From Rhodothermales bacterium (GTDB lineage: Bacteria > Bacteroidota > Rhodothermia > Rhodothermales > UBA10348), in assembly GCA_017643395.1 (NCBI GenBank), contig JAEPNP010000006.1, positions 124,001-188,000 on the forward strand: 64,000 nucleotides of DNA, given 5' to 3'. Below the pieces are notes generated by a model that saw nothing but the letters and a program-made list of their open reading frames with translations, did no database searches and was not told the DNA's origin. The position numbers and the translations under genes were made by a program. This document shows, piece by piece, positions 1-64,000 of this stretch (within the stretch, counting starts at the first letter, position 1; every line of letters begins with the position of its first letter).

Positions 1-298
1 CCTCGGACTCATTGGTGTGCCGTCCGAGGTGCTGCCCATGATGATTCTCCGACCATTGACCGGATCCGGATCCGCCGCGATCGTGCTGGACATGATCCAG
101 CAGTACGGTCAGGACTCCATTCTGGTCAAGATGGCGGCCACCATGTTCGGCTCCACCGAAACCACGTTCTACGTGATTGCCGTTTACTTCGGAGCAGTCA
201 ATGTCAAGAAGACCCGGCACGCTCTGTCGGCCGGCCTCATCGCCGACATCTTCGCGCTCTTCATGGCGGTGTACGTGGTGCGGCTGCTTTTCGGCTAG
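1..298 (+). CDS. SpmB-type nucleoside-recognition membrane protein (C-terminal part)
   Basis: The reading frame is already open at the left edge, so only the last 99 or so codons are present. The visible part has hydrophobic segments around a conserved block 'GSGSAAIVLDMIQQYG', then 'MFGSTETTFYVIAVYFGAV' and a final membrane helix. This is the C-terminal pattern of spore maturation protein B and related nucleoside-recognition (Gate) domain proteins. Such proteins occur in many non-sporulating bacteria, where their transported substrate is unknown. It ends just before a strong hairpin terminator. The family call is fairly secure; the function is not. Confidence 0.75.
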   Translation, partial: LGLIGVPSEVLPMMILRPLTGSGSAAIVLDMIQQYGQDSILVKMAATMFGSTETTFYVIAVYFGAVNVKKTRHALSAGLIADIFALFMAVYVVRLLFG

Positions 299-310
299 CC
301 CGAAGCCAAT

Positions 311-345
311 AAAAAAGGCGGGGCACCACCAGGGCGCCCCGCCTT
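311..345. terminator. Bidirectional rho-independent terminator
   Basis: A run of A, then the arm GGCGGGGC, a short loop, the complementary GCCCCGCC and TTT. The A-run on one side and T-run on the other make it usable from both strands. It lies between two convergent genes (SpmB-type on plus, glycogen-binding-fold protein on minus). Confidence 0.8.
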
Positions 346-371
346 TCACCGGTCAAAAGCCGGCTGCGAGC

Positions 372-671
372 CTAGGCCTCGACGACGCAGTTCTCGCCGA
401 AGTACTCGTTGGCCACGTAGGAGTCGGCCTGCTCATCGTTGAGCCACTTGTCGCCGTCCACTACATAACGAAACTGGAAGGTGTCGCCCGGCTTGACGGA
501 AACGCCTTTGGTCCAGACGCCCTTCTTCTTGTCGAGCTTCATGGTTCCCTTCTCGGCGTTCCAGTCGTTGAACTCGCCCACGACGGCGGCGCTGTCAGCG
601 GCCACGTCTGCCGGGAGTTCGAAGGTCACGCGGACCGACTTGCCTTTCGGGCTGATTTTCTTGGAGATCAT
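372..671 (-). CDS. Small glycogen-binding-fold (CBM48/isoamylase early-set) protein
   Basis: A 99-residue protein made almost entirely of one early-set beta-sandwich domain. Key blocks are 'VVGEFNDWN' near the N-terminus and 'FRYVVDGDKWLNDEQAD' followed by 'YFGENCVVEA' at the end, as in the glycogen-recognition domain of AMPK-beta and branching enzymes. The start chosen (ATG at 671) gives 'MISKKISPKGKSVRVTFELP'; an upstream ATG at 734 would add an unlikely leader. It probably binds alpha-glucan or acts as a stand-alone domain in glycogen metabolism; glycogen synthase lies about 1.3 kb away. No catalytic residues are visible. Confidence 0.8.
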   Translation of the reverse strand: MISKKISPKGKSVRVTFELPADVAADSAAVVGEFNDWNAEKGTMKLDKKKGVWTKGVSVKPGDTFQFRYVVDGDKWLNDEQADSYVANEYFGENCVVEA

Positions 672-783
672 TGTATTGCTTAAGGAAGCTTCTTTTGCTG
701 AGTTGGAGAAGTGCGGGAGTGATTTCCCCGACACTTGATGCTGAAATCACGCATCGACCAGCCGGATCCTCTTCCCAAATGGA

Positions 784-793
784 AAAGCGCTTT
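784..793. promoter_or_regulatory. Candidate LacI/GalR-type operator (AAAGCGCTTT)
   Basis: A perfect 10-bp palindrome with the central CG and flanking A/T arms typical of LacI/GalR-family operators (AANCGNTT core). It lies about 110 bp upstream of the start of the glycogen-binding-fold gene on the minus strand. Seen directly as a palindrome; the regulatory role is inference. No regulator gene of this family is in the window. Confidence 0.25.
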
Positions 794-853
794 CGCAACA
801 AAAGCTTAACATCAAGCGCGCGCCGCCTCCATAAAGCGCTGCGGTGTACGGTG

Positions 854-1930
854 TTAAGCGGGTTTTCCGGACGCCGTCATGACCGCCAGTCGCATGGCCT
901 CCCACTGAAGTCGAACCGCCGTGGACAGTGGCAAGGCCGCTACGGAAAGGGAGCCCAGCACGTCCTCCGCGGCCTCTCCGGCTGCCAGTCTTGCTCGTAG
1001 TTCTGGCTTCTGCCGGTTGAACTCCAGGTAGGCCTCCGGCACACCCGCTCGGAATGAGCCTCCGACCAGAAACAGCGGAAGTTCCGTAACCACACAGAGC
1101 GGGTCACCTCCGAGGGAGCGGGCGTATTCCATGGAACTGTCCCTGAAGCGGGCCGCCGTCTCCGGCTCTCCCCGACTTTCAAAGTAGGTGCGCATGGCCG
1201 CACCCTCCGGGGTGGTGGTATAGCCCGGCTCGATCTGAAAGAAGCCCTTTTCGCCCATGCGATTGTGATCGTGCATGCGCAGTCCCTGCGACGCCGAGGC
1301 CGCCCGAAACCCGTCTCGAAGCACCGCGGCGCGCCATCCCCAATAGCGATCGATGAGCAGCATGGCTCCGTCGGAGAATCCCATGCCGTGCAGGGACATG
1401 TGCAGGTTCAGGGGCGCCGCATACCGCATCGCCCGTGCGACGACCCTGTTCTCAGGGCGCAGGTCAGGGTATCCGAATTCTATGTCCCGGCCTGGCAACT
1501 CCCGCACGGCGTGCATCAGGTACCCGGCGAGGTCGGGCCAGCGGCGTATCCAGGACTGATTGCGGGCCTCCCCGTCGGGGTTTACCTGCGGAATGACGGT
1601 CAATGACCAGGCACCCAGTAGCTCGGACCAGGCATCGGGACGCCGCTCGACATCCATGAGGAGGGCGAGCAAGGTCTCGGGACCAACCGGCTCGTCGGCA
1701 TGTGAACCTGCGATTATGGTGGCCCGAAGAGGGCCCTGGCCAAGACGAACGCCGATGACATCCCGGCCCTCTTCTGACTCGCCAAGCTTCCTGGTGGTGA
1801 ACTCCGAGCAGCCCGTCAGCAGTTCGGTGCGACGTGCCGGCGTAGTGAAGCGGGTCGGATAGTGGTCGAGGGTCGGCAGCACGGTTGGTGAGGTTTCTGT
1901 CAGATGGGGGGCCAGCGCTGGAGCGCACAC
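854..1930 (-). CDS. M14-family zinc carboxypeptidase-like protein
   Basis: A 358-residue protein with the M14 metallocarboxypeptidase layout. The zinc motif HxxE is in 'SHADEPVGPE' (H77, E80); 'NPDG' and nearby arginines (residues 117-130) fit the substrate-binding loop; the third zinc ligand is in 'LHMSLHG' (H181); and the catalytic glutamate is probably E283 in 'VTELPLF'. It likely removes C-terminal residues from peptides or deacylates amino acids; the substrate cannot be told. The start is GTG; there is no convincing signal peptide. It is divergent from glgA, with about 40 bp between the starts. Confidence 0.75.
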   Translation of the reverse strand: MCAPALAPHLTETSPTVLPTLDHYPTRFTTPARRTELLTGCSEFTTRKLGESEEGRDVIGVRLGQGPLRATIIAGSHADEPVGPETLLALLMDVERRPDAWSELLGAWSLTVIPQVNPDGEARNQSWIRRWPDLAGYLMHAVRELPGRDIEFGYPDLRPENRVVARAMRYAAPLNLHMSLHGMGFSDGAMLLIDRYWGWRAAVLRDGFRAASASQGLRMHDHNRMGEKGFFQIEPGYTTTPEGAAMRTYFESRGEPETAARFRDSSMEYARSLGGDPLCVVTELPLFLVGGSFRAGVPEAYLEFNRQKPELRARLAAGEAAEDVLGSLSVAALPLSTAVRLQWEAMRLAVMTASGKPA

Positions 1931-1972
1931 GCCCTGCGTCTATCTTGAGGTTCGGTCAAGCAGAAAATCGTC

Positions 1973-3436
1973 ATGCGCGTAGCGTTCTGCACCAGTGAGA
2001 CGGTGCCTTTTGCCAAAACGGGTGGGCTCGCGGACGTAAGCGGCGCCCTGCCTGCGGCCCTGGCCCAGCTCGATTGCGAGGTCAAACTCTTCATGCCGCT
2101 GTACGACTCGATCAAGGTCGACGACTACGGGTTCGTATTCGCGAGCGATCTGTATGAGCTACCGGTACCGGTGGCGGGCCGCATGCAGCCGGTAAATGTG
2201 TTCTACGGGCACATCCCGGACACGTCGGTCGAGGTGTACCTGATCGACTGCCCGCGGTACTACCACCGGGGCTCGCTCTACACGAACGATCCCGACGAGG
2301 ACGAGCGCTTCATCGTGCTGCAGCAGGCAGCCTTCCAGATCATGCAGCGTTACGCGTGGTCGCCTGACATCCTGCACTGCAATGACTGGCAGTCGGCGTT
2401 GATGCCGGTCATGCTGAAGCGCAGTTATGACTGGGACGCCCTGTTCAGGCCGACGGCCTCGGTGCTCTCGATACACAACATTGGCTACCAGGGGCTCTTT
2501 TCGGATTCAGCCATCGACAAGGCCGGATTGCCCAGGGATGGCTGGTTTCCAGGAGGGCCCTACGAAAACCACGGCGCATTTTCCTTCCTGAAGTCCGGTC
2601 TGGTGTACGCGGACATCATCAGTACCGTCTCCGAAACCTACGCTCACGAAATCCAGACACCCCAGTACGGTGCGGGGCTCGACGGCGTGCTTCGCAGCAG
2701 GGGCAGTGACCTGTACGGCATTCTGAACGGCATCGACCCGGAAGTCTGGAATCCGGCCACCGACCCCTACATCGCCGCGAACTACGACGCGGAGAGCCTG
2801 GACGACAAGGTCAAGAACAAGCAGGCACTGCTGAAGGAGTTCGGATTGCCGTTCGATGCCGCGACACCGGTCTTCGGCATTGTATCACGCTTCGCCGAGC
2901 AGAAGGGCTTTGACCTGCTGCAGCCGATCCTCGAGCCGCTTCTGCGCTCGGAGAAGATGCAACTGGTGGTGCTTGGAAGCGGGTCTTCGCAGATCGAGGA
3001 CTTCTTCAGTTGGGCGAAGGCGGCCTTCCCGACACAGGTCGGCGTGTACGTGGGGTACAACGAAGGTCTCGCGCACCGCGTAGAGGCCGGCTCGGACTGT
3101 TTCCTGATGCCGAGTCATTACGAACCGTGTGGCCTGAATCAGATGTATTCCCTGGCCTACGGCACCGTGCCGGTGGTGCGTCACACCGGAGGCCTGGCGG
3201 ACACGGTGAGGGACTGGCACGAAATGGGCGGCCAGGGCAACGGCTTCTCGTTCTACGATCCTTCCCCGTACGCGCTAATGACAACCATCAAGCGCGCCAT
3301 CAACCTGTTCTCCGACCAGGATGCCTGGAGGGAGATGCAGCTGAGAGGCATGTCCACCGACTTCTCCTGGGACCGCTCAGCCCGTCGCTATCTGGACATT
3401 TACTGGAGGGCCATCCACAAACGTCGAGGCGAGTAA
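1973..3436 (+). CDS. glgA: Glycogen synthase (ADP-glucose, GT5)
   Basis: Transfers glucose from ADP-glucose to the growing alpha-1,4-glucan. At 487 residues it has the usual length of bacterial GlgA. The N-terminal ADP-glucose-binding loop 'KTGGLADVSGALP' begins at K15, and the C-terminal GT-B half has 'FLMPSHYEPCGLNQMYSL' followed by 'GTVPVVRHTGGLADTV', carrying the conserved glutamate and glycine-rich donor site. The ATG at 1973 places the KTGG loop where expected. Together with the nearby glycogen-binding-fold protein it suggests glycogen storage. No other glg gene is in the window. Confidence 0.95.
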   Translation: MRVAFCTSETVPFAKTGGLADVSGALPAALAQLDCEVKLFMPLYDSIKVDDYGFVFASDLYELPVPVAGRMQPVNVFYGHIPDTSVEVYLIDCPRYYHRGSLYTNDPDEDERFIVLQQAAFQIMQRYAWSPDILHCNDWQSALMPVMLKRSYDWDALFRPTASVLSIHNIGYQGLFSDSAIDKAGLPRDGWFPGGPYENHGAFSFLKSGLVYADIISTVSETYAHEIQTPQYGAGLDGVLRSRGSDLYGILNGIDPEVWNPATDPYIAANYDAESLDDKVKNKQALLKEFGLPFDAATPVFGIVSRFAEQKGFDLLQPILEPLLRSEKMQLVVLGSGSSQIEDFFSWAKAAFPTQVGVYVGYNEGLAHRVEAGSDCFLMPSHYEPCGLNQMYSLAYGTVPVVRHTGGLADTVRDWHEMGGQGNGFSFYDPSPYALMTTIKRAINLFSDQDAWREMQLRGMSTDFSWDRSARRYLDIYWRAIHKRRGE

Positions 3437-3455
3437 CCCGGACGGGCTCGGCGGG

Positions 3456-4667
3456 TCACTCCAGGCTCTGCATCTGCTTCTCGCTTTCCAGGGGAGGCGC
3501 GACGGCCAGGAAGTCCTGCGCAAAGCGCTGCGAGTAACTCTCCAGCAGTTCGTCCACGCGATCCTGCGATTCGGACCGCACGATCAAACCCGCGTGCTGC
3601 TTCTTGTTCATGCGCCAGACGATCTCCTGATCGTCGTAGTGCGCGGTGTCCGGTCGTTCGTCACGGGCAAGACAGACCAGTAGCCCTGCGGAGCGCTTGG
3701 CCGGTTTCGGTGCCTCATAGTCCACCTTCAGTATGTTGGCGAGCTCCACACGCGCCCATTCCTCCCAGAGGTTGACGTCGGTCGCATGCTCCACCAGCAG
3801 GTCGATGTGCGCGCCTCCGACACGGGCGGCCACTTCCAGGAAGTAGAACGTGCCGTCCTCTCCCTTGATGAACTCGGCATGGGTTGCGCCACGGACCATG
3901 CCGAATTCCTTGATAAGCTTGCGGTTGGCTTTCAGCAACGCCTTGCCGTCCGCAGACGATGACGGAACGGTCTTGGTCACGAACACGCCGCCGCCCTGGT
4001 AGACTTCCAGCGGAGGCCTGCCGTACTTCGAAACCGCCGCGAACTGCACCTTACTTTCGGAAGTCACGGCGTCGACGTGAAAGACATCGCCGCGCACGAA
4101 GGCTTCCATCAGATAGCCTGAGGCCGCATCGCCCAATTCTTCGAGCACAGGCCATAGCTCATCAGGCGCGTTGATCTTCCGGATTCCCATCGCGGAGGCC
4201 TCGGTGCGCGGCTTCAGCAGCCATGGACCCGGCGTCTGCTCCATGAATCGCGCTACATCGCCGTGGTTAAACACGGCCGTGAATGGAGGTACCGGAATGC
4301 CGGAGTCGCGCGCCTCCACCCGCATGGCGAGCTTGTCCCTGAAGTGCCTGCCCGTGGTTTCGCCCAGCCCCGGTATGCGCAAATACTCGCGCAGCTGGGC
4401 GGCCGTCACGGTATCGTATTCGTCCATGGCGATGATGCGATCGATCTTCCGGTCCCGCATCAGATAGGCCACCGCGTTCATGATGTCCGGCTGCTTGTGG
4501 ATGTCGGGCATCAGAAACTTCTCGTCGATGGCCTCATCCGGCCACGGCTCATCGGCCAGTTTTTCCAGCGTCACCAGGATGACGTGCGCGCCCCGGGCCT
4601 TGGCTGCGCGCATGAGCCGGGCGCCCTTGAAATAGGACGCGATGCAGAGAATGGTGGGAGTATGCAT
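3456..4667 (-). CDS. ATP-grasp domain protein (biotin carboxylase/CPSase-L-like)
   Basis: 403 residues: an N-terminal Rossmann-like pre-ATP-grasp part ('TILCIASYFKGARLMRAAKARG'-type start), then an ATP-grasp fold with 'PWLLKPRTEASAMGIRKI' (nucleotide-binding lysine and loop) and the metal-binding 'HAEFI....FYFLEVAARVGG' near residue 280. ATP-grasp enzymes ligate a carboxylate to an amine or thiol; the substrate pair is not evident. It converges on glgA with 19 bp between the stops. Similar proteins are usually annotated only as ATP-grasp domain proteins. Confidence 0.8.
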   Translation of the reverse strand: MHTPTILCIASYFKGARLMRAAKARGAHVILVTLEKLADEPWPDEAIDEKFLMPDIHKQPDIMNAVAYLMRDRKIDRIIAMDEYDTVTAAQLREYLRIPGLGETTGRHFRDKLAMRVEARDSGIPVPPFTAVFNHGDVARFMEQTPGPWLLKPRTEASAMGIRKINAPDELWPVLEELGDAASGYLMEAFVRGDVFHVDAVTSESKVQFAAVSKYGRPPLEVYQGGGVFVTKTVPSSSADGKALLKANRKLIKEFGMVRGATHAEFIKGEDGTFYFLEVAARVGGAHIDLLVEHATDVNLWEEWARVELANILKVDYEAPKPAKRSAGLLVCLARDERPDTAHYDDQEIVWRMNKKQHAGLIVRSESQDRVDELLESYSQRFAQDFLAVAPPLESEKQMQSLE

Positions 4668-4879
4668 GGAAGCGGAGTCGAGGGTTTGGCATATTCAACG
4701 ACCGGGCCTCCGCGCGTTTCCCGGGCATCCTGAAGATTCTCCGGTCGAACGCCGAATAATCCCCGAATCTCTCCCTCCCCGCTGGCCTTTCCCTCCCCCA
4801 ATCGTCGCGTATTGGATCAAGCAGCGCTCCCACGGGGCGCCTGTTCAGTCCCTCTCCGGCTCAGCCGCACTGATTCGCA

Positions 4880-7800
4880 ATGAAGCATCTGATTACGCTC
4901 GTCGCATTTTTTGGCCTCGTCAGCACGGCAGCAGGGCAGGTTCCGGCGCTGTACTCCGTCGACTCCGGCACCAGCCAGATCTATCAACTGAATCCCTGGG
5001 ATGGCAGCGTGATCGGCTCTCCGATTGCGACCCCGGTGCCCACATACACTCCCGGAGGAGGTCCTGGGCCGGAGGGCCTGGCGTTTGACGGCGTCTATCT
5101 CTACTTCGTCAGCGGCAACGTTTCCGAAACCGGTGGCCCATACACGGCCGTGGACAACAGGACGATTCACCGCATCAACGCCAGCACGGGTGTCGTGGAC
5201 GCGACCAAGACACTTCCGGCACCTGCCGGCACGCCGGGCGCCATGAACCACGCTATTGACGCGCTGGCGACCGATGGAACAACGCTGTGGGCCCATCGGC
5301 CGTACGACAATGTGGTCTTCGAGATCAGCCTGGCCAGCTTCACCAGTGCCTCGACCCCGCCGTCGTTTACGGTAAACGTTACCAGTTCGCTGGGAGGCAT
5401 GGGGTTCAACCCGTATGACGGTTTCCTGTACCTCTCCGAGCCGGCTTCTTCCAAGCGGGTCCTCAGGGTTCACGCGACGGGCGCTTCCAAGGGGAACGTG
5501 CACTCATCCTTCGACATGCCGAGTGACGGCATCCTGGGCATCGACTTTGTGCACAACAAGCTGTTCGTCAATCAGCCGACGGAGATCGTCGATGTAAGCC
5601 CGACCAGCGGCACCACGGCGCTCGAGCTGAATCGCTTCGGGGGTCCGGGAGCCATGCCGCTGATTTCCGCCTTGGCCGGGGGCCCGGGATCCAGCTGGGT
5701 CTGCCGGACCGACGTGCTGTACTCGGTGAACAGCTTGCGGTCGAGCATTTCGGTGTACGATCCCAACGTGGGAACCATCCTGCACGAGTACCTGGCCCCG
5801 ATCGCCACGCAGCCCCCGGGCGGCAGTTTCGGCGGACCCGAGGGCCTCGCGTTTGACGGAACCAAGCTGAGCTACATCAGCGGCGATCATCCGAGCACTC
5901 CGGACGTGGTCTACAAAGTGGACCCATGCACCGGCGCGGTACTGGACGCGGCGACGCCACCCTGGCCTTCAGTTCCCGTCACCTCGCCCCCCACGGACCC
6001 CACGATTGACGCACTTGCGAACGGCACGCTCGGCGGAGTCGACATGTTGTTCGCGCTTCGTCCGGCCACGAATGAGATCTACCATTTTGACAACGCGACG
6101 GGATCGCTGGTCGGTACGACTACCCTGACGGTCAATGGAATCGGCGGCCTTGGTTTCTCCAACGCTCGGCAGACCTTTTTCGTCTCCGACTTCAACGCAA
6201 GCCCGAACACGGTCTTCGAGATCAACCCCGCCTCCGGAGCGCCGATAGCTACGCACACCCTGCCGGTGGGAGATGTGCTGGGTGTGGACTTCGTGGGCAA
6301 CAGGCCCTTCATCTCGCAGAACAAATCACCCGGCGAGATCAAGGAGATTGACTTCGCGGGCACGGTGCTGAACTCGTTCTTCGCCGAGGACGACCAGCCG
6401 AGCGCGCTGGCAGGTGGGCCGGGCACGCCGCCCACCGCACCGACGGGAACGGTGGGGCACGCACCCCTCTTCTCCATCGACAGCGACACTGACCTGATCT
6501 ACGAACTCGATCCGTTCAACGGATTCGTCATCCGCTCTTTCCCGACGCCGGTGCCGTCCCACAAGCCGAGCGGCGGCGGCCCTGACGGCCTGGCGTACGA
6601 CGGCACGACGCTGTACTACACGAGCGGGAATGCGTCGGAAACCGGGATGGGCTACACCGAACTCACCAACCGGACCATCTTTTATATCGATCCGAACACA
6701 GGACTCGTGATCGATACGATGACGCTGCCGCCGGCCTCCGGCACCGGCAACCTGGACCAGGCCATCGACGCCCTGGCCAGTGACGGCACGTTCCTGTACG
6801 CAAACCGCCCCTCGGACGGCGTGATCTTCAAGATCAACCCGGCCTCAAAGATCTACTCGACCATCACGCTGACGGGTGTGCAAAAGGTCGGCGGCATGGG
6901 CTTCAATACACAGGACGGCTATCTGTATATCTCGGATTCGTCCACGAATACCATCCACATGGTGGACCCGTCGACCGGCGGCACCGTGGGGAACTGGAGT
7001 ACCCTGCCGGAGGACGGCGTGCTGGGCATCGACTTCGTGCTCAGCAAGATGTTTTTGTCGCTCCAGTCCACGCAGGAGATCGTGGATATCGTGCCCAGCA
7101 GCGGCGCTCCACGACTGAACAAGTTTCCGCAACCCGGTTCGGGATTCAACGCAGCGCTTGCGGGTCCACCCGGACTGCCGCCCACCTGTGACACCGACCT
7201 GCTTTACAGCGTCGACAGCGAGAGTCGCACGATCACCGCGATGAACCCCAACAACGGTAACATCGAGCGGCGATTCCTGACTCCGGTAACGACCCATCCT
7301 CCGGGCACGCCCTCGACGCTCGGCGGCCCCGAAGGCCTGGCCTTCGACGGCAATGCGCTCTACTACATCTCCGGCGATGACGGCTTGTATCCCGAGACCA
7401 TCTTCACGGTTGACCCGTGCACCGGCCAGGTGCTGGATACGATTGAACCATCTTTCCCGGCACCAGGCGCAGGCCTCGATGCGACCATCGATGCGTTGGC
7501 TTATGGGGACCCGGGAGCGACGCCCACGCTCTTCGCATTGCGTCCGGCCACCAACGAGGTCTTCCACATCGATCCCGCCACGGGTGCGATCATGCATACG
7601 ACCACCGTGGCTGTCAACGTGATTGGAGGTATGGGATTCTCCAACACCCACCAGTCCCTCTTCATCAGCGACTGGGGTTCGACGCCCAGTCTCCTGCATG
7701 AAGTCGATCCCGTCAGCGGCGCGATTCTCAATACGATGACCATGTCCGGCTCGGACATGTTGGGCGTGGACTTTGTCGACAACCGCCTGTTTGCAGCCAC

Positions 7801-10800
7801 CGACAACGGATCCGGGCTGATTGAAGAACTCGACCTCGTGGGCACAGTCCTCAACAGCTTCCCTGCCCCGGATGTGATGCCAAGCGCACTTGCCGGTCCG
7901 CCGGCTGCGCCTCCGGTCCTCGCCAACGTCACGTTCGAGGTCAACACCCTGCCCTATCAATTGGCGGGACTCTTTGACCCAGCCGCCGACGAGGTCCATG
8001 TTGTCGGTCCCTTCAACGGATGGGCTTGTCTGGACCCGTCTTGCATCATGACGGGCGTCGGGGATGGAGACTATGAGGCGACCCTCGAGATTCCGGGTTT
8101 CCCGGGCCAGGACGTGCCGTACAAGTTCTTCATTAACCTCGATCCCGTTCGCTTCGGTGCGGCACCGCCTCCCGTGTGGGAGGAGCCGCATGATACCGGG
8201 GGGGCAAATCGGTTCTTCCAGTACAGCGGCATTGACATGGACGTAGGCAAGGAGTCGTTCAACGACCTCACCGCCGCGAACATCATCCCAGCCGGCACCC
8301 AGATCGACGTGACGTTCAACGTGGACATGGACGGTGCGCCCGGATTTGACGGCACGACCGACAAGGTGTGGGTCAACCTCGGACTGGAACCACTGTTTGC
8401 GATCTCGCAGGGCTTCACCCAGGATCAGCGATTTGAACTCCTGCCGTCCGCCACTGACCCCGACCTGTTTGAAGGCGTGGTCACTCTTCAGGGCCCCGCG
8501 CCCTCCGGGTTTCTGTTCAAGTATGCATTCGGCCCAGACGGCACAAATCCGTTGGGCGAAGAACAGGGGGCTGATTTTGATGACCCCGGCCGACGACGCG
8601 TTCGCTGGGTGGCTCCGACCGCAGCGGGTTGGCCAACTTCCGTCCGGCTGCCCATGGACGAGTACACGCCGACCGGACCACTGCCGGTCGAAATGAACCC
8701 GGCCGCCCTGACCGCCAACGACGACTCCTATTCCACTCCTGAGGACACGCCCATCACGCTCGACGTGCTGGCCAATGACATCGATCCGAGCGGGCTGGGC
8801 CTCGAGATCGATGAGGTCACGGATCCGGGAGCAGGCGTAACCCTGTCGGATGCCGGAAACGGGCGCATTCTGTTCACACCGGACGCGAACGTGAACGGCG
8901 CTTTCAGCTTCAGGTACACCGTGGAGGACGCCGCGGGGCGCACGGACCAGGCCACCGTCTCTGTCCAGGTCACTCCCGTGAACGATGCGCCGCGTGCCGT
9001 GCGTGATGAGGCTGAGACCAATCAGGGCACGCCCGTATCCATCCCAGCGCTCGCAAACGACACGGACCTGGACGGCGACAACCTTGCGATTTCCAGTGTG
9101 GAGGACCCCCCAAATGGAAGCGTCTCGATCGGGTCTGGAGGAGACATCACGTACACACCGGAACCAGACTTTGTCGGAGCCGATCGATTCACATACACGA
9201 TAACTGACGGGGAGGCTTCGGCCCGTGGGTCAATTGTCGTCACGGTGAACAGCGTCAATCAGCCCCCCGTGACACCCGATGTCGACGAGGTCATCGACGA
9301 AGACTCGTCGATCACCCTCGCGCTGCTCGCCGGCGCGAGCGATCCAGACGGCGATGCGATCAGCCTCACGACGGTGACAACGCCAGCGAACGGCACTGCC
9401 ACGGACAACGACGACGGTACCGTTACTTACACACCAAACGCCAACTTCTCGGGCACCGACACTTTCCAGTACACGGTGGCAGATGCCAACGGAGCGGATG
9501 CGACTGGCACGGTTACGATCACAATTCGCCCATCGAACGACCCGCCAGTGGCCGTCGATGATGTGCGCCGGGCCTTTGAAGGGTCGGCTGCGGTATACGA
9601 CGTGCTGGCGAATGACTCGGACCCGGACGGCGACGCCCTTTCCATTACTTCGGTCGGGGCGGCCAGCAAGGGCACCATCGCCCGCAAACGAGGGGGAATC
9701 GAGTACACGCCAAACGCTGGCGCATCGGGTAGCGAAACCGTCAGCTACACGGTGGGCGACGGAAACGGAGGAAGGTCGACTGCCAACCTGATCATCACTA
9801 TCACGCCACTCCCGGCGGATAACGACGGCATCGACGAAGCCATCGAGGCGGCCGCACCCAACAATGGAGACGGCAACAACGACGGCGTACCCGACAGTCA
9901 GCAGGCTAATGTGGCTTCGCTTCCGAGCGCAGCAACCGGCCAGTACATCTCGGTCTCCTCAGAACCCGGATCCGAGGTCACGGGACTAACGTCGACCACG
10001 CAAAGCCCCGCACCGCCGAGCGACCCCCCTCCCCCGGAGGCAGAGTTTCCACAGGGATTCCTTGATTTCGAGATTCGTGGAGGCATCGGCAACCCGACGT
10101 CCGTGGTGCGCATCAGTCTGCCGGAAGGCCACGGCATCACCACCTATTTCAAGTACGGCCCGGAACCAGACGACGATACGCCGCACTGGTACGAGTTCAC
10201 GTATGACGGTGAAACAGGGGCTCAGATCATCGGAAACGAGCTCATCCTTCATTTCAAGGATGGTGGACGGGGCGACGACGATATGTTGGCCAACGGCGTC
10301 ATCGTCGACCCCGGAGCGCCGGCGAAAACACCGAACAATCTGCCGGTTGCAGCACCCGACCAGGCCAGCATAGATGAAGACGAGTCCATCAGCATCAACG
10401 TGCTCGCCAACGACTTTGACGACGATGCAGACACAGTCACACTGATCCAGTTCACACAGCCGGACAACGGAACCGTCACGCTTTCGGGCGCGGAGCTCCT
10501 GTACACCCCGAACGAAAACTTCTTCGGTCAGGACACCTTCGAGTACATCATCTCGGACGGCAGGGGCGGCTCGACTTCGGGCACGGTCACGGTGGAAGTC
10601 GCGGCGGTGAACGATATCCCGGTTGCCGTGGCAGACTTCGTGACCACTGATGAGGATACGCCCGTTCGTATTACGGATCTGCTTGCGAACGACACCGATG
10701 TGGAGGGTGACCCGATCTCACTCGACCTGGTCATCGCGGCGGACAAAGGCCTCGTTGCACGCAACGTTGACGGCTCCGTCACCTACACGCCTCCAGCCGA

Positions 10801-12127
10801 GTTCAGCGGTACGGATACCTTCACCTACACGGTGAATGACGGCCAGGCCCAATCCGCACCGGGTCGGGTGACGGTGACGATCAACACGGTGAACGATGCC
10901 CCTGTCGCCGAGGCTGACTTCGGCACCATCGAAGTCGGTGAGACTTCGGTCACAGTCGACGTGCTCTCCAACGACACCGACATCGACTCGCAGAATCTGA
11001 CGGTCACAGATGTGAGCGGCGCGCAGTTCGGTACGGTAAGTATCCAGAGCGACGGCACCGTCGTCTACGTGCCGGGTCCGGCCTTCCAGAACCTGGACTC
11101 CTTCACCTACACGGTGTCGGACGACGAGGGGGCCACCTCAACCGGTACGGTGACCATCGCGCTCGGAGCAGCCGCCCCGATCGCCGAGGACGACGAAGGC
11201 ACGGTGGCGGAGGACAACCCGGTCGTGATCCAGGTGCTTGTCAACGACACCGACCCCAACGGCGACGCCCTCACGGTGATCTCTGTCAGCGACCCGCCAA
11301 ACGGAACGGCCACTGTCGATCAGGACGGAAATGTGGTCTACACGCCTGATGACGACTTCTTCGGCACGGACTCGTTCACCTATGAGATCAGCGACGGTGG
11401 CATCACGACCTCCGCCACAGTAACTGTGACGATCACGCCCGTGAACGACGCTCCGCGCTTCGACCCGGACGTCTCCGTGTTCGTCTTCCCGCTTGACGGC
11501 TCACAGGTGTTCGTGGGCGGCGAAGTGTTCGAGAACCCGGTCGATTCCGGTGAAGTCATCACGATTGACTTCAACGAGGCCGTAGACGTCGAGGGCGACG
11601 CGCTCACCTACAAGTGGGTGCTGGGCTCCGACGAAGAAGTGACGACACCGGTGCTGCAGACGGACACGGACGAGACCGAACTCACCGTCCTGGTTTCGGA
11701 GATTGCTGAAGTGCTCGACAGCGCCGGCGCTTCCCCGGGAGAAGGTACCACCGTGTATCACCGCATCATCGCCTCAGACGGTGAGCTGGAAACCGAGAGT
11801 GCCGTATCCACCTTCACCTTCGTCAGGGGGTATATCACGTCCGTCGAGGATGAGGCGCTGCCCGAGGAATTCGAGTTGCAGCAGAACTATCCGAACCCGT
11901 TCAATCCGGTGACGCGGATTCGATTCGGGCTCCCGGTTTCCGAGCATGTGCATATCGAAGTGTTCGATGCGCTGGGACGACGCGTATCCACCCTGGTCAA
12001 CGACACCATGCCGGCGGGGTGGCATGACGTGACGTTCGAAGCCGTCGACCTTCCCAGCGGGGTTTATCTCTATCTGATGAAGAGCGGGACCTACTCGGAG
12101 TCCAGGTCCTTCGTGCTGCTGCGATAG
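4880..12127 (+). CDS. Giant secreted multidomain surface protein with T9SS sorting domain
   Basis: 2,415 residues. Residues 1-20 are a signal peptide. Residues 21-1012 are four propeller-like segments of about 245 residues in an A-B-A'-B' order, rich in 'YSVDS' and 'GPEGLAFDG' motifs. Residues 1013-1275 hold two early-set domains, the first with 'VHVVGPFNGW' as in glycogen-binding folds. Residues 1279-1645 and 1820-2190 are eight Ig/cadherin-like (Big_9/VCBS type) repeats marked 'VLANDxDxDGD' and 'YTPNxxFxGTDTFTYTVxDG'. Residues about 1645-1819 resemble a choice-of-anchor domain with an aspartate-rich Ca-binding-like start. An atypical Ig-like domain precedes the T9SS type A tail at 2327 ('LPEEFELQQNYPNPFNP'). 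Likely a cell-surface adhesin or matrix protein; the ligand is unknown. Confidence 0.85.
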   Translation: MKHLITLVAFFGLVSTAAGQVPALYSVDSGTSQIYQLNPWDGSVIGSPIATPVPTYTPGGGPGPEGLAFDGVYLYFVSGNVSETGGPYTAVDNRTIHRINASTGVVDATKTLPAPAGTPGAMNHAIDALATDGTTLWAHRPYDNVVFEISLASFTSASTPPSFTVNVTSSLGGMGFNPYDGFLYLSEPASSKRVLRVHATGASKGNVHSSFDMPSDGILGIDFVHNKLFVNQPTEIVDVSPTSGTTALELNRFGGPGAMPLISALAGGPGSSWVCRTDVLYSVNSLRSSISVYDPNVGTILHEYLAPIATQPPGGSFGGPEGLAFDGTKLSYISGDHPSTPDVVYKVDPCTGAVLDAATPPWPSVPVTSPPTDPTIDALANGTLGGVDMLFALRPATNEIYHFDNATGSLVGTTTLTVNGIGGLGFSNARQTFFVSDFNASPNTVFEINPASGAPIATHTLPVGDVLGVDFVGNRPFISQNKSPGEIKEIDFAGTVLNSFFAEDDQPSALAGGPGTPPTAPTGTVGHAPLFSIDSDTDLIYELDPFNGFVIRSFPTPVPSHKPSGGGPDGLAYDGTTLYYTSGNASETGMGYTELTNRTIFYIDPNTGLVIDTMTLPPASGTGNLDQAIDALASDGTFLYANRPSDGVIFKINPASKIYSTITLTGVQKVGGMGFNTQDGYLYISDSSTNTIHMVDPSTGGTVGNWSTLPEDGVLGIDFVLSKMFLSLQSTQEIVDIVPSSGAPRLNKFPQPGSGFNAALAGPPGLPPTCDTDLLYSVDSESRTITAMNPNNGNIERRFLTPVTTHPPGTPSTLGGPEGLAFDGNALYYISGDDGLYPETIFTVDPCTGQVLDTIEPSFPAPGAGLDATIDALAYGDPGATPTLFALRPATNEVFHIDPATGAIMHTTTVAVNVIGGMGFSNTHQSLFISDWGSTPSLLHEVDPVSGAILNTMTMSGSDMLGVDFVDNRLFAATDNGSGLIEELDLVGTVLNSFPAPDVMPSALAGPPAAPPVLANVTFEVNTLPYQLAGLFDPAADEVHVVGPFNGWACLDPSCIMTGVGDGDYEATLEIPGFPGQDVPYKFFINLDPVRFGAAPPPVWEEPHDTGGANRFFQYSGIDMDVGKESFNDLTAANIIPAGTQIDVTFNVDMDGAPGFDGTTDKVWVNLGLEPLFAISQGFTQDQRFELLPSATDPDLFEGVVTLQGPAPSGFLFKYAFGPDGTNPLGEEQGADFDDPGRRRVRWVAPTAAGWPTSVRLPMDEYTPTGPLPVEMNPAALTANDDSYSTPEDTPITLDVLANDIDPSGLGLEIDEVTDPGAGVTLSDAGNGRILFTPDANVNGAFSFRYTVEDAAGRTDQATVSVQVTPVNDAPRAVRDEAETNQGTPVSIPALANDTDLDGDNLAISSVEDPPNGSVSIGSGGDITYTPEPDFVGADRFTYTITDGEASARGSIVVTVNSVNQPPVTPDVDEVIDEDSSITLALLAGASDPDGDAISLTTVTTPANGTATDNDDGTVTYTPNANFSGTDTFQYTVADANGADATGTVTITIRPSNDPPVAVDDVRRAFEGSAAVYDVLANDSDPDGDALSITSVGAASKGTIARKRGGIEYTPNAGASGSETVSYTVGDGNGGRSTANLIITITPLPADNDGIDEAIEAAAPNNGDGNNDGVPDSQQANVASLPSAATGQYISVSSEPGSEVTGLTSTTQSPAPPSDPPPPEAEFPQGFLDFEIRGGIGNPTSVVRISLPEGHGITTYFKYGPEPDDDTPHWYEFTYDGETGAQIIGNELILHFKDGGRGDDDMLANGVIVDPGAPAKTPNNLPVAAPDQASIDEDESISINVLANDFDDDADTVTLIQFTQPDNGTVTLSGAELLYTPNENFFGQDTFEYIISDGRGGSTSGTVTVEVAAVNDIPVAVADFVTTDEDTPVRITDLLANDTDVEGDPISLDLVIAADKGLVARNVDGSVTYTPPAEFSGTDTFTYTVNDGQAQSAPGRVTVTINTVNDAPVAEADFGTIEVGETSVTVDVLSNDTDIDSQNLTVTDVSGAQFGTVSIQSDGTVVYVPGPAFQNLDSFTYTVSDDEGATSTGTVTIALGAAAPIAEDDEGTVAEDNPVVIQVLVNDTDPNGDALTVISVSDPPNGTATVDQDGNVVYTPDDDFFGTDSFTYEISDGGITTSATVTVTITPVNDAPRFDPDVSVFVFPLDGSQVFVGGEVFENPVDSGEVITIDFNEAVDVEGDALTYKWVLGSDEEVTTPVLQTDTDETELTVLVSEIAEVLDSAGASPGEGTTVYHRIIASDGELETESAVSTFTFVRGYITSVEDEALPEEFELQQNYPNPFNPVTRIRFGLPVSEHVHIEVFDALGRRVSTLVNDTMPAGWHDVTFEAVDLPSGVYLYLMKSGTYSESRSFVLLR
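4940..7915 (+). repeat. Four propeller-like segments, arranged as a duplicated pair (A-B-A'-B')
   Basis: Segments start near 4940, 5703, 6455 and 7188, each about 730-760 bp. All contain 'YSVDS/YSVNS', 'GGPEGLAFDG', 'YISG/YTSGN', 'ATIDALA', 'GGMGF' and 'LGIDF/LGVDF'. Segments 1 and 3 share features absent from 2 and 4 (for example 'SGNxSETG' and 'NRTI'), while 2 and 4 share 'VDPCTG' and 'ALRPATNE'. That pattern indicates duplication of an A-B pair. Confidence 0.8.
8713..11455 (+). repeat. Eight tandem Ig/cadherin-like (Big_9/VCBS) coding repeats with one insertion
   Basis: Repeats of about 90 codons begin near 8713, 8986, 9265, 9546, 10340, 10621, 10900 and 11171. Most have the order 'DEDTP', 'VLANDTDxDGD', 'YTPxxxFxGTDTFTYTVxDG', 'VTVTITxVNDAP'. 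Repeats 4 and 5 are separated by about 520 bp (9816-10335) coding for a different domain. The aspartates in the 'NDTDxDGD' loops are the kind that bind calcium between tandem Ig-like domains. Confidence 0.85.
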
Positions 12128-12148
12128 CAGTGGCTGGTGTTCCGGTGT

Positions 12149-12183
12149 ACAAAGGCGGTCGGGCGTTGTCCGGCCGCCTTTGT
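12149..12183. terminator. Hairpin terminator between convergent genes
   Basis: A perfect 10-bp stem ACAAAGGCGG / CCGCCTTTGT, extended by an inner CGG/CCG pairing. The TTTGT end and the position between two converging genes fit a bidirectional terminator, although the T-run is short. Confidence 0.6.
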
Positions 12184-12211
12184 GCGTTTACCTGCCGATG
12201 GCTTGTCGAAC

Positions 12212-13834
12212 CTAGGCCGGCGTGAGCACGCCTTCTCGCACGCGTTCGCCAAATTCAGCCAGCGACTCCCCTTCCTGTCGTCTGAACGTCTGCAGACCCG
12301 AGCGGTGCAGGTGGGACCAGTGTGCGACCACGTGTGCCGACTCGGCCTCCTCACGGCCCAGCTGGGCCGCGTCGCCTGCTCCGTCGAATGCCGAAGCCAG
12401 AAGGCGGTCCAAATCCTCGTCCCTGGTCGCAAACGCTACGGGCAGTCCCGACCGCAGGGCGACCATCTCCACCCGCCCACCTGACATTCGGGCGATGAGC
12501 ACCGCATCCCGGTCAAAAACACGCGGTGCAAGCGGGCCAGGTCGCTGCGCTCGACGCTGCAACAGGTCACTCCAGTCCCGCAGGGTCGCGGCAGCCTCAA
12601 AGTCGAAATCGGCGGAGGCATCCTGCATGGACTGGGTCATGCGCCCCTGCACGGCCGCGACGTTGCCCATCAGGAATGAACGCTCATCGCCGGGGTCTGC
12701 AGCACAACGGGAAAGCCATCCGGCTGCCCGCATCATGTGCTCCCTGCGCTCCCGGTCGAGCGGATTGCGAATCAGCGGTCGATTGGTATATCGACGGTCG
12801 AAGCAGGCCTCCAACACCTCCGCCATCACTTTGGCAAACAGCGCGCCAGACATCGGCCCGTGATAGCAAGCTCCGTCGCGGCGGATCACGGTTCGCAGGG
12901 AGACCTCACCCTCCTCCAGTCTCAGGAACGGCCGCTTGCGATAGGTCCTCATGGCGCGGTTGTGGCGCGGTCGATCTTCCTTGATCGCATGAGACTCATG
13001 CAGCATGGCCTCTAGCTCGGTGTCACATTGCGTCCACGATATATCGTGTATCCGTGTCATCATTTTGCGTGTACGAGGCGGCAGGGCCTCAACAGCGACA
13101 ACATATTGGCGAAGGCGGTGCCGTAAAGACCGGGCCTTTCCGATGTAGAGAAGTCGTCCCTTCCCGTCGAAGAAGCGGTACACCCCCGGAGTGACCGGAG
13201 CGTTCGCAATCAGGCCCGTGCGCAACTTCTCAAGCCGCCGGGTCACAGCGCCACTCGTGGCGTAGTGACCCACCTGCAGGCGTCGCAACGCTTCGGCATC
13301 CCGGGCGCCCAGTGTCTCAGCATGGGGCATGAGCCGGATCAGTACGCGACCGGTGAGGTCCGCGTCATCCAACGCTCGGTGACGGCGCTCGATGCTCAGC
13401 CCGTAGAACTCCTTCAAGGCGTCCAGGCCCTTCGACGGCAGGCCCGGCAACAATCGCCGCGCGAGGCGAAGCGTACACAGAAAGGGTTCTTCGAAGGCCG
13501 CCCTCGCGTCCGTGCGCAGAGCCTCGAGGGCCAGAAAGCGCTGGTCAAATCCGGCATTGTGCGCCACGAGATGCGCGTCCCCGACCCATTCTCGAAAGCG
13601 TTCCAGCACCGGGCCCACAACGGGTTCGCCGGCCAGCATCTCGGGACGGATCCCGGTCAGGCGGGTGATGGTGGACGGCAGCGGCCTCTCAGGGTCCACG
13701 AGCTGTTCAAAGCGCTCGGTGATCAGGCCACCTTCAATGCGTACCGCACCGATTTCTATGATGCGGTCCTCCGTCGGGTCTGTACCCGTGGTTTCGGTGT
13801 CAACAACTACGAAGGATTGCTCATTCAGAGCCAT
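12212..13834 (-). CDS. DEDDh exonuclease fused to UvrC-type GIY-YIG nuclease domain
   Basis: About 540 residues. The N-terminal half is a DnaQ-like 3'-5' exonuclease: 'VVDTETTG' (ExoI D and E), 'LVAHNAGFDQRFL' (ExoII) and 'HRALDDADLTG' (ExoIII with the DEDDh histidine). A GIY-YIG domain follows, with 'GVYRFFDGKGRLLYIGKA' and 'RHRLRQY', as in UvrC and Cho. The C-terminal part is UvrC-like without an obvious HhH pair. The fusion is known in several phyla and probably serves DNA repair. The ATG at 13834 begins 'MALNEQSFVVVDTETTG' and is preferred over a GTG 15 bp upstream. Confidence 0.85.
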   Translation of the reverse strand: MALNEQSFVVVDTETTGTDPTEDRIIEIGAVRIEGGLITERFEQLVDPERPLPSTITRLTGIRPEMLAGEPVVGPVLERFREWVGDAHLVAHNAGFDQRFLALEALRTDARAAFEEPFLCTLRLARRLLPGLPSKGLDALKEFYGLSIERRHRALDDADLTGRVLIRLMPHAETLGARDAEALRRLQVGHYATSGAVTRRLEKLRTGLIANAPVTPGVYRFFDGKGRLLYIGKARSLRHRLRQYVVAVEALPPRTRKMMTRIHDISWTQCDTELEAMLHESHAIKEDRPRHNRAMRTYRKRPFLRLEEGEVSLRTVIRRDGACYHGPMSGALFAKVMAEVLEACFDRRYTNRPLIRNPLDRERREHMMRAAGWLSRCAADPGDERSFLMGNVAAVQGRMTQSMQDASADFDFEAAATLRDWSDLLQRRAQRPGPLAPRVFDRDAVLIARMSGGRVEMVALRSGLPVAFATRDEDLDRLLASAFDGAGDAAQLGREEAESAHVVAHWSHLHRSGLQTFRRQEGESLAEFGERVREGVLTPA

Positions 13835-13956
13835 GGCGCGACCTCGCACGCATCATAGCTCGGAAGATATGTCACCCTGATGGCATAGCCGAGAGAACCG
13901 GCCATGTCCGGAGATCAACAGGAACAATCCCGGACCCGACCACCGCCGGGTTCCGC

Positions 13957-15216
13957 TTACGCAGCCCGTCTGATCGGTGTGACGGTTGCCTCGGTGATTT
14001 GGGGCATGGTGATCGCGAATCGGCTGCCCACGCCCTTCAGGCTCGAGGCGGTAAGCCGGCCACCGCTGGACTCGGCAACGCTGCGAGCGATTGTCAGTCC
14101 CAAGCCGATGCCCTCGTGCTTGCGAGAGTCGCCCCTTGAGCCCTGCTGGAATGGGGCGGCCAGTTCGGCAAGGCGGGCCTCGTCGAAGCCGACCCCCGTG
14201 TCCTCGACGGCCACGCGGACTTTTCCGTTGTCACACTCTACCGAGACGACCACCGAGCCCTTTTCCGTGTATTTGAGCGCGTTTTCCACCAAATGGGCAA
14301 TCGCGGTCTCGATTGCCTCGGGGCTGGTGCGCACCCAGGCGTCCTCTTTGGTGGCGCGGTAAACGAAGCTGAGCCGTTTGTCGAAGGCCGTGGGACGCAG
14401 TCGGGATATCACCTTCTCCACGACCTGATGCACCTCAACGGGCTCCGAGACCAGCGAGGCCTCATGGTCCGTCAACTCGGCGTAAGTCATGAGCTGCTCC
14501 AGGGTATCATTGAGTCTGGTGCCCGCCTGTCTAATGGTGCGCGCAAACTCCCTGGCGTCCCCGTCAACCAGACCTTCCAACTCGGCCGCATAGCCCATCA
14601 TCACCGTCAGCGGCGTGCGCAGCTCGTGGCGTACGTGGGCCAATTCCAGTCCCGGCAGCTCGACCGGCTTGAGTTCTTCCCGCGTGGCGGACCGCGTGGT
14701 GACCACCGTGATGCCACGCGTCGGCAGCACCTTGAGCAGGTAGACGCCCAGTGCCCCGCCAAAGAGCAGGATATAGGCCAGGAGAAGGTTTCGCGACAGG
14801 CCCTGCCAGGAAGCGGCAAGTCCGTTGGAGTTGACTGCCGCACCGGCCCGGAGTTCTGCAGCCGCCTTGCGCACGTACCAGCGCACATCGGCCGCCCTTC
14901 CTGGATCGCCACCAGCCAGTGCCACATGGTCGATGCGGTCCAGCCATGACCGGGCCCGCTCCACGGATTCGGCTGCAGGACCAGCGACTGCCGCCCAGGA
15001 TGCCCATGCAGGATCGGTCGGCTCCATGCGCGAACCGCCGCTCGCCGCCAGTCGACCATCAAAGCGGGAAAGCGAGGCCAGGTCGCTGCTTGCTGCGGTG
15101 ATTGCAGCGCGCTGGCCGACGACGGTGGCCATGTCGGCCGCAGACTGGATTGCAATGACGGTCACCGCGACGGCGATGCCGGCAATCCAGAGTCGAAGGC
15201 GAAGAGTTGCGGTCAT
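13957..15216 (-). CDS. Membrane sensor histidine kinase (orphan)
   Basis: 419 residues. A transmembrane helix lies at about 8-26, a periplasmic sensor region of about 115 residues follows, and a second helix lies at about 143-164. The HisKA box is 'HVRHELRTPLTVMMGY' (phospho-acceptor H197). The HATPase_c domain has the N box 'HLVENALKY', G1 'VEDTGVGFD' and G2 'GIGLGLTIA'. It autophosphorylates and passes phosphate to a response regulator, but none is adjacent, so its partner is elsewhere. The ATG at 15216 directly precedes the first membrane helix; the open frame further upstream has no protein-like character. The sensor domain is not recognised. Confidence 0.85.
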   Translation of the reverse strand: MTATLRLRLWIAGIAVAVTVIAIQSAADMATVVGQRAAITAASSDLASLSRFDGRLAASGGSRMEPTDPAWASWAAVAGPAAESVERARSWLDRIDHVALAGGDPGRAADVRWYVRKAAAELRAGAAVNSNGLAASWQGLSRNLLLAYILLFGGALGVYLLKVLPTRGITVVTTRSATREELKPVELPGLELAHVRHELRTPLTVMMGYAAELEGLVDGDAREFARTIRQAGTRLNDTLEQLMTYAELTDHEASLVSEPVEVHQVVEKVISRLRPTAFDKRLSFVYRATKEDAWVRTSPEAIETAIAHLVENALKYTEKGSVVVSVECDNGKVRVAVEDTGVGFDEARLAELAAPFQQGSRGDSRKHEGIGLGLTIARSVAESSGGRLTASSLKGVGSRFAITMPQITEATVTPIRRAA

Positions 15217-15537
15217 GTGCTGAGAGGCAGGGGGAATAATGAACGGGAGGCAGCCGCGCTCATCCAAAGCCTGTGCCCAAGTGAGAATGGCCTCCGAGGC
15301 ACGTGCTTCGAGCCCCGTGCAAGCCTGGCTGGCCCAAAATTCTGCCGCCCTGCGGCCATTCGTGCCGCGCGGGCCGCCGGGTAGCTGCCTTCGGCGATTC
15401 GCCACCGGCCGGGTTGCCCATCCTGCCAGGCCACGGCGCTCGACTGCCGGCAGGCGGCACATTTGCAGAATATTGGCACCTTGACAGCCCTGTAAGCAGC
15501 ATTTTCCCGTTCGCTATCCCAGCCCAATCGAAACGCT
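15217..15537. other. 321-bp intergenic region between divergent kinase and mdh
   Basis: This holds the divergent promoters of the histidine kinase and malate dehydrogenase. A 10-bp palindrome CTGCCGGCAG lies at 15444-15453. A TTGACA at 15481-15486 has no good -10 box at the normal spacing. I see no small gene or structured RNA that I can support. Confidence 0.5.
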
Positions 15538-16473
15538 ATGAAAGTCACCGTTGTCGGCGCCGGCAACGTCGGCGCAACCGCCGCCGAATGCACCGCCCGC
15601 ATGGATATCGCCGATGAGGTCGTGCTCATCGACATCGTCGACGGCCTGCCTCAGGGCAAAGCCCTGGACATGGCCGAAGCGGCCCCCATCCATCTGTTCG
15701 ACACCAAGGTTACCGGCACGAACGACTACGCCGATACTGCCGGGTCGGATATCTGCGTGATTACCGCCGGCCTGGCCCGCAAACCGGGCATGAGCCGGGA
15801 CGATCTGCTGGCGAAGAACGCCGCCATCGTCAAGTCGGTGACCGACCAGTTCGTGGCACACAGCCCCGATTCGATCATCATCGTTGTTTCGAATCCCCTG
15901 GACGTGATGACCTACGTGTCGTACATGTCGGCCGGATTCCCGAGCCATCGTGTGATGGGTATGGCCGGCGTGCTCGACACCGCCCGGTACCGTGCGTTCC
16001 TGTCCATGGAGCTCGGGGTGTCGGTGAAAGACATTCAGGCATTGCTCATGGGAGGCCACGGAGACACCATGGTGCCCCTGCCCTCCTACACCACCATCGG
16101 GGGCATTGCGTTGACCCAACTCCTCTCGAAGGAGAAGATTGACGCCATCGTGGATCGCACGAAGTTCGGAGGTGGCGAGATCGTCAAGCTCATGGGCACC
16201 TCCGCGTGGTATGCACCGGGCGCCGCAGCTGCCCAGATGGTAGAGGCCATTATCAAGGATTCCGGGCGTGTCCTGCCCTGCGCCGTCTGGCTGACCGGGC
16301 AGTGGGGTCAGGACGGTCTGTTCATGGGAGCGCCGGCGCGCCTCGGACGCAACGGCGTCGAGGAAATCATCGAGGTCGCGCTGACGGACGACGAGCGTGC
16401 CTTGCTGGACCAGTCCGCCCAGCATGTGCGGGACAACGTCGCCAAACTCGAGAGTCTGCAGGCCGCAGGCTGA
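15538..16473 (+). CDS. mdh: Malate dehydrogenase (LDH-like type)
   Basis: Interconverts malate and oxaloacetate with NAD in the TCA cycle. 311 residues, normal length. The N-terminal nucleotide-binding motif is 'GAGNVGA'. The active-site loop arginines are in 'ARKPGMSRDDLL', a third substrate arginine is in 'LDTARYRAF', and the catalytic histidine is in 'GGHGDTMVP'. This is the tetrameric LDH-like MDH class typical of Bacteroidota relatives. The ATG at 15538 begins directly with the Rossmann strand. Single gene, divergent from the histidine kinase. Confidence 0.96.
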   Translation: MKVTVVGAGNVGATAAECTARMDIADEVVLIDIVDGLPQGKALDMAEAAPIHLFDTKVTGTNDYADTAGSDICVITAGLARKPGMSRDDLLAKNAAIVKSVTDQFVAHSPDSIIIVVSNPLDVMTYVSYMSAGFPSHRVMGMAGVLDTARYRAFLSMELGVSVKDIQALLMGGHGDTMVPLPSYTTIGGIALTQLLSKEKIDAIVDRTKFGGGEIVKLMGTSAWYAPGAAAAQMVEAIIKDSGRVLPCAVWLTGQWGQDGLFMGAPARLGRNGVEEIIEVALTDDERALLDQSAQHVRDNVAKLESLQAAG

Positions 16474-16599
16474 TCATCCGCCGCGTGTATGGACCCGTTC
16501 ACCCGCTCGCCAGGGCGGGTGGGCGCGTCTGTGACCCCATCGTCCGAACCGCCCTGCACGAGACGAGTAGCCTCCGTGTCCCCCACACAGCAATTGATC

Positions 16600-17343
16600 A
16601 TGCGCGTACCTGCCGTTCTGAGCCTTTTGGCGGCTTTCCTGTTTGTAGCCGGCTGCGATTCCGGAGGCTCGGGTGAAGAAGGATCGCTCGAGGTGCTGGA
16701 TCTGTCTCCCGGATCCGGAGAATTGGTTGCCCTGGGGCAGACCCTCAAGGTGAACTATGAGGGGCGTCTGGAAGACGGCACCGTATTCGACTCCACCACC
16801 GAACGCGGTGAAGCCTGGTACTTCACCATGGTGGAGGGACAGGTCATTGAGGGTTGGCTGCTCGGCCTTCCGGGCATGGAAGTCGGAGGAACCCGTCGGC
16901 TCACCATCCCGGCCCATCTGGCCTTCGGTCGGGAGGGTCGGTGCCTGAGCGACGGCTCCTGTCCGGTGCCGCCGAATGCCACCGTCATCTACGAAGTGAT
17001 GGTTGAAGCCATCGTGGATGACGTCATCGTCGATGTCGTCGCGGAGGGCGTGGGTGTCGCTGCCGAAGCCGGACGTCAGGTTGCTGTGAGTTACACCGGC
17101 ACGTTCGTCGACGGTCAGGTATTCGATTCAACCGAGTTTTCAGGCCAACCGTTTGTCTTCACGCTCGGCACCGGACAGGTAATCCGCGGCTGGGATCGCG
17201 GAATCATCGGCATGCGCGAAGGTGGTGTGCGACGGCTGGTCATCCCGCCCCACATGGCCTATGGCTCGGTCGGTGTGCCTGGCAGCATCCCCCCCTACAC
17301 CACGCTGAAATTCCGCGTGGAGATGATCAAGGTGCAGGACTGA
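16600..17343 (+). CDS. Lipoprotein with two FKBP-type peptidyl-prolyl isomerase domains
   Basis: 247 residues. The chosen ATG gives a signal peptide ending in the lipobox V-A-G-C, so the protein is probably lipid-anchored outside the cytoplasm. Two tandem FKBP domains follow: the first with 'VNYEGRLEDGTVFDST' and 'GWLLGLPGMEVGGTRRLTIP', the second with 'VSYTGTFVDGQVFDST' and 'GWDRGIIGMREGGVRRLVIP'. The first carries a cysteine pair in 'GRCLSDGSCPVP' that could form a disulphide. Likely role: proline isomerisation and chaperoning of exported proteins. The alternative upstream in-frame start has no signal-peptide logic. Confidence 0.88.
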   Translation: MRVPAVLSLLAAFLFVAGCDSGGSGEEGSLEVLDLSPGSGELVALGQTLKVNYEGRLEDGTVFDSTTERGEAWYFTMVEGQVIEGWLLGLPGMEVGGTRRLTIPAHLAFGREGRCLSDGSCPVPPNATVIYEVMVEAIVDDVIVDVVAEGVGVAAEAGRQVAVSYTGTFVDGQVFDSTEFSGQPFVFTLGTGQVIRGWDRGIIGMREGGVRRLVIPPHMAYGSVGVPGSIPPYTTLKFRVEMIKVQD

Positions 17344-17369
17344 CGCTTTCGCGGGCGGACTTGGGTTCT

Positions 17370-19571
17370 CTACAGAACGTCAATCAGTCTGCTGTACTTG
17401 ACGGTAATGCCGCGCTGTAGCGCCTCATCCAGCGCACCATCAAGATCGCTGGTCTGGTTGATTACGATGAAGAGGCCCGTGTTGGCCTCCTGCAGCCACC
17501 CCAGGCGCAGATTGGCGGACCAGACACCAGCCTGATCACTGTACTGAATCAGGCTTTGCAGGTACAGCCGGGGCGTGAATGAGTAGGAGAGCCGCGAGCG
17601 GTAAAGGTTTGTGGTGAAGCTGCCTGAAGGCAGATCGATGCGGTTGTAGCTGAGGCCGAATTCGGCAGTGAGCGCATCGCCCCTCCGCACCCGCAGGGAC
17701 GGATTGAACGATACCCGATCGCCTCCGAAGAACCCGCCGGCGATGGTGCGCGTGTTGAGACTGATCGGCCGGCTTTGGTCCGTCCAGGCGATGATCATGG
17801 CCTCGCGATGGTCGTACGTATCCGGCGGCACCACGAATCCGTCCTGGATTTCGAATGCCTGCCGCACGCCCTCGCGCGTGAAGTTGATACCGGTGTGCAC
17901 TTCATGGCCCGTCGGCCATTCCCAATGACTGTCCACGTGCAGGAAACCGGTTTCGTGGAACCCGTCCAGACCCCAGAATCCGCGGTAGCTGATGTGGGGA
18001 CGCATTTCCAGGAGACCCAGGAAGTTGTCGGGTCGGATTGCGCGGAAGAGTAGCAGGGTAGTCTTGTGATAGGCACTCCGTCGCAGGAAACCCACCTCCG
18101 GATTGAAGCCTTCCCCTACACGGGTGTAGGCCGCAATCAACCGCCACACGTCATCCTGGTAATTGGCTTCGACATTCAGGCCCCACGGGTCACTATCGTC
18201 CCCTGGAGACACGGTGCGTGCCACGAATCCCTGCAGCATGCCGTACTGGCCCAGCCCAAGCCGGCCGTCTACCGCCGCCAGCCGGTTGTAATCGTTCGCT
18301 GGTGCCAGATCTCCGGTGCCCTCCCGATTCGTGATGAGCGCACCAAAGGAGGACCGGTTGGGCAACTCCCGCTGCACACGGCCGACGGTGAAGTTGTTTG
18401 CCACGAACTGCCCGTCTGACGAGCCGGTCTGCATGTTGAGCAGACCCACCCGGGTGTCTCCTGTCTGGCCACTGAGCCGCAGGCCGCCTACGATGGGCAC
18501 CGCGACCCCGTTCTGAATGCCGATGCGGCGGCTGAAGAACAACTCCACTTCGGAGGGCTCGCCCACCGCAAACAGACCGGCATTCTCCAGGAAGAAGGGC
18601 CGCTTTTCCGGGAAGAACAGCGAGAAACGGTCCAGGTTGACCTGCTGCTCGTCCACCTCCACCTGGGCAAAGTCCGTGTTGTAGGTGGCGTCCAGCGTGA
18701 GGCTGGGGGTAATGCCGTATTTGAGGTCCGCCCCGAAGTCGGCATCTTCGCTTGTCACCGTTTGCGGGCCGGTGTAGTCGCGCTGGACCTGTCCCAGCGT
18801 GTAGGGCGTGAAGGTCAGGTTGCGCAGGGACGGCACCCGCAATCCCTCCAACGATCCGGCCACAGAGACGCGATACAGATTCCACGCGCGGGGAAGCGGA
18901 GACCAGAACGCCCGCTCGTTGCGGCGACGAATGTTGCGCTGGGCATTGAACCCCCAGACCTGTTCGGTATCGCTCGAGTATCGCAGCGTGCGGAACGGGA
19001 TCGCGAACTCGGCGCTCCACCCGTTTTCGTCGACGGCCGTCCTGACCCGCCACGAGCCATCCCAGTTGACGTTGACACCGGCGCCGCTGCCGCCCTGTTG
19101 TCGGGCGTTGCCAAATCCGCCCTGGCCCTCGCGAGACACCTGAGCGTCAAACTCCAGCCCGGCGGGGCTGGTGCCGAAGACAAACCCGTTCTGCCCATCG
19201 CGATAGGTGTCCAGGATGAAACGAAAGCTGTCGGTGTCGTCAAGAGAGGCGTCCCGGCGAGCGTCGGTCGCAATCACGGCCGAGGGCTGCGAATCGAACA
19301 GAATGGCACCCACATACAACGTGTCCGCGGTGTAGGCGATGCGGACCTCGGTGCGCTCGGAGGCCGGACTTCCAGCGCTCGGCTGCGTTTGCCAGAAGTC
19401 ATCACTTCCGCCTACAGCGTCCCAGAATGGATCAGCCAGGACGTGGCCGTCCAATACCGGCGTGCCTTCCATGAAGACCGCACTGTAGACGGGGCGGGAT
19501 GCTTCATCCTGAGTCTGGGCGCTGGCCGAAACCGTGAGAGAGAGCAGGAGGGCGAGGGTAAGACAGCGCAT
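17370..19571 (-). CDS. DUF5916 protein with CBM9-like N-terminal domain and outer-membrane barrel
   Basis: 733 residues with a 19-residue signal peptide. The N-terminal 200 residues match the CBM9-like fold of this family ('PVLDGHVLADPFWDAV', 'VRIAYTADTLYVGAILFD'). The rest is the DUF5916 region ('DATYNTDFAQVEVDEQQVNLDRFSLFFPEKRPFFLE'-type block near residue 310, not quoted in full) followed by alternating beta strands expected of an outer-membrane barrel. The function of the family is unknown; it is widespread in Bacteroidota and Gemmatimonadota. The next gene, upstream in the same direction, encodes a small barrel and starts a probable two-gene operon (5-bp gap). Confidence 0.85.
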   Translation of the reverse strand: MRCLTLALLLSLTVSASAQTQDEASRPVYSAVFMEGTPVLDGHVLADPFWDAVGGSDDFWQTQPSAGSPASERTEVRIAYTADTLYVGAILFDSQPSAVIATDARRDASLDDTDSFRFILDTYRDGQNGFVFGTSPAGLEFDAQVSREGQGGFGNARQQGGSGAGVNVNWDGSWRVRTAVDENGWSAEFAIPFRTLRYSSDTEQVWGFNAQRNIRRRNERAFWSPLPRAWNLYRVSVAGSLEGLRVPSLRNLTFTPYTLGQVQRDYTGPQTVTSEDADFGADLKYGITPSLTLDATYNTDFAQVEVDEQQVNLDRFSLFFPEKRPFFLENAGLFAVGEPSEVELFFSRRIGIQNGVAVPIVGGLRLSGQTGDTRVGLLNMQTGSSDGQFVANNFTVGRVQRELPNRSSFGALITNREGTGDLAPANDYNRLAAVDGRLGLGQYGMLQGFVARTVSPGDDSDPWGLNVEANYQDDVWRLIAAYTRVGEGFNPEVGFLRRSAYHKTTLLLFRAIRPDNFLGLLEMRPHISYRGFWGLDGFHETGFLHVDSHWEWPTGHEVHTGINFTREGVRQAFEIQDGFVVPPDTYDHREAMIIAWTDQSRPISLNTRTIAGGFFGGDRVSFNPSLRVRRGDALTAEFGLSYNRIDLPSGSFTTNLYRSRLSYSFTPRLYLQSLIQYSDQAGVWSANLRLGWLQEANTGLFIVINQTSDLDGALDEALQRGITVKYSRLIDVL

Positions 19572-19576
19572 GAGGT

Positions 19577-20197
19577 TCAGAATGCGGAAGCGACTCCCAG
19601 CCGGAACGGGACCAGTCCGGTCCGCTCCTCAGCCAAGATGATGTGGTACGAGGGCTCGGCATAGAGCCACACCGTGTCGGAAAGGTACCACGCAACACCC
19701 GCTCCGAGCCGCAGTCCGGGCACGGTTTCATCCTCCCTTGTCGCGGGAGCAAACGTGAACACGCATGTCGGCTGCCCGGGACACACGTCTTCCGGATTGT
19801 TCACCGTCAGGAGGAGCTCCTTGATCGATACGCTGTGCAGCCCCACACCCACGTGCAAGTAGGGCCTGAAAAAGGTGCCCCGCTCGAACTCCAGGCGAAG
19901 TCCGGCCTGAAACGAAGTCACCGTGTACTCCCCCCCCGAAATGTCGATATCGGCTCCTACAGCCAGCAGTTTGTCTCTACTGAGTGGCAGGGACACGTAG
20001 CCCAGCCCTGCCGTTACCTCAAAGCGATCGGCGAAACGGCGGCCAAGCGCCACATCAAAGGTAGGCCCTCGCTGCCACCAGTCCACAACGTCTCCGGGCC
20101 CGGCAGTGAAGCCGACGCCGCTACCCACATACACCCGGGTATCTTGTGCGGCGGCCGGGAGGACCATCAGCAAGGCGAGCAGCGGAATCAGGCGCAT
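19577..20197 (-). CDS. Small outer-membrane beta-barrel protein
   Basis: 206 residues. The start at 20197 gives a clear signal peptide (hydrophobic 'LIPLLALLMVLPAAAQ'). The mature part shows alternating amphipathic strands ('FDVALGRRF', 'VTAGLGYVSL', 'FQAGLRLEF', 'LHVGVGLH', 'LRLGAGVAWYL') and ends in phenylalanine, the C-terminal signature of barrel proteins. The cysteine pair in 'DVCPGQPTCVF' is probably in an outer loop. The longer frame upstream lacks a signal peptide and was rejected. It is divergent from ccoN with about 200 bp between. The function is not known. Confidence 0.8.
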   Translation of the reverse strand: MRLIPLLALLMVLPAAAQDTRVYVGSGVGFTAGPGDVVDWWQRGPTFDVALGRRFADRFEVTAGLGYVSLPLSRDKLLAVGADIDISGGEYTVTSFQAGLRLEFERGTFFRPYLHVGVGLHSVSIKELLLTVNNPEDVCPGQPTCVFTFAPATREDETVPGLRLGAGVAWYLSDTVWLYAEPSYHIILAEERTGLVPFRLGVASAF

Positions 20198-20399
20198 CGG
20201 GGGTCTGGGCGGGTTGATGTGCTGTAGGGTAACCCCCCACAAACGCCTTGCGCAATCCAGTACACGGCCTCGCGGGGGGTACCGGCATAGTGCCCTGGAA
20301 GGTCGGGCGATCATTGCACCGCCGGGACACAGCAGATGCGCAGAGTCCCGGTCCGGCCGGAGAAACCGGTCCTTGCCCGTCCAACAAGCCCAACCCCCG

Positions 20400-21875
20400 A
20401 TGCAGGTTACCACCACGGTGCCCGAAGGCACCCTGACGGACCCCAACGTGGAGGTGTATCGCTACGACGAACGGATCGTTCGCATGTTCGTCATCGCCAC
20501 CTTCGTGTGGGGCTTCGTCGGCATGCTCGTCGGCGCCCTCATCGCCCTCCAGTTGCCCTACTGGCAGGCCAATCTGGGTGAGTACCTCACCTTCGGCCGC
20601 CTGAGACCGCTTCACACGAATGCGGTCATTTTTGCGTTTGCCGGCAACGCCATTTTTGCGGCGATCTACTACTCCACGCAGCGCCTCTGCAAGGCGCGCA
20701 TGGCCTTCGACTCGCTGAGCAAGGTGCACTTTTGGGGGTGGCAGGCCATCATCGTGGCGGCGGCGATCACGCTGCCGCTCGGCATCACCACATCCAAGGA
20801 ATACGCCGAACTGGAATGGCCCATCGACATCGCCATCGCGGTCGTCTGGGTGATTTTCGCCGTCAACTTCTTCACCACGCTTGCCCGCCGCCGCGAGAAG
20901 CACATGTACGTGGCGCTGTGGTTTTACATCGCCACCATCATCACGGTGGCCGTGTTGCACATCGGAAACAGCCTCGCCATCCCGATCAGCTTCACGAAGA
21001 GCTACCCCATTTACGCGGGCGTGCAGGATGCGCTGGTCCAGTGGTGGTACGGTCACAACGCGGTGGCCTTCTTCCTCACCACGCCCTTTCTGGGCCTGAT
21101 GTACTACTTCCTGCCGAAGGCCGCCGAGCGCCCGGTCTTTTCCTATCGGCTGTCCATCGTGCATTTCTGGAGCCTGGTGTTCATCTACATCTGGGCCGGC
21201 CCGCATCACTTGAACTACACGGCCGTGCCGGAATGGGCGGCGACCCTGGGCATGGTCTTCTCCGTGATGCTGTGGATGCCCAGCTGGGGCGGCATGATCA
21301 ACGGCCTGTTCACGCTGCGCGGCGCATGGCACAAGCTGCGGGACAGCGTGGTGCTCAAGATGTTCGTCATAGGCATCACGTTCTACGGCATGTCCACGTT
21401 CGAAGGGCCCCTGCTGTCCATCAAGTCGGTCAATGCACTGAGCCACTACACGGACTGGACCATCGGCCACGTGCACGCCGGAGCGCTGGGTTGGAACGGC
21501 TTCATGACCTTCGGCATGATCTACTGGCTGCTTCCACGTCTGTGGCGCACGCCTCTCTGGTCCGACCGCCTCGCCAACGCCCACTTCTGGGTGGGCACGA
21601 TCGGCATGCTGCTGTACGTCATGGCGATGTACTCGGCCGGCGTGACCCAGGGCCTGATGTGGCGCGCCTTTGACGAGGCCGGTCGCCTGCTCTACCCCGA
21701 CTTCATGGAAACGGTCATCCAGATCGTGCCCATGTACTGGGTGCGTCTGATTGGCGGCACCATGTATCTGGTGGGCGTGGGCATGATGGGCTACAACATG
21801 TACAGAACCATCAAGAGCGCGCCCAGAGAACTGCCTGACCCCGCGTTCGCAAGCCCGAAAGAGGTGGCCGCATGA
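20400..21875 (+). CDS. ccoN: cbb3-type cytochrome c oxidase subunit I
   Basis: Catalytic subunit of the high-affinity terminal oxidase; reduces oxygen to water and pumps protons. 491 residues with about 12 membrane helices. Expected haem and CuB ligands are visible: H72 in 'RPLHTNAVIF', H219 in 'WYGHNAVAFF', the pair H269-H270 in 'GPHHLNY', and H357/H359 in 'GHVHAGALGWNGF'. The ATG at 20400 ('MQVTTTVPEG') is chosen because the upstream extension is not protein-like. It overlaps ccoO by 4 bp (ATGA), so the genes are co-translated. No clear FNR box was found upstream. Confidence 0.96.
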   Translation: MQVTTTVPEGTLTDPNVEVYRYDERIVRMFVIATFVWGFVGMLVGALIALQLPYWQANLGEYLTFGRLRPLHTNAVIFAFAGNAIFAAIYYSTQRLCKARMAFDSLSKVHFWGWQAIIVAAAITLPLGITTSKEYAELEWPIDIAIAVVWVIFAVNFFTTLARRREKHMYVALWFYIATIITVAVLHIGNSLAIPISFTKSYPIYAGVQDALVQWWYGHNAVAFFLTTPFLGLMYYFLPKAAERPVFSYRLSIVHFWSLVFIYIWAGPHHLNYTAVPEWAATLGMVFSVMLWMPSWGGMINGLFTLRGAWHKLRDSVVLKMFVIGITFYGMSTFEGPLLSIKSVNALSHYTDWTIGHVHAGALGWNGFMTFGMIYWLLPRLWRTPLWSDRLANAHFWVGTIGMLLYVMAMYSAGVTQGLMWRAFDEAGRLLYPDFMETVIQIVPMYWVRLIGGTMYLVGVGMMGYNMYRTIKSAPRELPDPAFASPKEVAA

Positions 21876-22597
21876 GCATGCATCGCAAACTGGAAGGCTG
21901 GCCGCTGGTGTTCACCATCCTGGTGACGATCAGCATCCTGGTTGGAGGCGCCGCCGAGTTCATTCCCATGGTGCTCATCGAGGACAATGTGCCCGAAATC
22001 AGTACCGTTGAGCCATTCACGCCCCTCGAGCTGGCGGGTCGCGACATCTACATCCGCGAGGGATGCGTGGGCTGTCACTCGCAGATGGTTCGTCCCTTCC
22101 GACAGGAACTGGAGCGCTACGGCCCCTACGGCCGCCCGGGCGAAACCATCTACGAACGACCGTTCCTCTGGGGATCCAAGCGCACCGGCCCGGACCTTTC
22201 GCGGGTCGGCGGCAAGTACCCGGATCTATGGCACGTGCGGCACTTCGAGGATCCGCGCTCGACGAGCCCGAACTCCATCATGCCGAAGTACGACTGGCTG
22301 CTGCGCAAGGACGCCCGGCTGGATGACCTGCCCACCAAACTGGCACGTCTGCGCGTGCTCGGCACGCCCTATTCCGATTCGCAGGTCGATGGCGCCACGG
22401 AGCTCGCCCGCCAACAGGCTTTCGACATCGCACGGCGCATCGAGTGGGCCGGAGGTCCGCCCCAGCTGGGCGACAAGGAGGTCGTAGCCCTCATCGCCTA
22501 CCTGCAGCGCCTTGGACAGGACATCCGAGCGGCCGGGATCGGCACACAGGCTGCGCTACCGTCCGAAAACACTCTCGCCGGCACGGAGGTCAACTGA
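21872..22597 (+). CDS. ccoO: cbb3-type cytochrome c oxidase subunit II (mono-haem c)
   Basis: Membrane-anchored cytochrome c that passes electrons to CcoN. 241 residues: one N-terminal helix (about 10-33), then the haem motif CVGCH (65-69) followed by 'SQMVRPFRQELERYG', the conserved CcoO block. The axial methionine is probably in 'SIMPKYDWL'. The start overlaps the ccoN stop and its own stop overlaps the ccoQ start by 1 bp (TGATG). Confidence 0.95.
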   Translation: MSMHRKLEGWPLVFTILVTISILVGGAAEFIPMVLIEDNVPEISTVEPFTPLELAGRDIYIREGCVGCHSQMVRPFRQELERYGPYGRPGETIYERPFLWGSKRTGPDLSRVGGKYPDLWHVRHFEDPRSTSPNSIMPKYDWLLRKDARLDDLPTKLARLRVLGTPYSDSQVDGATELARQQAFDIARRIEWAGGPPQLGDKEVVALIAYLQRLGQDIRAAGIGTQAALPSENTLAGTEVN

Positions 22598-22791
22598 TGG
22601 TACGTGAACTACTCGGAGCGATTGAAACCGGCGCACTTGCGCAGGTAGGACTGCTGGCGTTCGTCGTGGCCTTCGTGGCCATCGTCATCTACGCCTTCAG
22701 CCTGAGCGGAGCCGACCGCGAGCGGGCAAAGAACCAGCCGCTCTCGGACCCCGAACCACACATTCAGACCCCGACTCCTACCCATGGCTGA
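22597..22791 (+). CDS. ccoQ: cbb3 oxidase small subunit, CcoQ-like
   Basis: 64 residues with one central membrane helix ('AQVGLLAFVVAFVAIVIYAF') and a short charged C-terminal tail, the size and layout of CcoQ/FixQ, which stabilises the oxidase complex. The call rests mainly on position between ccoO and ccoP, since CcoQ sequences diverge strongly. It overlaps ccoP by 8 bp. Confidence 0.8.
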   Translation: MVRELLGAIETGALAQVGLLAFVVAFVAIVIYAFSLSGADRERAKNQPLSDPEPHIQTPTPTHG

Positions 22792-23380
22792 CAAACCGCA
22801 GGAAGATGTCGTCATCCAGGACCACAACTATGACGGCATCCGGGAATATGACAACCCGATGCCGGGCTGGTGGCTGTGGATCCTGTGGGCATCCATCATC
22901 TGGGCTCCCATTTACATCCTCGGCCTGCACTTTTCGGACGTCATTCCATCGTATGAAGAGGACCTGGCGGCCGGTCAGGAGGAAATCGCCGAACGCCGCC
23001 AGGCCTGGGAGGCCGCGAACCCCAGTTTTGAGGCATCGGAAGAAGCCCTGGCCGTCTATGTGGGCGATGAGCAGGCTGCCCTGGCAGGCGCCGAACTCTT
23101 TGCCACCAACTGCGCGGCCTGTCACGGACCGGCCGGCGGAGGGCTCATCGGGCCGAATCTGACGGACGAATACTGGATACACGGAGCCGGCAACGAGGCA
23201 ATTTTCCAGGTCATCTCGGACGGCGTGGTCGCAAAAGGGATGGCACCCTGGGGGCCGATTCTTTCGGCTGAGGCCCGAGCACAGCTGGTCGCTTTCATCC
23301 GCAGCATCGAGGGTTCCAACCCCGATGGGGCCAAAGGGCCGGAAGGCACTTCCGTCACGCAGGCCGAAGGCGCAGGGTGA
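22784..23380 (+). CDS. ccoP: cbb3-type cytochrome c oxidase subunit III, single-haem form
   Basis: 198 residues. The N-terminal FixP-like region has 'YDGIREYDNPMPGWWLWILW' and one membrane helix, then a linker and a single cytochrome c domain with CAACH (110-114) and an axial methionine in 'KGMAPWGP'. Classical proteobacterial CcoP has about 300 residues and two CXXCH motifs; only one is present here. It feeds electrons from soluble carriers to CcoO/CcoN. Its end overlaps ccoG by 4 bp. Confidence 0.93.
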   Translation: MADKPQEDVVIQDHNYDGIREYDNPMPGWWLWILWASIIWAPIYILGLHFSDVIPSYEEDLAAGQEEIAERRQAWEAANPSFEASEEALAVYVGDEQAALAGAELFATNCAACHGPAGGGLIGPNLTDEYWIHGAGNEAIFQVISDGVVAKGMAPWGPILSAEARAQLVAFIRSIEGSNPDGAKGPEGTSVTQAEGAG

Positions 23381-24798
23381 GCACGGTCCCGGATATCCTG
23401 GAATCCCCGGAGGAGGTTCTCTCGACCCTGAGGAGGGACGGCAAGCGCCGCTGGCTGTATCCCGTGGAGAGTGCCGGTCGGTTTCTCCGCCAGCGAAAAG
23501 TGGTCGGCTGGATCCTCATTGTGACGTGGCTCCTCCTGCCCATTATTCCCATCGCCGGACGCCCTGCCGTACTGCTGGATGTCGTGCGTCGCGAGTTCGC
23601 GCTGTTCGGGCTGGTGTTCTACCCAACCGACACTGTGCTGCTCATGGCCTTCCTGATCGGCATGATCACGCTGGTGATTCTTGCGACGGCCATGCTGGGG
23701 CGTGTGTGGTGCGGCTGGGGATGTCCTCAAACCGTGTACCTCGAGTTCATTTTCAGGCCCATCGAGCGCTTTTTCGAAGGCCGTGAGGTCACTCGAAAGC
23801 GCCGCGATGAAGGCCCCGCCTCCTGGGATCGTACCCGCCGCAAGACGGCCAAATGGACCGCCTACACGCTGGTCTCCGTCGTGCTTGCGCACACGTTTGT
23901 GGCCTACTTCGTTGGGTGGGACAGCCTTCTCGAATGGATGACAGGCTCCCCGCGGGAGCACTGGGGCGTGTTCGTGCTCATGGCAGCCACAACAGGACTG
24001 ATCCTGTTCGATTTCGGCTACTTCCGCGAGCAGATGTGCACCATCACCTGCCCGTACGCCCGCATGCAGTCGGTCCTGCTGGACCCGGATTCGCTGATTG
24101 TGAGCTACGATCCCGGGCGGGGCGAGCCGCGCGGCAAGCCCAACAAGAAGGCCATCGCGGACGGGTCCGTGGCGGCACTCGGCGACTGCATCGACTGCGC
24201 GGCGTGCGTTCGGACCTGCCCCACGGGCATCGATATTCGGGACGGACTGCAGATGGAGTGCATCGCCTGCACCCAGTGCATCGACGCCTGTGATGCCATC
24301 ATGGATCGTGTGGACAAACCCCGGGGGCTCATTCGATACACCTCCGAGAATGCGCTGGCGGGCAAGACAGTGCACCGATTGCGACCGCGCACCGTGCTGT
24401 ACAGTCTGCTGCTTGTGATAGCGCTGAGCGCATTCACGACGGTCGTCGTATCGCGACAGGACTACGACGTGAATGTGGGCCGGGTAGCCGGACAACCCTA
24501 CTCCCTGGTGGGCGATGAGCAGGTTGCCAACCGGCTGCGTTTCCGGGTGCGAAACCAGACCCCTGGCACCTCGGGATTCTCGGTGAGCATGGTCAACCCG
24601 GCCGGCGAAGTGCGCCCGGTAGGCACGGTACCCGTGCTCCTTGAACCGGGAGAGATGAAACGACTCGAAGTCTGGGCCCTCCTGCCCCAGGCCGCGCTCG
24701 CCTCTGACCGCATGGACGCCACGTTCCGCATCGACTTCCGGGACGGTTCCAGCCAGACCGTCACCTTCCCATTCCTCGGCCCGACGCTGACTCCATGA
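23377..24798 (+). CDS. ccoG: cbb3 oxidase accessory protein (FixG/RdxA family ferredoxin-like membrane protein)
   Basis: 473 residues, GTG start overlapping the ccoP stop. Several membrane helices carry the NapH-like motifs 'WCGWGCPQTVYLEFIF' and 'CTITCPYARMQ'. Two 4Fe-4S clusters follow in 'CIDCAACVRTCPTG' and 'CIACTQCIDACD'. The C-terminal 120 residues form an extracytoplasmic Ig-like domain. CcoG is implicated in copper reduction for assembly of the cbb3 copper site. The next gene starts within its stop codon. Confidence 0.94.
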   Translation: MSTVPDILESPEEVLSTLRRDGKRRWLYPVESAGRFLRQRKVVGWILIVTWLLLPIIPIAGRPAVLLDVVRREFALFGLVFYPTDTVLLMAFLIGMITLVILATAMLGRVWCGWGCPQTVYLEFIFRPIERFFEGREVTRKRRDEGPASWDRTRRKTAKWTAYTLVSVVLAHTFVAYFVGWDSLLEWMTGSPREHWGVFVLMAATTGLILFDFGYFREQMCTITCPYARMQSVLLDPDSLIVSYDPGRGEPRGKPNKKAIADGSVAALGDCIDCAACVRTCPTGIDIRDGLQMECIACTQCIDACDAIMDRVDKPRGLIRYTSENALAGKTVHRLRPRTVLYSLLLVIALSAFTTVVVSRQDYDVNVGRVAGQPYSLVGDEQVANRLRFRVRNQTPGTSGFSVSMVNPAGEVRPVGTVPVLLEPGEMKRLEVWALLPQAALASDRMDATFRIDFRDGSSQTVTFPFLGPTLTP

Positions 24799-24983
24799 AA
24801 ATCCCTGCGCACATTGCCTGGCCGCTTTTTGTCGTCGCATTGCTGGTCTCCGGCATGGCCGCCGGCCTTTCCGTGGTCTACTTCGCCCACTCGGATGGGG
24901 GCGTACAGGTCGTGCGAGACGAACCTCGTCCCGGGCTGGCTCCGGCTACAGACAGCTCCGAAGCGGCCCCCGCGCGGCAGTGA
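24795..24983 (+). CDS. Small membrane protein at the ccoH/fixH position
   Basis: 62 residues: one N-terminal membrane helix ('IAWPLFVVALLVSGMAAGLSVVYFA') and a short polar tail rich in Pro, Ala and Ser. It sits between ccoG and ccoI, where FixH/CcoH normally lies, and overlaps both by 4 bp. FixH is usually about 150 residues with a periplasmic domain that is missing here, so this may be a reduced FixH or an unrelated assembly peptide. Its place in the operon supports translation; homology is not shown. Confidence 0.7.
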   Translation: MKIPAHIAWPLFVVALLVSGMAAGLSVVYFAHSDGGVQVVRDEPRPGLAPATDSSEAAPARQ

Positions 24984-27439
24984 GTAGCATGCCGGCCTGC
25001 GCACACTGCGACCTGCCGCTGGGTCGGCACGTGGTGGATGAGCAGTTCTGCTGCGCATCCTGCGCGGCCGTTAACCGCCTTCTGCACGCATCCGGACTGG
25101 CGGACGACTTCTACAAGCTCTCGGGGATTGCCACTACCGGGCCGCGCCCTGCTGCCTCTGCTCGCGGATCCAACCACCTCCAGTTCGACTCTGAGGAGTT
25201 TCTCGACGCCCACACCACGCAGACCGGCGAGGGTTCGAACCGGCAGGCCGAGTTGTTCGTGGAGGGTGTGCACTGCGCCGCCTGCGTCTGGCTGCTGGAA
25301 CAGTTGCCCCGGCAGATCCCATCCGTGCGCAGCGCCAGGCTGGACCTCTCGCGAGCCCGTCTGGCGCTGACGTGGGACCAGCATGCCGCCCCACTGTCGA
25401 AGATCGCCGATTGGACCTCGGGATTCGGCTACATCCTGCATCCAGTCGAGGCCCAGGAGTCCGTGCGACGGGACGAGGAGCGGCGACTGCTCCGCCGGGT
25501 GGGCCTTGCATGGGCCCTGGCGGGCAATGTCATGCTGCTTGCATTCGCATTTTACGCAGGGCTGGCGCCATCGGAGGGTCAACTCTTCGAAAGCGCACGC
25601 TGGTTGAGCCTCATTCTGGCCGCACCGGCGGTATTCGGCGCAGGAAGCTCGTTTTTTCAGCGAGCAGCACGCTCCGTGCAGGCTGCCTTCAGGGATCGAA
25701 ACTGGAGGCATCTGGACATGGACGTACCCATTGCACTCGGTCTTGCAGTGGGCTTCGCGGACTCCACGGCATCCGTCTTCGCCGGACACGGAGAACTCTG
25801 GTTCGATTCGCTGACCGTACTCACGGCGGCCTTGCTCACGGCCCGCCTCCTGCAGCTGCGCGCCAGGAACGCAGCCGCGCGTGCCGCCGGTGACCTCGCC
25901 GCCTCCGTGCCTCGACGCGCCCGGCTCGCCGGAGACGGTCGCACGGTATCCGCCGGGGCCTTGAACAGGGGCGCGGTGATCCGCGTGCTTCCCGGCGAAG
26001 CGTTCCCGGCCGACGGCACCGTGACGAGGGGTGCCAGTTCCGTGGACGCGTCCGCGATGACAGGTGAATCCCGCGCGGAGCCCATCGCGCCGGACTCTCG
26101 GGTGCTGGCGGGCACGGTTAACCTGTCCCGACCGGTGGACGTGCGTGTCGAGGCCACAGGATCAGCCTCCAGGCTGGGCGGCCTGCTGGCGACGGCCCGT
26201 CATGACGCCAACCGAGCTCCGGTCGCACTGACCGCCTCCAGACTGGCCGCCCCGTTTGTCGCCACGGTGCTGGCTGCGGCCGCGCTGACGCTTGCCTGGA
26301 CGCTTGCCCATCAGCCATCAGAGGCCGTGTCCCGCGTTGTCGCCCTGCTCGTAATCACCTGCCCGTGCGCGTTGGGCATGGCAACGCCGCTGTCCATGGT
26401 CGTGGCGATGGGCCAGGCCGCCCGGCGGGGCACCTTCATCAGGCATGAGGCTGCCGTGCAGACGCTGCATCGCGTCGACACGGTGCTTCTGGACAAGACA
26501 GGAACGCTCACCGAAGGCACCCCGAGCGTGCTGTGGTTTCGCGGGTCCGAAGACGCCCTCGCGATGGCCGCTGCGCTGGAACGCGGTGTGCCCCACCCGG
26601 TGGCGCACGCGGTCTGTCAGCGCGCAACCAGCACGCGATTTGAGGCGACCGGGACGACTGTGATTCCGGGAGCCGGCGTCGAAGGCACGGTTCAGGGCCG
26701 GCAGGTGCAGGTTGGCTCGCCCGATTGGCTGGGCGGCATGCGGGACCCGAATAAACTCGCTTCCCGTGCAGCCGACGTCGCCGCGGCAGGGCTGACTCCG
26801 GTGCTGATAGCGGTGGACGACGTCATTACGGCCGGTCTCGGCCTGGGCGATGGGGTGCGCGAGCGGGCCCCGGAGGTTGTAAGCGATTTGCGTAGCCGCG
26901 GCATGCGTATTCAGCTGCTCTCCGGTGACCACCCGGAGGTTGCTCGATCCGTGGGCATGCAACTCGGCCTCAAACCGGACGAAATTGAAGGTGGTGTCTC
27001 TCCGGAGGACAAGAAGCAGCGCATCCGCCGGCTTCAGAGTCAGGGCCGCACCGTCATGATGGTCGGCGACGGCCTCAATGATGCGCCGGCCCTGGCAGCG
27101 GCCGATGTCGGCGTCTCCATCGATGCCGGCAGACGTGATGGCCGATTTGCGGGGGACATCGTGCTCACGCGAACGGATATCGCCGAAGTGCCTGTCCTCC
27201 TGGATGGCGGCACCCGCACGCTGCGCACCATATATGGCGCGCTGGGCTTTTCAGTGCTCTACAACCTCGCTGGCGCGGCAGCCGCCGCGACCGGCCTCGT
27301 CACCCCATTGGTCGCGGCCATAGCCATGCCCATAAGTTCCCTGGCCGTCGTTCTGGCTGCGGCCCTGCATCGGCCGTTTCGAGGCGCACCTGTCAAACGG
27401 AGCCTCAGGTCCGCCACCAACTTCTCAAGGGCCGCCTGA
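24980..27439 (+). CDS. ccoI: Copper-type P1B ATPase for cbb3 oxidase assembly
   Basis: 819 residues, GTG start overlapping the previous stop. N-terminal cysteine-rich region ('CAHCDLPLG', 'FCCASC') as in FixI/CcoI, then an HMA-like domain with 'HCAACVWLLEQLP'. ATPase motifs: 'MTGES', the membrane metal site CPC in 'TCPCALGMATPLS', the phosphorylation site DKTGTLTEG, an HP motif in 'GVPHPVAHA', and 'GDGLNDAPALAAADVGVSID'. It exports copper to the periplasmic face for insertion into the oxidase. ccoS follows after 1 bp. Confidence 0.94.
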   Translation: MSSMPACAHCDLPLGRHVVDEQFCCASCAAVNRLLHASGLADDFYKLSGIATTGPRPAASARGSNHLQFDSEEFLDAHTTQTGEGSNRQAELFVEGVHCAACVWLLEQLPRQIPSVRSARLDLSRARLALTWDQHAAPLSKIADWTSGFGYILHPVEAQESVRRDEERRLLRRVGLAWALAGNVMLLAFAFYAGLAPSEGQLFESARWLSLILAAPAVFGAGSSFFQRAARSVQAAFRDRNWRHLDMDVPIALGLAVGFADSTASVFAGHGELWFDSLTVLTAALLTARLLQLRARNAAARAAGDLAASVPRRARLAGDGRTVSAGALNRGAVIRVLPGEAFPADGTVTRGASSVDASAMTGESRAEPIAPDSRVLAGTVNLSRPVDVRVEATGSASRLGGLLATARHDANRAPVALTASRLAAPFVATVLAAAALTLAWTLAHQPSEAVSRVVALLVITCPCALGMATPLSMVVAMGQAARRGTFIRHEAAVQTLHRVDTVLLDKTGTLTEGTPSVLWFRGSEDALAMAAALERGVPHPVAHAVCQRATSTRFEATGTTVIPGAGVEGTVQGRQVQVGSPDWLGGMRDPNKLASRAADVAAAGLTPVLIAVDDVITAGLGLGDGVRERAPEVVSDLRSRGMRIQLLSGDHPEVARSVGMQLGLKPDEIEGGVSPEDKKQRIRRLQSQGRTVMMVGDGLNDAPALAAADVGVSIDAGRRDGRFAGDIVLTRTDIAEVPVLLDGGTRTLRTIYGALGFSVLYNLAGAAAAATGLVTPLVAAIAMPISSLAVVLAAALHRPFRGAPVKRSLRSATNFSRAA

Positions 27440-27440
27440 C

Positions 27441-27629
27441 ATGAACATCCTCTTCGTGCTCATTCCCCTCGCCATTCTGCTGGCCGGCCTGTTTGTAGCT
27501 GCATTCTTCTGGGCGGTACGGGCCGGCCAGTTCGACGACACGGCCACGCCCGCCGTGCGCGTCTTGCTGGAAGACAGGGAACTGCCGGTCAGTGCATCAT
27601 CGGAGGCGACAGACCGCGCCAGAGCGTAA
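27441..27629 (+). CDS. ccoS: cbb3 oxidase maturation protein CcoS
   Basis: 62 residues. One N-terminal helix ('ILFVLIPLAILLAGLFVAAFFWAV') followed by 'RAGQFDD', the hallmark of CcoS/FixS. It is needed for cofactor insertion into cbb3 oxidase in studied species. Its last 41 bp overlap the 3' end of the converging SafE/UreH-type gene. Confidence 0.92.
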   Translation: MNILFVLIPLAILLAGLFVAAFFWAVRAGQFDDTATPAVRVLLEDRELPVSASSEATDRARA

Positions 27630-28227
27630 CGAGCGCGAATACCACGACCAGCCAACCTCCAGCACGGGTGACCCACCGGCGGCGCCCGGGGGTAAGCAGG
27701 TCTGTGCCGACAGCCACCAGACCGAGCGCCGGAAGCGTGGCAACACCAAACGCAAGCATGCCGACGGCAGCAGGCACAGGTGAACCCTGCTGGGCAGAGG
27801 CCAGCAAGGCCGCGTAGACCAGACCACACGGCAGGAATCCGTTGACCAGCCCGAGAAGGAAGGGCCCCCGGATGCGCCCGGCCCCACGCACGCGAGTCAA
27901 CACGGCACCCATCCAGGCCGTGAGCCGGGACGGCATCGCCCATCTGTCCGGCAGGACACCGGCCGTGGCAAGTCCCATGACTAGTAGCAGGGCCCCCACC
28001 AGGAGTGCCAGTGCCTGCTGACCCGGGGCCACCGACATGATGCCGTGACCGATCAGACCGACGATAGCACCCAGCACTCCGTAGGTCAGCGTCTTGCCCA
28101 GTGCGTACATGGACCACCACCCGGTACGACGCCCCAGAATTGAGAACCCTCCACACATGCCGAGGCAGTGGGCGCTTCCGAACAGGCCCAACAGAAAGAG
28201 GGCAGCAAGATCAGAGGAGGCAGGCAA
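27589..28227 (-). CDS. SafE/UreH-type (DsbD-like) membrane protein
   Basis: 212 residues with about six membrane helices. The start 'LFLLGLFGSAHCLGMCGGF' carries the C-x-x-x-C motif typical of the UreH/DsbD_2 family, and 'LLGLVNGFLPCGLVYAALL' is the second conserved half. Such proteins are often found next to cbb3 genes and are thought to help with copper or redox supply during oxidase maturation; some are annotated as sulfite exporters. The start is TTG. It converges on ccoS with a 41-bp overlap. Confidence 0.8.
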   Translation of the reverse strand: MPASSDLAALFLLGLFGSAHCLGMCGGFSILGRRTGWWSMYALGKTLTYGVLGAIVGLIGHGIMSVAPGQQALALLVGALLLVMGLATAGVLPDRWAMPSRLTAWMGAVLTRVRGAGRIRGPFLLGLVNGFLPCGLVYAALLASAQQGSPVPAAVGMLAFGVATLPALGLVAVGTDLLTPGRRRWVTRAGGWLVVVFALVTLWRGLSPPMMH

Positions 28228-28287
28228 CAGGTGATGTCGTCGTTCTGGCAGTGGAATCTATTCCGGGCGCGCCACGATACTGCGCCC

Positions 28288-28920
28288 ATGCCGGATTATC
28301 CGTTCAATCCACACGACGCCCTCGCGCACCTGCGAGCCGCCGACCCCGCCCTCGAGGCCGTCTTTGACGCGGTGGGCCCGTTTTCGATGCGTTATCAGCC
28401 GCTCGACAACGTCTTCCACGCCCTGATGCGCTCGATCGTGTACCAGCAGCTGTCCGGTCGAGCCGCAGCGACCATCTTTGCACGGGTCGAGGCGCTGTTC
28501 AGCGGAGAACCGACGCCCAAGGCCCTTTCGAGACTTCAGGATGCCGACCTGCGCGGTGCAGGCCTGTCTGGTGCCAAGACGCGCGCGCTGCGATCGCTGG
28601 CAGAGCACGTGCTGGACGGCACGGTGCCTGATGCGAGCACACTGCGCGGGATGGAAAACCAGGAAATCCGGGAACGCCTGACCGTGGTTCGGGGGGTCGG
28701 CGTCTGGACCGTCAACATGATGCTGATGTTCAGGCTGGGCAGACCGGACATCATGCCTTCCGGCGACCTCGGCATCAGAAAAGGGTTTGCCCGACTGCGC
28801 GGCATGGACGACCTGCCTCCTCCAAAGCATCTCGAGGCGGAGACGCAGCACTGGAGTCCCTGGCGCACTGTCGCCTGTTGGTATCTCTGGCGACTGCTGG
28901 AAGTAGAGCTTCCAGACTGA
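28288..28920 (+). CDS. AlkA-family DNA-3-methyladenine glycosylase
   Basis: Removes alkylated purines to start base excision repair. 210 residues, all within the HhH-GPD fold. 'FHALMRSIVYQQLSGRAA' is the conserved early helix, the helix-hairpin-helix is 'VVRGVGVWTVNMML' (W140), and the catalytic aspartate is D160 in 'PSGDLGIRKG'. It lacks the N-terminal domain of E. coli AlkA, as in the short archaeal and Bacillus types. The start at 28288 was chosen because the upstream frame covers the divergent promoter region. It converges on the methyltransferase gene with a 7-bp gap. Confidence 0.9.
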   Translation: MPDYPFNPHDALAHLRAADPALEAVFDAVGPFSMRYQPLDNVFHALMRSIVYQQLSGRAAATIFARVEALFSGEPTPKALSRLQDADLRGAGLSGAKTRALRSLAEHVLDGTVPDASTLRGMENQEIRERLTVVRGVGVWTVNMMLMFRLGRPDIMPSGDLGIRKGFARLRGMDDLPPPKHLEAETQHWSPWRTVACWYLWRLLEVELPD

Positions 28921-28927
28921 CGGATCG

Positions 28928-29629
28928 CTACCCCAGCGCCTTCTGAAACACCAACACGTGCTGCTGTGGGAGGGCATCGAGGTTTTCGATGAACTCAAAG
29001 CCGACGGATTCGACCTCTCGACGCGCCTGGGCTTCCGTCATTCGGTGCCTGTCGGCAACCGGGATGGTTGGATCCTCACCCCGGTACTCCACCAGCACCA
29101 GACGCCCCCCGGGACGAAGCGCATCCAGCAGGCTGTTCAGCATGTCTTCCGGGTGGGAGAATTCGTGGTAGGACACCACGATGAGCGCAAGATCGATGCT
29201 CTCCGGGGGCAGATTGACGCTCCGGACATCGCCAAGCACAGGCTGAACGTTTCTGAAACCCGCCTCCGAGGCCCGGCTCCGGACCGTGTCCAGAAGCGCC
29301 GGAGCGAGATCTACTGCAAACACACGCCCATGGGGTACCTCCGGAGCCAGCCGTAGCGCGTAGTAGCCGGTGCCCGCGCCAATATCCGCGACGCGGTCTG
29401 CAGGACCGAGCCGCAAGGCGGCAATGAGTCTCGCAGGCATCTCGCGCACGTCCCTGTCCGGTCGGTCGACACCTTCCTGATAGTGCTCGCTTTCCAGTAC
29501 CTCGGCGATCTCCCTGCCCATAAACGTCTGAGGACCCGCGGCCTGCGCCGTCTCGGCAGGCTGCACCTCATCCCCGCCCGCGCCACACCCGGAGATTAAC
29601 AAACCGAAAAGCAGAAGTAGTCTGTGCAT
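28928..29629 (-). CDS. Predicted lipoprotein with class I SAM-methyltransferase domain
   Basis: 233 residues. The N-terminus 'MHRLLLLFGLLISGCGAGG' is a lipoprotein signal with the lipobox I-S-G-C. A class I methyltransferase follows: 'VADIGAGTGYYALRLAPEV' (SAM-binding motif I), 'VFAVDLAPALLDTVR' (motif II), 'LALIVVSYHEFSHPEDML' and 'LRPGGRLVLVEYRGED'. A methyltransferase outside the cytoplasm would lack obvious access to SAM, so the localisation is puzzling. It is divergent from the surface locus, 121 bp away. The substrate is unknown. Confidence 0.82.
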   Translation of the reverse strand: MHRLLLLFGLLISGCGAGGDEVQPAETAQAAGPQTFMGREIAEVLESEHYQEGVDRPDRDVREMPARLIAALRLGPADRVADIGAGTGYYALRLAPEVPHGRVFAVDLAPALLDTVRSRASEAGFRNVQPVLGDVRSVNLPPESIDLALIVVSYHEFSHPEDMLNSLLDALRPGGRLVLVEYRGEDPTIPVADRHRMTEAQARREVESVGFEFIENLDALPQQHVLVFQKALG

Positions 29630-29750
29630 AACGAGACGGGTTTGGGGGTTGCACCCGAGGAGGATGTCCTCCATCTTCCGGACTGAACCAACGGCACTTC
29701 TGCCGTCAGCGGCCCGGGCCGCCTACCCACCAACCCTGGTTTTCGCGCGA

Positions 29751-31925
29751 ATGACCCGATCGGTTTCGGCCGTTCTCATGTTTGTTGTTGTCCTGCCGTT
29801 TTCAGCGATGGGGCAGTCGTTTGAGGAAGCGGTCGTAGACATCGGTAATGTTGGACTCACGGTCACCAACGCCGGTTTCTTCGGTCGGGCCAACGTTCGC
29901 AATAACCCGAGTGGGCCTCCCTCCTTCGAGTACCCGCTGGATTCCGGGGTCGAACACCTCTTCGAATCGGGACTCTGGATTGGTGCCATCCGCTCGGATG
30001 GCATCACCACAGTGCGAACCGGAGCGGTAACGGTATCAAACGGGTATCGCCCTGGCTCCACGGGCTACGAGTTCGCCCAGTCCACGCCGATTTTCAGAAG
30101 GTCCCGGCTACCGGAATCGGACGCGTTTGCGAGCGCAGCCATCAGTCACCTGGACTACATGGCAACGTTTGAAGATACCTCGGCAGTTCTGCCCGGGACT
30201 TCCATCCAGATGCCCGATCCCCAGGGCCAACTGGGTGCCGAGGTGTCCATGATCAGTCACGCGTGGAATTTCCCCTTCACGGAGTACTTCGTGCTAGTGA
30301 ATTTCGACATCGTGAACATCAGCGATGTGGCGTGGGACTCGGTGTACGTGGGTCTCTACCACGACCTGGTCGTCCGCAACATCAATACCACCACGGAAAC
30401 GGGCGGCGCGTTCTTCAACAAGGGTGGATTGGGGTATCTGGACAGCCTGACGACCTCCTACGCGTTCAATGCGGGAGGCACGGAAGAAACCGTCAATACC
30501 TACGGGGCGATCGGATTCCTTGGAGCCGAATGGAAGGATCCGCGCACCGGCCAGCGCCGGTTCTTCCACCCCAGTTTGGGTGACGAGTACGAGGCCGATG
30601 GCTACTCCAGACCGGCCGTGAACCCAAGGTGGTGGCTGTTCAGTGGCGGAACGGACGTGTTTACCCGCCCTGCTTCGGACCAGGACAAGTACGACAGGAT
30701 GTCGACGCCCTATCCGGATCCGCGAAGCTTCCAGTCCGACGACGAATACCAGACAGCCCTGGTCGCCTGGCGAAACCGCCTTCGCACGGACGGACAAAGC
30801 GCCACGGGCAACTGGATCGGTCTGACCCCGTCCGGGCCTTACCCCACAGTGCTCCCGGGAGACACGTTGACCGTGTCATTTTCGTTTGTCGGCGCGCTCA
30901 AACCTGACGAATACCAGGGACAGGGCGGAAAACCCGTCGACACCGAGGACAGTCGCCGCATTCTGATCGGCAACCTGGAGTGGGCACGACGGACGTATGC
31001 CGGCGAGGATACCAATTACAACGGCCGACTCGACCTGGGCGAGGATGTGAACGCCAACGGCCGTCTGGACCGTTACCTCATTCCGGAGCCACCGTCCTCA
31101 CCGCGCCTGCGGGTTGAGTTCGAGACAGAAACCGACGCTGCCACCGGACAGCAGGATTCCCGGGTGGTTCTGTACTGGGATCGATCGGCGGAAGAGTTCG
31201 TGGACCCCGTGACGGGTATCCGGGATTTCGAGGGATACCGCATCTATCGCACGAATCCGGGCGATGACCGTGGAGGAAATATCCTGGATCGCGCCAGCCT
31301 CGTGGCGCAGTTCGACCTCGAGGGCAACCGCGCGGGTTTCAACAACGGCTTCCGGGAAGTGGCGCTGAGTTCGCCGGTCACGTTCGAGGGCGACCCGAAT
31401 GAGTACTGGTACCGGTTTGAGGTGGACAACCTGCTCAACGGATGGCAATACCTGTTTACGCTCACCGCCTTTGACACCGGGGATGAGGAAGCCGGACTTC
31501 CGTCGTTCGAGTCCTCCCGCGTCGCAAACGCCACGCGAGTATTCCCGGGCACGCCCAGTTCCGATGGATCGCTCTCGGTGGGTGTCTACCCGAATCCTTA
31601 CCGCGCCAATGCGGCCTGGGACGGCGGCACCAACCGGACCCGCCGCCTGAACTTCTACAACCTGCCGCCGCGCGCCGAGATCAGGGTGTACACCCTGGCT
31701 GGAGAGATCGTGAAGGAAATGCTGCACGAGGCAGATTCCTACATCGGCGACATCCGCTGGTACGACCAGTTCAGCGCCGAAAACCGACGTCTTCCGGGAG
31801 GTGAACACTCCTGGGACATCCTATCCGAGAACTCGCTCAACATCGCTGGAGGGTTGTACCTCTACACGGTGAAGGATCTGGATACTGGTGATATCCAGCG
31901 TGGCAAGTTCGTGATTATCAAGTAG
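29751..31925 (+). CDS. Large secreted protein with T9SS-type C-terminus
   Basis: 724 residues. The ATG at 29751 gives a signal peptide ending 'FSAMGQ', followed by 'VGLTVTNAGFFG', a start seen in a family of large Rhodothermota and Ignavibacteria secreted proteins of unknown function. Near residues 419-440 two EF-hand-like calcium loops occur ('DTNYNGRLDLGEDVNANGRL'). A fibronectin-like part with 'VVLYWDRSAEEFVDPVTGI' follows. The C-terminus ('VGVYPNPYRAN', 'IRVYTLAGEIVKEM', 'GGLYLYTVKD', 'GKFVIIK') is a T9SS sorting domain. First gene of the surface locus; 26 bp before the next. Confidence 0.8.
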   Translation: MTRSVSAVLMFVVVLPFSAMGQSFEEAVVDIGNVGLTVTNAGFFGRANVRNNPSGPPSFEYPLDSGVEHLFESGLWIGAIRSDGITTVRTGAVTVSNGYRPGSTGYEFAQSTPIFRRSRLPESDAFASAAISHLDYMATFEDTSAVLPGTSIQMPDPQGQLGAEVSMISHAWNFPFTEYFVLVNFDIVNISDVAWDSVYVGLYHDLVVRNINTTTETGGAFFNKGGLGYLDSLTTSYAFNAGGTEETVNTYGAIGFLGAEWKDPRTGQRRFFHPSLGDEYEADGYSRPAVNPRWWLFSGGTDVFTRPASDQDKYDRMSTPYPDPRSFQSDDEYQTALVAWRNRLRTDGQSATGNWIGLTPSGPYPTVLPGDTLTVSFSFVGALKPDEYQGQGGKPVDTEDSRRILIGNLEWARRTYAGEDTNYNGRLDLGEDVNANGRLDRYLIPEPPSSPRLRVEFETETDAATGQQDSRVVLYWDRSAEEFVDPVTGIRDFEGYRIYRTNPGDDRGGNILDRASLVAQFDLEGNRAGFNNGFREVALSSPVTFEGDPNEYWYRFEVDNLLNGWQYLFTLTAFDTGDEEAGLPSFESSRVANATRVFPGTPSSDGSLSVGVYPNPYRANAAWDGGTNRTRRLNFYNLPPRAEIRVYTLAGEIVKEMLHEADSYIGDIRWYDQFSAENRRLPGGEHSWDILSENSLNIAGGLYLYTVKDLDTGDIQRGKFVIIK

Positions 31926-31951
31926 CCCAAAGCACCCACCCTCACATCGCC

Positions 31952-34900
31952 ATGGTACAGAGAGTTACAGCGCTGTTGACACTCCTGGCATTTGTCGTCC
32001 TGCCCGCGTTGGGTCAGACGACGGTGCGAGACATCAACGCGATTTCGCAAGACAACATCAATCAGCTAGAGGCGGCCGGCGCAAGCCTGGATCCAGGCTC
32101 TATCGCCGGGTTGATTTACGCCAACCCCACCGTCGGTACCGAGGTGACCATCCGGGCGGTGGTCATGACCGACCCGTTCAGTTCGGGACTTGCCAACGTC
32201 GGAGACGGCGGCCCCAACCGAATCCACGTTTACGTCCGTGATGTGAATGCGGCTACGATGGGCAACGAGGGCATGGGTATCCAGCTCGTGGACGGCAACT
32301 ATCAGACCTCCGGGTTGATCAACACCACCATCGGCGACGTGATCGACGTTACGGGTGAGGTGTCTCCGTTCGGCACCTCGATGCAGTTGGCCCCGACCAC
32401 GGTCACGCTGCTGGGCTCGTACACCGACCAGAACCTGGATGCTTCCATTCTCGATCCGGTGACCGTCACCACGGCCGACATGAACAAGGCCCTTGACGAC
32501 GGCGTCCAGGTGAACTGGAGCAACCTCGCCGACCTGAACGGTCAGTATGTACGTCTGGAGGGGGCCACGGTGACCATCCGGGACATCTCCACCGACCGTC
32601 CGAACTGGCTGGTCTCATCCGATGGGGGCACGACGCTCGCTTCGTTCTACGACATGTCCCTGCGCTACCGGAATGACCGCAGCGACTATCCCAGTGGCTG
32701 GAATACGCTCGACAATGACTTCGTGCCGCCTCCGGCCGGAGCCACGGTCAACGTGCAGGGTTTTGTCGTCTTCCAGGGCGATGACCCGTTCAACCGCGCG
32801 ATTCCGCAGGGCTCCGAGGCTCTGCTGAACTTCGTGCCGTTTGCCGATTCCGACCTCGAGATTACTGAGAGCCCGCCGGCCGTTTCGAACCTGTCCCGCC
32901 CCGATCGTGTGCCAACGACCAGCGGCGTGGTCATCTCTGCCGATGTGGCCGTCGACCAGTCCCGTACCCTCACATCGGTCGAGCTCGTGTACACCACGTC
33001 CGACAACGCCACCGAACGCACGGTCGCAGGTGCGCTCCAGTCCGGGAATACCTACATCTTCCCGCTTCCGGCCCAGGCCGACGGCGTGTTCATCACCTAC
33101 TGGGTGCGCGCAACCGACAACACCGGCGCCACGTCCCCGGTTCAGGAGCCCATTGCAAGCACACGGTTCCTGACGAACGGCATCACGCAGGTCTCGCACA
33201 TTCAGCAGACCGCCGATGGGGGCCCCGGGGACAGCCCGTTCACCGGTCTGACCACTGATATGGACCTCACCGTCACGGTGATGACCCAGACCTCGGTGTC
33301 CGGCATCCTCGCGGTGCAGGATGACACGGGCGCATGGGGCGGCATCTTCATTCGGGGAGCTTCGGAGACCGACGGGCTGAACGAAGGCGATGTCATCAAC
33401 ATCACCAACGCCCAGATCGAAGAGCGCTTTGGCCTGACCCGCCTGCGGGATCTCACGTTCACCGTGACATCGACCGGCGGAACGGCGCTCGGCGCATCGG
33501 TCATCACCACCTCCGCTCTGCAGGATGCATCTGTGGCTGAGGCCTATGAAGGCATGATGGTCCGCTTCGAGGGCATCGAAATCGGCACCAACCAGGCCGA
33601 CGGTTCCCGGGACTTCGGCGAGTTCACCGTGACTGACGTCGGCGCGGACGCAGAAGTCCGGGTGGACGACGACTCCGACGCCTTCCCCGAAACCTTCAAC
33701 GACGGCCTCCGGGCCGGCCAGCGCTTTGCCGCGATCAGCGGTACCTGGGGGTACAGCTTCGGCAACTACAAGCTCTGGCCTGAGTCTCCGGACGCGCTGG
33801 AAGAGGTTGTGATCGGCTTCTCGGTTCGTGACATCAATGCCATTTCCCAGGACAATATCACGGCCCTGGAATCGGCTGGTGCTTCCCTCGACCCGGGATC
33901 CATCGCAGGTCTGATTTACTCGAACGCTACGGTTGGCACGGAAGTGACCTTCCGGGCTGTCGTGATGACAGACCCGCTCAGTTCCGGCCTCGCCAACGTG
34001 GGTGATGGTGGTCCGAACCGCATCCACGTCTATGTGCGTGACGTCAATGCGGACGCGGCCGGACCCGATGGAATGGGCATCCAGCTTGTCGACGGCAACT
34101 ACCAGACCTCCGGGCTGATCAATACCACCATCGGCGACGTGATCGAGGTGACGGGCGAAGTGTCTCCGTTCGGAACGTCCATGCAGCTGGCGCCCACGAC
34201 GGTGACATTGCTTGGCTCCTACACGGACCAGAACCTGGACGCCAGCATCCTGAACCCGGTCGTGGTTACGTCTGCGGACATCAACAAAGCCGTCGATGCC
34301 GGAGTGCAGCCCAACTGGAGCAATCTCCCGAGCATGAACGGGCAGTTCGTGCGGTTTGAGGACGCGACCGTCATTGCGCGTGATATCTCGACCGACCGTC
34401 CGAACTGGTTGATCTCCACTGACGGCGGCGCGACGGTTGTGAGCTTCTACGACATGTCGCTCCGGTACCGGAATGACCGCTCAGACTACCCCGACGGCTG
34501 GAATACGCTCGACGACGACTTCGTGCCGCCGCCGCCGGGATCTCGGGTAAACGTGCAGGGATTCGTCGTCTTCCAGGGCGATGACCCGTTCAATCGCGGT
34601 ATTCCCGAGGGCTCCGAGACCATCCTCAACTTCGTTCCCTTCGCGGACGCGGATGTCGAGATCACGCAGTCGCCGCCGCTGGTGACCGGACTGACCAAAC
34701 CCGACTTCGTGCCGGGCGCGGACCCGATCACTGTGACTGCCAGCGTTGCTGCCGACCCGAGTCGCTCGCTCGACACGGTCGAACTGGTGTACATCACCTC
34801 CGACAATGCTGCCGAGCAGACCACTCCGGGTACCGACAACGGGGACGGCACTTTCAGCTTCACCATCCCGGCCCAGGTGGACGAGGTATTCGTCGTGTAT

Positions 34901-35908
34901 TACGTGCGGGCGACCGACAACACGGGTGCCTCCTCCGTTGAGTTCGAGCCCTCCGATTCCTACCGAGTGCTCGCAAACGGCATCACCCGGATCTCCCACG
35001 TGCAGCAGACTCCGGATGGCGGCCCCGGCAACTCGCCATTCGTGGGAATCACCGCGGACATGAACATCACGGCAACCGTCGTGACGGACCCGGGCACCTC
35101 CGGCCTGACCGCCATCCAGGATGACTCCGGTCTCGGCGCCTGGTCCGGTGTTGTTCTGCGCGGGTCTTCCGCGACCGACGCACTGCTTCGGGGCGACGTG
35201 ATCCAGATCACGAACGCGCTCATCGAGGAGAGATTCGGTCTCACCCGACTGAGTGATCTGACGTTTGAGGTCGTGTCCACCGGTGGCGCATCGCTCGACT
35301 ACAAGGTCGTCTCGACGGAGGCCCTGCAGGATGCCTCGATTGCTGAAGCCCACGAGGGCATGATGCTGCGCTTTGAGGGCGTCGAGGTGGGCACCCCGCA
35401 GGCCGACGGTTCAAGAGACTTCGGCGAGTTCACGGTCGGTACCATTGGCACGGGCGCCTACGTGCGCGTGGACGATGCTTCGGACCAGATCTCCGAGGAG
35501 TTCAACGACGGCCTGGCAGAGGGTCAGACCTTTGCCTTCATCCAGGGGCTGTGGTCCTATACGTTCAGCAACTACAAGCTGATGCCGGAGACCATGGACG
35601 ACATCGGCATGGGCGGTCTGTCCAACGAAGCCGACGGTTTGCCGGTCGACTTCGAGCTGCACGCCAACTACCCGAACCCCTTCAACCCGGCGACAACCAT
35701 CCGGTACGACGTGGCCGCGACCGAAATGGTCAGGCTGGAGGTGTTCGACGTGCTGGGCCGTCGCGTGTCGACGCTCGTGAACAACCAGCAGACCCCCGGC
35801 AAGTACACGGTGGACTTCAACGCACGTGACCTTGCGTCCGGCGTGTACGTCTACCGCCTCGAGGCCGGATCGCGTGTGTTTACACGCACCATGCTCCTGC
35901 TCAAGTAA
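31952..35908 (+). CDS. Secreted protein with two 600-residue tandem repeats and T9SS sorting domain
   Basis: 1,318 residues. Signal peptide (1-22, ending 'LPALGQ'), then two nearly identical units of about 600 residues: 25-624 and 625-1226. Each has OB-fold-like segments ('VTGEVSPFGTSMQLAPTTVT', 'VNVQGFVVFQGDDPFNR', 'GLTRLRDLTFTV') like those in secreted nucleic-acid-acting enzymes, plus an Ig-like domain in the middle. The tail 'LPVDFELHANYPNPFNPATT' to the C-terminus is a T9SS type A domain. No catalytic site was recognised. Possibly a surface binding protein working with the secreted nuclease-like gene of the same locus. Confidence 0.82.
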   Translation: MVQRVTALLTLLAFVVLPALGQTTVRDINAISQDNINQLEAAGASLDPGSIAGLIYANPTVGTEVTIRAVVMTDPFSSGLANVGDGGPNRIHVYVRDVNAATMGNEGMGIQLVDGNYQTSGLINTTIGDVIDVTGEVSPFGTSMQLAPTTVTLLGSYTDQNLDASILDPVTVTTADMNKALDDGVQVNWSNLADLNGQYVRLEGATVTIRDISTDRPNWLVSSDGGTTLASFYDMSLRYRNDRSDYPSGWNTLDNDFVPPPAGATVNVQGFVVFQGDDPFNRAIPQGSEALLNFVPFADSDLEITESPPAVSNLSRPDRVPTTSGVVISADVAVDQSRTLTSVELVYTTSDNATERTVAGALQSGNTYIFPLPAQADGVFITYWVRATDNTGATSPVQEPIASTRFLTNGITQVSHIQQTADGGPGDSPFTGLTTDMDLTVTVMTQTSVSGILAVQDDTGAWGGIFIRGASETDGLNEGDVINITNAQIEERFGLTRLRDLTFTVTSTGGTALGASVITTSALQDASVAEAYEGMMVRFEGIEIGTNQADGSRDFGEFTVTDVGADAEVRVDDDSDAFPETFNDGLRAGQRFAAISGTWGYSFGNYKLWPESPDALEEVVIGFSVRDINAISQDNITALESAGASLDPGSIAGLIYSNATVGTEVTFRAVVMTDPLSSGLANVGDGGPNRIHVYVRDVNADAAGPDGMGIQLVDGNYQTSGLINTTIGDVIEVTGEVSPFGTSMQLAPTTVTLLGSYTDQNLDASILNPVVVTSADINKAVDAGVQPNWSNLPSMNGQFVRFEDATVIARDISTDRPNWLISTDGGATVVSFYDMSLRYRNDRSDYPDGWNTLDDDFVPPPPGSRVNVQGFVVFQGDDPFNRGIPEGSETILNFVPFADADVEITQSPPLVTGLTKPDFVPGADPITVTASVAADPSRSLDTVELVYITSDNAAEQTTPGTDNGDGTFSFTIPAQVDEVFVVYYVRATDNTGASSVEFEPSDSYRVLANGITRISHVQQTPDGGPGNSPFVGITADMNITATVVTDPGTSGLTAIQDDSGLGAWSGVVLRGSSATDALLRGDVIQITNALIEERFGLTRLSDLTFEVVSTGGASLDYKVVSTEALQDASIAEAHEGMMLRFEGVEVGTPQADGSRDFGEFTVGTIGTGAYVRVDDASDQISEEFNDGLAEGQTFAFIQGLWSYTFSNYKLMPETMDDIGMGGLSNEADGLPVDFELHANYPNPFNPATTIRYDVAATEMVRLEVFDVLGRRVSTLVNNQQTPGKYTVDFNARDLASGVYVYRLEAGSRVFTRTMLLLK
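32024..35629 (+). repeat. Head-to-tail internal duplication, 1,800-bp period
   Basis: Unit 1 is 32024-33823 and unit 2 is 33824-35629. Matching positions stay exactly 1,800 bp apart from the first 'VRDINAISQDNI' codons through the 'QTxDGGPGxSPF' block. Unit 2 then gains 6 bp (two residues) near 35130. Long stretches of DNA are identical, so the duplication is recent or kept similar by gene conversion. Confidence 0.95.
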
Positions 35909-35970
35909 GCGAAACCGGCATCCGGGGAGGGCGCCCAGCGCCCTCCCCGAAATGCCGTTCCCTGCAGTTC

Positions 35971-37578
35971 TTGCGACTTCGCACCTTCATCATCTCAGCC
36001 GTTGTCGCGGCGGCCTTTCTGGCCGCCTGCGACACCGGCTTCGAGGGTGAGCGCTTTGACCCGCGCACACCCGACACCGAACTGGCCGTCAGAGACACCT
36101 CGCTGGTCGACAACCTGGCGGGCAATATCCGCCTGACCAGCACCGTGCTGGTGTCCTGGAGCGGCACCGATCCGGACGGCTTCGTCTCCGGCTTCGAAGT
36201 CCGCTTCTTTGGCACGACAGAGCCGGCAACCGGTGAATGGACCTTTACCACATCGAACGATTCGCTGGTTCTGCTGCCCATCCCACGGGGTGAGCGCATC
36301 GCCGATGTGGTGTTCGAGGTCCGGGCCATCGACAACGAGGGACTTGTCGACCCGACGCCAGCCCGGACCGTCTTCCCGATTCAGAACTCACCTCCCACGA
36401 TCCGACTGGGACAATTCGAGCTTCCGCCGGACACGACGTTTCCACTCGTCTCCTTCTCCTGGCGGGCGGACGACCCGGAGGGGTTGGCCAACCTGAGTCG
36501 CATCGAAATCAGCCTGAACGACTCCACGACGTACGTGCCGCTGGAGCCGGACGTTGATTTCGTGACCCTCGTCGGCCCTACCGACGTTTCCGGAGGCCTT
36601 GCCACGGACGCGGAGGTGTTTACCGGACGCGGATTCTTCCGTTCAGGACAGACCGTTCCGGGAATGCGCCTGAACGAGGAGAACACGTTCTATCTCCGGG
36701 CTGTCGACCAGACCGACACCACCAGCGTCATCGAACGCTATACGTGGTACGTCAAGGCCCAGACTTCCGATGTGCTCTTCGTAAACGACTATCGAAAGTC
36801 GACGAACCCGCGCATGGCGACCTACCACCTGGGCGTGCTGCAGGACTACCTGCCGGCCGGCCGGGAAGTAGACGTGTGGGATCTGACGCGACCGTTCACA
36901 ACGGGGTCGGCCGGCGGTACTCCGCGGTCCGAATCCCTCCCCGCCCTAGCGGACCCGACGCTGGCCCAGACGCTGGCCCGGTGGAACTACATCTATTGGC
37001 TGTCCACCTCGACGACAGACCGGATCAGCACCAACAACCTGCCGTTTGCCGCGGCATCGATGGACACGTTCTTCGACAACGGCGGCAAACTCATGGTGCA
37101 CTCCCCCGTCTCCCTGCCCATCGAGTCCGACGAAGCCGAGGTCAATCCGGCCATCTTCCTGATGCCCATCACGGAGCTGATCACGTTCCCCGACAGTCTT
37201 CGCCCGTCCCTGCGCCTGGCGTTCAATGCGCCGCTGACCCCCACGGGGACCCTGCCGGGCGTTTCGGAGCCCATGCCGCCCCTGAAGTCCTCCGGATTCC
37301 AGATCAATACACTCCCCTACGTCGCGACCGGAGCCAATGTGATTCCGCTCTACGATGCGCGCTACCGGTACGTGACCCGTCAGGGCAGTCGCCAGGGTAC
37401 GTGGACAGGACCGTCCACCGTGGCCTCGATCAGTGGTGACCGCCGTGTCGGACTGTTTGCGATCCCGTTGATCAATGAGCAAACCGGTGCCGACCTGCTC
37501 GTCGGCGAAAACGGCGATCCGACCGCACCCGTCCGAGCGGTGCACCTGATGCTAGAAAGCCTGGGCTTCCCACGATGA
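35971..37578 (+). CDS. Large lipoprotein of unknown function
   Basis: 535 residues. TTG start (no in-frame ATG nearby); signal with lipobox L-A-A-C at 'FLAACDTGF'. The N-terminal part has Ig/FN3-like segments ('VSWSGTDPDGFVSGFEVRF', 'VSFSWRADDPEGLANLS'). From about residue 265 a Rossmann-like domain begins ('DVLFVNDYRKSTNPRM', 'YIYWLSTSTTDRI', 'FFDNGGKLMVHSPVS') that resembles the GATase-like fold of uncharacterised surface proteins. It overlaps the TonB receptor by 4 bp (ATGA), so it probably acts with it at the outer membrane. Confidence 0.75.
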   Translation: MRLRTFIISAVVAAAFLAACDTGFEGERFDPRTPDTELAVRDTSLVDNLAGNIRLTSTVLVSWSGTDPDGFVSGFEVRFFGTTEPATGEWTFTTSNDSLVLLPIPRGERIADVVFEVRAIDNEGLVDPTPARTVFPIQNSPPTIRLGQFELPPDTTFPLVSFSWRADDPEGLANLSRIEISLNDSTTYVPLEPDVDFVTLVGPTDVSGGLATDAEVFTGRGFFRSGQTVPGMRLNEENTFYLRAVDQTDTTSVIERYTWYVKAQTSDVLFVNDYRKSTNPRMATYHLGVLQDYLPAGREVDVWDLTRPFTTGSAGGTPRSESLPALADPTLAQTLARWNYIYWLSTSTTDRISTNNLPFAAASMDTFFDNGGKLMVHSPVSLPIESDEAEVNPAIFLMPITELITFPDSLRPSLRLAFNAPLTPTGTLPGVSEPMPPLKSSGFQINTLPYVATGANVIPLYDARYRYVTRQGSRQGTWTGPSTVASISGDRRVGLFAIPLINEQTGADLLVGENGDPTAPVRAVHLMLESLGFPR

Positions 37579-40481
37579 ATCGAAGCTGCCTGATACTCTC
37601 GATGCTCCTGTTGGGGAGCGGCCTCGTACCGCAGGCATTTGCCCAGGGTACGATTGCCGGACGGATCACGGACTCGTCGTCCGGAGAGTCTCTGATCGGC
37701 GTCAACGTGATCGTGGTGGGCACCAGCTTCGGGGCCGCCTCCGATATCGACGGCAACTACTCCATCCCGTCGATGCGCGCCGGCGAATACTCGGTGCGCG
37801 TCTCCTACATCGGGTTCGAAACCCTGCTCTTCACGGGCATCGTCGTACGCGACGGGCAAACGACCCGCCTCGACGTGCAGTTGGAAGAGGCCGTCCTCTC
37901 CACCGACGACGAAATTGTGGTGGTCGGTGATCGGCCGCTGGTCGACGTCGAGAACTCCTCCAGCACGCTCTCCATCAGCCGCGAGGAGCTGGAGGTGGCG
38001 CCTCTGCGCGATGTGCAATCTGCAGTTGCCACCCAGGTCGGCATCATCCAGGACCCAACGGGCCTCTACATTCGCGGCGGGCGCGCCGACGAGACCGGCT
38101 TCATTGTGGACGGTGTGTCCGCCAAGGATCCCCTGGCCGGCACCGGATTCGGCCTGGACATCGGATCCAACGCGTTCTCGGAAATTGAGGTGACGACCGG
38201 AGGCCTCGGAGCCGAATTCGGAGATGTGACTTCGGGGGTCGTTGCCGTCACCACCCAGGACGGGACGGACGAATTCGCCGGCTTCTTTAGCCACAAGCGG
38301 GACGGACTCGGCTTCAATGAGGATGCCCCCTCCAATTTTGCGGAGTCCATCTACGAGTTCAATCTCAGCGGTCCCGTCGTGAAGGGCAAACTGCGCTTCT
38401 TCGCATCCGGACAGGTTCAGCTCTCGGACGGGTTCACGCGCCAGGTGGCTACGCCCGAGCAGGTGCGCTCTTCGCTGATCCAGAATACGTTCTTCAGCCC
38501 GCGCACGGGCAACCGGTGGAACGGCATCAGTAAGCTAACCTATGACGTGAAGCCGGGCATGAAGGTGCAGACCTCGTACCAGCGTTCGCTCACGGTCAAC
38601 CAGAACACCCGCATGCTGCAGGTGACGGGCAACGAAGCCATCGTTCAGCCCGGATTCCAGTACGCCTTCATTCTTCAGCCTGACAACGGGAATACGTACG
38701 CGCACGACAACATCATTTCGTACGTGAAGTGGTCGCATGTGCTGAACGACCGCTCGTTCTATGACGTGCAGCTGTCGCGGCTGTTCACCCGCCTGCGGGC
38801 AGATGCGAACGGACGGGACTGGCGACCGCAGAACGTGGACACCGAACTGGACCCGACGTCCATCGTGCCCTTCCCCGCGAATGTGTTCGTCGATGCAGAC
38901 GGCGAACCGCTGGACCCGAACGCCCTGTTTGTGCTGCCCGGCCCCGGGCTGATCAACAATGGCGGTATTGCGACCCGCTTCCACGACCATTTTGCCGAGG
39001 AAGTCACCGCCCGAATGACCTATACCCTCTTCAGTGAGGACAAGAACAACCGCACCACGGCTGGCCTGGAACTGAAGTTCAACGACTACCAGTGGATTGA
39101 CGTCATCCGCCCGTGGGTCGGGGCTCCCATCGGCACATCCGAGGGCACGAGCACGGACCGCCTGGGCGAGAGCTCCGACATCTGGCGGGTGAAGCCACGG
39201 CGTGGTGCACTGTTCGGCACACACCAGGTTCGCTATCGCGGCCTCATCGCCAATCTGGGCGCTCGGCTGGAGTACTGGTCACCGGGCCGGTATGTGGACG
39301 ATCTCATGGACGATGAGCGCGCGCCCATCCTGCCCTCGGTTCGGGAAGCCTACGACAGCGCGACAATCGGTTTTTTGGGTCTGCGCACCAAATTCCGGCT
39401 CCTGCCGAAGGTCAGAGTGTCCTTCCCGATCCAGGAAAACCGTGTCCTGTTCTTCAACTACGGCCACTCAACGCGCATCCCCCACCCGACATTTGTCTAC
39501 ACCGGCCTGGATCCCTTCTTCCAGGACCGCTCCTTCTTCGCCGATCTGGGCAATCCCAATCTGGATCCGGAGGTAGACATCAGCTACGAGCTGGGATTGC
39601 GCACGCAGTTTTCCAGCAACGACGCTCTGAACCTGACGGCCTTCTGGCGGGACAAATTCGACTTCATTACCGTCGAGAACGTGGTCGTTCCCGATCCGAC
39701 CGGCCGCGAGGTCTCGAGGGCATTCCGGGTGAACGGAGACTTCGCGCGCGTACGCGGCGTCGAGGCCAGCTATCTGAAGCGCATCGGTGACTGGTTCCAG
39801 GGACGTGTTTCGGGGTCATTTTCCCGCGCTACAGGTCTGAGTTCGACCAATAACGACGCGCTGAGCCAATTCCTGGCCAACGGCGACATTGACAACACCT
39901 TCGAGACGCCCCTGGCCTGGGACCGGCCCCTGGACCTGAAGGCCTCGGTGACGTTTTCCCGGTTCCGAGACCGGCCGGCCTTCGGTATCCCCGGTCTGAA
40001 CAACTTCAGGGCCTACCTGTCCACCACGTTCCGCAGCGGACAGCGCTACACGCCGGTCATCTTCCGAGGAAACGAAATCAACCCGTTCAGTGGCGAGCAG
40101 GATTGGCGACCCGTCTACGAACAGGACTCGGATCCCAGCGCGCGATTCGAGAACATCGGCAAATCCTGGTGGTGGTTCGACATGAACATCCAGCGCACGG
40201 TCAATATCGCCGGCACCGACCTCGCGCTTAGCCTGGAGATCACCAACGTCTTCAATCAGAAGAACTCGGTCATCGTCAACCCTGTGACCGGCGAAGCCTA
40301 CCCGGAAGTGCCCGAAGGCACCGATTTCGTATCCCTGCGGGACAACCCCGCCTACGACGTCTCCACAGGCACGCGTGACCCCCGCTACGAGGATCCCAAC
40401 AGCAGCGGACTGCCGCCGTTCAACCCCGCGCGCTTCATGGCACAGCGCCACATCATGCTGGGGGCATCGTTCCGCTTCTGA
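37575..40481 (+). CDS. TonB-dependent outer-membrane receptor
   Basis: 968 residues. Signal peptide (1-23), then a carboxypeptidase-regulatory-like domain ('GTIAGRITDSSSGESLIGVN', 'DIDGNYSIPSMRAGEYSVRV') as in SusC-like receptors. The plug domain contains 'GLYIRGGRADETGFIVDGVS'. A long beta-barrel follows, ending in the aromatic 'LGASFRF'. It imports a large or scarce nutrient using TonB energy; the substrate is not evident and no SusD partner is adjacent. It sits between a lipoprotein and a PorV homologue, overlapping both by 1-4 bp. Confidence 0.9.
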   Translation: MNRSCLILSMLLLGSGLVPQAFAQGTIAGRITDSSSGESLIGVNVIVVGTSFGAASDIDGNYSIPSMRAGEYSVRVSYIGFETLLFTGIVVRDGQTTRLDVQLEEAVLSTDDEIVVVGDRPLVDVENSSSTLSISREELEVAPLRDVQSAVATQVGIIQDPTGLYIRGGRADETGFIVDGVSAKDPLAGTGFGLDIGSNAFSEIEVTTGGLGAEFGDVTSGVVAVTTQDGTDEFAGFFSHKRDGLGFNEDAPSNFAESIYEFNLSGPVVKGKLRFFASGQVQLSDGFTRQVATPEQVRSSLIQNTFFSPRTGNRWNGISKLTYDVKPGMKVQTSYQRSLTVNQNTRMLQVTGNEAIVQPGFQYAFILQPDNGNTYAHDNIISYVKWSHVLNDRSFYDVQLSRLFTRLRADANGRDWRPQNVDTELDPTSIVPFPANVFVDADGEPLDPNALFVLPGPGLINNGGIATRFHDHFAEEVTARMTYTLFSEDKNNRTTAGLELKFNDYQWIDVIRPWVGAPIGTSEGTSTDRLGESSDIWRVKPRRGALFGTHQVRYRGLIANLGARLEYWSPGRYVDDLMDDERAPILPSVREAYDSATIGFLGLRTKFRLLPKVRVSFPIQENRVLFFNYGHSTRIPHPTFVYTGLDPFFQDRSFFADLGNPNLDPEVDISYELGLRTQFSSNDALNLTAFWRDKFDFITVENVVVPDPTGREVSRAFRVNGDFARVRGVEASYLKRIGDWFQGRVSGSFSRATGLSSTNNDALSQFLANGDIDNTFETPLAWDRPLDLKASVTFSRFRDRPAFGIPGLNNFRAYLSTTFRSGQRYTPVIFRGNEINPFSGEQDWRPVYEQDSDPSARFENIGKSWWWFDMNIQRTVNIAGTDLALSLEITNVFNQKNSVIVNPVTGEAYPEVPEGTDFVSLRDNPAYDVSTGTRDPRYEDPNSSGLPPFNPARFMAQRHIMLGASFRF

Positions 40482-41542
40482 TGAGAATGCCCTTCTGCAT
40501 ACGCCGCGGCGCTCGCAGAGCATCCTCAGGGACGCTCATCGCCGCCCTTCTGCTGCTGACGCTTGCCGCAAGCGTCGCCCCTGCCCCGGCAGGTGCCCAG
40601 ATCCTCCCGTCCCTCGGCGGCGAGCGAGCCGGCACCTCCGGATTCCAGTTTCTGAAGATTCCGGTCGACCCCCGTGGCGCCGCTCTGGGTCAGACCGCCG
40701 TGGCCACGGCCAAAGACGCGGGGGCGATCTTCTGGAACCCGGCCCTGGGCGCCCAACTGGACGGATTGCACGTTTCCCTGCAGCGCGCTTCCTACTTCGT
40801 CGACATCCAGATGGCCGGAGCGTCCGCCGTCTACCGACTGCCCGGCAGCAGCTTCTCCCTGGGCTTCGGCGTGCAGACGCTGGACTCTGGGGCCATGGAT
40901 GTCACCACGGAGTTCCAGCCGTTCGGCACGGGCGAGACCTTCGCCCTCAGAGACCTTGCGCTGGGGCTGACGGCTTCTCAGCGCCTGACTGATCTCTTCA
41001 GTTATGGAATCACTGCCAAGTACGTGCGGGAGTCCGTCGCCGGTCTGACCAACTCGACGTACGTGTTCGACCTCGGAGTCTTTTATCGCGTCGGTGCCAC
41101 CGGCGCCCAGATGGGAGTCGCAGTGCGCAACTTCGGGCTGGACGGCACCCCCAGCGGCGAGCTTGAGCGCACGATCATCGGAGACACGCCGACGACACTC
41201 GAGACGGACTTCGAACGGACCACGCCGCCGACAACCTTTATGCTGGGGCTCGCCTACGATGTGCTCCGCAACTCATCCGAACACGCCGCGACCATTTCTG
41301 CGCAGCTCAACAACCCCGCGGACAACGCCGAGACCTGGAACATGGGCATCGAATACGGATGGCAGTCGACCCTGTGGCTGCGCGCCGGATTTCGGCTGGG
41401 CGTCGAGGAGGCCACCGCACCAAGCCTTGGAGCGGGCCTTGCCATCCCGGGCATCACTCCCGCTCTGCGCGCGGACTATGGATTCAATCGACTCGAGCGC
41501 CTGGGCAACGTGCACCGCCTGGGACTGAATATCTCTCTGTGA
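40481..41542 (+). CDS. PorV/PorQ-family outer-membrane protein
   Basis: 353 residues. N-terminal signal peptide with an arginine-rich leader. The mature start 'AGTSGFQFLKIPVDPRGAALGQTAVA' (positions 46-71, shortened by reading only its key residues) is the family signature, followed by 'GAIFWNPAL' and a FadL-like barrel. PorV shuttles T9SS cargo at the cell surface. Here it probably serves the T9SS-tailed proteins of this locus, though members also exist outside secretion. The start overlaps the receptor stop by 1 bp and its end overlaps the next gene by 4 bp (GTGA). Confidence 0.88.
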   Translation: MRMPFCIRRGARRASSGTLIAALLLLTLAASVAPAPAGAQILPSLGGERAGTSGFQFLKIPVDPRGAALGQTAVATAKDAGAIFWNPALGAQLDGLHVSLQRASYFVDIQMAGASAVYRLPGSSFSLGFGVQTLDSGAMDVTTEFQPFGTGETFALRDLALGLTASQRLTDLFSYGITAKYVRESVAGLTNSTYVFDLGVFYRVGATGAQMGVAVRNFGLDGTPSGELERTIIGDTPTTLETDFERTTPPTTFMLGLAYDVLRNSSEHAATISAQLNNPADNAETWNMGIEYGWQSTLWLRAGFRLGVEEATAPSLGAGLAIPGITPALRADYGFNRLERLGNVHRLGLNISL

Positions 41543-42831
41543 CCCTGTCCGTGAAGTCCACCTCCCTCATCGCCCCTCTCCTGCTGACCGGCCTGCTGCT
41601 GGGCTGTGACGACATCTTCGGTTCGAAGAGTGATCCGGTGACGGACGAAATCTTCGAGGCCGGACGCCAGGAGCCCGGTCTCATTTCCGAGGTCGAGTAC
41701 GTGCCGCTCTTCCCGTTCTTCGAAGTGGGGGCTGACGGTGCGCCTTTCGATGCGCCTCAGGACGTATACGTGGGCTACGACGAGTTCATCTACGTGGTCG
41801 ACGGAAGAGGCCTGCACGTTCTGGACCTGTCCGGCCGCCCCGCGCTGTTTCTGGACATTCCGCAGGGGGCCACGTCGGTCGTTCAGGACCGCAAGCTGGA
41901 TGTCTATGTGACAGCCAGACGCGATACCCTGCTCAACGGCCAGACATGGAGCCTGCCGGTGGTGTTGCACTACGCCGGCCTGACCACCGGCTCGCCCCGT
42001 CTCTCCAACATTATCTGGCATCCGTTCGACGACGACTCCAGAAAGTTCAATCGCCCGGATCCCATCGAGACGGACGAGGAAGTCGAGTTCACCGGCGTCG
42101 GGGTGCTGAACAACAACCGCATCTACGTCTCCCGTCGGGGGCCGATCAACGACAGGACTTCCATCATTCTGCCCCACAACGGCATCCTGGAATTCACGGT
42201 CGAGGGCCAGAACGTGCAGGCCATCGGCGTGCTGGACCCCAACCGGGAGAGCTTGCGCAGCGCCATCTTTCCGACGGACGTGACCACGTTCGTGCATCCT
42301 CCGCAGCGCAATTTTTTCGGCTCTCCGGATGAGAACAAGGAATTGATTCTCGCGCAGTCATCCGATCCTGACGGGCCGCTTGGCCCGAAGCCGGCGGGAG
42401 CTCCGATCCGGTTTGCCGTGCTGAGCATCATCACCGTGCTCACCTCCGACGGCCTCGAGTATCGCCCGGACACCGACAAACTCACCATCACGGCCAACGA
42501 CCAGGCAGGAGATGGATTCCTGTATGACGAATTCCGGTTCTCGCATCCGTCGGACCTGATGTTCGCCGCTGACGGCTCCAACTACCTGTTTGTCCTGGAC
42601 GCCGCCAAGGACAGTCTCTTCACGTTTACCGCTGCGGGCGTCGAGGGCGTGGCCCCGCCGCCGGGTGCGCGGTCTTCGAAACCCGTCGTCGTTTCCTTCG
42701 GCGGCACCGGCGACGGCTCCCGGCAGTTCCGGAATCCGCAGGGCGTCGGCTACTTCAACCGCATCGTGTACGTCGCGGACACCGGCAACAATCGCCTGTC
42801 GCGCTTTCGGCTGAACACCGACTTCGAGTAG
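41539..42831 (+). CDS. NHL/propeller-like lipoprotein
   Basis: 430 residues from a GTG overlapping the PorV-like stop. Signal with lipobox L-L-G-C ('LLLGCDDIFG'). The protein reads as a six-bladed NHL-like propeller: 'FDAPQDVYVGYDEFIYVVDG', 'HPSDLMFAADGSNYLFVLDA' and 'FRNPQGVGYFNRIVYVADTG' are typical blades. NHL propellers bind proteins, RNA or glycans. It is likely a surface binding partner of the TonB receptor. It has no T9SS tail, in line with lipid anchoring. Confidence 0.8.
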   Translation: MTLSVKSTSLIAPLLLTGLLLGCDDIFGSKSDPVTDEIFEAGRQEPGLISEVEYVPLFPFFEVGADGAPFDAPQDVYVGYDEFIYVVDGRGLHVLDLSGRPALFLDIPQGATSVVQDRKLDVYVTARRDTLLNGQTWSLPVVLHYAGLTTGSPRLSNIIWHPFDDDSRKFNRPDPIETDEEVEFTGVGVLNNNRIYVSRRGPINDRTSIILPHNGILEFTVEGQNVQAIGVLDPNRESLRSAIFPTDVTTFVHPPQRNFFGSPDENKELILAQSSDPDGPLGPKPAGAPIRFAVLSIITVLTSDGLEYRPDTDKLTITANDQAGDGFLYDEFRFSHPSDLMFAADGSNYLFVLDAAKDSLFTFTAAGVEGVAPPPGARSSKPVVVSFGGTGDGSRQFRNPQGVGYFNRIVYVADTGNNRLSRFRLNTDFE

Positions 42832-42930
42832 ACCATCATCGGCTGCGATCTCTCAAGCCGACGTTACATCTCCGGCCGGCGCAACCTCTTTTTCGTGGAT
42901 CGCCCTTCGAACGCCTTCGTTGCACGCGCC

Positions 42931-44052
42931 ATGATCAGAACCTCGACGCTCCTCCTCGTTTTTGCGGTCGCTGCCGGACTTGCTTCTGCCCAGACCGTGA
43001 CCCGAAAAGGCTCGGTCTCTACGCTGGACGTGGCGACCTGGAACGTAGAGCAATTCCAGACGGCAGACCCGCAGATGGCCAACGTCGTCTCCGTAATGCA
43101 GCAATCCGGAATCGATCTCTGGGCGCTGCAGGAAGTCACGGCGCCGTCCGTCATCACCGAGCTGCTCGCGCGACTTGGAAACGACTGGGATGCCCGCGTT
43201 TCGACGACAACCAATCTGTACACCGCATTTGTCTACAGAAAGGATGTAATCAGCGTGCGCACGGCGCGCCCGATGTTCAGCAATTCTGACTTCGACTACG
43301 AGTACGCAGGTCGACGCCCGTACGTCATGGAGGCCAACGTCACACTGCCTGACACCACGCTGCAGGTGATGTTCGTGACGCTTCACATGAAGTGCTGCTC
43401 CGATACCACGTCTTGGCAGCGGCGCAAGGACGCCGCGACGGCGCTCAAGAACAGGCTGGACTTCCTGCATGCGAGTGACGAAGTGATGGTGCTCGGCGAC
43501 TGGAACGATGAGACCGACCGCTCCATCACCTTTGGTCGGGATACGCCTTTCCGCTCGCTGGTCGACGATCCGGACTACCAGTTCTTGCTTCCGGACAACG
43601 TGCCGACGTTCTGCGGAAACAGTTCGAGCTGTACCTCCGGCTCGACCATCGACAATGTGATGATCTCCGATGAGCTCTACGCCGATCTGGTCCCCGGTTC
43701 GACGGATCGCTTCGACGAGTTGCTGCAGGAGCTATCCCAGTACAGCCGCACCTCCGACCACCTCCCGGTGTTCGCACGCTTCAGCTTTTCGACGCCAACC
43801 GGCACGGAACTGCCCAGCCGTGCTCCCGAGCTCGAGCTGTGGCCACTACCTGCGACGGGTCAGGTCTGGCTGAACCTTGATATACCTGCACGGGTGGTCG
43901 TCACAGATCTGCTGGGCCGGGTGGTGCTGGAGCGAGAGGCTCACATGCCGGGGCGCATGTCGATCGATGTCTCGCAGCTCAGCACCGGGGTCTATGCCGT
44001 GAGCGTCTTGTCGGAGAACGGTGCCCGCAAGCGGCTGATGCCCCTCAAATGA
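42931..44052 (+). CDS. Secreted endonuclease/exonuclease/phosphatase-family protein with T9SS sorting domain
   Basis: 373 residues. Signal peptide (1-21, ending 'LASA'). EEP fold: 'DVATWNVEQF' (metal-binding Asn), 'DLWALQEV' (catalytic Glu), 'FVTLHMKCC' (His), 'VMVLGDWNDE' (Asp/Asn pair) and 'TSDHLPVFARF' (final Asp-His). These match the DNase I-like active site. A T9SS tail follows ('LELWPLPATGQVWLNL' to 'GVYAVSVLSENG'). It is probably a surface or secreted nuclease or phosphodiesterase; a phosphatase acting on lipid or sugar phosphates is possible. It ends at a strong hairpin. Confidence 0.87.
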   Translation: MIRTSTLLLVFAVAAGLASAQTVTRKGSVSTLDVATWNVEQFQTADPQMANVVSVMQQSGIDLWALQEVTAPSVITELLARLGNDWDARVSTTTNLYTAFVYRKDVISVRTARPMFSNSDFDYEYAGRRPYVMEANVTLPDTTLQVMFVTLHMKCCSDTTSWQRRKDAATALKNRLDFLHASDEVMVLGDWNDETDRSITFGRDTPFRSLVDDPDYQFLLPDNVPTFCGNSSSCTSGSTIDNVMISDELYADLVPGSTDRFDELLQELSQYSRTSDHLPVFARFSFSTPTGTELPSRAPELELWPLPATGQVWLNLDIPARVVVTDLLGRVVLEREAHMPGRMSIDVSQLSTGVYAVSVLSENGARKRLMPLK

Positions 44053-44087
44053 CGCCGGCCGGGCGGCCGAACTGCTGAGACAAGGAA

Positions 44088-44117
44088 AAGCCCCGCGTCC
44101 AGCTGGACACGGGGCTT
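44088..44117. terminator. Hairpin terminator at the end of the surface locus
   Basis: AAGCCCCG pairs with CGGGGCTT; the loop itself contains the palindrome GTCCAGCTGGAC, so the whole folds into one long stem. It is preceded by an A-run (for the minus strand) and followed by TTCT. It lies between the nuclease gene and a converging small gene. Confidence 0.7.
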
Positions 44118-44141
44118 CTGGCAAATTCCTGGCGTGGATCC

Positions 44142-44330
44142 CTAGTTGTCGGTGGTGCGCTGGCCGTACTCGAACCAGAGCAGCATGCCGTCCATGGTTT
44201 TGCCAAAGGGATACCCCGCCTCACGATAGTCCTCGAGTGCTGTTCGGCAGAAGCCTGCGATGACGTGCCGCATTTTGGGCGTGCTCGTGCGACGAATCAG
44301 GCTCTTGGACTCGAAATTGAGGTCGCGCAT
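44142..44330 (-). CDS. Small hypothetical protein
   Basis: 62 residues from the ATG at 44330; a longer version starting at 44393 is possible. No signal peptide or membrane helix. The sequence is basic at the start and contains 'GFCRTALEDYREAGYPFGKTM' in the middle (21 residues, key ones C and the DYREAGYPFG block). It is not recognised. The length, codon use and terminator at its 3' side support a real gene, but only weakly. Confidence 0.55.
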   Translation of the reverse strand: MRDLNFESKSLIRRTSTPKMRHVIAGFCRTALEDYREAGYPFGKTMDGMLLWFEYGQRTTDN

Positions 44331-44438
44331 GGTGCCAGAATCACGTTGAGGTGGGTCGTCCAGTGTTGCGTTGATTATCGACGCAGCCCACATCGACTAA
44401 AGCCGGTCGACCGCCACTCTCACAATTCTGGCAGGGGC

Positions 44439-44942
44439 TCAGTCCTCAAGACCGAAATAGCGAGCCACGGCATCATAGTCCGTCAGGTCGATCCCTGCCT
44501 TGAAGGCCGGAAATCCGTCTATGATCACCGCTTTCATTTCGCGGTCCGGCAGATTGGCCAAATTGGCCGACGGCGACTCGTAGAACACCTCCAGGAAACC
44601 GACCTCGTAACCGAAATTGAACGAGACGGGATTGCCTCCCGGCGTGTAGAACGTGTAGGGCATGGCGGTCCACGTGCCCTGATCGCGGAAGAAGAGCAGC
44701 ACAGCGCCTTCGTCCACCACGTTCACGGTGATGTCGTCGACATCGTACTGTACCGAGGCGACGTCTCCATTGAACGCAGCATCTGCCAGCAAGAAGTCAA
44801 AGTTCAACGTGAACACGTTGGCGTTTCCGGCAGGGCCCGGGGGGCCGGTCGGTCCGGGAGGGCCGACAGACTCTTCAAAGACGCAGCCCGAGAAGGCCAC
44901 GGCGAGTGCCAGGAGGGCGGGAATGGTACGGAATGCTTTCAT
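44439..44942 (-). CDS. Lipoprotein with short collagen-like segment
   Basis: 167 residues. The start at 44942 gives a lipoprotein signal with the lipobox F-S-G-C. Right after the cysteine comes a collagen-like stretch of Gly-X-Y triplets, 'GPPGPTGPPGPAG', then a globular domain of about 130 residues with no recognised family ('VQYDVDDITVNVVDEGAVLL', 'FYTPGGNPVSFNFGYEVGF'). The triplet run could act as a rigid stalk or trimerisation element holding the domain off the membrane. The role is unknown. Confidence 0.78.
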   Translation of the reverse strand: MKAFRTIPALLALAVAFSGCVFEESVGPPGPTGPPGPAGNANVFTLNFDFLLADAAFNGDVASVQYDVDDITVNVVDEGAVLLFFRDQGTWTAMPYTFYTPGGNPVSFNFGYEVGFLEVFYESPSANLANLPDREMKAVIIDGFPAFKAGIDLTDYDAVARYFGLED

Positions 44943-45063
44943 GATCGTTCGGGTTGGGTCTGTAACAGCTCTCTTCCGATGTGACCAGCGCCTGTGCAAA
45001 GCGCGCGCCCGTATCGACATGAAGAGCCCATCGCCCGAAAACGGCGGAAACAGCGGAAAAGCC

Positions 45064-45090
45064 GTCCATATGGCGTCCACAAATATGGAC
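45064..45090. promoter_or_regulatory. Inverted repeat GTCCATAT-N11-ATATGGAC
   Basis: Two perfect 8-bp half-sites whose centres are about 19 bp apart, close to two helical turns, in the 248-bp region between the divergent collagen-like lipoprotein and manC genes. An extra GTCCA lies between them. The spacing suits a dimeric regulator; that is inference only. Confidence 0.3.
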
Positions 45091-45190
45091 AGTCGGCGGC
45101 CTCTATCTTACTCCGCAATTAACGCCGGTCCTGCGGGTTCAACCTGTAGTTTCCGGGCGAGCAGTTCTATTCCTTACCTGTGTTCCCCCT

Positions 45191-46258
45191 ATGACGCATG
45201 CGGTCATCATGGCCGGTGGGATTGGATCCCGATTCTGGCCAAGAAGCCGAAAAGCGCGACCGAAACAGTTTCTGAATGTCTTCGGAGAGGCGACGCTGAT
45301 CCAGAACACCGTCGCCCGCCTTCAGGGGGTCGTCGAGCCAGAGCACTCGTATGTCGTCACCAATGCACGCTACGTCGAGACGACCGCCGAGCAGTTGCCG
45401 TCGCTTCCCGCCGAGAACATCCTGGCGGAACCGCTCAGCAAGAACACGGCCCCGTGCATTCTCTATTCGGCGATGAAGCTGGCAGCGCGGGACCCCGACG
45501 CAACCATGGTGGTCCTGCCGGCAGACCATGTCATCACGAACGTGGCCCGGTTCCAGGAGGTGTTGCGGGTTGCCATAGATGCAGCGCAGGAAAACGGGGC
45601 TCTGGTGACCATCGGTATCGAGCCCACCCACCCTGCCACCGGATACGGATACATCCAGTTCGAGGCCTCCGATTCGGAGGCCCTGGAGGCCCATCGTGTG
45701 CGCACGTTCGCCGAAAAGCCGGATATGGCTACCGCAGAGCGCTTCCTGGACTCGGGCGATTTCCTGTGGAACTCCGGCATGTTTGTCTGGCGCGCACAGA
45801 CCATCATTGACGCGATCGAGCGCCTGATGCCGGATCTCGCCGAGGCCTTCTCCCCGGTCGATGGGGTGATCGACACGCCGGAAGAGTCGGCCGCCCTGGT
45901 GCGCGCCTTCTCCTCGTGCAAGAGCATCTCCATCGACTACGGGGTGATGGAGCGGGCTGAGAAAGTCTATGTGGTGCCCGGCACGTTCGGCTGGAGCGAC
46001 GTCGGGGACTGGAGGGCCGTGTATGACCTCAGCCCCAAGGACAAGCATGGAAATGCCATCACCGGGCAGGCGGTCATGCACTCTTCCAGCCGGTGTCTGG
46101 TGTCCTCTGACGACCGCCTCATTGTGCTGGTCGGCATGCACGACGCCATGGTCATCGACACCGGGGACGCCGTGCTGGTTTGCAACCGCGACAACGCGCA
46201 GCAGGTGAAGGCGGTCGTCGACTACCTGGACTCGCACCAGCTGGGAGAACACGTCTAG
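45191..46258 (+). CDS. manC: Mannose-1-phosphate guanylyltransferase
   Basis: Makes GDP-mannose from mannose-1-phosphate and GTP for glycans and lipopolysaccharide. 355 residues, the single-domain length without the fused isomerase of long ManC enzymes. The nucleotidyltransferase signature 'MAGGIGSRFWPRSRKARPKQFL' (22 residues, key G-G-x-G-S-R-x-W-P-x-S and K-P-K-Q-F) opens the protein. 'LPADHVI' is the metal-binding loop, 'FAEKPD' the sugar-phosphate lysine, and 'FGWSDVGDW' closes the site. The symbol follows common usage for this activity. Confidence 0.92.
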   Translation: MTHAVIMAGGIGSRFWPRSRKARPKQFLNVFGEATLIQNTVARLQGVVEPEHSYVVTNARYVETTAEQLPSLPAENILAEPLSKNTAPCILYSAMKLAARDPDATMVVLPADHVITNVARFQEVLRVAIDAAQENGALVTIGIEPTHPATGYGYIQFEASDSEALEAHRVRTFAEKPDMATAERFLDSGDFLWNSGMFVWRAQTIIDAIERLMPDLAEAFSPVDGVIDTPEESAALVRAFSSCKSISIDYGVMERAEKVYVVPGTFGWSDVGDWRAVYDLSPKDKHGNAITGQAVMHSSSRCLVSSDDRLIVLVGMHDAMVIDTGDAVLVCNRDNAQQVKAVVDYLDSHQLGEHV

Positions 46259-46342
46259 ACCCCGGCAGGAGCGCCGGCCCGCCCCTCCCGCAGTAGGGGT
46301 TCAACTGCGCGTTCGTCCATGTTCGGGTCCTAGGATGCGCCG

Positions 46343-46354
46343 GCACATATGTGC
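46343..46354. promoter_or_regulatory. Candidate TetR-type operator (GCACATATGTGC)
   Basis: A perfect 12-bp palindrome about 60 bp upstream of the TetR-family gene that heads the efflux operon. Local autoregulators of this family bind such palindromes. The palindrome is seen; the binding is inferred. Confidence 0.4.
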
Positions 46355-46414
46355 AGGGCTGGGGAGGGCCGTTTGTTCACGCTCGCTTAACAGGAAGGGC
46401 GCATCTCGTCAAAG

Positions 46415-47197
46415 ATGCTGACGTATCGGTCGCGATCTGACTGGCCGGTCACCTTACGACTTCCAAGCCGGCCGTCCCCCTTTCCCTTGATCCGACCCGC
46501 CTCTTCCGAGACCGCCGCCGGTCTCGCTTCATCCTCACCCGTTGCCAGCCGACGCGAGCGCGAGCGACTGGCCAGACGTACCGAAATTCTCGTCGCAGCA
46601 CGTTCTGTGTTTGCGGAGAAAGGATTTGGTGGGGCGACCCTGGATGAAGTCGCGTTGCGCGCGGAGCTGGGCAAAGGCACGCTCTACAACTACTTCCCCG
46701 ACGGCAAGGACGAGCTTCTCTTCGCCATCTTCGAGGAGATCTATGACGACCTCACCGCGATCATCGAGCGCTCCTTCCCGGAGACCGACCCGGAAACCTG
46801 GCGCCGCAGTGCGCGCGCAAGGTTTCGGGGCTTCATCACGCGGTGCTTCGAATACTTCGAAGAGCGGGAAAACCTGTTTCTGATTCTGGCCCGCGAGGCA
46901 CATCGCATGTGCCTTTCGGACGACCCGCAGAAGCTCGACTTCTTCCTGGGCCAGCGGCACCGGGTTACGACTGCCCTTTCCGGCCACGTGCAGCGAGCCA
47001 TCGAGCTTGGTGCCATGCGCCCGTTTCCGCCGCACGCGGTGGCCGACATGCTTTTCGGCAACATCAATGGCCTGCAGATGCATCGGGCGCTCGAACGTGC
47101 CCATACGGGTCAGGCCAAGCCCTCCGGTGGTGCAGAAGCCGCCGGCGATTTCCTATCGACGTTCCTTTTTGACGGACTTCTGATTCCGCAGGAGTGA
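46415..47197 (+). CDS. TetR/AcrR-family transcriptional regulator
   Basis: About 236-260 residues depending on the start. The DNA-binding domain is 'ILVAARSVFAEKGFGGATLD' followed by 'VALRAELGKGTLYNYFPDGKDEL', the classical TetR helix-turn-helix. The C-terminal ligand-binding part is helical. The ATG at 46415 leaves a low-complexity leader of about 45 residues; a TTG at 46487 is a plausible alternative. It is followed after 2 bp by an RND efflux operon, so it probably represses that operon and itself until a drug or lipid ligand binds. Confidence 0.9.
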   Translation: MLTYRSRSDWPVTLRLPSRPSPFPLIRPASSETAAGLASSSPVASRRERERLARRTEILVAARSVFAEKGFGGATLDEVALRAELGKGTLYNYFPDGKDELLFAIFEEIYDDLTAIIERSFPETDPETWRRSARARFRGFITRCFEYFEERENLFLILAREAHRMCLSDDPQKLDFFLGQRHRVTTALSGHVQRAIELGAMRPFPPHAVADMLFGNINGLQMHRALERAHTGQAKPSGGAEAAGDFLSTFLFDGLLIPQE

Positions 47198-47199
47198 CC

Positions 47200-48795
47200 A
47201 TGAATCGACTACCCTTGCCCCCCCTACTGATCGCCCTGGTGACGGTCGCGATGACGCTTCTGCCCCACCCGGCACAGGCGCAGACGGACGGCCCTGTGAC
47301 GCTTACGATGGACGAGGCGATCCAGATTGCCCGGGTGAACAACAATGTCATCCGCAATCTCCAGCTGGAGGAAGAGAACGCCAGCGCCCTGGTGAACGAA
47401 GGGTGGGCTCAGCTTTTCCCGCAGGTCTCGCTGTCATCGTCGTACACGCGAAACGTGCGCTCGGCCAACCCCTTCTCCGGATCGTCTGCAGGCAGCTTCT
47501 TTCAGTCCCTCGGGTTTATCGACTGGCTGGCGTTCAACGAGCAGGCCCGAACTGACGGAAGCGCAGAGACTCAGCCGATCTCGGTTGAGGAGTTCTTCCT
47601 GAGGCAGCAGGCAGGCCTGGAAGCTGCGGGAATAGTACGGGACAACTCCGACAACCCGTTTGCGGTACCGACCCAGTACGCAAACAGTCTGTCAATCACG
47701 CAGAAGATCTTCGACCCTCGCGCCGTGCTCGGCGCAGCCGGAGCTTCCCGGTGGCTGAAACCGCTGAACTCGGCGGCCCTCGAGCGGCAGGAGCAGGTTG
47801 TCGTGAATGACGTCAAGGCCGCCTTTCTCGGCGCTCTTCTGGCGCAGGAACAGACTCGTGTGATGGACCTCAGTGTGCGACGCTCACGCGCCACGACCTC
47901 CGAAGTCGCGCGTCAGGTGGCCGAGGGCGTTGCGCCCAAATTCCAGCGCCTGAGCGCAGAAGTGAACCTGGCCAACCTGGAGACCCAGCTGACGCAGACC
48001 TCGACGGCGGCCGCCTCCGCCATCGACAACCTCAAGCTTCTCCTCGGCATTCCGGGGACCCAGGAGGTACGCCTCCGCGGCAGCCTCGACGGAGAACGCG
48101 CTGCCAGCGCCCTGCTGATTGCGCGCGATGCGGCCATCAACGAAGCCCTCACCCGGCGCCCGGACCTGGAGCAGGCTCGCATCGCGGTCGAACTGGAAGA
48201 CATCCAGCTCAAGGTGGCCAAGTCTGCCTATCTGCCCACCCTGGACGCTTTCCTGAACGTGGGCTACATCGGCAACGTGCCGGACTCCCGGGTTATCACG
48301 GTCAGTGACCCGAATGACCCCTTCAGCTTCTCGACGCAGGAACTCGGCTACTTCAGCGACGCCTACTGGGACACGTCTGTGAACGTGGGCCTTCGGCTGA
48401 GCTGGACGCTGTTTGACGGCCTGGGCACGCATCGCCGGGTGCAGCAGCGCCGCATCGCCAAACAGAAGGCAGAGGTAGATCACGAATTCCTGCAGCGCGC
48501 CGTGGCCGTCGAAGTCGACCAGGCCCTGCGCAACCTGCGCACCGCCCGCCAGCGCCTGGCCAGCCAGGAGAAGAACGTCGAGCGTGCGGAGCTGAACTAC
48601 AGCTTTGCGGAGACCCGACTCCGTGAAGGCGTCGCCTCCCCCCTCGAGGTCCGCGAGGCCAGTGACCAGCTGGACCAGAGCCGACTGAATTATCTCCAGG
48701 CCATCCACGATTTCCTCGTGGCCGAATCCGCTTTCGAAGCCGCCGTAGGTGCTCCGGAAGGACTCACCGACCCGTCCCTGACGTCCAACCAGTAG
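47200..48795 (+). CDS. TolC-family outer-membrane efflux channel
   Basis: 531 residues with signal peptide (ending 'HPAQAQ'). Two repeated long helical-hairpin halves as in TolC: 'LTMDEAIQIARVNNNVIRNL' opens the first and 'LGLRLSWTLFDGLGTHRRVQQRR'-type text (key 'LSWTLFDG') opens the second. Long coiled regions occur at about 215-280 and 425-490. It forms the outer-membrane exit duct for the pump encoded downstream. The ATG at 47200 is preferred over a GTG 6 bp upstream. Confidence 0.92.
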   Translation: MNRLPLPPLLIALVTVAMTLLPHPAQAQTDGPVTLTMDEAIQIARVNNNVIRNLQLEEENASALVNEGWAQLFPQVSLSSSYTRNVRSANPFSGSSAGSFFQSLGFIDWLAFNEQARTDGSAETQPISVEEFFLRQQAGLEAAGIVRDNSDNPFAVPTQYANSLSITQKIFDPRAVLGAAGASRWLKPLNSAALERQEQVVVNDVKAAFLGALLAQEQTRVMDLSVRRSRATTSEVARQVAEGVAPKFQRLSAEVNLANLETQLTQTSTAAASAIDNLKLLLGIPGTQEVRLRGSLDGERAASALLIARDAAINEALTRRPDLEQARIAVELEDIQLKVAKSAYLPTLDAFLNVGYIGNVPDSRVITVSDPNDPFSFSTQELGYFSDAYWDTSVNVGLRLSWTLFDGLGTHRRVQQRRIAKQKAEVDHEFLQRAVAVEVDQALRNLRTARQRLASQEKNVERAELNYSFAETRLREGVASPLEVREASDQLDQSRLNYLQAIHDFLVAESAFEAAVGAPEGLTDPSLTSNQ

Positions 48796-48804
48796 CGCCC
48801 CAAC

Positions 48805-49968
48805 ATGATGACTACAATGTCCCGTCCCCTCTCTTCAGTTACTGGCGGCCTGATCGTCGCCCTCCTTCTGGTCCTGGCTGGTTGCGCTGCATCCGGCGAG
48901 GACGGTTCCAACGGCGACGCCGAGCCGACCACCACCGCCACCCCGGCGCCCACCACCCGCGTGGTGCGCGTGGAGACGGCTGTGGTTCAGCCCACCACGT
49001 TCGAGGACGTGGTGCAGATCACCGGTACCATCGAAGCCCCGAACGACGCGTCGCTGTCCGCACAGGCAGGTGGTACGCTCGAGTACATTGCGCCGCTCGG
49101 CCGCACTGTCGGACGCGGAGCCGTGGTCGCGCGCATGGACTCTGAACTGCTGGCCGCCGCGTTGCGACAGGCCGAGGCCATCCTGGAAGTCCAGAAAGCC
49201 CAGGAAAACCTGGCGCAGGACAACTTCAACCGCCAGGAGCCGCTCTTCCAGGACTCAATCATCAGTGCACTGGAGTTCGAGTCCGTGCGCACCCAGCTCA
49301 TTCAGGCCCGTGCCCAGCGCAGCCAGGCGGAATCTGCGGTGGCCCAGGCAACGAAAGCCCTGGACAATACACGCGTGCTGGCCCCATTCTCCGGCACCGT
49401 CGAGGAGCACTATGCCGATGCCGGCGAACAGCTGTTGCCTGGCAGCCAGGTGCTTCGCCTGGTCAATACAAGCCGCGTCAATATTGTCGCCGGAGTGCCG
49501 GAGCGCTACGCCTCCGACATTCAGGTCGGCAGTGGCGCCCGGGCTTCGTTTTCCGCATATGGCATCCCTGACATCGAAGGAGTCGTGCGCTTCGCGAGCC
49601 GCGTCATCGATCCTCAGAGCCGCACATTCCGTGTGGAGGTGGAGGTGAACAACCCCGACGGTGCACTCAAGCCCGCGATGATCGCCAATCTGCTCGTCAC
49701 CCGTGCCGTGCTCGATCAGCGTCTCGTGGTGCCCATCACCGCGGTACTGCGCGAAGAGGACCGTTCGTCTGTCTTCGTGGTCACTTCCCCGGGAGACGGC
49801 ACGGTGCAGGTTGCAGAGCGACGTCCGGTGGTGCTCGGCGCCTCCTACCGCGGCCTCGCGGTGGTGGAGTCGGGTCTGCAGGCGGGCGATGAAATCATCG
49901 TCGTCGGGCAGACCAATGTGACCGAAGGGGACGCCATAGAAATCGCCAACCGCACCACGACCGAGTAG
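48805..49968 (+). CDS. RND efflux periplasmic adaptor lipoprotein (MFP family)
   Basis: 387 residues. Lipoprotein signal with the lipobox L-A-G-C ('VLAGCAASG'), a Ser/Thr/Pro-rich linker, then a lipoyl-like half ('ITGTIEAPNDASLSAQAGGT'), a helical hairpin (about 110-185), the second lipoyl half ('APFSGTVEEHYADAGEQLLP') and a beta-barrel domain ('VRFASRVIDPQSRTFRVEVE'). It bridges the inner-membrane pump and the outer channel. It lies 9 bp after the TolC gene and 5 bp before the pump gene. Confidence 0.93.
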   Translation: MMTTMSRPLSSVTGGLIVALLLVLAGCAASGEDGSNGDAEPTTTATPAPTTRVVRVETAVVQPTTFEDVVQITGTIEAPNDASLSAQAGGTLEYIAPLGRTVGRGAVVARMDSELLAAALRQAEAILEVQKAQENLAQDNFNRQEPLFQDSIISALEFESVRTQLIQARAQRSQAESAVAQATKALDNTRVLAPFSGTVEEHYADAGEQLLPGSQVLRLVNTSRVNIVAGVPERYASDIQVGSGARASFSAYGIPDIEGVVRFASRVIDPQSRTFRVEVEVNNPDGALKPAMIANLLVTRAVLDQRLVVPITAVLREEDRSSVFVVTSPGDGTVQVAERRPVVLGASYRGLAVVESGLQAGDEIIVVGQTNVTEGDAIEIANRTTTE

Positions 49969-49973
49969 CCGAC

Positions 49974-52900
49974 ATGACCATTACCAATCTGGCTATCAAG
50001 TATCGCACGACCGTCGTTGTTCTGACGGTCACGCTGGTGCTGGGCGGCATCTACTCCTACACGACGATTCCGAAGGAAGCCGCTCCCTCCATCGAGGTGC
50101 CCAACATCGTGGTGACCACGGTGTACCCGGGGGCGTCTCCGGACGACATCGAGAGCCTGATCACGCAACACGTGGAGCGTGAGGTTCAGAACGTCAACGG
50201 CATCAAGGAAATCCGATCCACCTCCACCGAGGGGGTGTCCTCGGTGATCATCGAATTTGAGCCGGACATCTCCATCGACGAGGCGTTTTCGAAGGTTCGG
50301 GACAAGGTGGATGTGGCCAGGGCTGACCTGCCCAACGATGTCGAGGAGCCCATCGTCAGTGAAATCGACTTTTCGGAGTTCCCGATTCTGGTCGTCAACC
50401 TGTCAGCGCCGTACCCGCTGCCCCGCCTGAAGGAGGTGGCCGAGGAGCTTCAGGACGAGATCGAGGGCGTGCCGGGCATCCTCGAGGTGGACCTGATCGG
50501 TGGACTCGAGCGTGAGGTCCAGATCGATGTGGATCTCGTGGCCCTGCAGGGCTACAACGTGGCGTTCCAGGACGTGGTTGATGCCATTCGCAACGAGAAT
50601 ACCAACATCCCGGGCGGTTCCGTGGATGTCGATGCCCTGAACTTCCTGGTGCGCGTCGACGGCGAGTTTTCGGAGCCCTCCGAGATCAGCGACCTGGTGG
50701 TCAAAAGCCCCGGTGGCACTCCGATCTATGTGCGCGACGTGGCTAACGTGACGTTTGGCTTCAAGGAGCGCGAGTCATACTCCCGTCTGGCCGTGTACCA
50801 GGTCGAGGAAATCGAGGGCCAACTGGAGGTGGTCGCCGAAAACCCGGACACACTGCCGGTCATCAGCCTGAACGTCAAGAAGCGCTCCGGTGAGAACATC
50901 CTCGAGACTGTCGCGGCCGTGGATCAGGTGCTGGCTGAGTATCCGTTCCCGAACGGGACGAACGTCGTGATTACGGGCGATGAGTCCGAAGCGGTCGAGG
51001 AACTCATCATGGACCTGGAGAACAGCATCATCTCGGGGCTGATTTTCGTGATCGCCGTGCTGCTGTTCTTCCTGGGCGTGCGCAACGCGACGCTGGTGGG
51101 CATCGCCATTCCGCTCTCGATGTTCATCTCGTTCACGGTCTTCCAGGCCCTGGGCTACACGCTGAACTTCATCATCCTCTTCTCACTGATCATTGCGCTC
51201 GGCATGCTCGTCGACAACGCAATCGTGATCGTAGAGAACATCTACCGATTCAGGGAAGAGGGTTACGGGCGGTTTGAGGCCGCCCGGCTGGCGACGGCCG
51301 AGGTGGCCGGCGCCGTGATCGCCTCCACGCTCACGACCGTGGCGGTGTTCGTGCCCATGCTCTTCTGGCCGGGCGTGATTGGCGAGTTCATGAGCTACAT
51401 GCCGCTCACGCTGATCGTCACACTCTGTTGTTCGCTCTTTGTGGCGATCATCATCAACCCGGTCATCACCGGCATCTTTGTGCGTCTGGAGTCCGAGGAC
51501 AAGCCGAAGCGGTCCAAGCTGCAGCGCAGGGTGTTTACGGCCGCGATTGTGGCGCTGGCACTCATGATCGGGCTGGCCAACTGGAAGACACTCGTGGTGC
51601 TTGCGGTGGCCGTCCCGGTTCTCATGATTCTGCACGCGCGAGTCATGAAGCCCATCGGGGACCGTTTTGTCTCCACAGGCCTCCCTCGTCTGATCCAGCG
51701 GTACCGGTCCTTCCTTGACTGGATGCTGGTCCGAGACTACAGCGTCAAGCGCGCCATGCTGCGCAACACGGCCGCCCTGGTCAGTTTGACCGCGGGTTTC
51801 GTGCTCCTGGTCGTTTCCGGCCTGGTCTCGGCAACCCTCGGCGGTACGAGCGCCACGATTGTGCTCATTCCCGGCGTCATTTTGCTGGTGATCGGCGTGC
51901 TGGGCGTGGTGCTGCATTCCCTCGAGGCCATTTACATCGGGGGCAAGAGCTCCGTGCGGGGCGGCGCCATTTTTGGCGGCATCTCGCTCGCACTGCTGCT
52001 GCTCATGGCAATGGGGCCGCGCACCGTGGCGGTCAGCACCATTGTGGATCTGCTGGTGCTGCCCATCATCATTGTGGTCGTGGGCGCACTCGGCTGGGCG
52101 TTCAACAAACGAGAGCGCCTGATCCTCACCGACAACCGCTCGCGCCTGCTCAACGTGTCGCTCGGCGCATTCGTGGCCATCCTGACCATGTTTGGTCTGG
52201 CGCCCACAGGCACCGAGTTCTTCCCGACGACGGACCCACGTCAGGTACGCATCACGGCCTCCGGCCCGCTGGGCATGAACATCCAGGCCTCCAACCAGCT
52301 GGCCACGGAAGTGCATTCACGCATCCTGGGCCTGCTGGAGTCCTCTGAGGCGGCCAAGGACAACGTGAAGAGCCTGCTCGTCAACGTCGGAGTCGGCGGT
52401 GACTTTGACTTCGGAGGCGGGGGCGCCAGCCCGGAACGGTCCCGCGTGACGCTGAACCTGGTGGATTATGCCGACCGGGATGAGCCGTCCACGGAGACGC
52501 TGGCTCGAATCCGGGATCAGCTCCAGGGAATTCCTGGTGCTGAGATCGAGATCACGCAGGACTCGAACGGCCCGCCGACCGGCGCACCGGTCAACATTGA
52601 GATCTCCGGGGAGGAGTTTGTCGAGATCCAGCGCATTGCCGAGGAAGTCAAGCAGATGCTGGTCGAGGCCGCCGACACCGGCGCCATCCCAGGCCTGGTG
52701 GACGTACGTGACAACCTCAACACCGGACGGCCCGAGCTCCAGGTGGAAATCGACCGCGAGCGGGCAGCCCGGTTCGGACTGAACACCAGCAAGGTGGCCT
52801 CCACCGTGCGTTCGGCCATCAACGGTGTCGAGGCCGGCAAGTGGCGGGACGGCGAGGACGAGTTCGACATCACCGTGCGGCTGCGCGAGTCGGACCGGGC

Positions 52901-53753
52901 CAGCCTGGAAAGCCTGAACAACCTGACCATCCTGGACGAAGGCAGGCAGATTCCGCTGACAGCGGTCGCCGACCTGAGCGTGCAGGGCGGACTCGGCTCG
53001 GTTACCCGTCTGGACCTGGATCGCGTGGCGACCGTCAGCGGTGACGCTGCCCCCGGCGCCAACGGTCAGGCGATCCTGGCGCAGGTCCAGCAGCTCCTGG
53101 GGCCCTACCAGGAAGCGCTGCCTCCCGGGTACCAGATGGCCTACACCGGCGAGAACGAGGAATTCAATGAGAGCTTCAGCTTCCTGACCATCGTACTCCT
53201 CGTGGGTGTCGCGCTGATTTTTATGATCATGGTCGCGCAGTTCAACAGCGTGAGCGCCCCGTTCATCATCATGGTGGCCGTCGGCCTGTCGCTGATCGGC
53301 GTGCTGCTCGGCCTCCTGCTCACCCGCACCCCGTATGGTCTGATGACCTTCATCGGCGTCATCAGTCTGGCCGGTATCGTGGTGAACAACAACATCGTCC
53401 TGGTCGACTACGCCATGCAGCTGCGAGAGCGCGGCATGGCCAAGCATGACGCCATCATCGAGGCCGGGGCCACCCGACTGCGACCGGTGCTGCTTACCGC
53501 CATGACGACCGTGCTCGGCCTGATTCCGCTGACCTTCGGCATCAACATCGACTTCGTGGGCCTGCTGACGAATCTGGATCCCAACTTCCAGTTCGGCTCC
53601 GAGAACACGCAGTTTTGGGGTCCGATGGGCACCGCCATTATCAGCGGACTGACCTTTGCCACGTTCCTGACACTGGTCATTGTGCCTGTCATGTACTCGG
53701 TATTCGATTCGGTCTCTGAGCGCATGTCCAGCAAGCAGCCCGTGACCGCATGA
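49974..53753 (+). CDS. RND efflux pump (AcrB/HAE family), enlarged membrane domain
   Basis: 1,259 residues against about 1,040 for AcrB. 'TIPKEAAPSIEVPNIVVTTV' and 'YPGASPDDIE' are the typical N-terminal blocks, and the 'GTEFFPTTDP' block begins the second porter half. Helix 4 holds only one of the two usual aspartates ('LVDNAIVIVENI', D near residue 414), and helix 10 reads 'VVNNNIVLVDYA' without the usual lysine. Between the first membrane domain and 'GTEFFPTTDP' lie roughly 200 extra residues (about 519-720) with several added hydrophobic segments. Exports drugs, lipids or metals by proton antiport. Stop overlaps mpl by 4 bp. Confidence 0.92.
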   Translation: MTITNLAIKYRTTVVVLTVTLVLGGIYSYTTIPKEAAPSIEVPNIVVTTVYPGASPDDIESLITQHVEREVQNVNGIKEIRSTSTEGVSSVIIEFEPDISIDEAFSKVRDKVDVARADLPNDVEEPIVSEIDFSEFPILVVNLSAPYPLPRLKEVAEELQDEIEGVPGILEVDLIGGLEREVQIDVDLVALQGYNVAFQDVVDAIRNENTNIPGGSVDVDALNFLVRVDGEFSEPSEISDLVVKSPGGTPIYVRDVANVTFGFKERESYSRLAVYQVEEIEGQLEVVAENPDTLPVISLNVKKRSGENILETVAAVDQVLAEYPFPNGTNVVITGDESEAVEELIMDLENSIISGLIFVIAVLLFFLGVRNATLVGIAIPLSMFISFTVFQALGYTLNFIILFSLIIALGMLVDNAIVIVENIYRFREEGYGRFEAARLATAEVAGAVIASTLTTVAVFVPMLFWPGVIGEFMSYMPLTLIVTLCCSLFVAIIINPVITGIFVRLESEDKPKRSKLQRRVFTAAIVALALMIGLANWKTLVVLAVAVPVLMILHARVMKPIGDRFVSTGLPRLIQRYRSFLDWMLVRDYSVKRAMLRNTAALVSLTAGFVLLVVSGLVSATLGGTSATIVLIPGVILLVIGVLGVVLHSLEAIYIGGKSSVRGGAIFGGISLALLLLMAMGPRTVAVSTIVDLLVLPIIIVVVGALGWAFNKRERLILTDNRSRLLNVSLGAFVAILTMFGLAPTGTEFFPTTDPRQVRITASGPLGMNIQASNQLATEVHSRILGLLESSEAAKDNVKSLLVNVGVGGDFDFGGGGASPERSRVTLNLVDYADRDEPSTETLARIRDQLQGIPGAEIEITQDSNGPPTGAPVNIEISGEEFVEIQRIAEEVKQMLVEAADTGAIPGLVDVRDNLNTGRPELQVEIDRERAARFGLNTSKVASTVRSAINGVEAGKWRDGEDEFDITVRLRESDRASLESLNNLTILDEGRQIPLTAVADLSVQGGLGSVTRLDLDRVATVSGDAAPGANGQAILAQVQQLLGPYQEALPPGYQMAYTGENEEFNESFSFLTIVLLVGVALIFMIMVAQFNSVSAPFIIMVAVGLSLIGVLLGLLLTRTPYGLMTFIGVISLAGIVVNNNIVLVDYAMQLRERGMAKHDAIIEAGATRLRPVLLTAMTTVLGLIPLTFGINIDFVGLLTNLDPNFQFGSENTQFWGPMGTAIISGLTFATFLTLVIVPVMYSVFDSVSERMSSKQPVTA

Positions 53754-55246
53754 AAGACATCACCCGGCTCCCGGACGCTCATCTGAGGGTTTTCGACCGG
53801 CCCGAGCTGCCGGAGCCGGGTTCCTTTCGTGATGCCTGGCTGATCGGCATTTGCGGCACGGGTATGGGCTCGCTGGCCGGCCTTCTCCGGGAGGCCGGTT
53901 ATGAGGTGCGTGGCTCCGATGCGGCTGCCTGGCCGCCCATGAGCACGCGCCTGGCGGAACTGGGCATTCCCGTGGCGGAGGGCTACTCTGCCGACAACCT
54001 CGACCCGCAACCGGATCTGGTGGTCGTGGGCAACGCCTGCACTCCGACCCATGCAGAGGCCGCAGCGGCCCGTGATCGGGGGCTTGTTCAGGGCTCCTTC
54101 CCGGAGATCCTCGCCCGCTATTTCCTCGCCGAACGCCGGTCCATTGTCGTGGCCGGAACGCACGGCAAGACGACTACCACCAGCCTCATGGTCCACGTGC
54201 TGGCCGCCGCCGGCTGCGACCCGGGATTTCTGGTCGGTGGCGTAATGGTGAACGGAAACCGCTCCTACTCCATCGGTTCGGGAACGCATTTCGTGGTCGA
54301 AGGAGACGAGTACGACAGCGCCTACTTCGACAAGCGCCCCAAATTCCTGCATTACACCCCCGATGTCGGCATCGTGACATCGATGGAGTTCGACCACGCC
54401 GACATCTACGACTCCTGGGAAGACTACAGGCAGGCCTTCCGCCTGTTTGCGGCGTCGGCCGCACCGGACAGCACGCTGGTACTCAATGCGGACGATGCGG
54501 AGGTCGCCGCGCTCGCCGGATGGACCCGCGCCAGAACGACTACTTACGGCATCAGCCCTGCAGCGGACATCCACGCTACCGGGGTCCGGCCGGCGGACGA
54601 GGGTCAGCACTTTACCCTTGTATCCGGAGGCGATCAAGTCGGCGACTTCTATCTGCCTCTGTCCGGCACCCACAATCTGCAAAACACGCTGGCCGTGCTG
54701 GCGGTGGCCCTGGCGGAGGGCGTCCCGGTCGATGCGCTCTGCGACGGACTGCAGACGTTCGCCGGTATCAAGCGCAGGCAGGAGGTTCGAGGCGAGGCCG
54801 GGGGCGTGGTGGTAGTCGACGATTTTGCCCATCACCCTACTGCCGTTCGCGCCACCCTGCAGGCCGCGCGCGAGCGCTGGCCGGCCCGCAGGATCGTCGC
54901 GGTCTTCGAGCCGCGTTCCAACTCAAGCCGTCGGCGGGTCTTTCAGAGAGGCTACCAGGAGGCTTTCCTCGGTGCCGACGCTTTGTTTCTGTCCTCCCCA
55001 CCCTTCCGACACAACGACCGCCGCGAGGACTTCATGGACACCGAGGCGCTGCTGGAAGCCGTTGGCACCGGAGGGGTGCACGGTGTCGTCGGGGCATCTG
55101 CAGACGAGCTGTTGCCTGCGCTCACCGAATACCTCGCGCCGGGCGACGTGGCCCTGATCATGTCGAACGGCGGTTTCGGCGGCATCCACGATCGCCTGCT
55201 GGCGGCGCTTCACGCCCATGCGCTGGGGCACCTCGCGAAGGGTTGA
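53750..55246 (+). CDS. mpl: UDP-N-acetylmuramate:L-Ala-gamma-D-Glu-meso-DAP ligase
   Basis: Re-attaches the tripeptide recovered from old peptidoglycan to UDP-MurNAc. 498 residues with the Mur ligase order: N-terminal UDP-binding Rossmann part ('LIGICGTGMGSLAGLLREAG'), central ATPase with the P-loop 'GTHGKTTTTS', 'VVEGDEYDSAYFDKRPKF' (metal-binding and Mpl-type block), and a C-terminal domain starting at 'DDFAHHPTAVRATL'. The EYDSAYFDKRPKF stretch favours Mpl over MurC. The start overlaps the pump gene stop; an epimerase of the same recycling route lies 2.5 kb downstream. Confidence 0.92.
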   Translation: MKDITRLPDAHLRVFDRPELPEPGSFRDAWLIGICGTGMGSLAGLLREAGYEVRGSDAAAWPPMSTRLAELGIPVAEGYSADNLDPQPDLVVVGNACTPTHAEAAAARDRGLVQGSFPEILARYFLAERRSIVVAGTHGKTTTTSLMVHVLAAAGCDPGFLVGGVMVNGNRSYSIGSGTHFVVEGDEYDSAYFDKRPKFLHYTPDVGIVTSMEFDHADIYDSWEDYRQAFRLFAASAAPDSTLVLNADDAEVAALAGWTRARTTTYGISPAADIHATGVRPADEGQHFTLVSGGDQVGDFYLPLSGTHNLQNTLAVLAVALAEGVPVDALCDGLQTFAGIKRRQEVRGEAGGVVVVDDFAHHPTAVRATLQAARERWPARRIVAVFEPRSNSSRRRVFQRGYQEAFLGADALFLSSPPFRHNDRREDFMDTEALLEAVGTGGVHGVVGASADELLPALTEYLAPGDVALIMSNGGFGGIHDRLLAALHAHALGHLAKG

Positions 55247-55390
55247 TCCGAATCGTGCGAAGGGTCCGGCATCGCTAACCGGCGCTATGGAAGGCCGAAC
55301 GGTAGCAGGGCACACACGAATGCCCAACCCTCGTTCGTTTGCTGACCGTATCCCTTGAGAATGTGCGCCTACTGGCACAAATCGGCCAGT

Positions 55391-55419
55391 TTTGCGTACA
55401 AACCTGACACGTATAACTG
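55391..55419 (+). promoter_or_regulatory. Candidate promoter of the HtrA gene
   Basis: TTTTG followed 17 bp later by TATAACTG, about 18 bp before the start codon. This loosely fits the Bacteroidota pattern (TTTG, then TAnnTTTG) and also a TATAAC -10 box. Weak evidence, but the best match in this 190-bp gap. Confidence 0.3.
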
Positions 55420-55436
55420 ACTATTCGCACCCAGAA

Positions 55437-56963
<1,527 letters not shown>

Positions 56964-56968
56964 GTCAC

Positions 56969-57757
56969 TTGAATCGCATCGAGGCAGCAGTAGACGCCGC
57001 GGCCGCGGAGCTTGGCTCCGCAGCCGCGGCGTCTGCCGTTCAGGCCCTTGCCGAGCGGGCCCTGGGGCATTGGCCCGAAGGGCAATTGCCCCAGGGCCTG
57101 CTCGGCGCGCAGGTGGAGATCCGGCCGGCGCCGGTTTCCGGCGCCCGGCCGGTGGATGCGTGCGAGGCCGGCTGGGAACTGCTTTCGCGTGCCGTGACCG
57201 CCACCCCGCGACACGTGCCGACCGTGCCGATCTTGTACTCGCTCTCGCGACTGGCCGACACGCTGGACGGAGAAACCCTGCTACGCCTGGCGGCCTCCCT
57301 GGATCAGGTCATTCTCGGTTCCGCAACCCCGGCGTTGCGCCTGGAGTGGGCAGACGGCCTGTCGTCGCGGCGGGGCGACGCTCTTGTTCTCCGTCACCTT
57401 GCTGAGATCACGGCCTCCACCCGCGCACTGTGCGGTCACGTGCGGACCGGAGACGGAAGCGGCAGGGTGTGCGAAGCGTCCATCGCCCGTACTGCCGACA
57501 GCCGGGGCAACGGTCCGATCGGGTTGAGCTCGGGACCTGAAGACCAGGGTCCGGAGGGACTGACCATCCGCCCGGTCGGCCGCGCGGCGAGCCCTGCCCA
57601 CCGCGTCGCATTCCAGGCCTGGACGACCGTCACGGCGTATGATGCGGGCACGCGCACGGGCCTTCCGAGCGTTTCCGGACCAGGTCTCGTGGATTTTGAC
57701 ACGCCCGAAGCCAGCCACACGGCCCTTTACGGACCGAATCGGCGCGTATGGATATGA
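56969..57757 (+). CDS. Unrecognised protein; 5' end lies in three strong hairpins
   Basis: An open frame of 262 codons with a TTG start 5 bp after the protease stop, ending 16 bp before the epimerase start. Codon usage (mostly G or C at third positions) and the helical middle ('LYSLSRLADTLDGETLLRLA', 'LVLRHLAEITASTRALC') look protein-like. No signal peptide, membrane helix or known motif was found. The first 61 codons run through three long inverted repeats, which encode Ala-rich 'DAAAAELGSAAAAS', then 'ERALGHWPEGQLPQGLLG' and 'IRPAPVSGARPVD'. GTG at 57113 is a possible later start. No function is proposed. Confidence 0.5.
   Translation: MNRIEAAVDAAAAELGSAAAASAVQALAERALGHWPEGQLPQGLLGAQVEIRPAPVSGARPVDACEAGWELLSRAVTATPRHVPTVPILYSLSRLADTLDGETLLRLAASLDQVILGSATPALRLEWADGLSSRRGDALVLRHLAEITASTRALCGHVRTGDGSGRVCEASIARTADSRGNGPIGLSSGPEDQGPEGLTIRPVGRAASPAHRVAFQAWTTVTAYDAGTRTGLPSVSGPGLVDFDTPEASHTALYGPNRRVWI
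56990..57036 (+). repeat. Stem-loop 1 of 3
   Basis: The arm 56992-57011 (AGACGCCGCGGCCGCGGAGC) pairs with 57015-57034 across a TTG loop; 19 of 20 pairs are Watson-Crick, with one C-A mismatch (57004/57022). It extends outward by one G-T and one G-C pair. It starts about 27 bp after the protease stop. No T-run follows. Confidence 0.9.
57050..57106 (+). repeat. Stem-loop 2 of 3
   Basis: The arm 57050-57069 (GCCGAGCGGGCCCTGGGGCA) pairs with 57087-57106 along all 20 positions, with one G-T wobble (57057/57099). Inside, GCCC and GGGC (57073-57076/57080-57083) close a GAA loop, so the whole 57-nt element folds into one nearly continuous hairpin. It begins 13 bp after stem-loop 1. No T-run follows. 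Confidence 0.9.
57121..57152 (+). repeat. Stem-loop 3 of 3
   Basis: CCGGCCGGCGCCGG pairs with CCGGCGCCCGGCCGG across a TTT loop; all 14 pairs form with a single bulged C (57146). It begins 14 bp after stem-loop 2. The low complexity of CCGG-rich sequence makes this one individually less striking than the first two. Confidence 0.8.
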
Positions 57758-57773
57758 GCACGTTTCACCTGGC

Positions 57774-58793
57774 ATGAGACCCATCGTCACCGAGCCACTC
57801 GTTCTGAAGTTGGCACGCCCCTTTCGTATTGCGCACGGCGTCAGTGCCGAGCGCACCAATGTGCTCGTGCGGCTTGGCGAAGCGGTTGGCGAGGCGGGAT
57901 TGCCGCCCTACCTCGGGGTCGGCTATCCGGAGGTGGCAGCGTGGCTTGACGGAGTGAAGCTGCCCGAATGGAACCCGGATTCGCCGCCTCCCATCCGCAC
58001 ATGGATCTCGAATCTGCCCGACGGCCCGGCTGCGGCTCGCTGCGCCCTGGACCTTGCCCTGCACGATTGGTGGGCCCAGGCCGCCGGCCAACCGCTTCAT
58101 GCAATGCTCGGCCTGGATCCGTCTGCCGCCCCGGCCAGCTACCGCACCGTTGGAATTCCGGAAACCGGAGCCGCTCCCACCCTGCCCGAGGGCGACCGTC
58201 TGAAACTCAAGCTGGGCTCGGGCGACACCGACGAGGACGTGCGCGTGGCGCGTACCGTGCGCCTGACCCGTCCCGAGGCCGAACTGTGCGTCGATGCCAA
58301 CGGTGGGTGGTCCATCCCCGAGGCGGTGCGCATCATCCCGCAACTGGCTGAACTAAAGGTCTCATTCATTGAGCAGCCCATCGCCCAGACCGACCCGGAG
58401 GACTGGCACCTGTTGCGTCGACTGCTGGCTCCATCGGGACGCCCACCGCTGATTGCGGACGAGAGCGCGCACACGGTGGACGATCTGATCGCACTGGCCG
58501 GTGCGGCGGACGGCGTCAACGTCAAGCTCGCCAAGTGCGGCGGCATCGCTGCGACACTCAAGCTGATCGACATGGCGCGTGCGCTTGACATGCAGGTCGT
58601 GCTGGGCTGCATGGTCGAAAGCGCCGTCGCCATCACGGCCGCGGCACATCTGGCTTCGCTGGCGGACTTCACGGATCTGGACGGCGCCGAACTGATCGCC
58701 AATCCTCCGTTTGAAGGCGTGGCACTTGTCGACGGGCACCCAAGGCTTCCGGTCGCCCCCGGAATTGGAGTCAGAGCGACCATGCACGCCTGA
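57774..58793 (+). CDS. L-Ala-D/L-Glu (dipeptide) epimerase, enolase superfamily
   Basis: Epimerises L-Ala-D-Glu from murein to L-Ala-L-Glu so that it can be degraded. 339 residues. Active-site residues fit the family: K144 and K146 in 'RLKLKLGSG', metal ligands D174 ('CVDANGG'), E200 ('FIEQPI') and D229 ('ADES'), and the second-face lysine K251 in 'VNVKLAKCGG'. The ATG at 57774 gives the usual N-terminus. Other dipeptide specificities exist in the family, but proximity of mpl supports the murein role. Confidence 0.88.
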   Translation: MRPIVTEPLVLKLARPFRIAHGVSAERTNVLVRLGEAVGEAGLPPYLGVGYPEVAAWLDGVKLPEWNPDSPPPIRTWISNLPDGPAAARCALDLALHDWWAQAAGQPLHAMLGLDPSAAPASYRTVGIPETGAAPTLPEGDRLKLKLGSGDTDEDVRVARTVRLTRPEAELCVDANGGWSIPEAVRIIPQLAELKVSFIEQPIAQTDPEDWHLLRRLLAPSGRPPLIADESAHTVDDLIALAGAADGVNVKLAKCGGIAATLKLIDMARALDMQVVLGCMVESAVAITAAAHLASLADFTDLDGAELIANPPFEGVALVDGHPRLPVAPGIGVRATMHA

Positions 58794-58797
58794 CTGG

Positions 58798-59232
58798 TCA
58801 GTCCAACTGCTCCAGCAGGTTGGTGGTCACAACAATCTCGCCTTCCAGCGTGCGGTGTACCGGACACTTGTCGGCGATCTCCAGCAGCCGCGCTCGCTGA
58901 TCGGCTTCCAGGGCTCCCTCCAGCACGATGTCTCTGCGCATGAGGTCAATGCGCCCCGTTGCGGTGGTCTCGCAGTCACAGTCCCTGGCGTGGATTTTCT
59001 GGTGGTCCACGCGCACATCAACCGCATCCAACGGCCAACCCTTGCGGTCCGCGTACATGCGAAGCGTAATCGCAGTACAGGTGCCGAGGGCGGCAGCCAG
59101 CAGTTCGTAGGGCGTCGGGCCGAGATCGGAACCGCCCAGCTCTTTGGGCTCGTCTGCGACAAGGCGGTGGTGCCTGGTCGTGACGCGCGTTTCGTAATGA
59201 CCGCGTTCGACGCGGGAGCGTACGGGCTTCAT
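58798..59232 (-). CDS. OsmC-family protein
   Basis: 144 residues. Two conserved cysteines in '[18 protein letters not shown]' and '[10 protein letters not shown]' match the peroxidatic pair of OsmC/Ohr hydroperoxide reductases. The start at 59232 is chosen because it overlaps the stop of the NRDE gene (ATGA). Probably detoxifies organic hydroperoxides. The '[20 protein letters not shown]' block is typical of the YhfA-like branch. Confidence 0.9.
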
Positions 59233-60017
59233 GACAGAGAGGGAATGGGTTCGGGTAACGCCACCTCGAACCGGCGGTCTTCGGCCGAGCCACCGGCCGG
59301 TGGGAAGGTGCGTTCTGCGAACAGACACGTGCCGTCGGAGCGCCAGAGCACAACCGTGGACGACCTCGTCCCATAGCCGTCCATGCGAATGAACGGGGAG
59401 GCCAGCCTGCGCTCCACGTCGAGTGGCACGCCGGTGTCGGGGAGCTCTGCATCGGGGGCACCATCCGTGTCGGCCAGCAGCCGGAACAGCGGCTCAAGGT
59501 CGGGCCGCGTCGCAGCGAGGCCGCTGAGGGCCTCAGCCAGCCTGTCCTTGCCCCGCACCACTTTTGGCCACGGGGTATCGAGCCGGGCGTTGCTGAGCCC
59601 GTAGACGCCGCCTGCCAGTCTCTGCTGACCCTCAACACGATTTGACGTGTACCACGCTTCACCGCCTGAGATGACAATCAGGTTGTACCCGTTGTACTCG
59701 GATCCGTCAAGGCCCTGGAGATAGGTCTCGGTGTCCGGCAGGGCCTCGAGCGCACCCGTTACCAGATCCCCCCGGGACCGAGCACCTTCGCGAAATCGAG
59801 ACGGTTCGCGCACGTTGGTGACCGCAGCCAGACCTCCGACCTTCGATACCGCCAGCCACGTTCCGCCGGCCGTCAGGTCTCGGCCGCCGAGCCGTTCAGG
59901 CGCATCCTTCCAGAAGCCGGCCGGTGCCGTTGGACGGGAGAGAAACTCGTCTCGATTGGCCGCGAGCACCAGCGGATACTCCGGATGGCTGTTGATGGCG
60001 AAGAGTATGAGGCACAT
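59229..60017 (-). CDS. NRDE (TANGO2-like) family protein
   Basis: 262 residues, starting '[20 protein letters not shown]' followed directly by the family-defining NRDE and '[12 protein letters not shown]'. Cys2 sits where an N-terminal nucleophile would be after Met removal. Eukaryotic TANGO2 is linked to haem and lipid handling; the bacterial role is unclear. Middle gene of a three-gene minus-strand set (mnmM, NRDE, osmC-like), 33 bp after mnmM and overlapping the OsmC gene by 4 bp. Confidence 0.9.
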
Positions 60018-60050
60018 GACGGGGTCTCGGTTGCGACAGGCCTCCGGGCG

Positions 60051-60614
60051 TTACCGGGATCCGTGCGAGGGGCGGCGTGCTACGACCAAGGCTTCGGGTG
60101 GTGCCCCACCGCGCCCCGTGAATCCAAAGCGCACCACCGATGCAGAACCCAGTCCCCCGGCCCAGTCCAGGACAGCCCGCGCCTCTTCGGCCCCTCCCGG
60201 GTGACCGCGGTAGAGCACCAGTACGATGCGCCCATCGTGCGTCAGCAGGCTCCAGGAGGCTTCCAGCGCGGTGATCGTGCTCTCCGCCGTGGTCGTGACC
60301 GCGCGAGATCCCCCGGGCAAGTATCCAAGGTTGAAAAGTGCAACGCGCATGGGCATTGCCACGTAAGCTGCCATCGAAGCGTGCGAGTCGCGGATCAGCG
60401 TGACGGATGCGGACACGTCCCGCAGCCGCTCATGAGCGCGACGCAACGCCTTTGCCTGTACATCGAAGCCCCAGATCTGCCCTCCCGGTCCGACCCTTTC
60501 GGCCAGAAAGCGGGTGTCGTGACCGTTACCCACGGTAGCGTCCACCGCCGCATCTCCCGGCCGCAGGATGCGCGCAGCCACGTTGTGTGCAAAGTCCAGT
60601 ACCTTGTGGGCCAT
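60051..60614 (-). CDS. mnmM: tRNA (mnm5s2U34) methyltransferase, MnmM/YtqB type
   Basis: 187 residues, the whole length of the YtqB/MnmM family. SAM-binding motif I is 'VDATVGNGHDTRFLAE', motif II 'IWGFDVQAKAL', and 'ALFNLGYLPGG' is the family-specific motif. It methylates the nm5 group at wobble uridine in tRNAs. The start (60614) lies only 11 bp from the start of the divergent phosphatase gene, so promoters of the two must overlap coding sequence. Confidence 0.85.
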   Translation of the reverse strand: MAHKVLDFAHNVAARILRPGDAAVDATVGNGHDTRFLAERVGPGGQIWGFDVQAKALRRAHERLRDVSASVTLIRDSHASMAAYVAMPMRVALFNLGYLPGGSRAVTTTAESTITALEASWSLLTHDGRIVLVLYRGHPGGAEEARAVLDWAGGLGSASVVRFGFTGRGGAPPEALVVARRPSHGSR

Positions 60615-60625
60615 TGTCGTCGCCT

Positions 60626-63064
60626 ATGCCCCCTCCAACGTCCGAGACTCCCTCCCGCTCCGGCTCCTGGTACGTGGAGCGCGGGTTACTCGCCGTTCTG
60701 GGCCTGGTTGGAATTCTGGTGTTCTGGCAACGGTTCGAACAGCATCAGCCGCTGTCTCGGTCGCCGCTTCAGATTGACCGGACCGAAGCGGGTTATGTGG
60801 CCATCGCGCATCTCAAGGAGCTGGGCTACCATGTGGCAGACGCCGAGGTCGAGAATGTCTCGCTGCGCACCGACCACGCATGGTCTGCGTTCCTGCAAAC
60901 CGAGGTACAGGCAGCCGAGGAACTGATTGCCTTCCGTCCACCGGTCTGGTGGGAGGTGTTCCTGTCCCACCCCTCGCGGAGTGCGCCGATCCGGGTGCGT
61001 GTGGCGCCTGATGGGTCGGTTTTCCGCATCGCCCACCCGACGGTGCCGGGAGCCAGTGGCGTCCGGCTCGATGAGACGCAGGCCCGGGCGATGGCGACGA
61101 CCTTTGTTGAGCAGGTGGCCGGCCAGCCCCTCGACGGATGGACGCTGGTAGAGTCGCGCGTGGACCAGTTGACCGCGCGAAGCGATCATACCCTGCTCTG
61201 GAGTCGACCCATGCCGGGGGCCGAGGACTCGCGCCAGTTCCTGCGCCTGGTGATTGCGGGCGATGAGGTGGCCAGTTGGTCCCGTACCGTGGAGCTCTCG
61301 GACGAATTCCAGGCCCGGTTCCAGCCGGTAGAGACCCTGCACACGCTCTGGGACTTCGGCATCCTGATTCTGGTCACGCTGGTATGGGTGGCCGCCCTGA
61401 TCATTTTCGCACTGCGATTCCGATCCAGCGAAATTGGGGTGCGCAATGGTTTTCTGATGGCGTTTGCCGTGCTGGTCCTGTTTTCCTGGTGGACCTTCAA
61501 CGTGGCGCCTTACATCATGCATTCGACGTTTTCGGATGCAGAGGGCAACTTCACGGCCGCATTTGCGCTGGTTGGAATCAGCCTGCAGGTGTTCTTCACC
61601 TCCCTCGCCGTCTTCTTTGTGTGGAACGCCGGGGAATCCGTCTCCCGAGAGGCCTGGCCGTCCAAACTGGCCACGTTCGACAAGCTTTTTGCCCAACGGC
61701 TTTTCACGCGCGATGTGGGCTCCGGCATCCTCAGAGGTGCGTCGCTTGCCGGGATTACTCTGGGCGTCTGGTACGTGCTGCTACCCCTAGTGGCCGGCAA
61801 TCAGTGGACGGTCGTGGGACAGCAGGACCTGTACCTGATGTCGGCGGTGTTTCCACACGGGTTTGCGGTACCGACGGCGATCATTGACGCCGTTCTCGGC
61901 ACCACCTATGCCTTCCTGTTCGTGCTCGGCCTTCTGAAGCTGAGACTGAAAAGAACGTGGGTCGCCATGGCCATCACCGCCGTGCTGTTCGGCACGTTCT
62001 TTTCCGAAACGACGGTCGTGCTGGACCGCCGCATCGGCGCGGCGCTGTCGGTGGTGACGGGTGTGGCGGGCTACCTGTTCTTTGCGCGGTACGACCTGTG
62101 GACGGTGTTCTGCGGCTTTCTCTTCATCGGATTGAGCAAGGTCACGGCCACCTACCTGTTGCACCCGGCCTTCGAAACGGCCGGTCTCATCACGCTGACA
62201 GCCGGTCTCACCGTATTGGCCTACGGCACGTATGCGGTCTTCCGGGGCGAACAGGTGGACGACAAGGCGTTTGCCCCCAAATATGTTCGCTTCATTTCCG
62301 AGCGGGAGCGGCTGAAGCTGGAGCTCGATATCGCCCGCCAGGCGCAGCTTCGCATGTTGCCGGCGCGCGTGCCTGAGCCGGCAGGCCTGGAGGTGGCGGC
62401 CTTTTCCGAGCCCGCCCGGGAGGTCGGTGGCGACTACTACGACTTCCTGGAATTCGACGACGATCGACTCGGAATTGTCGTAGGGGACGTGTCCGGCAAA
62501 GGCATGCCGGCCGCGCTCTACATGACCATGCTCAAGGGCTTTCTTCAGTCGCGGTCTGAATCGGACCAGTCGCCACTCAGCGTGTTGGCCCACGTGAACC
62601 GCATGTTCGGTCAGTCCTCTGATCGCAGCATGTTCGCCACCCTGGTCTACGCGCTTCTGGATGTGCGCAAGCGACAACTGCGCTTTGCCCGGGCCGGTCA
62701 CTGCCCCCTTCTCGTGGTTCGGAGATCGGATGCGTCGGTCTACGTGCTGCAGCCTCCCGGCATCGGAATCGGCCTGGAGCGCACGGACCTGTTTGAGCGG
62801 TTCACTACGGAAGAGACGCTCGAGATACAGGGGGACGACCTGCTCATTCTGTACTCGGACGGCCTCACGGAGGCACGTGACCCTGCGGGCAACGAGTTCG
62901 GTCGTCAACGGCTCATCGACCTCGTCCGGGCACAGGAGGGCTCGGCAGAGTCTGTGCTTTCCGCCATTCGCGGAGCCCATGCCGCGTTTGTATCGGGACA
63001 GGAGCCGCACGACGACCTAACTTGCGTCGTGATTCGCATCGTTCCCGATTCTCCCGCAGCATGA
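60626..63064 (+). CDS. Membrane-bound SpoIIE/RsbU-type protein phosphatase
   Basis: 812 residues. N-terminal helix, an extracytoplasmic part of about 200 residues, then about eight to ten membrane helices (residues 230-560). The C-terminal phosphatase domain follows a short coiled linker ('ERERLKLELDIARQAQLRML'). PP2C-type metal motifs: 'VGGDYYDFLEF', 'VVGDVSGKGMPAALYM' and 'HDDLTCVVIRI'. It probably dephosphorylates an anti-sigma-factor antagonist in a partner-switching pathway. No anti-sigma gene is in the window. The ATG at 60626 is preferred; a GTG near residue 17 is possible. Overlaps aroB by 4 bp (ATGA). Confidence 0.88.
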   Translation: MPPPTSETPSRSGSWYVERGLLAVLGLVGILVFWQRFEQHQPLSRSPLQIDRTEAGYVAIAHLKELGYHVADAEVENVSLRTDHAWSAFLQTEVQAAEELIAFRPPVWWEVFLSHPSRSAPIRVRVAPDGSVFRIAHPTVPGASGVRLDETQARAMATTFVEQVAGQPLDGWTLVESRVDQLTARSDHTLLWSRPMPGAEDSRQFLRLVIAGDEVASWSRTVELSDEFQARFQPVETLHTLWDFGILILVTLVWVAALIIFALRFRSSEIGVRNGFLMAFAVLVLFSWWTFNVAPYIMHSTFSDAEGNFTAAFALVGISLQVFFTSLAVFFVWNAGESVSREAWPSKLATFDKLFAQRLFTRDVGSGILRGASLAGITLGVWYVLLPLVAGNQWTVVGQQDLYLMSAVFPHGFAVPTAIIDAVLGTTYAFLFVLGLLKLRLKRTWVAMAITAVLFGTFFSETTVVLDRRIGAALSVVTGVAGYLFFARYDLWTVFCGFLFIGLSKVTATYLLHPAFETAGLITLTAGLTVLAYGTYAVFRGEQVDDKAFAPKYVRFISERERLKLELDIARQAQLRMLPARVPEPAGLEVAAFSEPAREVGGDYYDFLEFDDDRLGIVVGDVSGKGMPAALYMTMLKGFLQSRSESDQSPLSVLAHVNRMFGQSSDRSMFATLVYALLDVRKRQLRFARAGHCPLLVVRRSDASVYVLQPPGIGIGLERTDLFERFTTEETLEIQGDDLLILYSDGLTEARDPAGNEFGRQRLIDLVRAQEGSAESVLSAIRGAHAAFVSGQEPHDDLTCVVIRIVPDSPAA

Positions 63065-64000
63065 GATCTGACGCCATTCGCGTTCATTTTCCGACCGGTA
63101 TTGGATACCCGGTCGCCTTTCGCCCCCTGCTTGATCTCGCCGTCGCCATGCGGGACGTCGGCCTGCGACCCGGCCGCGTCCTGGTTGTCAGCGACAAGAA
63201 TGTGGCCGATCTCTACGGCGTGCCGGTGGATACGACCCTCAAGCAGGACGGCTGGGAGCCGCGGCTGCTGGCCCTTCCGCCGGGAGAGTCGACCAAGAGC
63301 CCCGAACACCTGCAAGCCATCTACGACGCGGCTCTCGGTTGGGGGATCGATCGAAAAACACCGATTGTTGCCCTCGGGGGTGGGGTTATCGGTGATCTGG
63401 CCGGATTCGCAGCGGCGACATTGCTGCGTGGCGTGCCCCTCGTACACGTGCCCACCTCGCTCCTGGCGCAAGTCGACTCCTCCATCGGCGGAAAAACGGG
63501 AATCAACCACGACGCCGGCAAGAATCTGGTCGGGGCCTTCCACCAGCCGGCGCTGGTGCTGACGGACACGAACACCCTCGCCACGCTTCCGCCGAGGGAG
63601 TGGATGAGCGGCGCGGCGGAGGTGATCAAGCACGCGCTCATCGGCGACCCGCGGCTGTTCGAAATCCTCAGTGACGCCTGGCCTCGATTCGCCGCGCGGG
63701 ATCAGGCGGTAGTCGGCGAAGTGCTTCGCAGGGCCTGCCAGGTCAAAGTGGACATCGTGAGCCGCGACGAGCGCGAGCGCGGGCCGCGTATGTACCTCAA
63801 TTTCGGCCACACGTTCGGGCACGCGCTGGAGCAGGCCACAGAGTATCAGATCCTGACTCATGGGGAGGCCGTTGCCATCGGCATGCGCGCTGCCCTCTAC
63901 CTGTCACGTCGGTATCACCCGAAGCTGGACTATATGCGCACGGACTTGCTGGTTCGCCAGATTCCCGTGCCACCCATTCCCGCGGACGTGGCGTTGGGAG
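63061..64000 (+). CDS. aroB: 3-dehydroquinate synthase (5' part, cut by window end)
   Basis: Second step of the shikimate pathway: DAHP to 3-dehydroquinate, needing NAD and a divalent metal. 313 codons are visible with no stop before the right edge. NAD and substrate motifs: 'GGGVIGDLAGFAAATLLRG', 'VPTSLLAQVDSSIGGKTGIN' and 'NLVGAFHQP'; metal ligands lie in 'GAAEVIKHALI' (Glu), 'NFGHTFGHALE' and 'LTHGEAVAIGM' (His). The ATG overlaps the phosphatase stop (ATGA), so translation is probably coupled. Confidence 0.95.
   Translation, partial: MRSDAIRVHFPTGIGYPVAFRPLLDLAVAMRDVGLRPGRVLVVSDKNVADLYGVPVDTTLKQDGWEPRLLALPPGESTKSPEHLQAIYDAALGWGIDRKTPIVALGGGVIGDLAGFAAATLLRGVPLVHVPTSLLAQVDSSIGGKTGINHDAGKNLVGAFHQPALVLTDTNTLATLPPREWMSGAAEVIKHALIGDPRLFEILSDAWPRFAARDQAVVGEVLRRACQVKVDIVSRDERERGPRMYLNFGHTFGHALEQATEYQILTHGEAVAIGMRAALYLSRRYHPKLDYMRTDLLVRQIPVPPIPADVALG

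Follow-up and report, generated by a model that had tools for sequence, protein, structure and literature searches.

Tandem palindromes in the first codons of a DUF711-like gene behind htrA: probable products of template switching, one of them apparently preserved by selection

Intercistronic stem-loops serve as attenuators, weak terminators and mRNA-stability hairpins. Quasipalindrome template switching, described with thyA and lacZ reporters in E. coli, perfects imperfect repeats with the nascent strand serving as template (PMC7202029). Template switching has also been inferred in yeast coding genes (PMC8604942), and in RNA hairpins it is able to generate a stem and to imitate compensatory change (PMC8794818). 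Furthermore, mitochondrial genes of Nematomorpha contain coding palindromes whose arms are translated and for which template switching is suspected (PMC6649704). Here, we describe three consecutive hairpins at the start of a gene that follows the protease gene htrA in a Rhodothermales genome (G000), analysed within a 64-kb stretch of DNA (hereafter the window) and across related genomes. Palindromes of this kind are already known, and it is their tandem arrangement and their position behind htrA that are of interest.

The hairpins lie in a forward-strand frame of 262 codons with a TTG start (56969–57757), hereafter gene X, which opens 6 nt past the stop of an htrA/degP serine protease gene (55392–56963, forward strand; NCBIfam TIGR02037, E 4e-126). 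Downstream follows an enolase-superfamily dipeptide epimerase/racemase gene (57774–58793, forward strand; Pfam MR_MLE_C and NCBIfam DgcA-like), giving the neighbourhood order mpl-htrA-X-epimerase. Judged by sequence comparison the frame is a real gene, because a full-length homologue, 40% identical, occupies the same place between htrA and the same epimerase in the same-genus MAG ‘Bacteroidota bacterium isolate OFTM201’ (G001). The original prediction had called this gene unrecognised, which holds insofar as neither X nor its G001 homologue matched a curated family above cut-off, but no longer holds at the level of profiles. X-locus proteins in the family show weak DUF711 matches (E 6.7e-5 and 22.3 bits for the homologue at L027, against a Pfam gathering cut-off of 25), in a genome of another family the gene immediately preceding that of the epimerase encodes a true DUF711 protein, and profile-profile comparison joins X to this true DUF711 protein with a probability of 97.5%. 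On these matches, X is a diverged relative of DUF711/UPF0210, not a member by the Pfam cut-off.

All three of the tandem hairpins predicted just past the htrA stop are present, between positions 56992 and 57152 of the forward strand. Hairpin 1 (56992–57034), which the htrA stop precedes by 29 nt, comprises a 20-bp stem with one C-A mismatch around a TTG loop (arms 56992–57011 and 57015–57034) and covers codons 8–22 of X, VDAAAAELGSAAAAS. Hairpin 3 (57121–57152) has a 14-bp stem with a one-base bulge and a TTT loop. For these two, the expected stem lengths (20 and 14 bp) and the single imperfection per stem were found as such, but hairpin 2 (57050–57106, codons 28–46), expected to resemble hairpin 1 in both respects, is longer and carries three imperfections. 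Its arms (57050–57076 and 57080–57106, 89% complementary) form a stem of 27 positions with 24 Watson-Crick pairs, one G-U pair and two mismatches near the loop, the latter being GAA. The loops are thus those predicted, as is the 14-nt gap between hairpins 2 and 3, but the gap between hairpins 1 and 2 is 15 nt rather than 13–14. Together, the hairpins span codons 8–61, within the first 61 codons as announced, and their stems are mutually different in sequence, not copies of one repeat. The T-run that follows the GC-rich stem of an intrinsic terminator is absent behind all three stems, also as anticipated. An Rfam search of the region returned sub-threshold matches only, mostly miRNA-shaped and none at a gathering score, which leaves the suggestion of a small RNA from the protease 3' region unsupported.

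The expectation that such stems exceed chance was borne out. The RNA fold of positions 56960–57180 reaches -160.1 kcal/mol (z -9.2 against dinucleotide shuffles), hairpins 1 and 2 rank as the top two of the window with scores of 17–18 (next best 12), and the best hairpin score in Markov copies of the window was at most 11. The excess also extends beyond coding constraint, as seen when the codons of X were recoded synonymously. With amino acids fixed, not one of 20,000 recodings reached the score of hairpin 2 (P < 5e-5), while the probability of a score at least as high as observed was 0.0036 for hairpin 1 and 0.03 for hairpin 3, which is mildly unusual; for hairpin 1 of G001, it was 1e-4. Codons 1–71 of X have a z of -5.6 when compared with synonymous recodings that follow the genome's own codon usage, whereas nothing unusual marks the following 71.

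Comparison with relatives separates hairpin 1 from the other two. Found at a single site in each of G000 and G001, it forms a perfect 20-bp stem in the latter. Thirteen of its 15 codons are identical between the two genomes, when only 39% of identical-residue codons are unchanged in the rest of X and 49–50% in htrA and the epimerase gene (~0.001 by a hand binomial estimate). The sole two codon changes oppose each other in the stem, forming an A-T pair in G001 and the unpaired C-A in G000. According to this codon comparison, hairpin 1 is conserved beyond what the protein alone needs. Hairpins 2 and 3 are absent in G001 and in the other relatives read, and among these genomes they are lineage-specific. 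Relatives with the same protein and no palindromes, which the original prediction had regarded as grounds for refutation, therefore exist in the case of hairpins 2 and 3, whereas hairpin 1 escapes this objection; it appears to be older and looks preserved by selection at the nucleotide level. G001 carries another 14-bp hairpin, across the htrA stop.

The hairpins of X belong to a wider set. A palindrome scan of 1.6 Mb of G000, of which 1.42 Mb is coding, revealed 8 coding palindromes with a score of at least 15, against none in 12 synonymous shuffles of the same 1.42 Mb; below a score of 12 there was no clear excess over the shuffles, so that palindromes scoring at least 15 form a separate class. 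These eight are spread over five genes, encoding a NadR-like ATPase, X, a GlcNAc-kinase-like protein, a TonB receptor and an FAD monooxygenase, and hairpins scoring at least 12 are strongly clustered (11 hairpins in 6 of 1179 genes, P < 5e-5). Loops of at most 5 nt were found in 16 of the 25 strong coding palindromes of three genomes (2.1 Mb), where ~0.7 would be expected; the excess is confined to such loops, those of the long palindromes being nearly all 3–5 nt. Stem mismatches in the class (5 G-U, 4 A-C and 10 other) indicate no bias toward mRNA pairing. Moreover, orthologues lack these palindromes at the same place, as observed for the FAD monooxygenase in 11 family genomes, for the GlcNAc-kinase-like gene in G001, and for the NadR-like and TonB receptor genes in the orthologues read.

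The two arms of a palindrome can also differ in their conservation. In the FAD monooxygenase compared with that of G005, the left arm, which is the conserved Rossmann motif, retains 8/8 amino acids and 20/24 nucleotides, whereas the right arm, its reverse complement, retains 2/8 and 12/24 and replaces otherwise different residues. The reverse is seen in the GlcNAc-kinase-like gene, which holds two palindromes in tandem, with 6/6 residues conserved in the right arm and 2/6 in the left. In both genes, one arm is thus apparently original and the other copied. The conserved FAD arm being a functional motif, selection on RNA would leave an arm unchanged too. In X itself, where G001 shows the locus without hairpins 2 and 3, this asymmetry is weak (about 14/27 against 10/27 for the arms of hairpin 2, from codons counted by hand).

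Other members of the class occupy varied settings. The NadR-like ATPase gene, ~1.5 kb left of the window, carries three tandem long hairpins (G000:C6:122291-122473; L057 2291-2473), the same arrangement as in X. A 24-position palindrome sits in the Rossmann GxGxxG motif of the FAD monooxygenase (G000:C5:86577-86627; L090 6577-6627), and the STN-domain TonB receptor has a 14-bp hairpin before the gene and a 23-position hairpin in its signal-peptide codons (G000:C1:50663-50792; L073 10663-10792). With palindromes at such varied places in genes, a gene-start position was rejected as a rule. Elsewhere, three short membrane-peptide genes, paralogues arranged in tandem, are each followed by similar GC-rich hairpins (G000:C3:231077-231974).

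Similar coding palindromes occur in G001, including a tandem pair, and in G004. As GC-rich controls, segments of S. meliloti pSymB and C. metallidurans held 3 coding hairpins scoring at least 14 in 0.9 Mb, so that the rate observed here is not clearly special. A family-specific process was accordingly rejected, as the controls also carry such palindromes and the rate difference is unconvincing; their presence in two unrelated GC-rich replicons suggests that the process is probably general. Loss of SbcCD was likewise discarded as a cause, since G000 has a clear SbcD and its tolerance of hairpins is thus not explained by SbcD absence. The G001 genome (98% complete) gave no SbcD match.

We consider it probable, with some reserve, that short-range template switching wrote these three palindromes into coding DNA and that hairpin 1 was then kept by selection. 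A stalled nascent strand would fold back over 3–5 nt, copy itself and return to the true template, one arm thereby becoming the reverse complement of the other. We infer such events from the features of the class (short loops, clustering, lack of G-U bias, absence from orthologues and one conserved arm), which fit snap-back template switching, and from the hairpins of X themselves, which have the long near-perfect inverted repeats (14–27 bp) and short spacers (3 nt) of its products. Among the mechanisms initially put forward, it is this palindrome-perfecting one that best accounts for the class. Hairpins 2 and 3 would be events of this sort on the lineage of G000, with no sign of function, and since the reading frame survives, the residues so introduced would be tolerated by the protein. 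The conserved synonymous sites of hairpin 1 are left unexplained by template switching; this hairpin may have been kept as a stem-loop behind htrA that would affect the amount or stability of the message over X and the epimerase gene.

The htrA-X junction was compared across genera. Four of these, g1, g3 (3 of 4 genomes), g4 and g9, carry hairpins of unrelated sequence no further than 100 nt from the htrA stop; stem-loops stand 25–64 nt past this stop in G000, G005, G010, G012, G016 and G019, and G001 has them at -4 and +55, when 4.3% of comparable junctions of G000 carry a hairpin (n = 677). No junction hairpin was found in the g7 and g8 genomes read, and the low-GC genera are mostly devoid of one, a strong hairpin occurring in g6 only in G017. 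Hairpins in 4 of 7 genera would arise by chance with a probability of ~1e-4 at the 4.3% rate, or 0.003 if the true rate were 10%, the test having been framed after the data were seen and the genera with a hairpin being those of high GC. Across three g3 species, the junction is near-identical over ~55 nt (L041 440-620 and the equivalents in L042 and L044) and looks like a conserved leader, its stem showing two compensatory pairs among only three sequences, a result equalled by 52 of 500 shuffles. A second, weaker hairpin, CTGTCATTCGG...CCGATGACAG, is present at the same junction. The htrA-X gap of g6 contains a conserved block, TTGGAGTCC...GTAGTATGTT (L033 389-475 and g6 equivalents), that could be a promoter for X; with this block conserved instead and the low-GC genera mostly lacking the structure, a junction hairpin was rejected as a rule of the whole family. 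The retention of hairpin 1 in G001, its unchanged codons and the junction hairpins of four high-GC genera make an RNA element preserved between htrA and X plausible, though no more than that. A bolder proposal, which we hold to be rather unlikely, is that template switching repeatedly supplies one functional site, the 3' edge of htrA, with stem-loops whose sequence is new, and that selection retains them, tuning X-epimerase expression; RNA structure would then be conserved by position alone, without homologous sequence across genera.

A purely functional reading would have all three stems selected as an intercistronic attenuator, an mRNA-stability element or a translation-control element behind the htrA stop, setting htrA apart from X and the epimerase gene. 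The conserved synonymous sites of hairpin 1 in G001, the unrelated stem-loops past the htrA stop in several genomes at a frequency above that of comparable junctions, and the compensatory pairs of the g3 stem argue for it, but hairpins 2 and 3 are missing from relatives, the positive genera are GC-rich, with G017 as the exception among low-GC ones, and the stem shifts between coding and non-coding positions. The g3 covariation also loses weight, three sequences being too few and template switching itself mimicking compensatory change (PMC8794818). We thus find this reading conceivable yet doubtful for the whole triplet, and the structured leader or translation-control element of the original prediction possible for hairpin 1, which G001 keeps with its synonymous sites conserved.

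Sequence composition, whereby an alanine-rich helix-turn-helix in a GC-rich genome would be self-complementary by itself, accounts for part of hairpin 1: its third positions pair with third positions and its Ala codons provide the pairing at the remaining two, so that 0.36% of synonymous recodings reach the observed score and the hairpin is in part a by-product of the alanine-rich peptide DAAAAELGSAAAAS. This does not apply to hairpin 2, which lies in another phase and was unmatched by recoding, and with the G001 version of hairpin 1 so rarely reached and three hairpins consecutive in one gene, composition is an improbable cause of the whole. In-frame palindromes within a coding gene also recall the mobile palindromic elements of Rickettsia, but the three stems differ, repeated copies were not found in the sampled genome sequence, hairpin 1 occupies one site in both G000 and G001, and X homologues share its helix-turn segment without the palindrome, so that hairpin 1 adds no residues; insertion of such an element is scarcely credible. 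The assemblies being drafts, inverted copies could in principle have been created during assembly or amplification, as the original prediction had cautioned; however, no palindrome interrupts its reading frame, hairpin 1 recurs in the independently assembled OFTM201 and similar palindromes exist in other genomes, making an artefact very unlikely. Short-range template switching with retention of hairpin 1 remains our preferred explanation.

These hairpins would be natural instances, in frame and in tandem, of a mutational process whose known cases come mostly from reporter genes. They illustrate that a conspicuous RNA-like fold within a gene is not necessarily an RNA, and they caution that covariation by itself is no proof of one wherever template switching operates. 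If the recurrent hairpin trailing htrA is functional, the site could serve to test whether mutation supplies, and selection retains, the same RNA structure independently across genera.

As with intercistronic stem-loops, the hairpins closely follow the stop of an upstream gene within a group of genes read in the same direction; unlike them, they lack a T-tract, are embedded in the coding part of the downstream gene and share no sequence homology across genera. The likeness to the E. coli system resides in one arm turning into a copy of the other, although the reporters record the laboratory correction of existing imperfect palindromes (PMC7202029), whereas here long tandem stems occur in several natural genes and the events are inferred. 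Homogenisation of arms leading to multi-base changes in genes is common to the yeast and RNA-hairpin studies and to our case, but those studies infer single events on dense phylogenies (PMC8604942, PMC8794818), while the relatives available here are too distant, the nearest being 40% identical in X. Finally, the Nematomorpha share with this locus (near-)perfect inverted repeats inside protein-coding genes, but their palindromes are numerous, mitochondrial and up to 284 bp (PMC6649704), whereas those described here measure 14–27 bp and are rare features of a bacterial chromosome.
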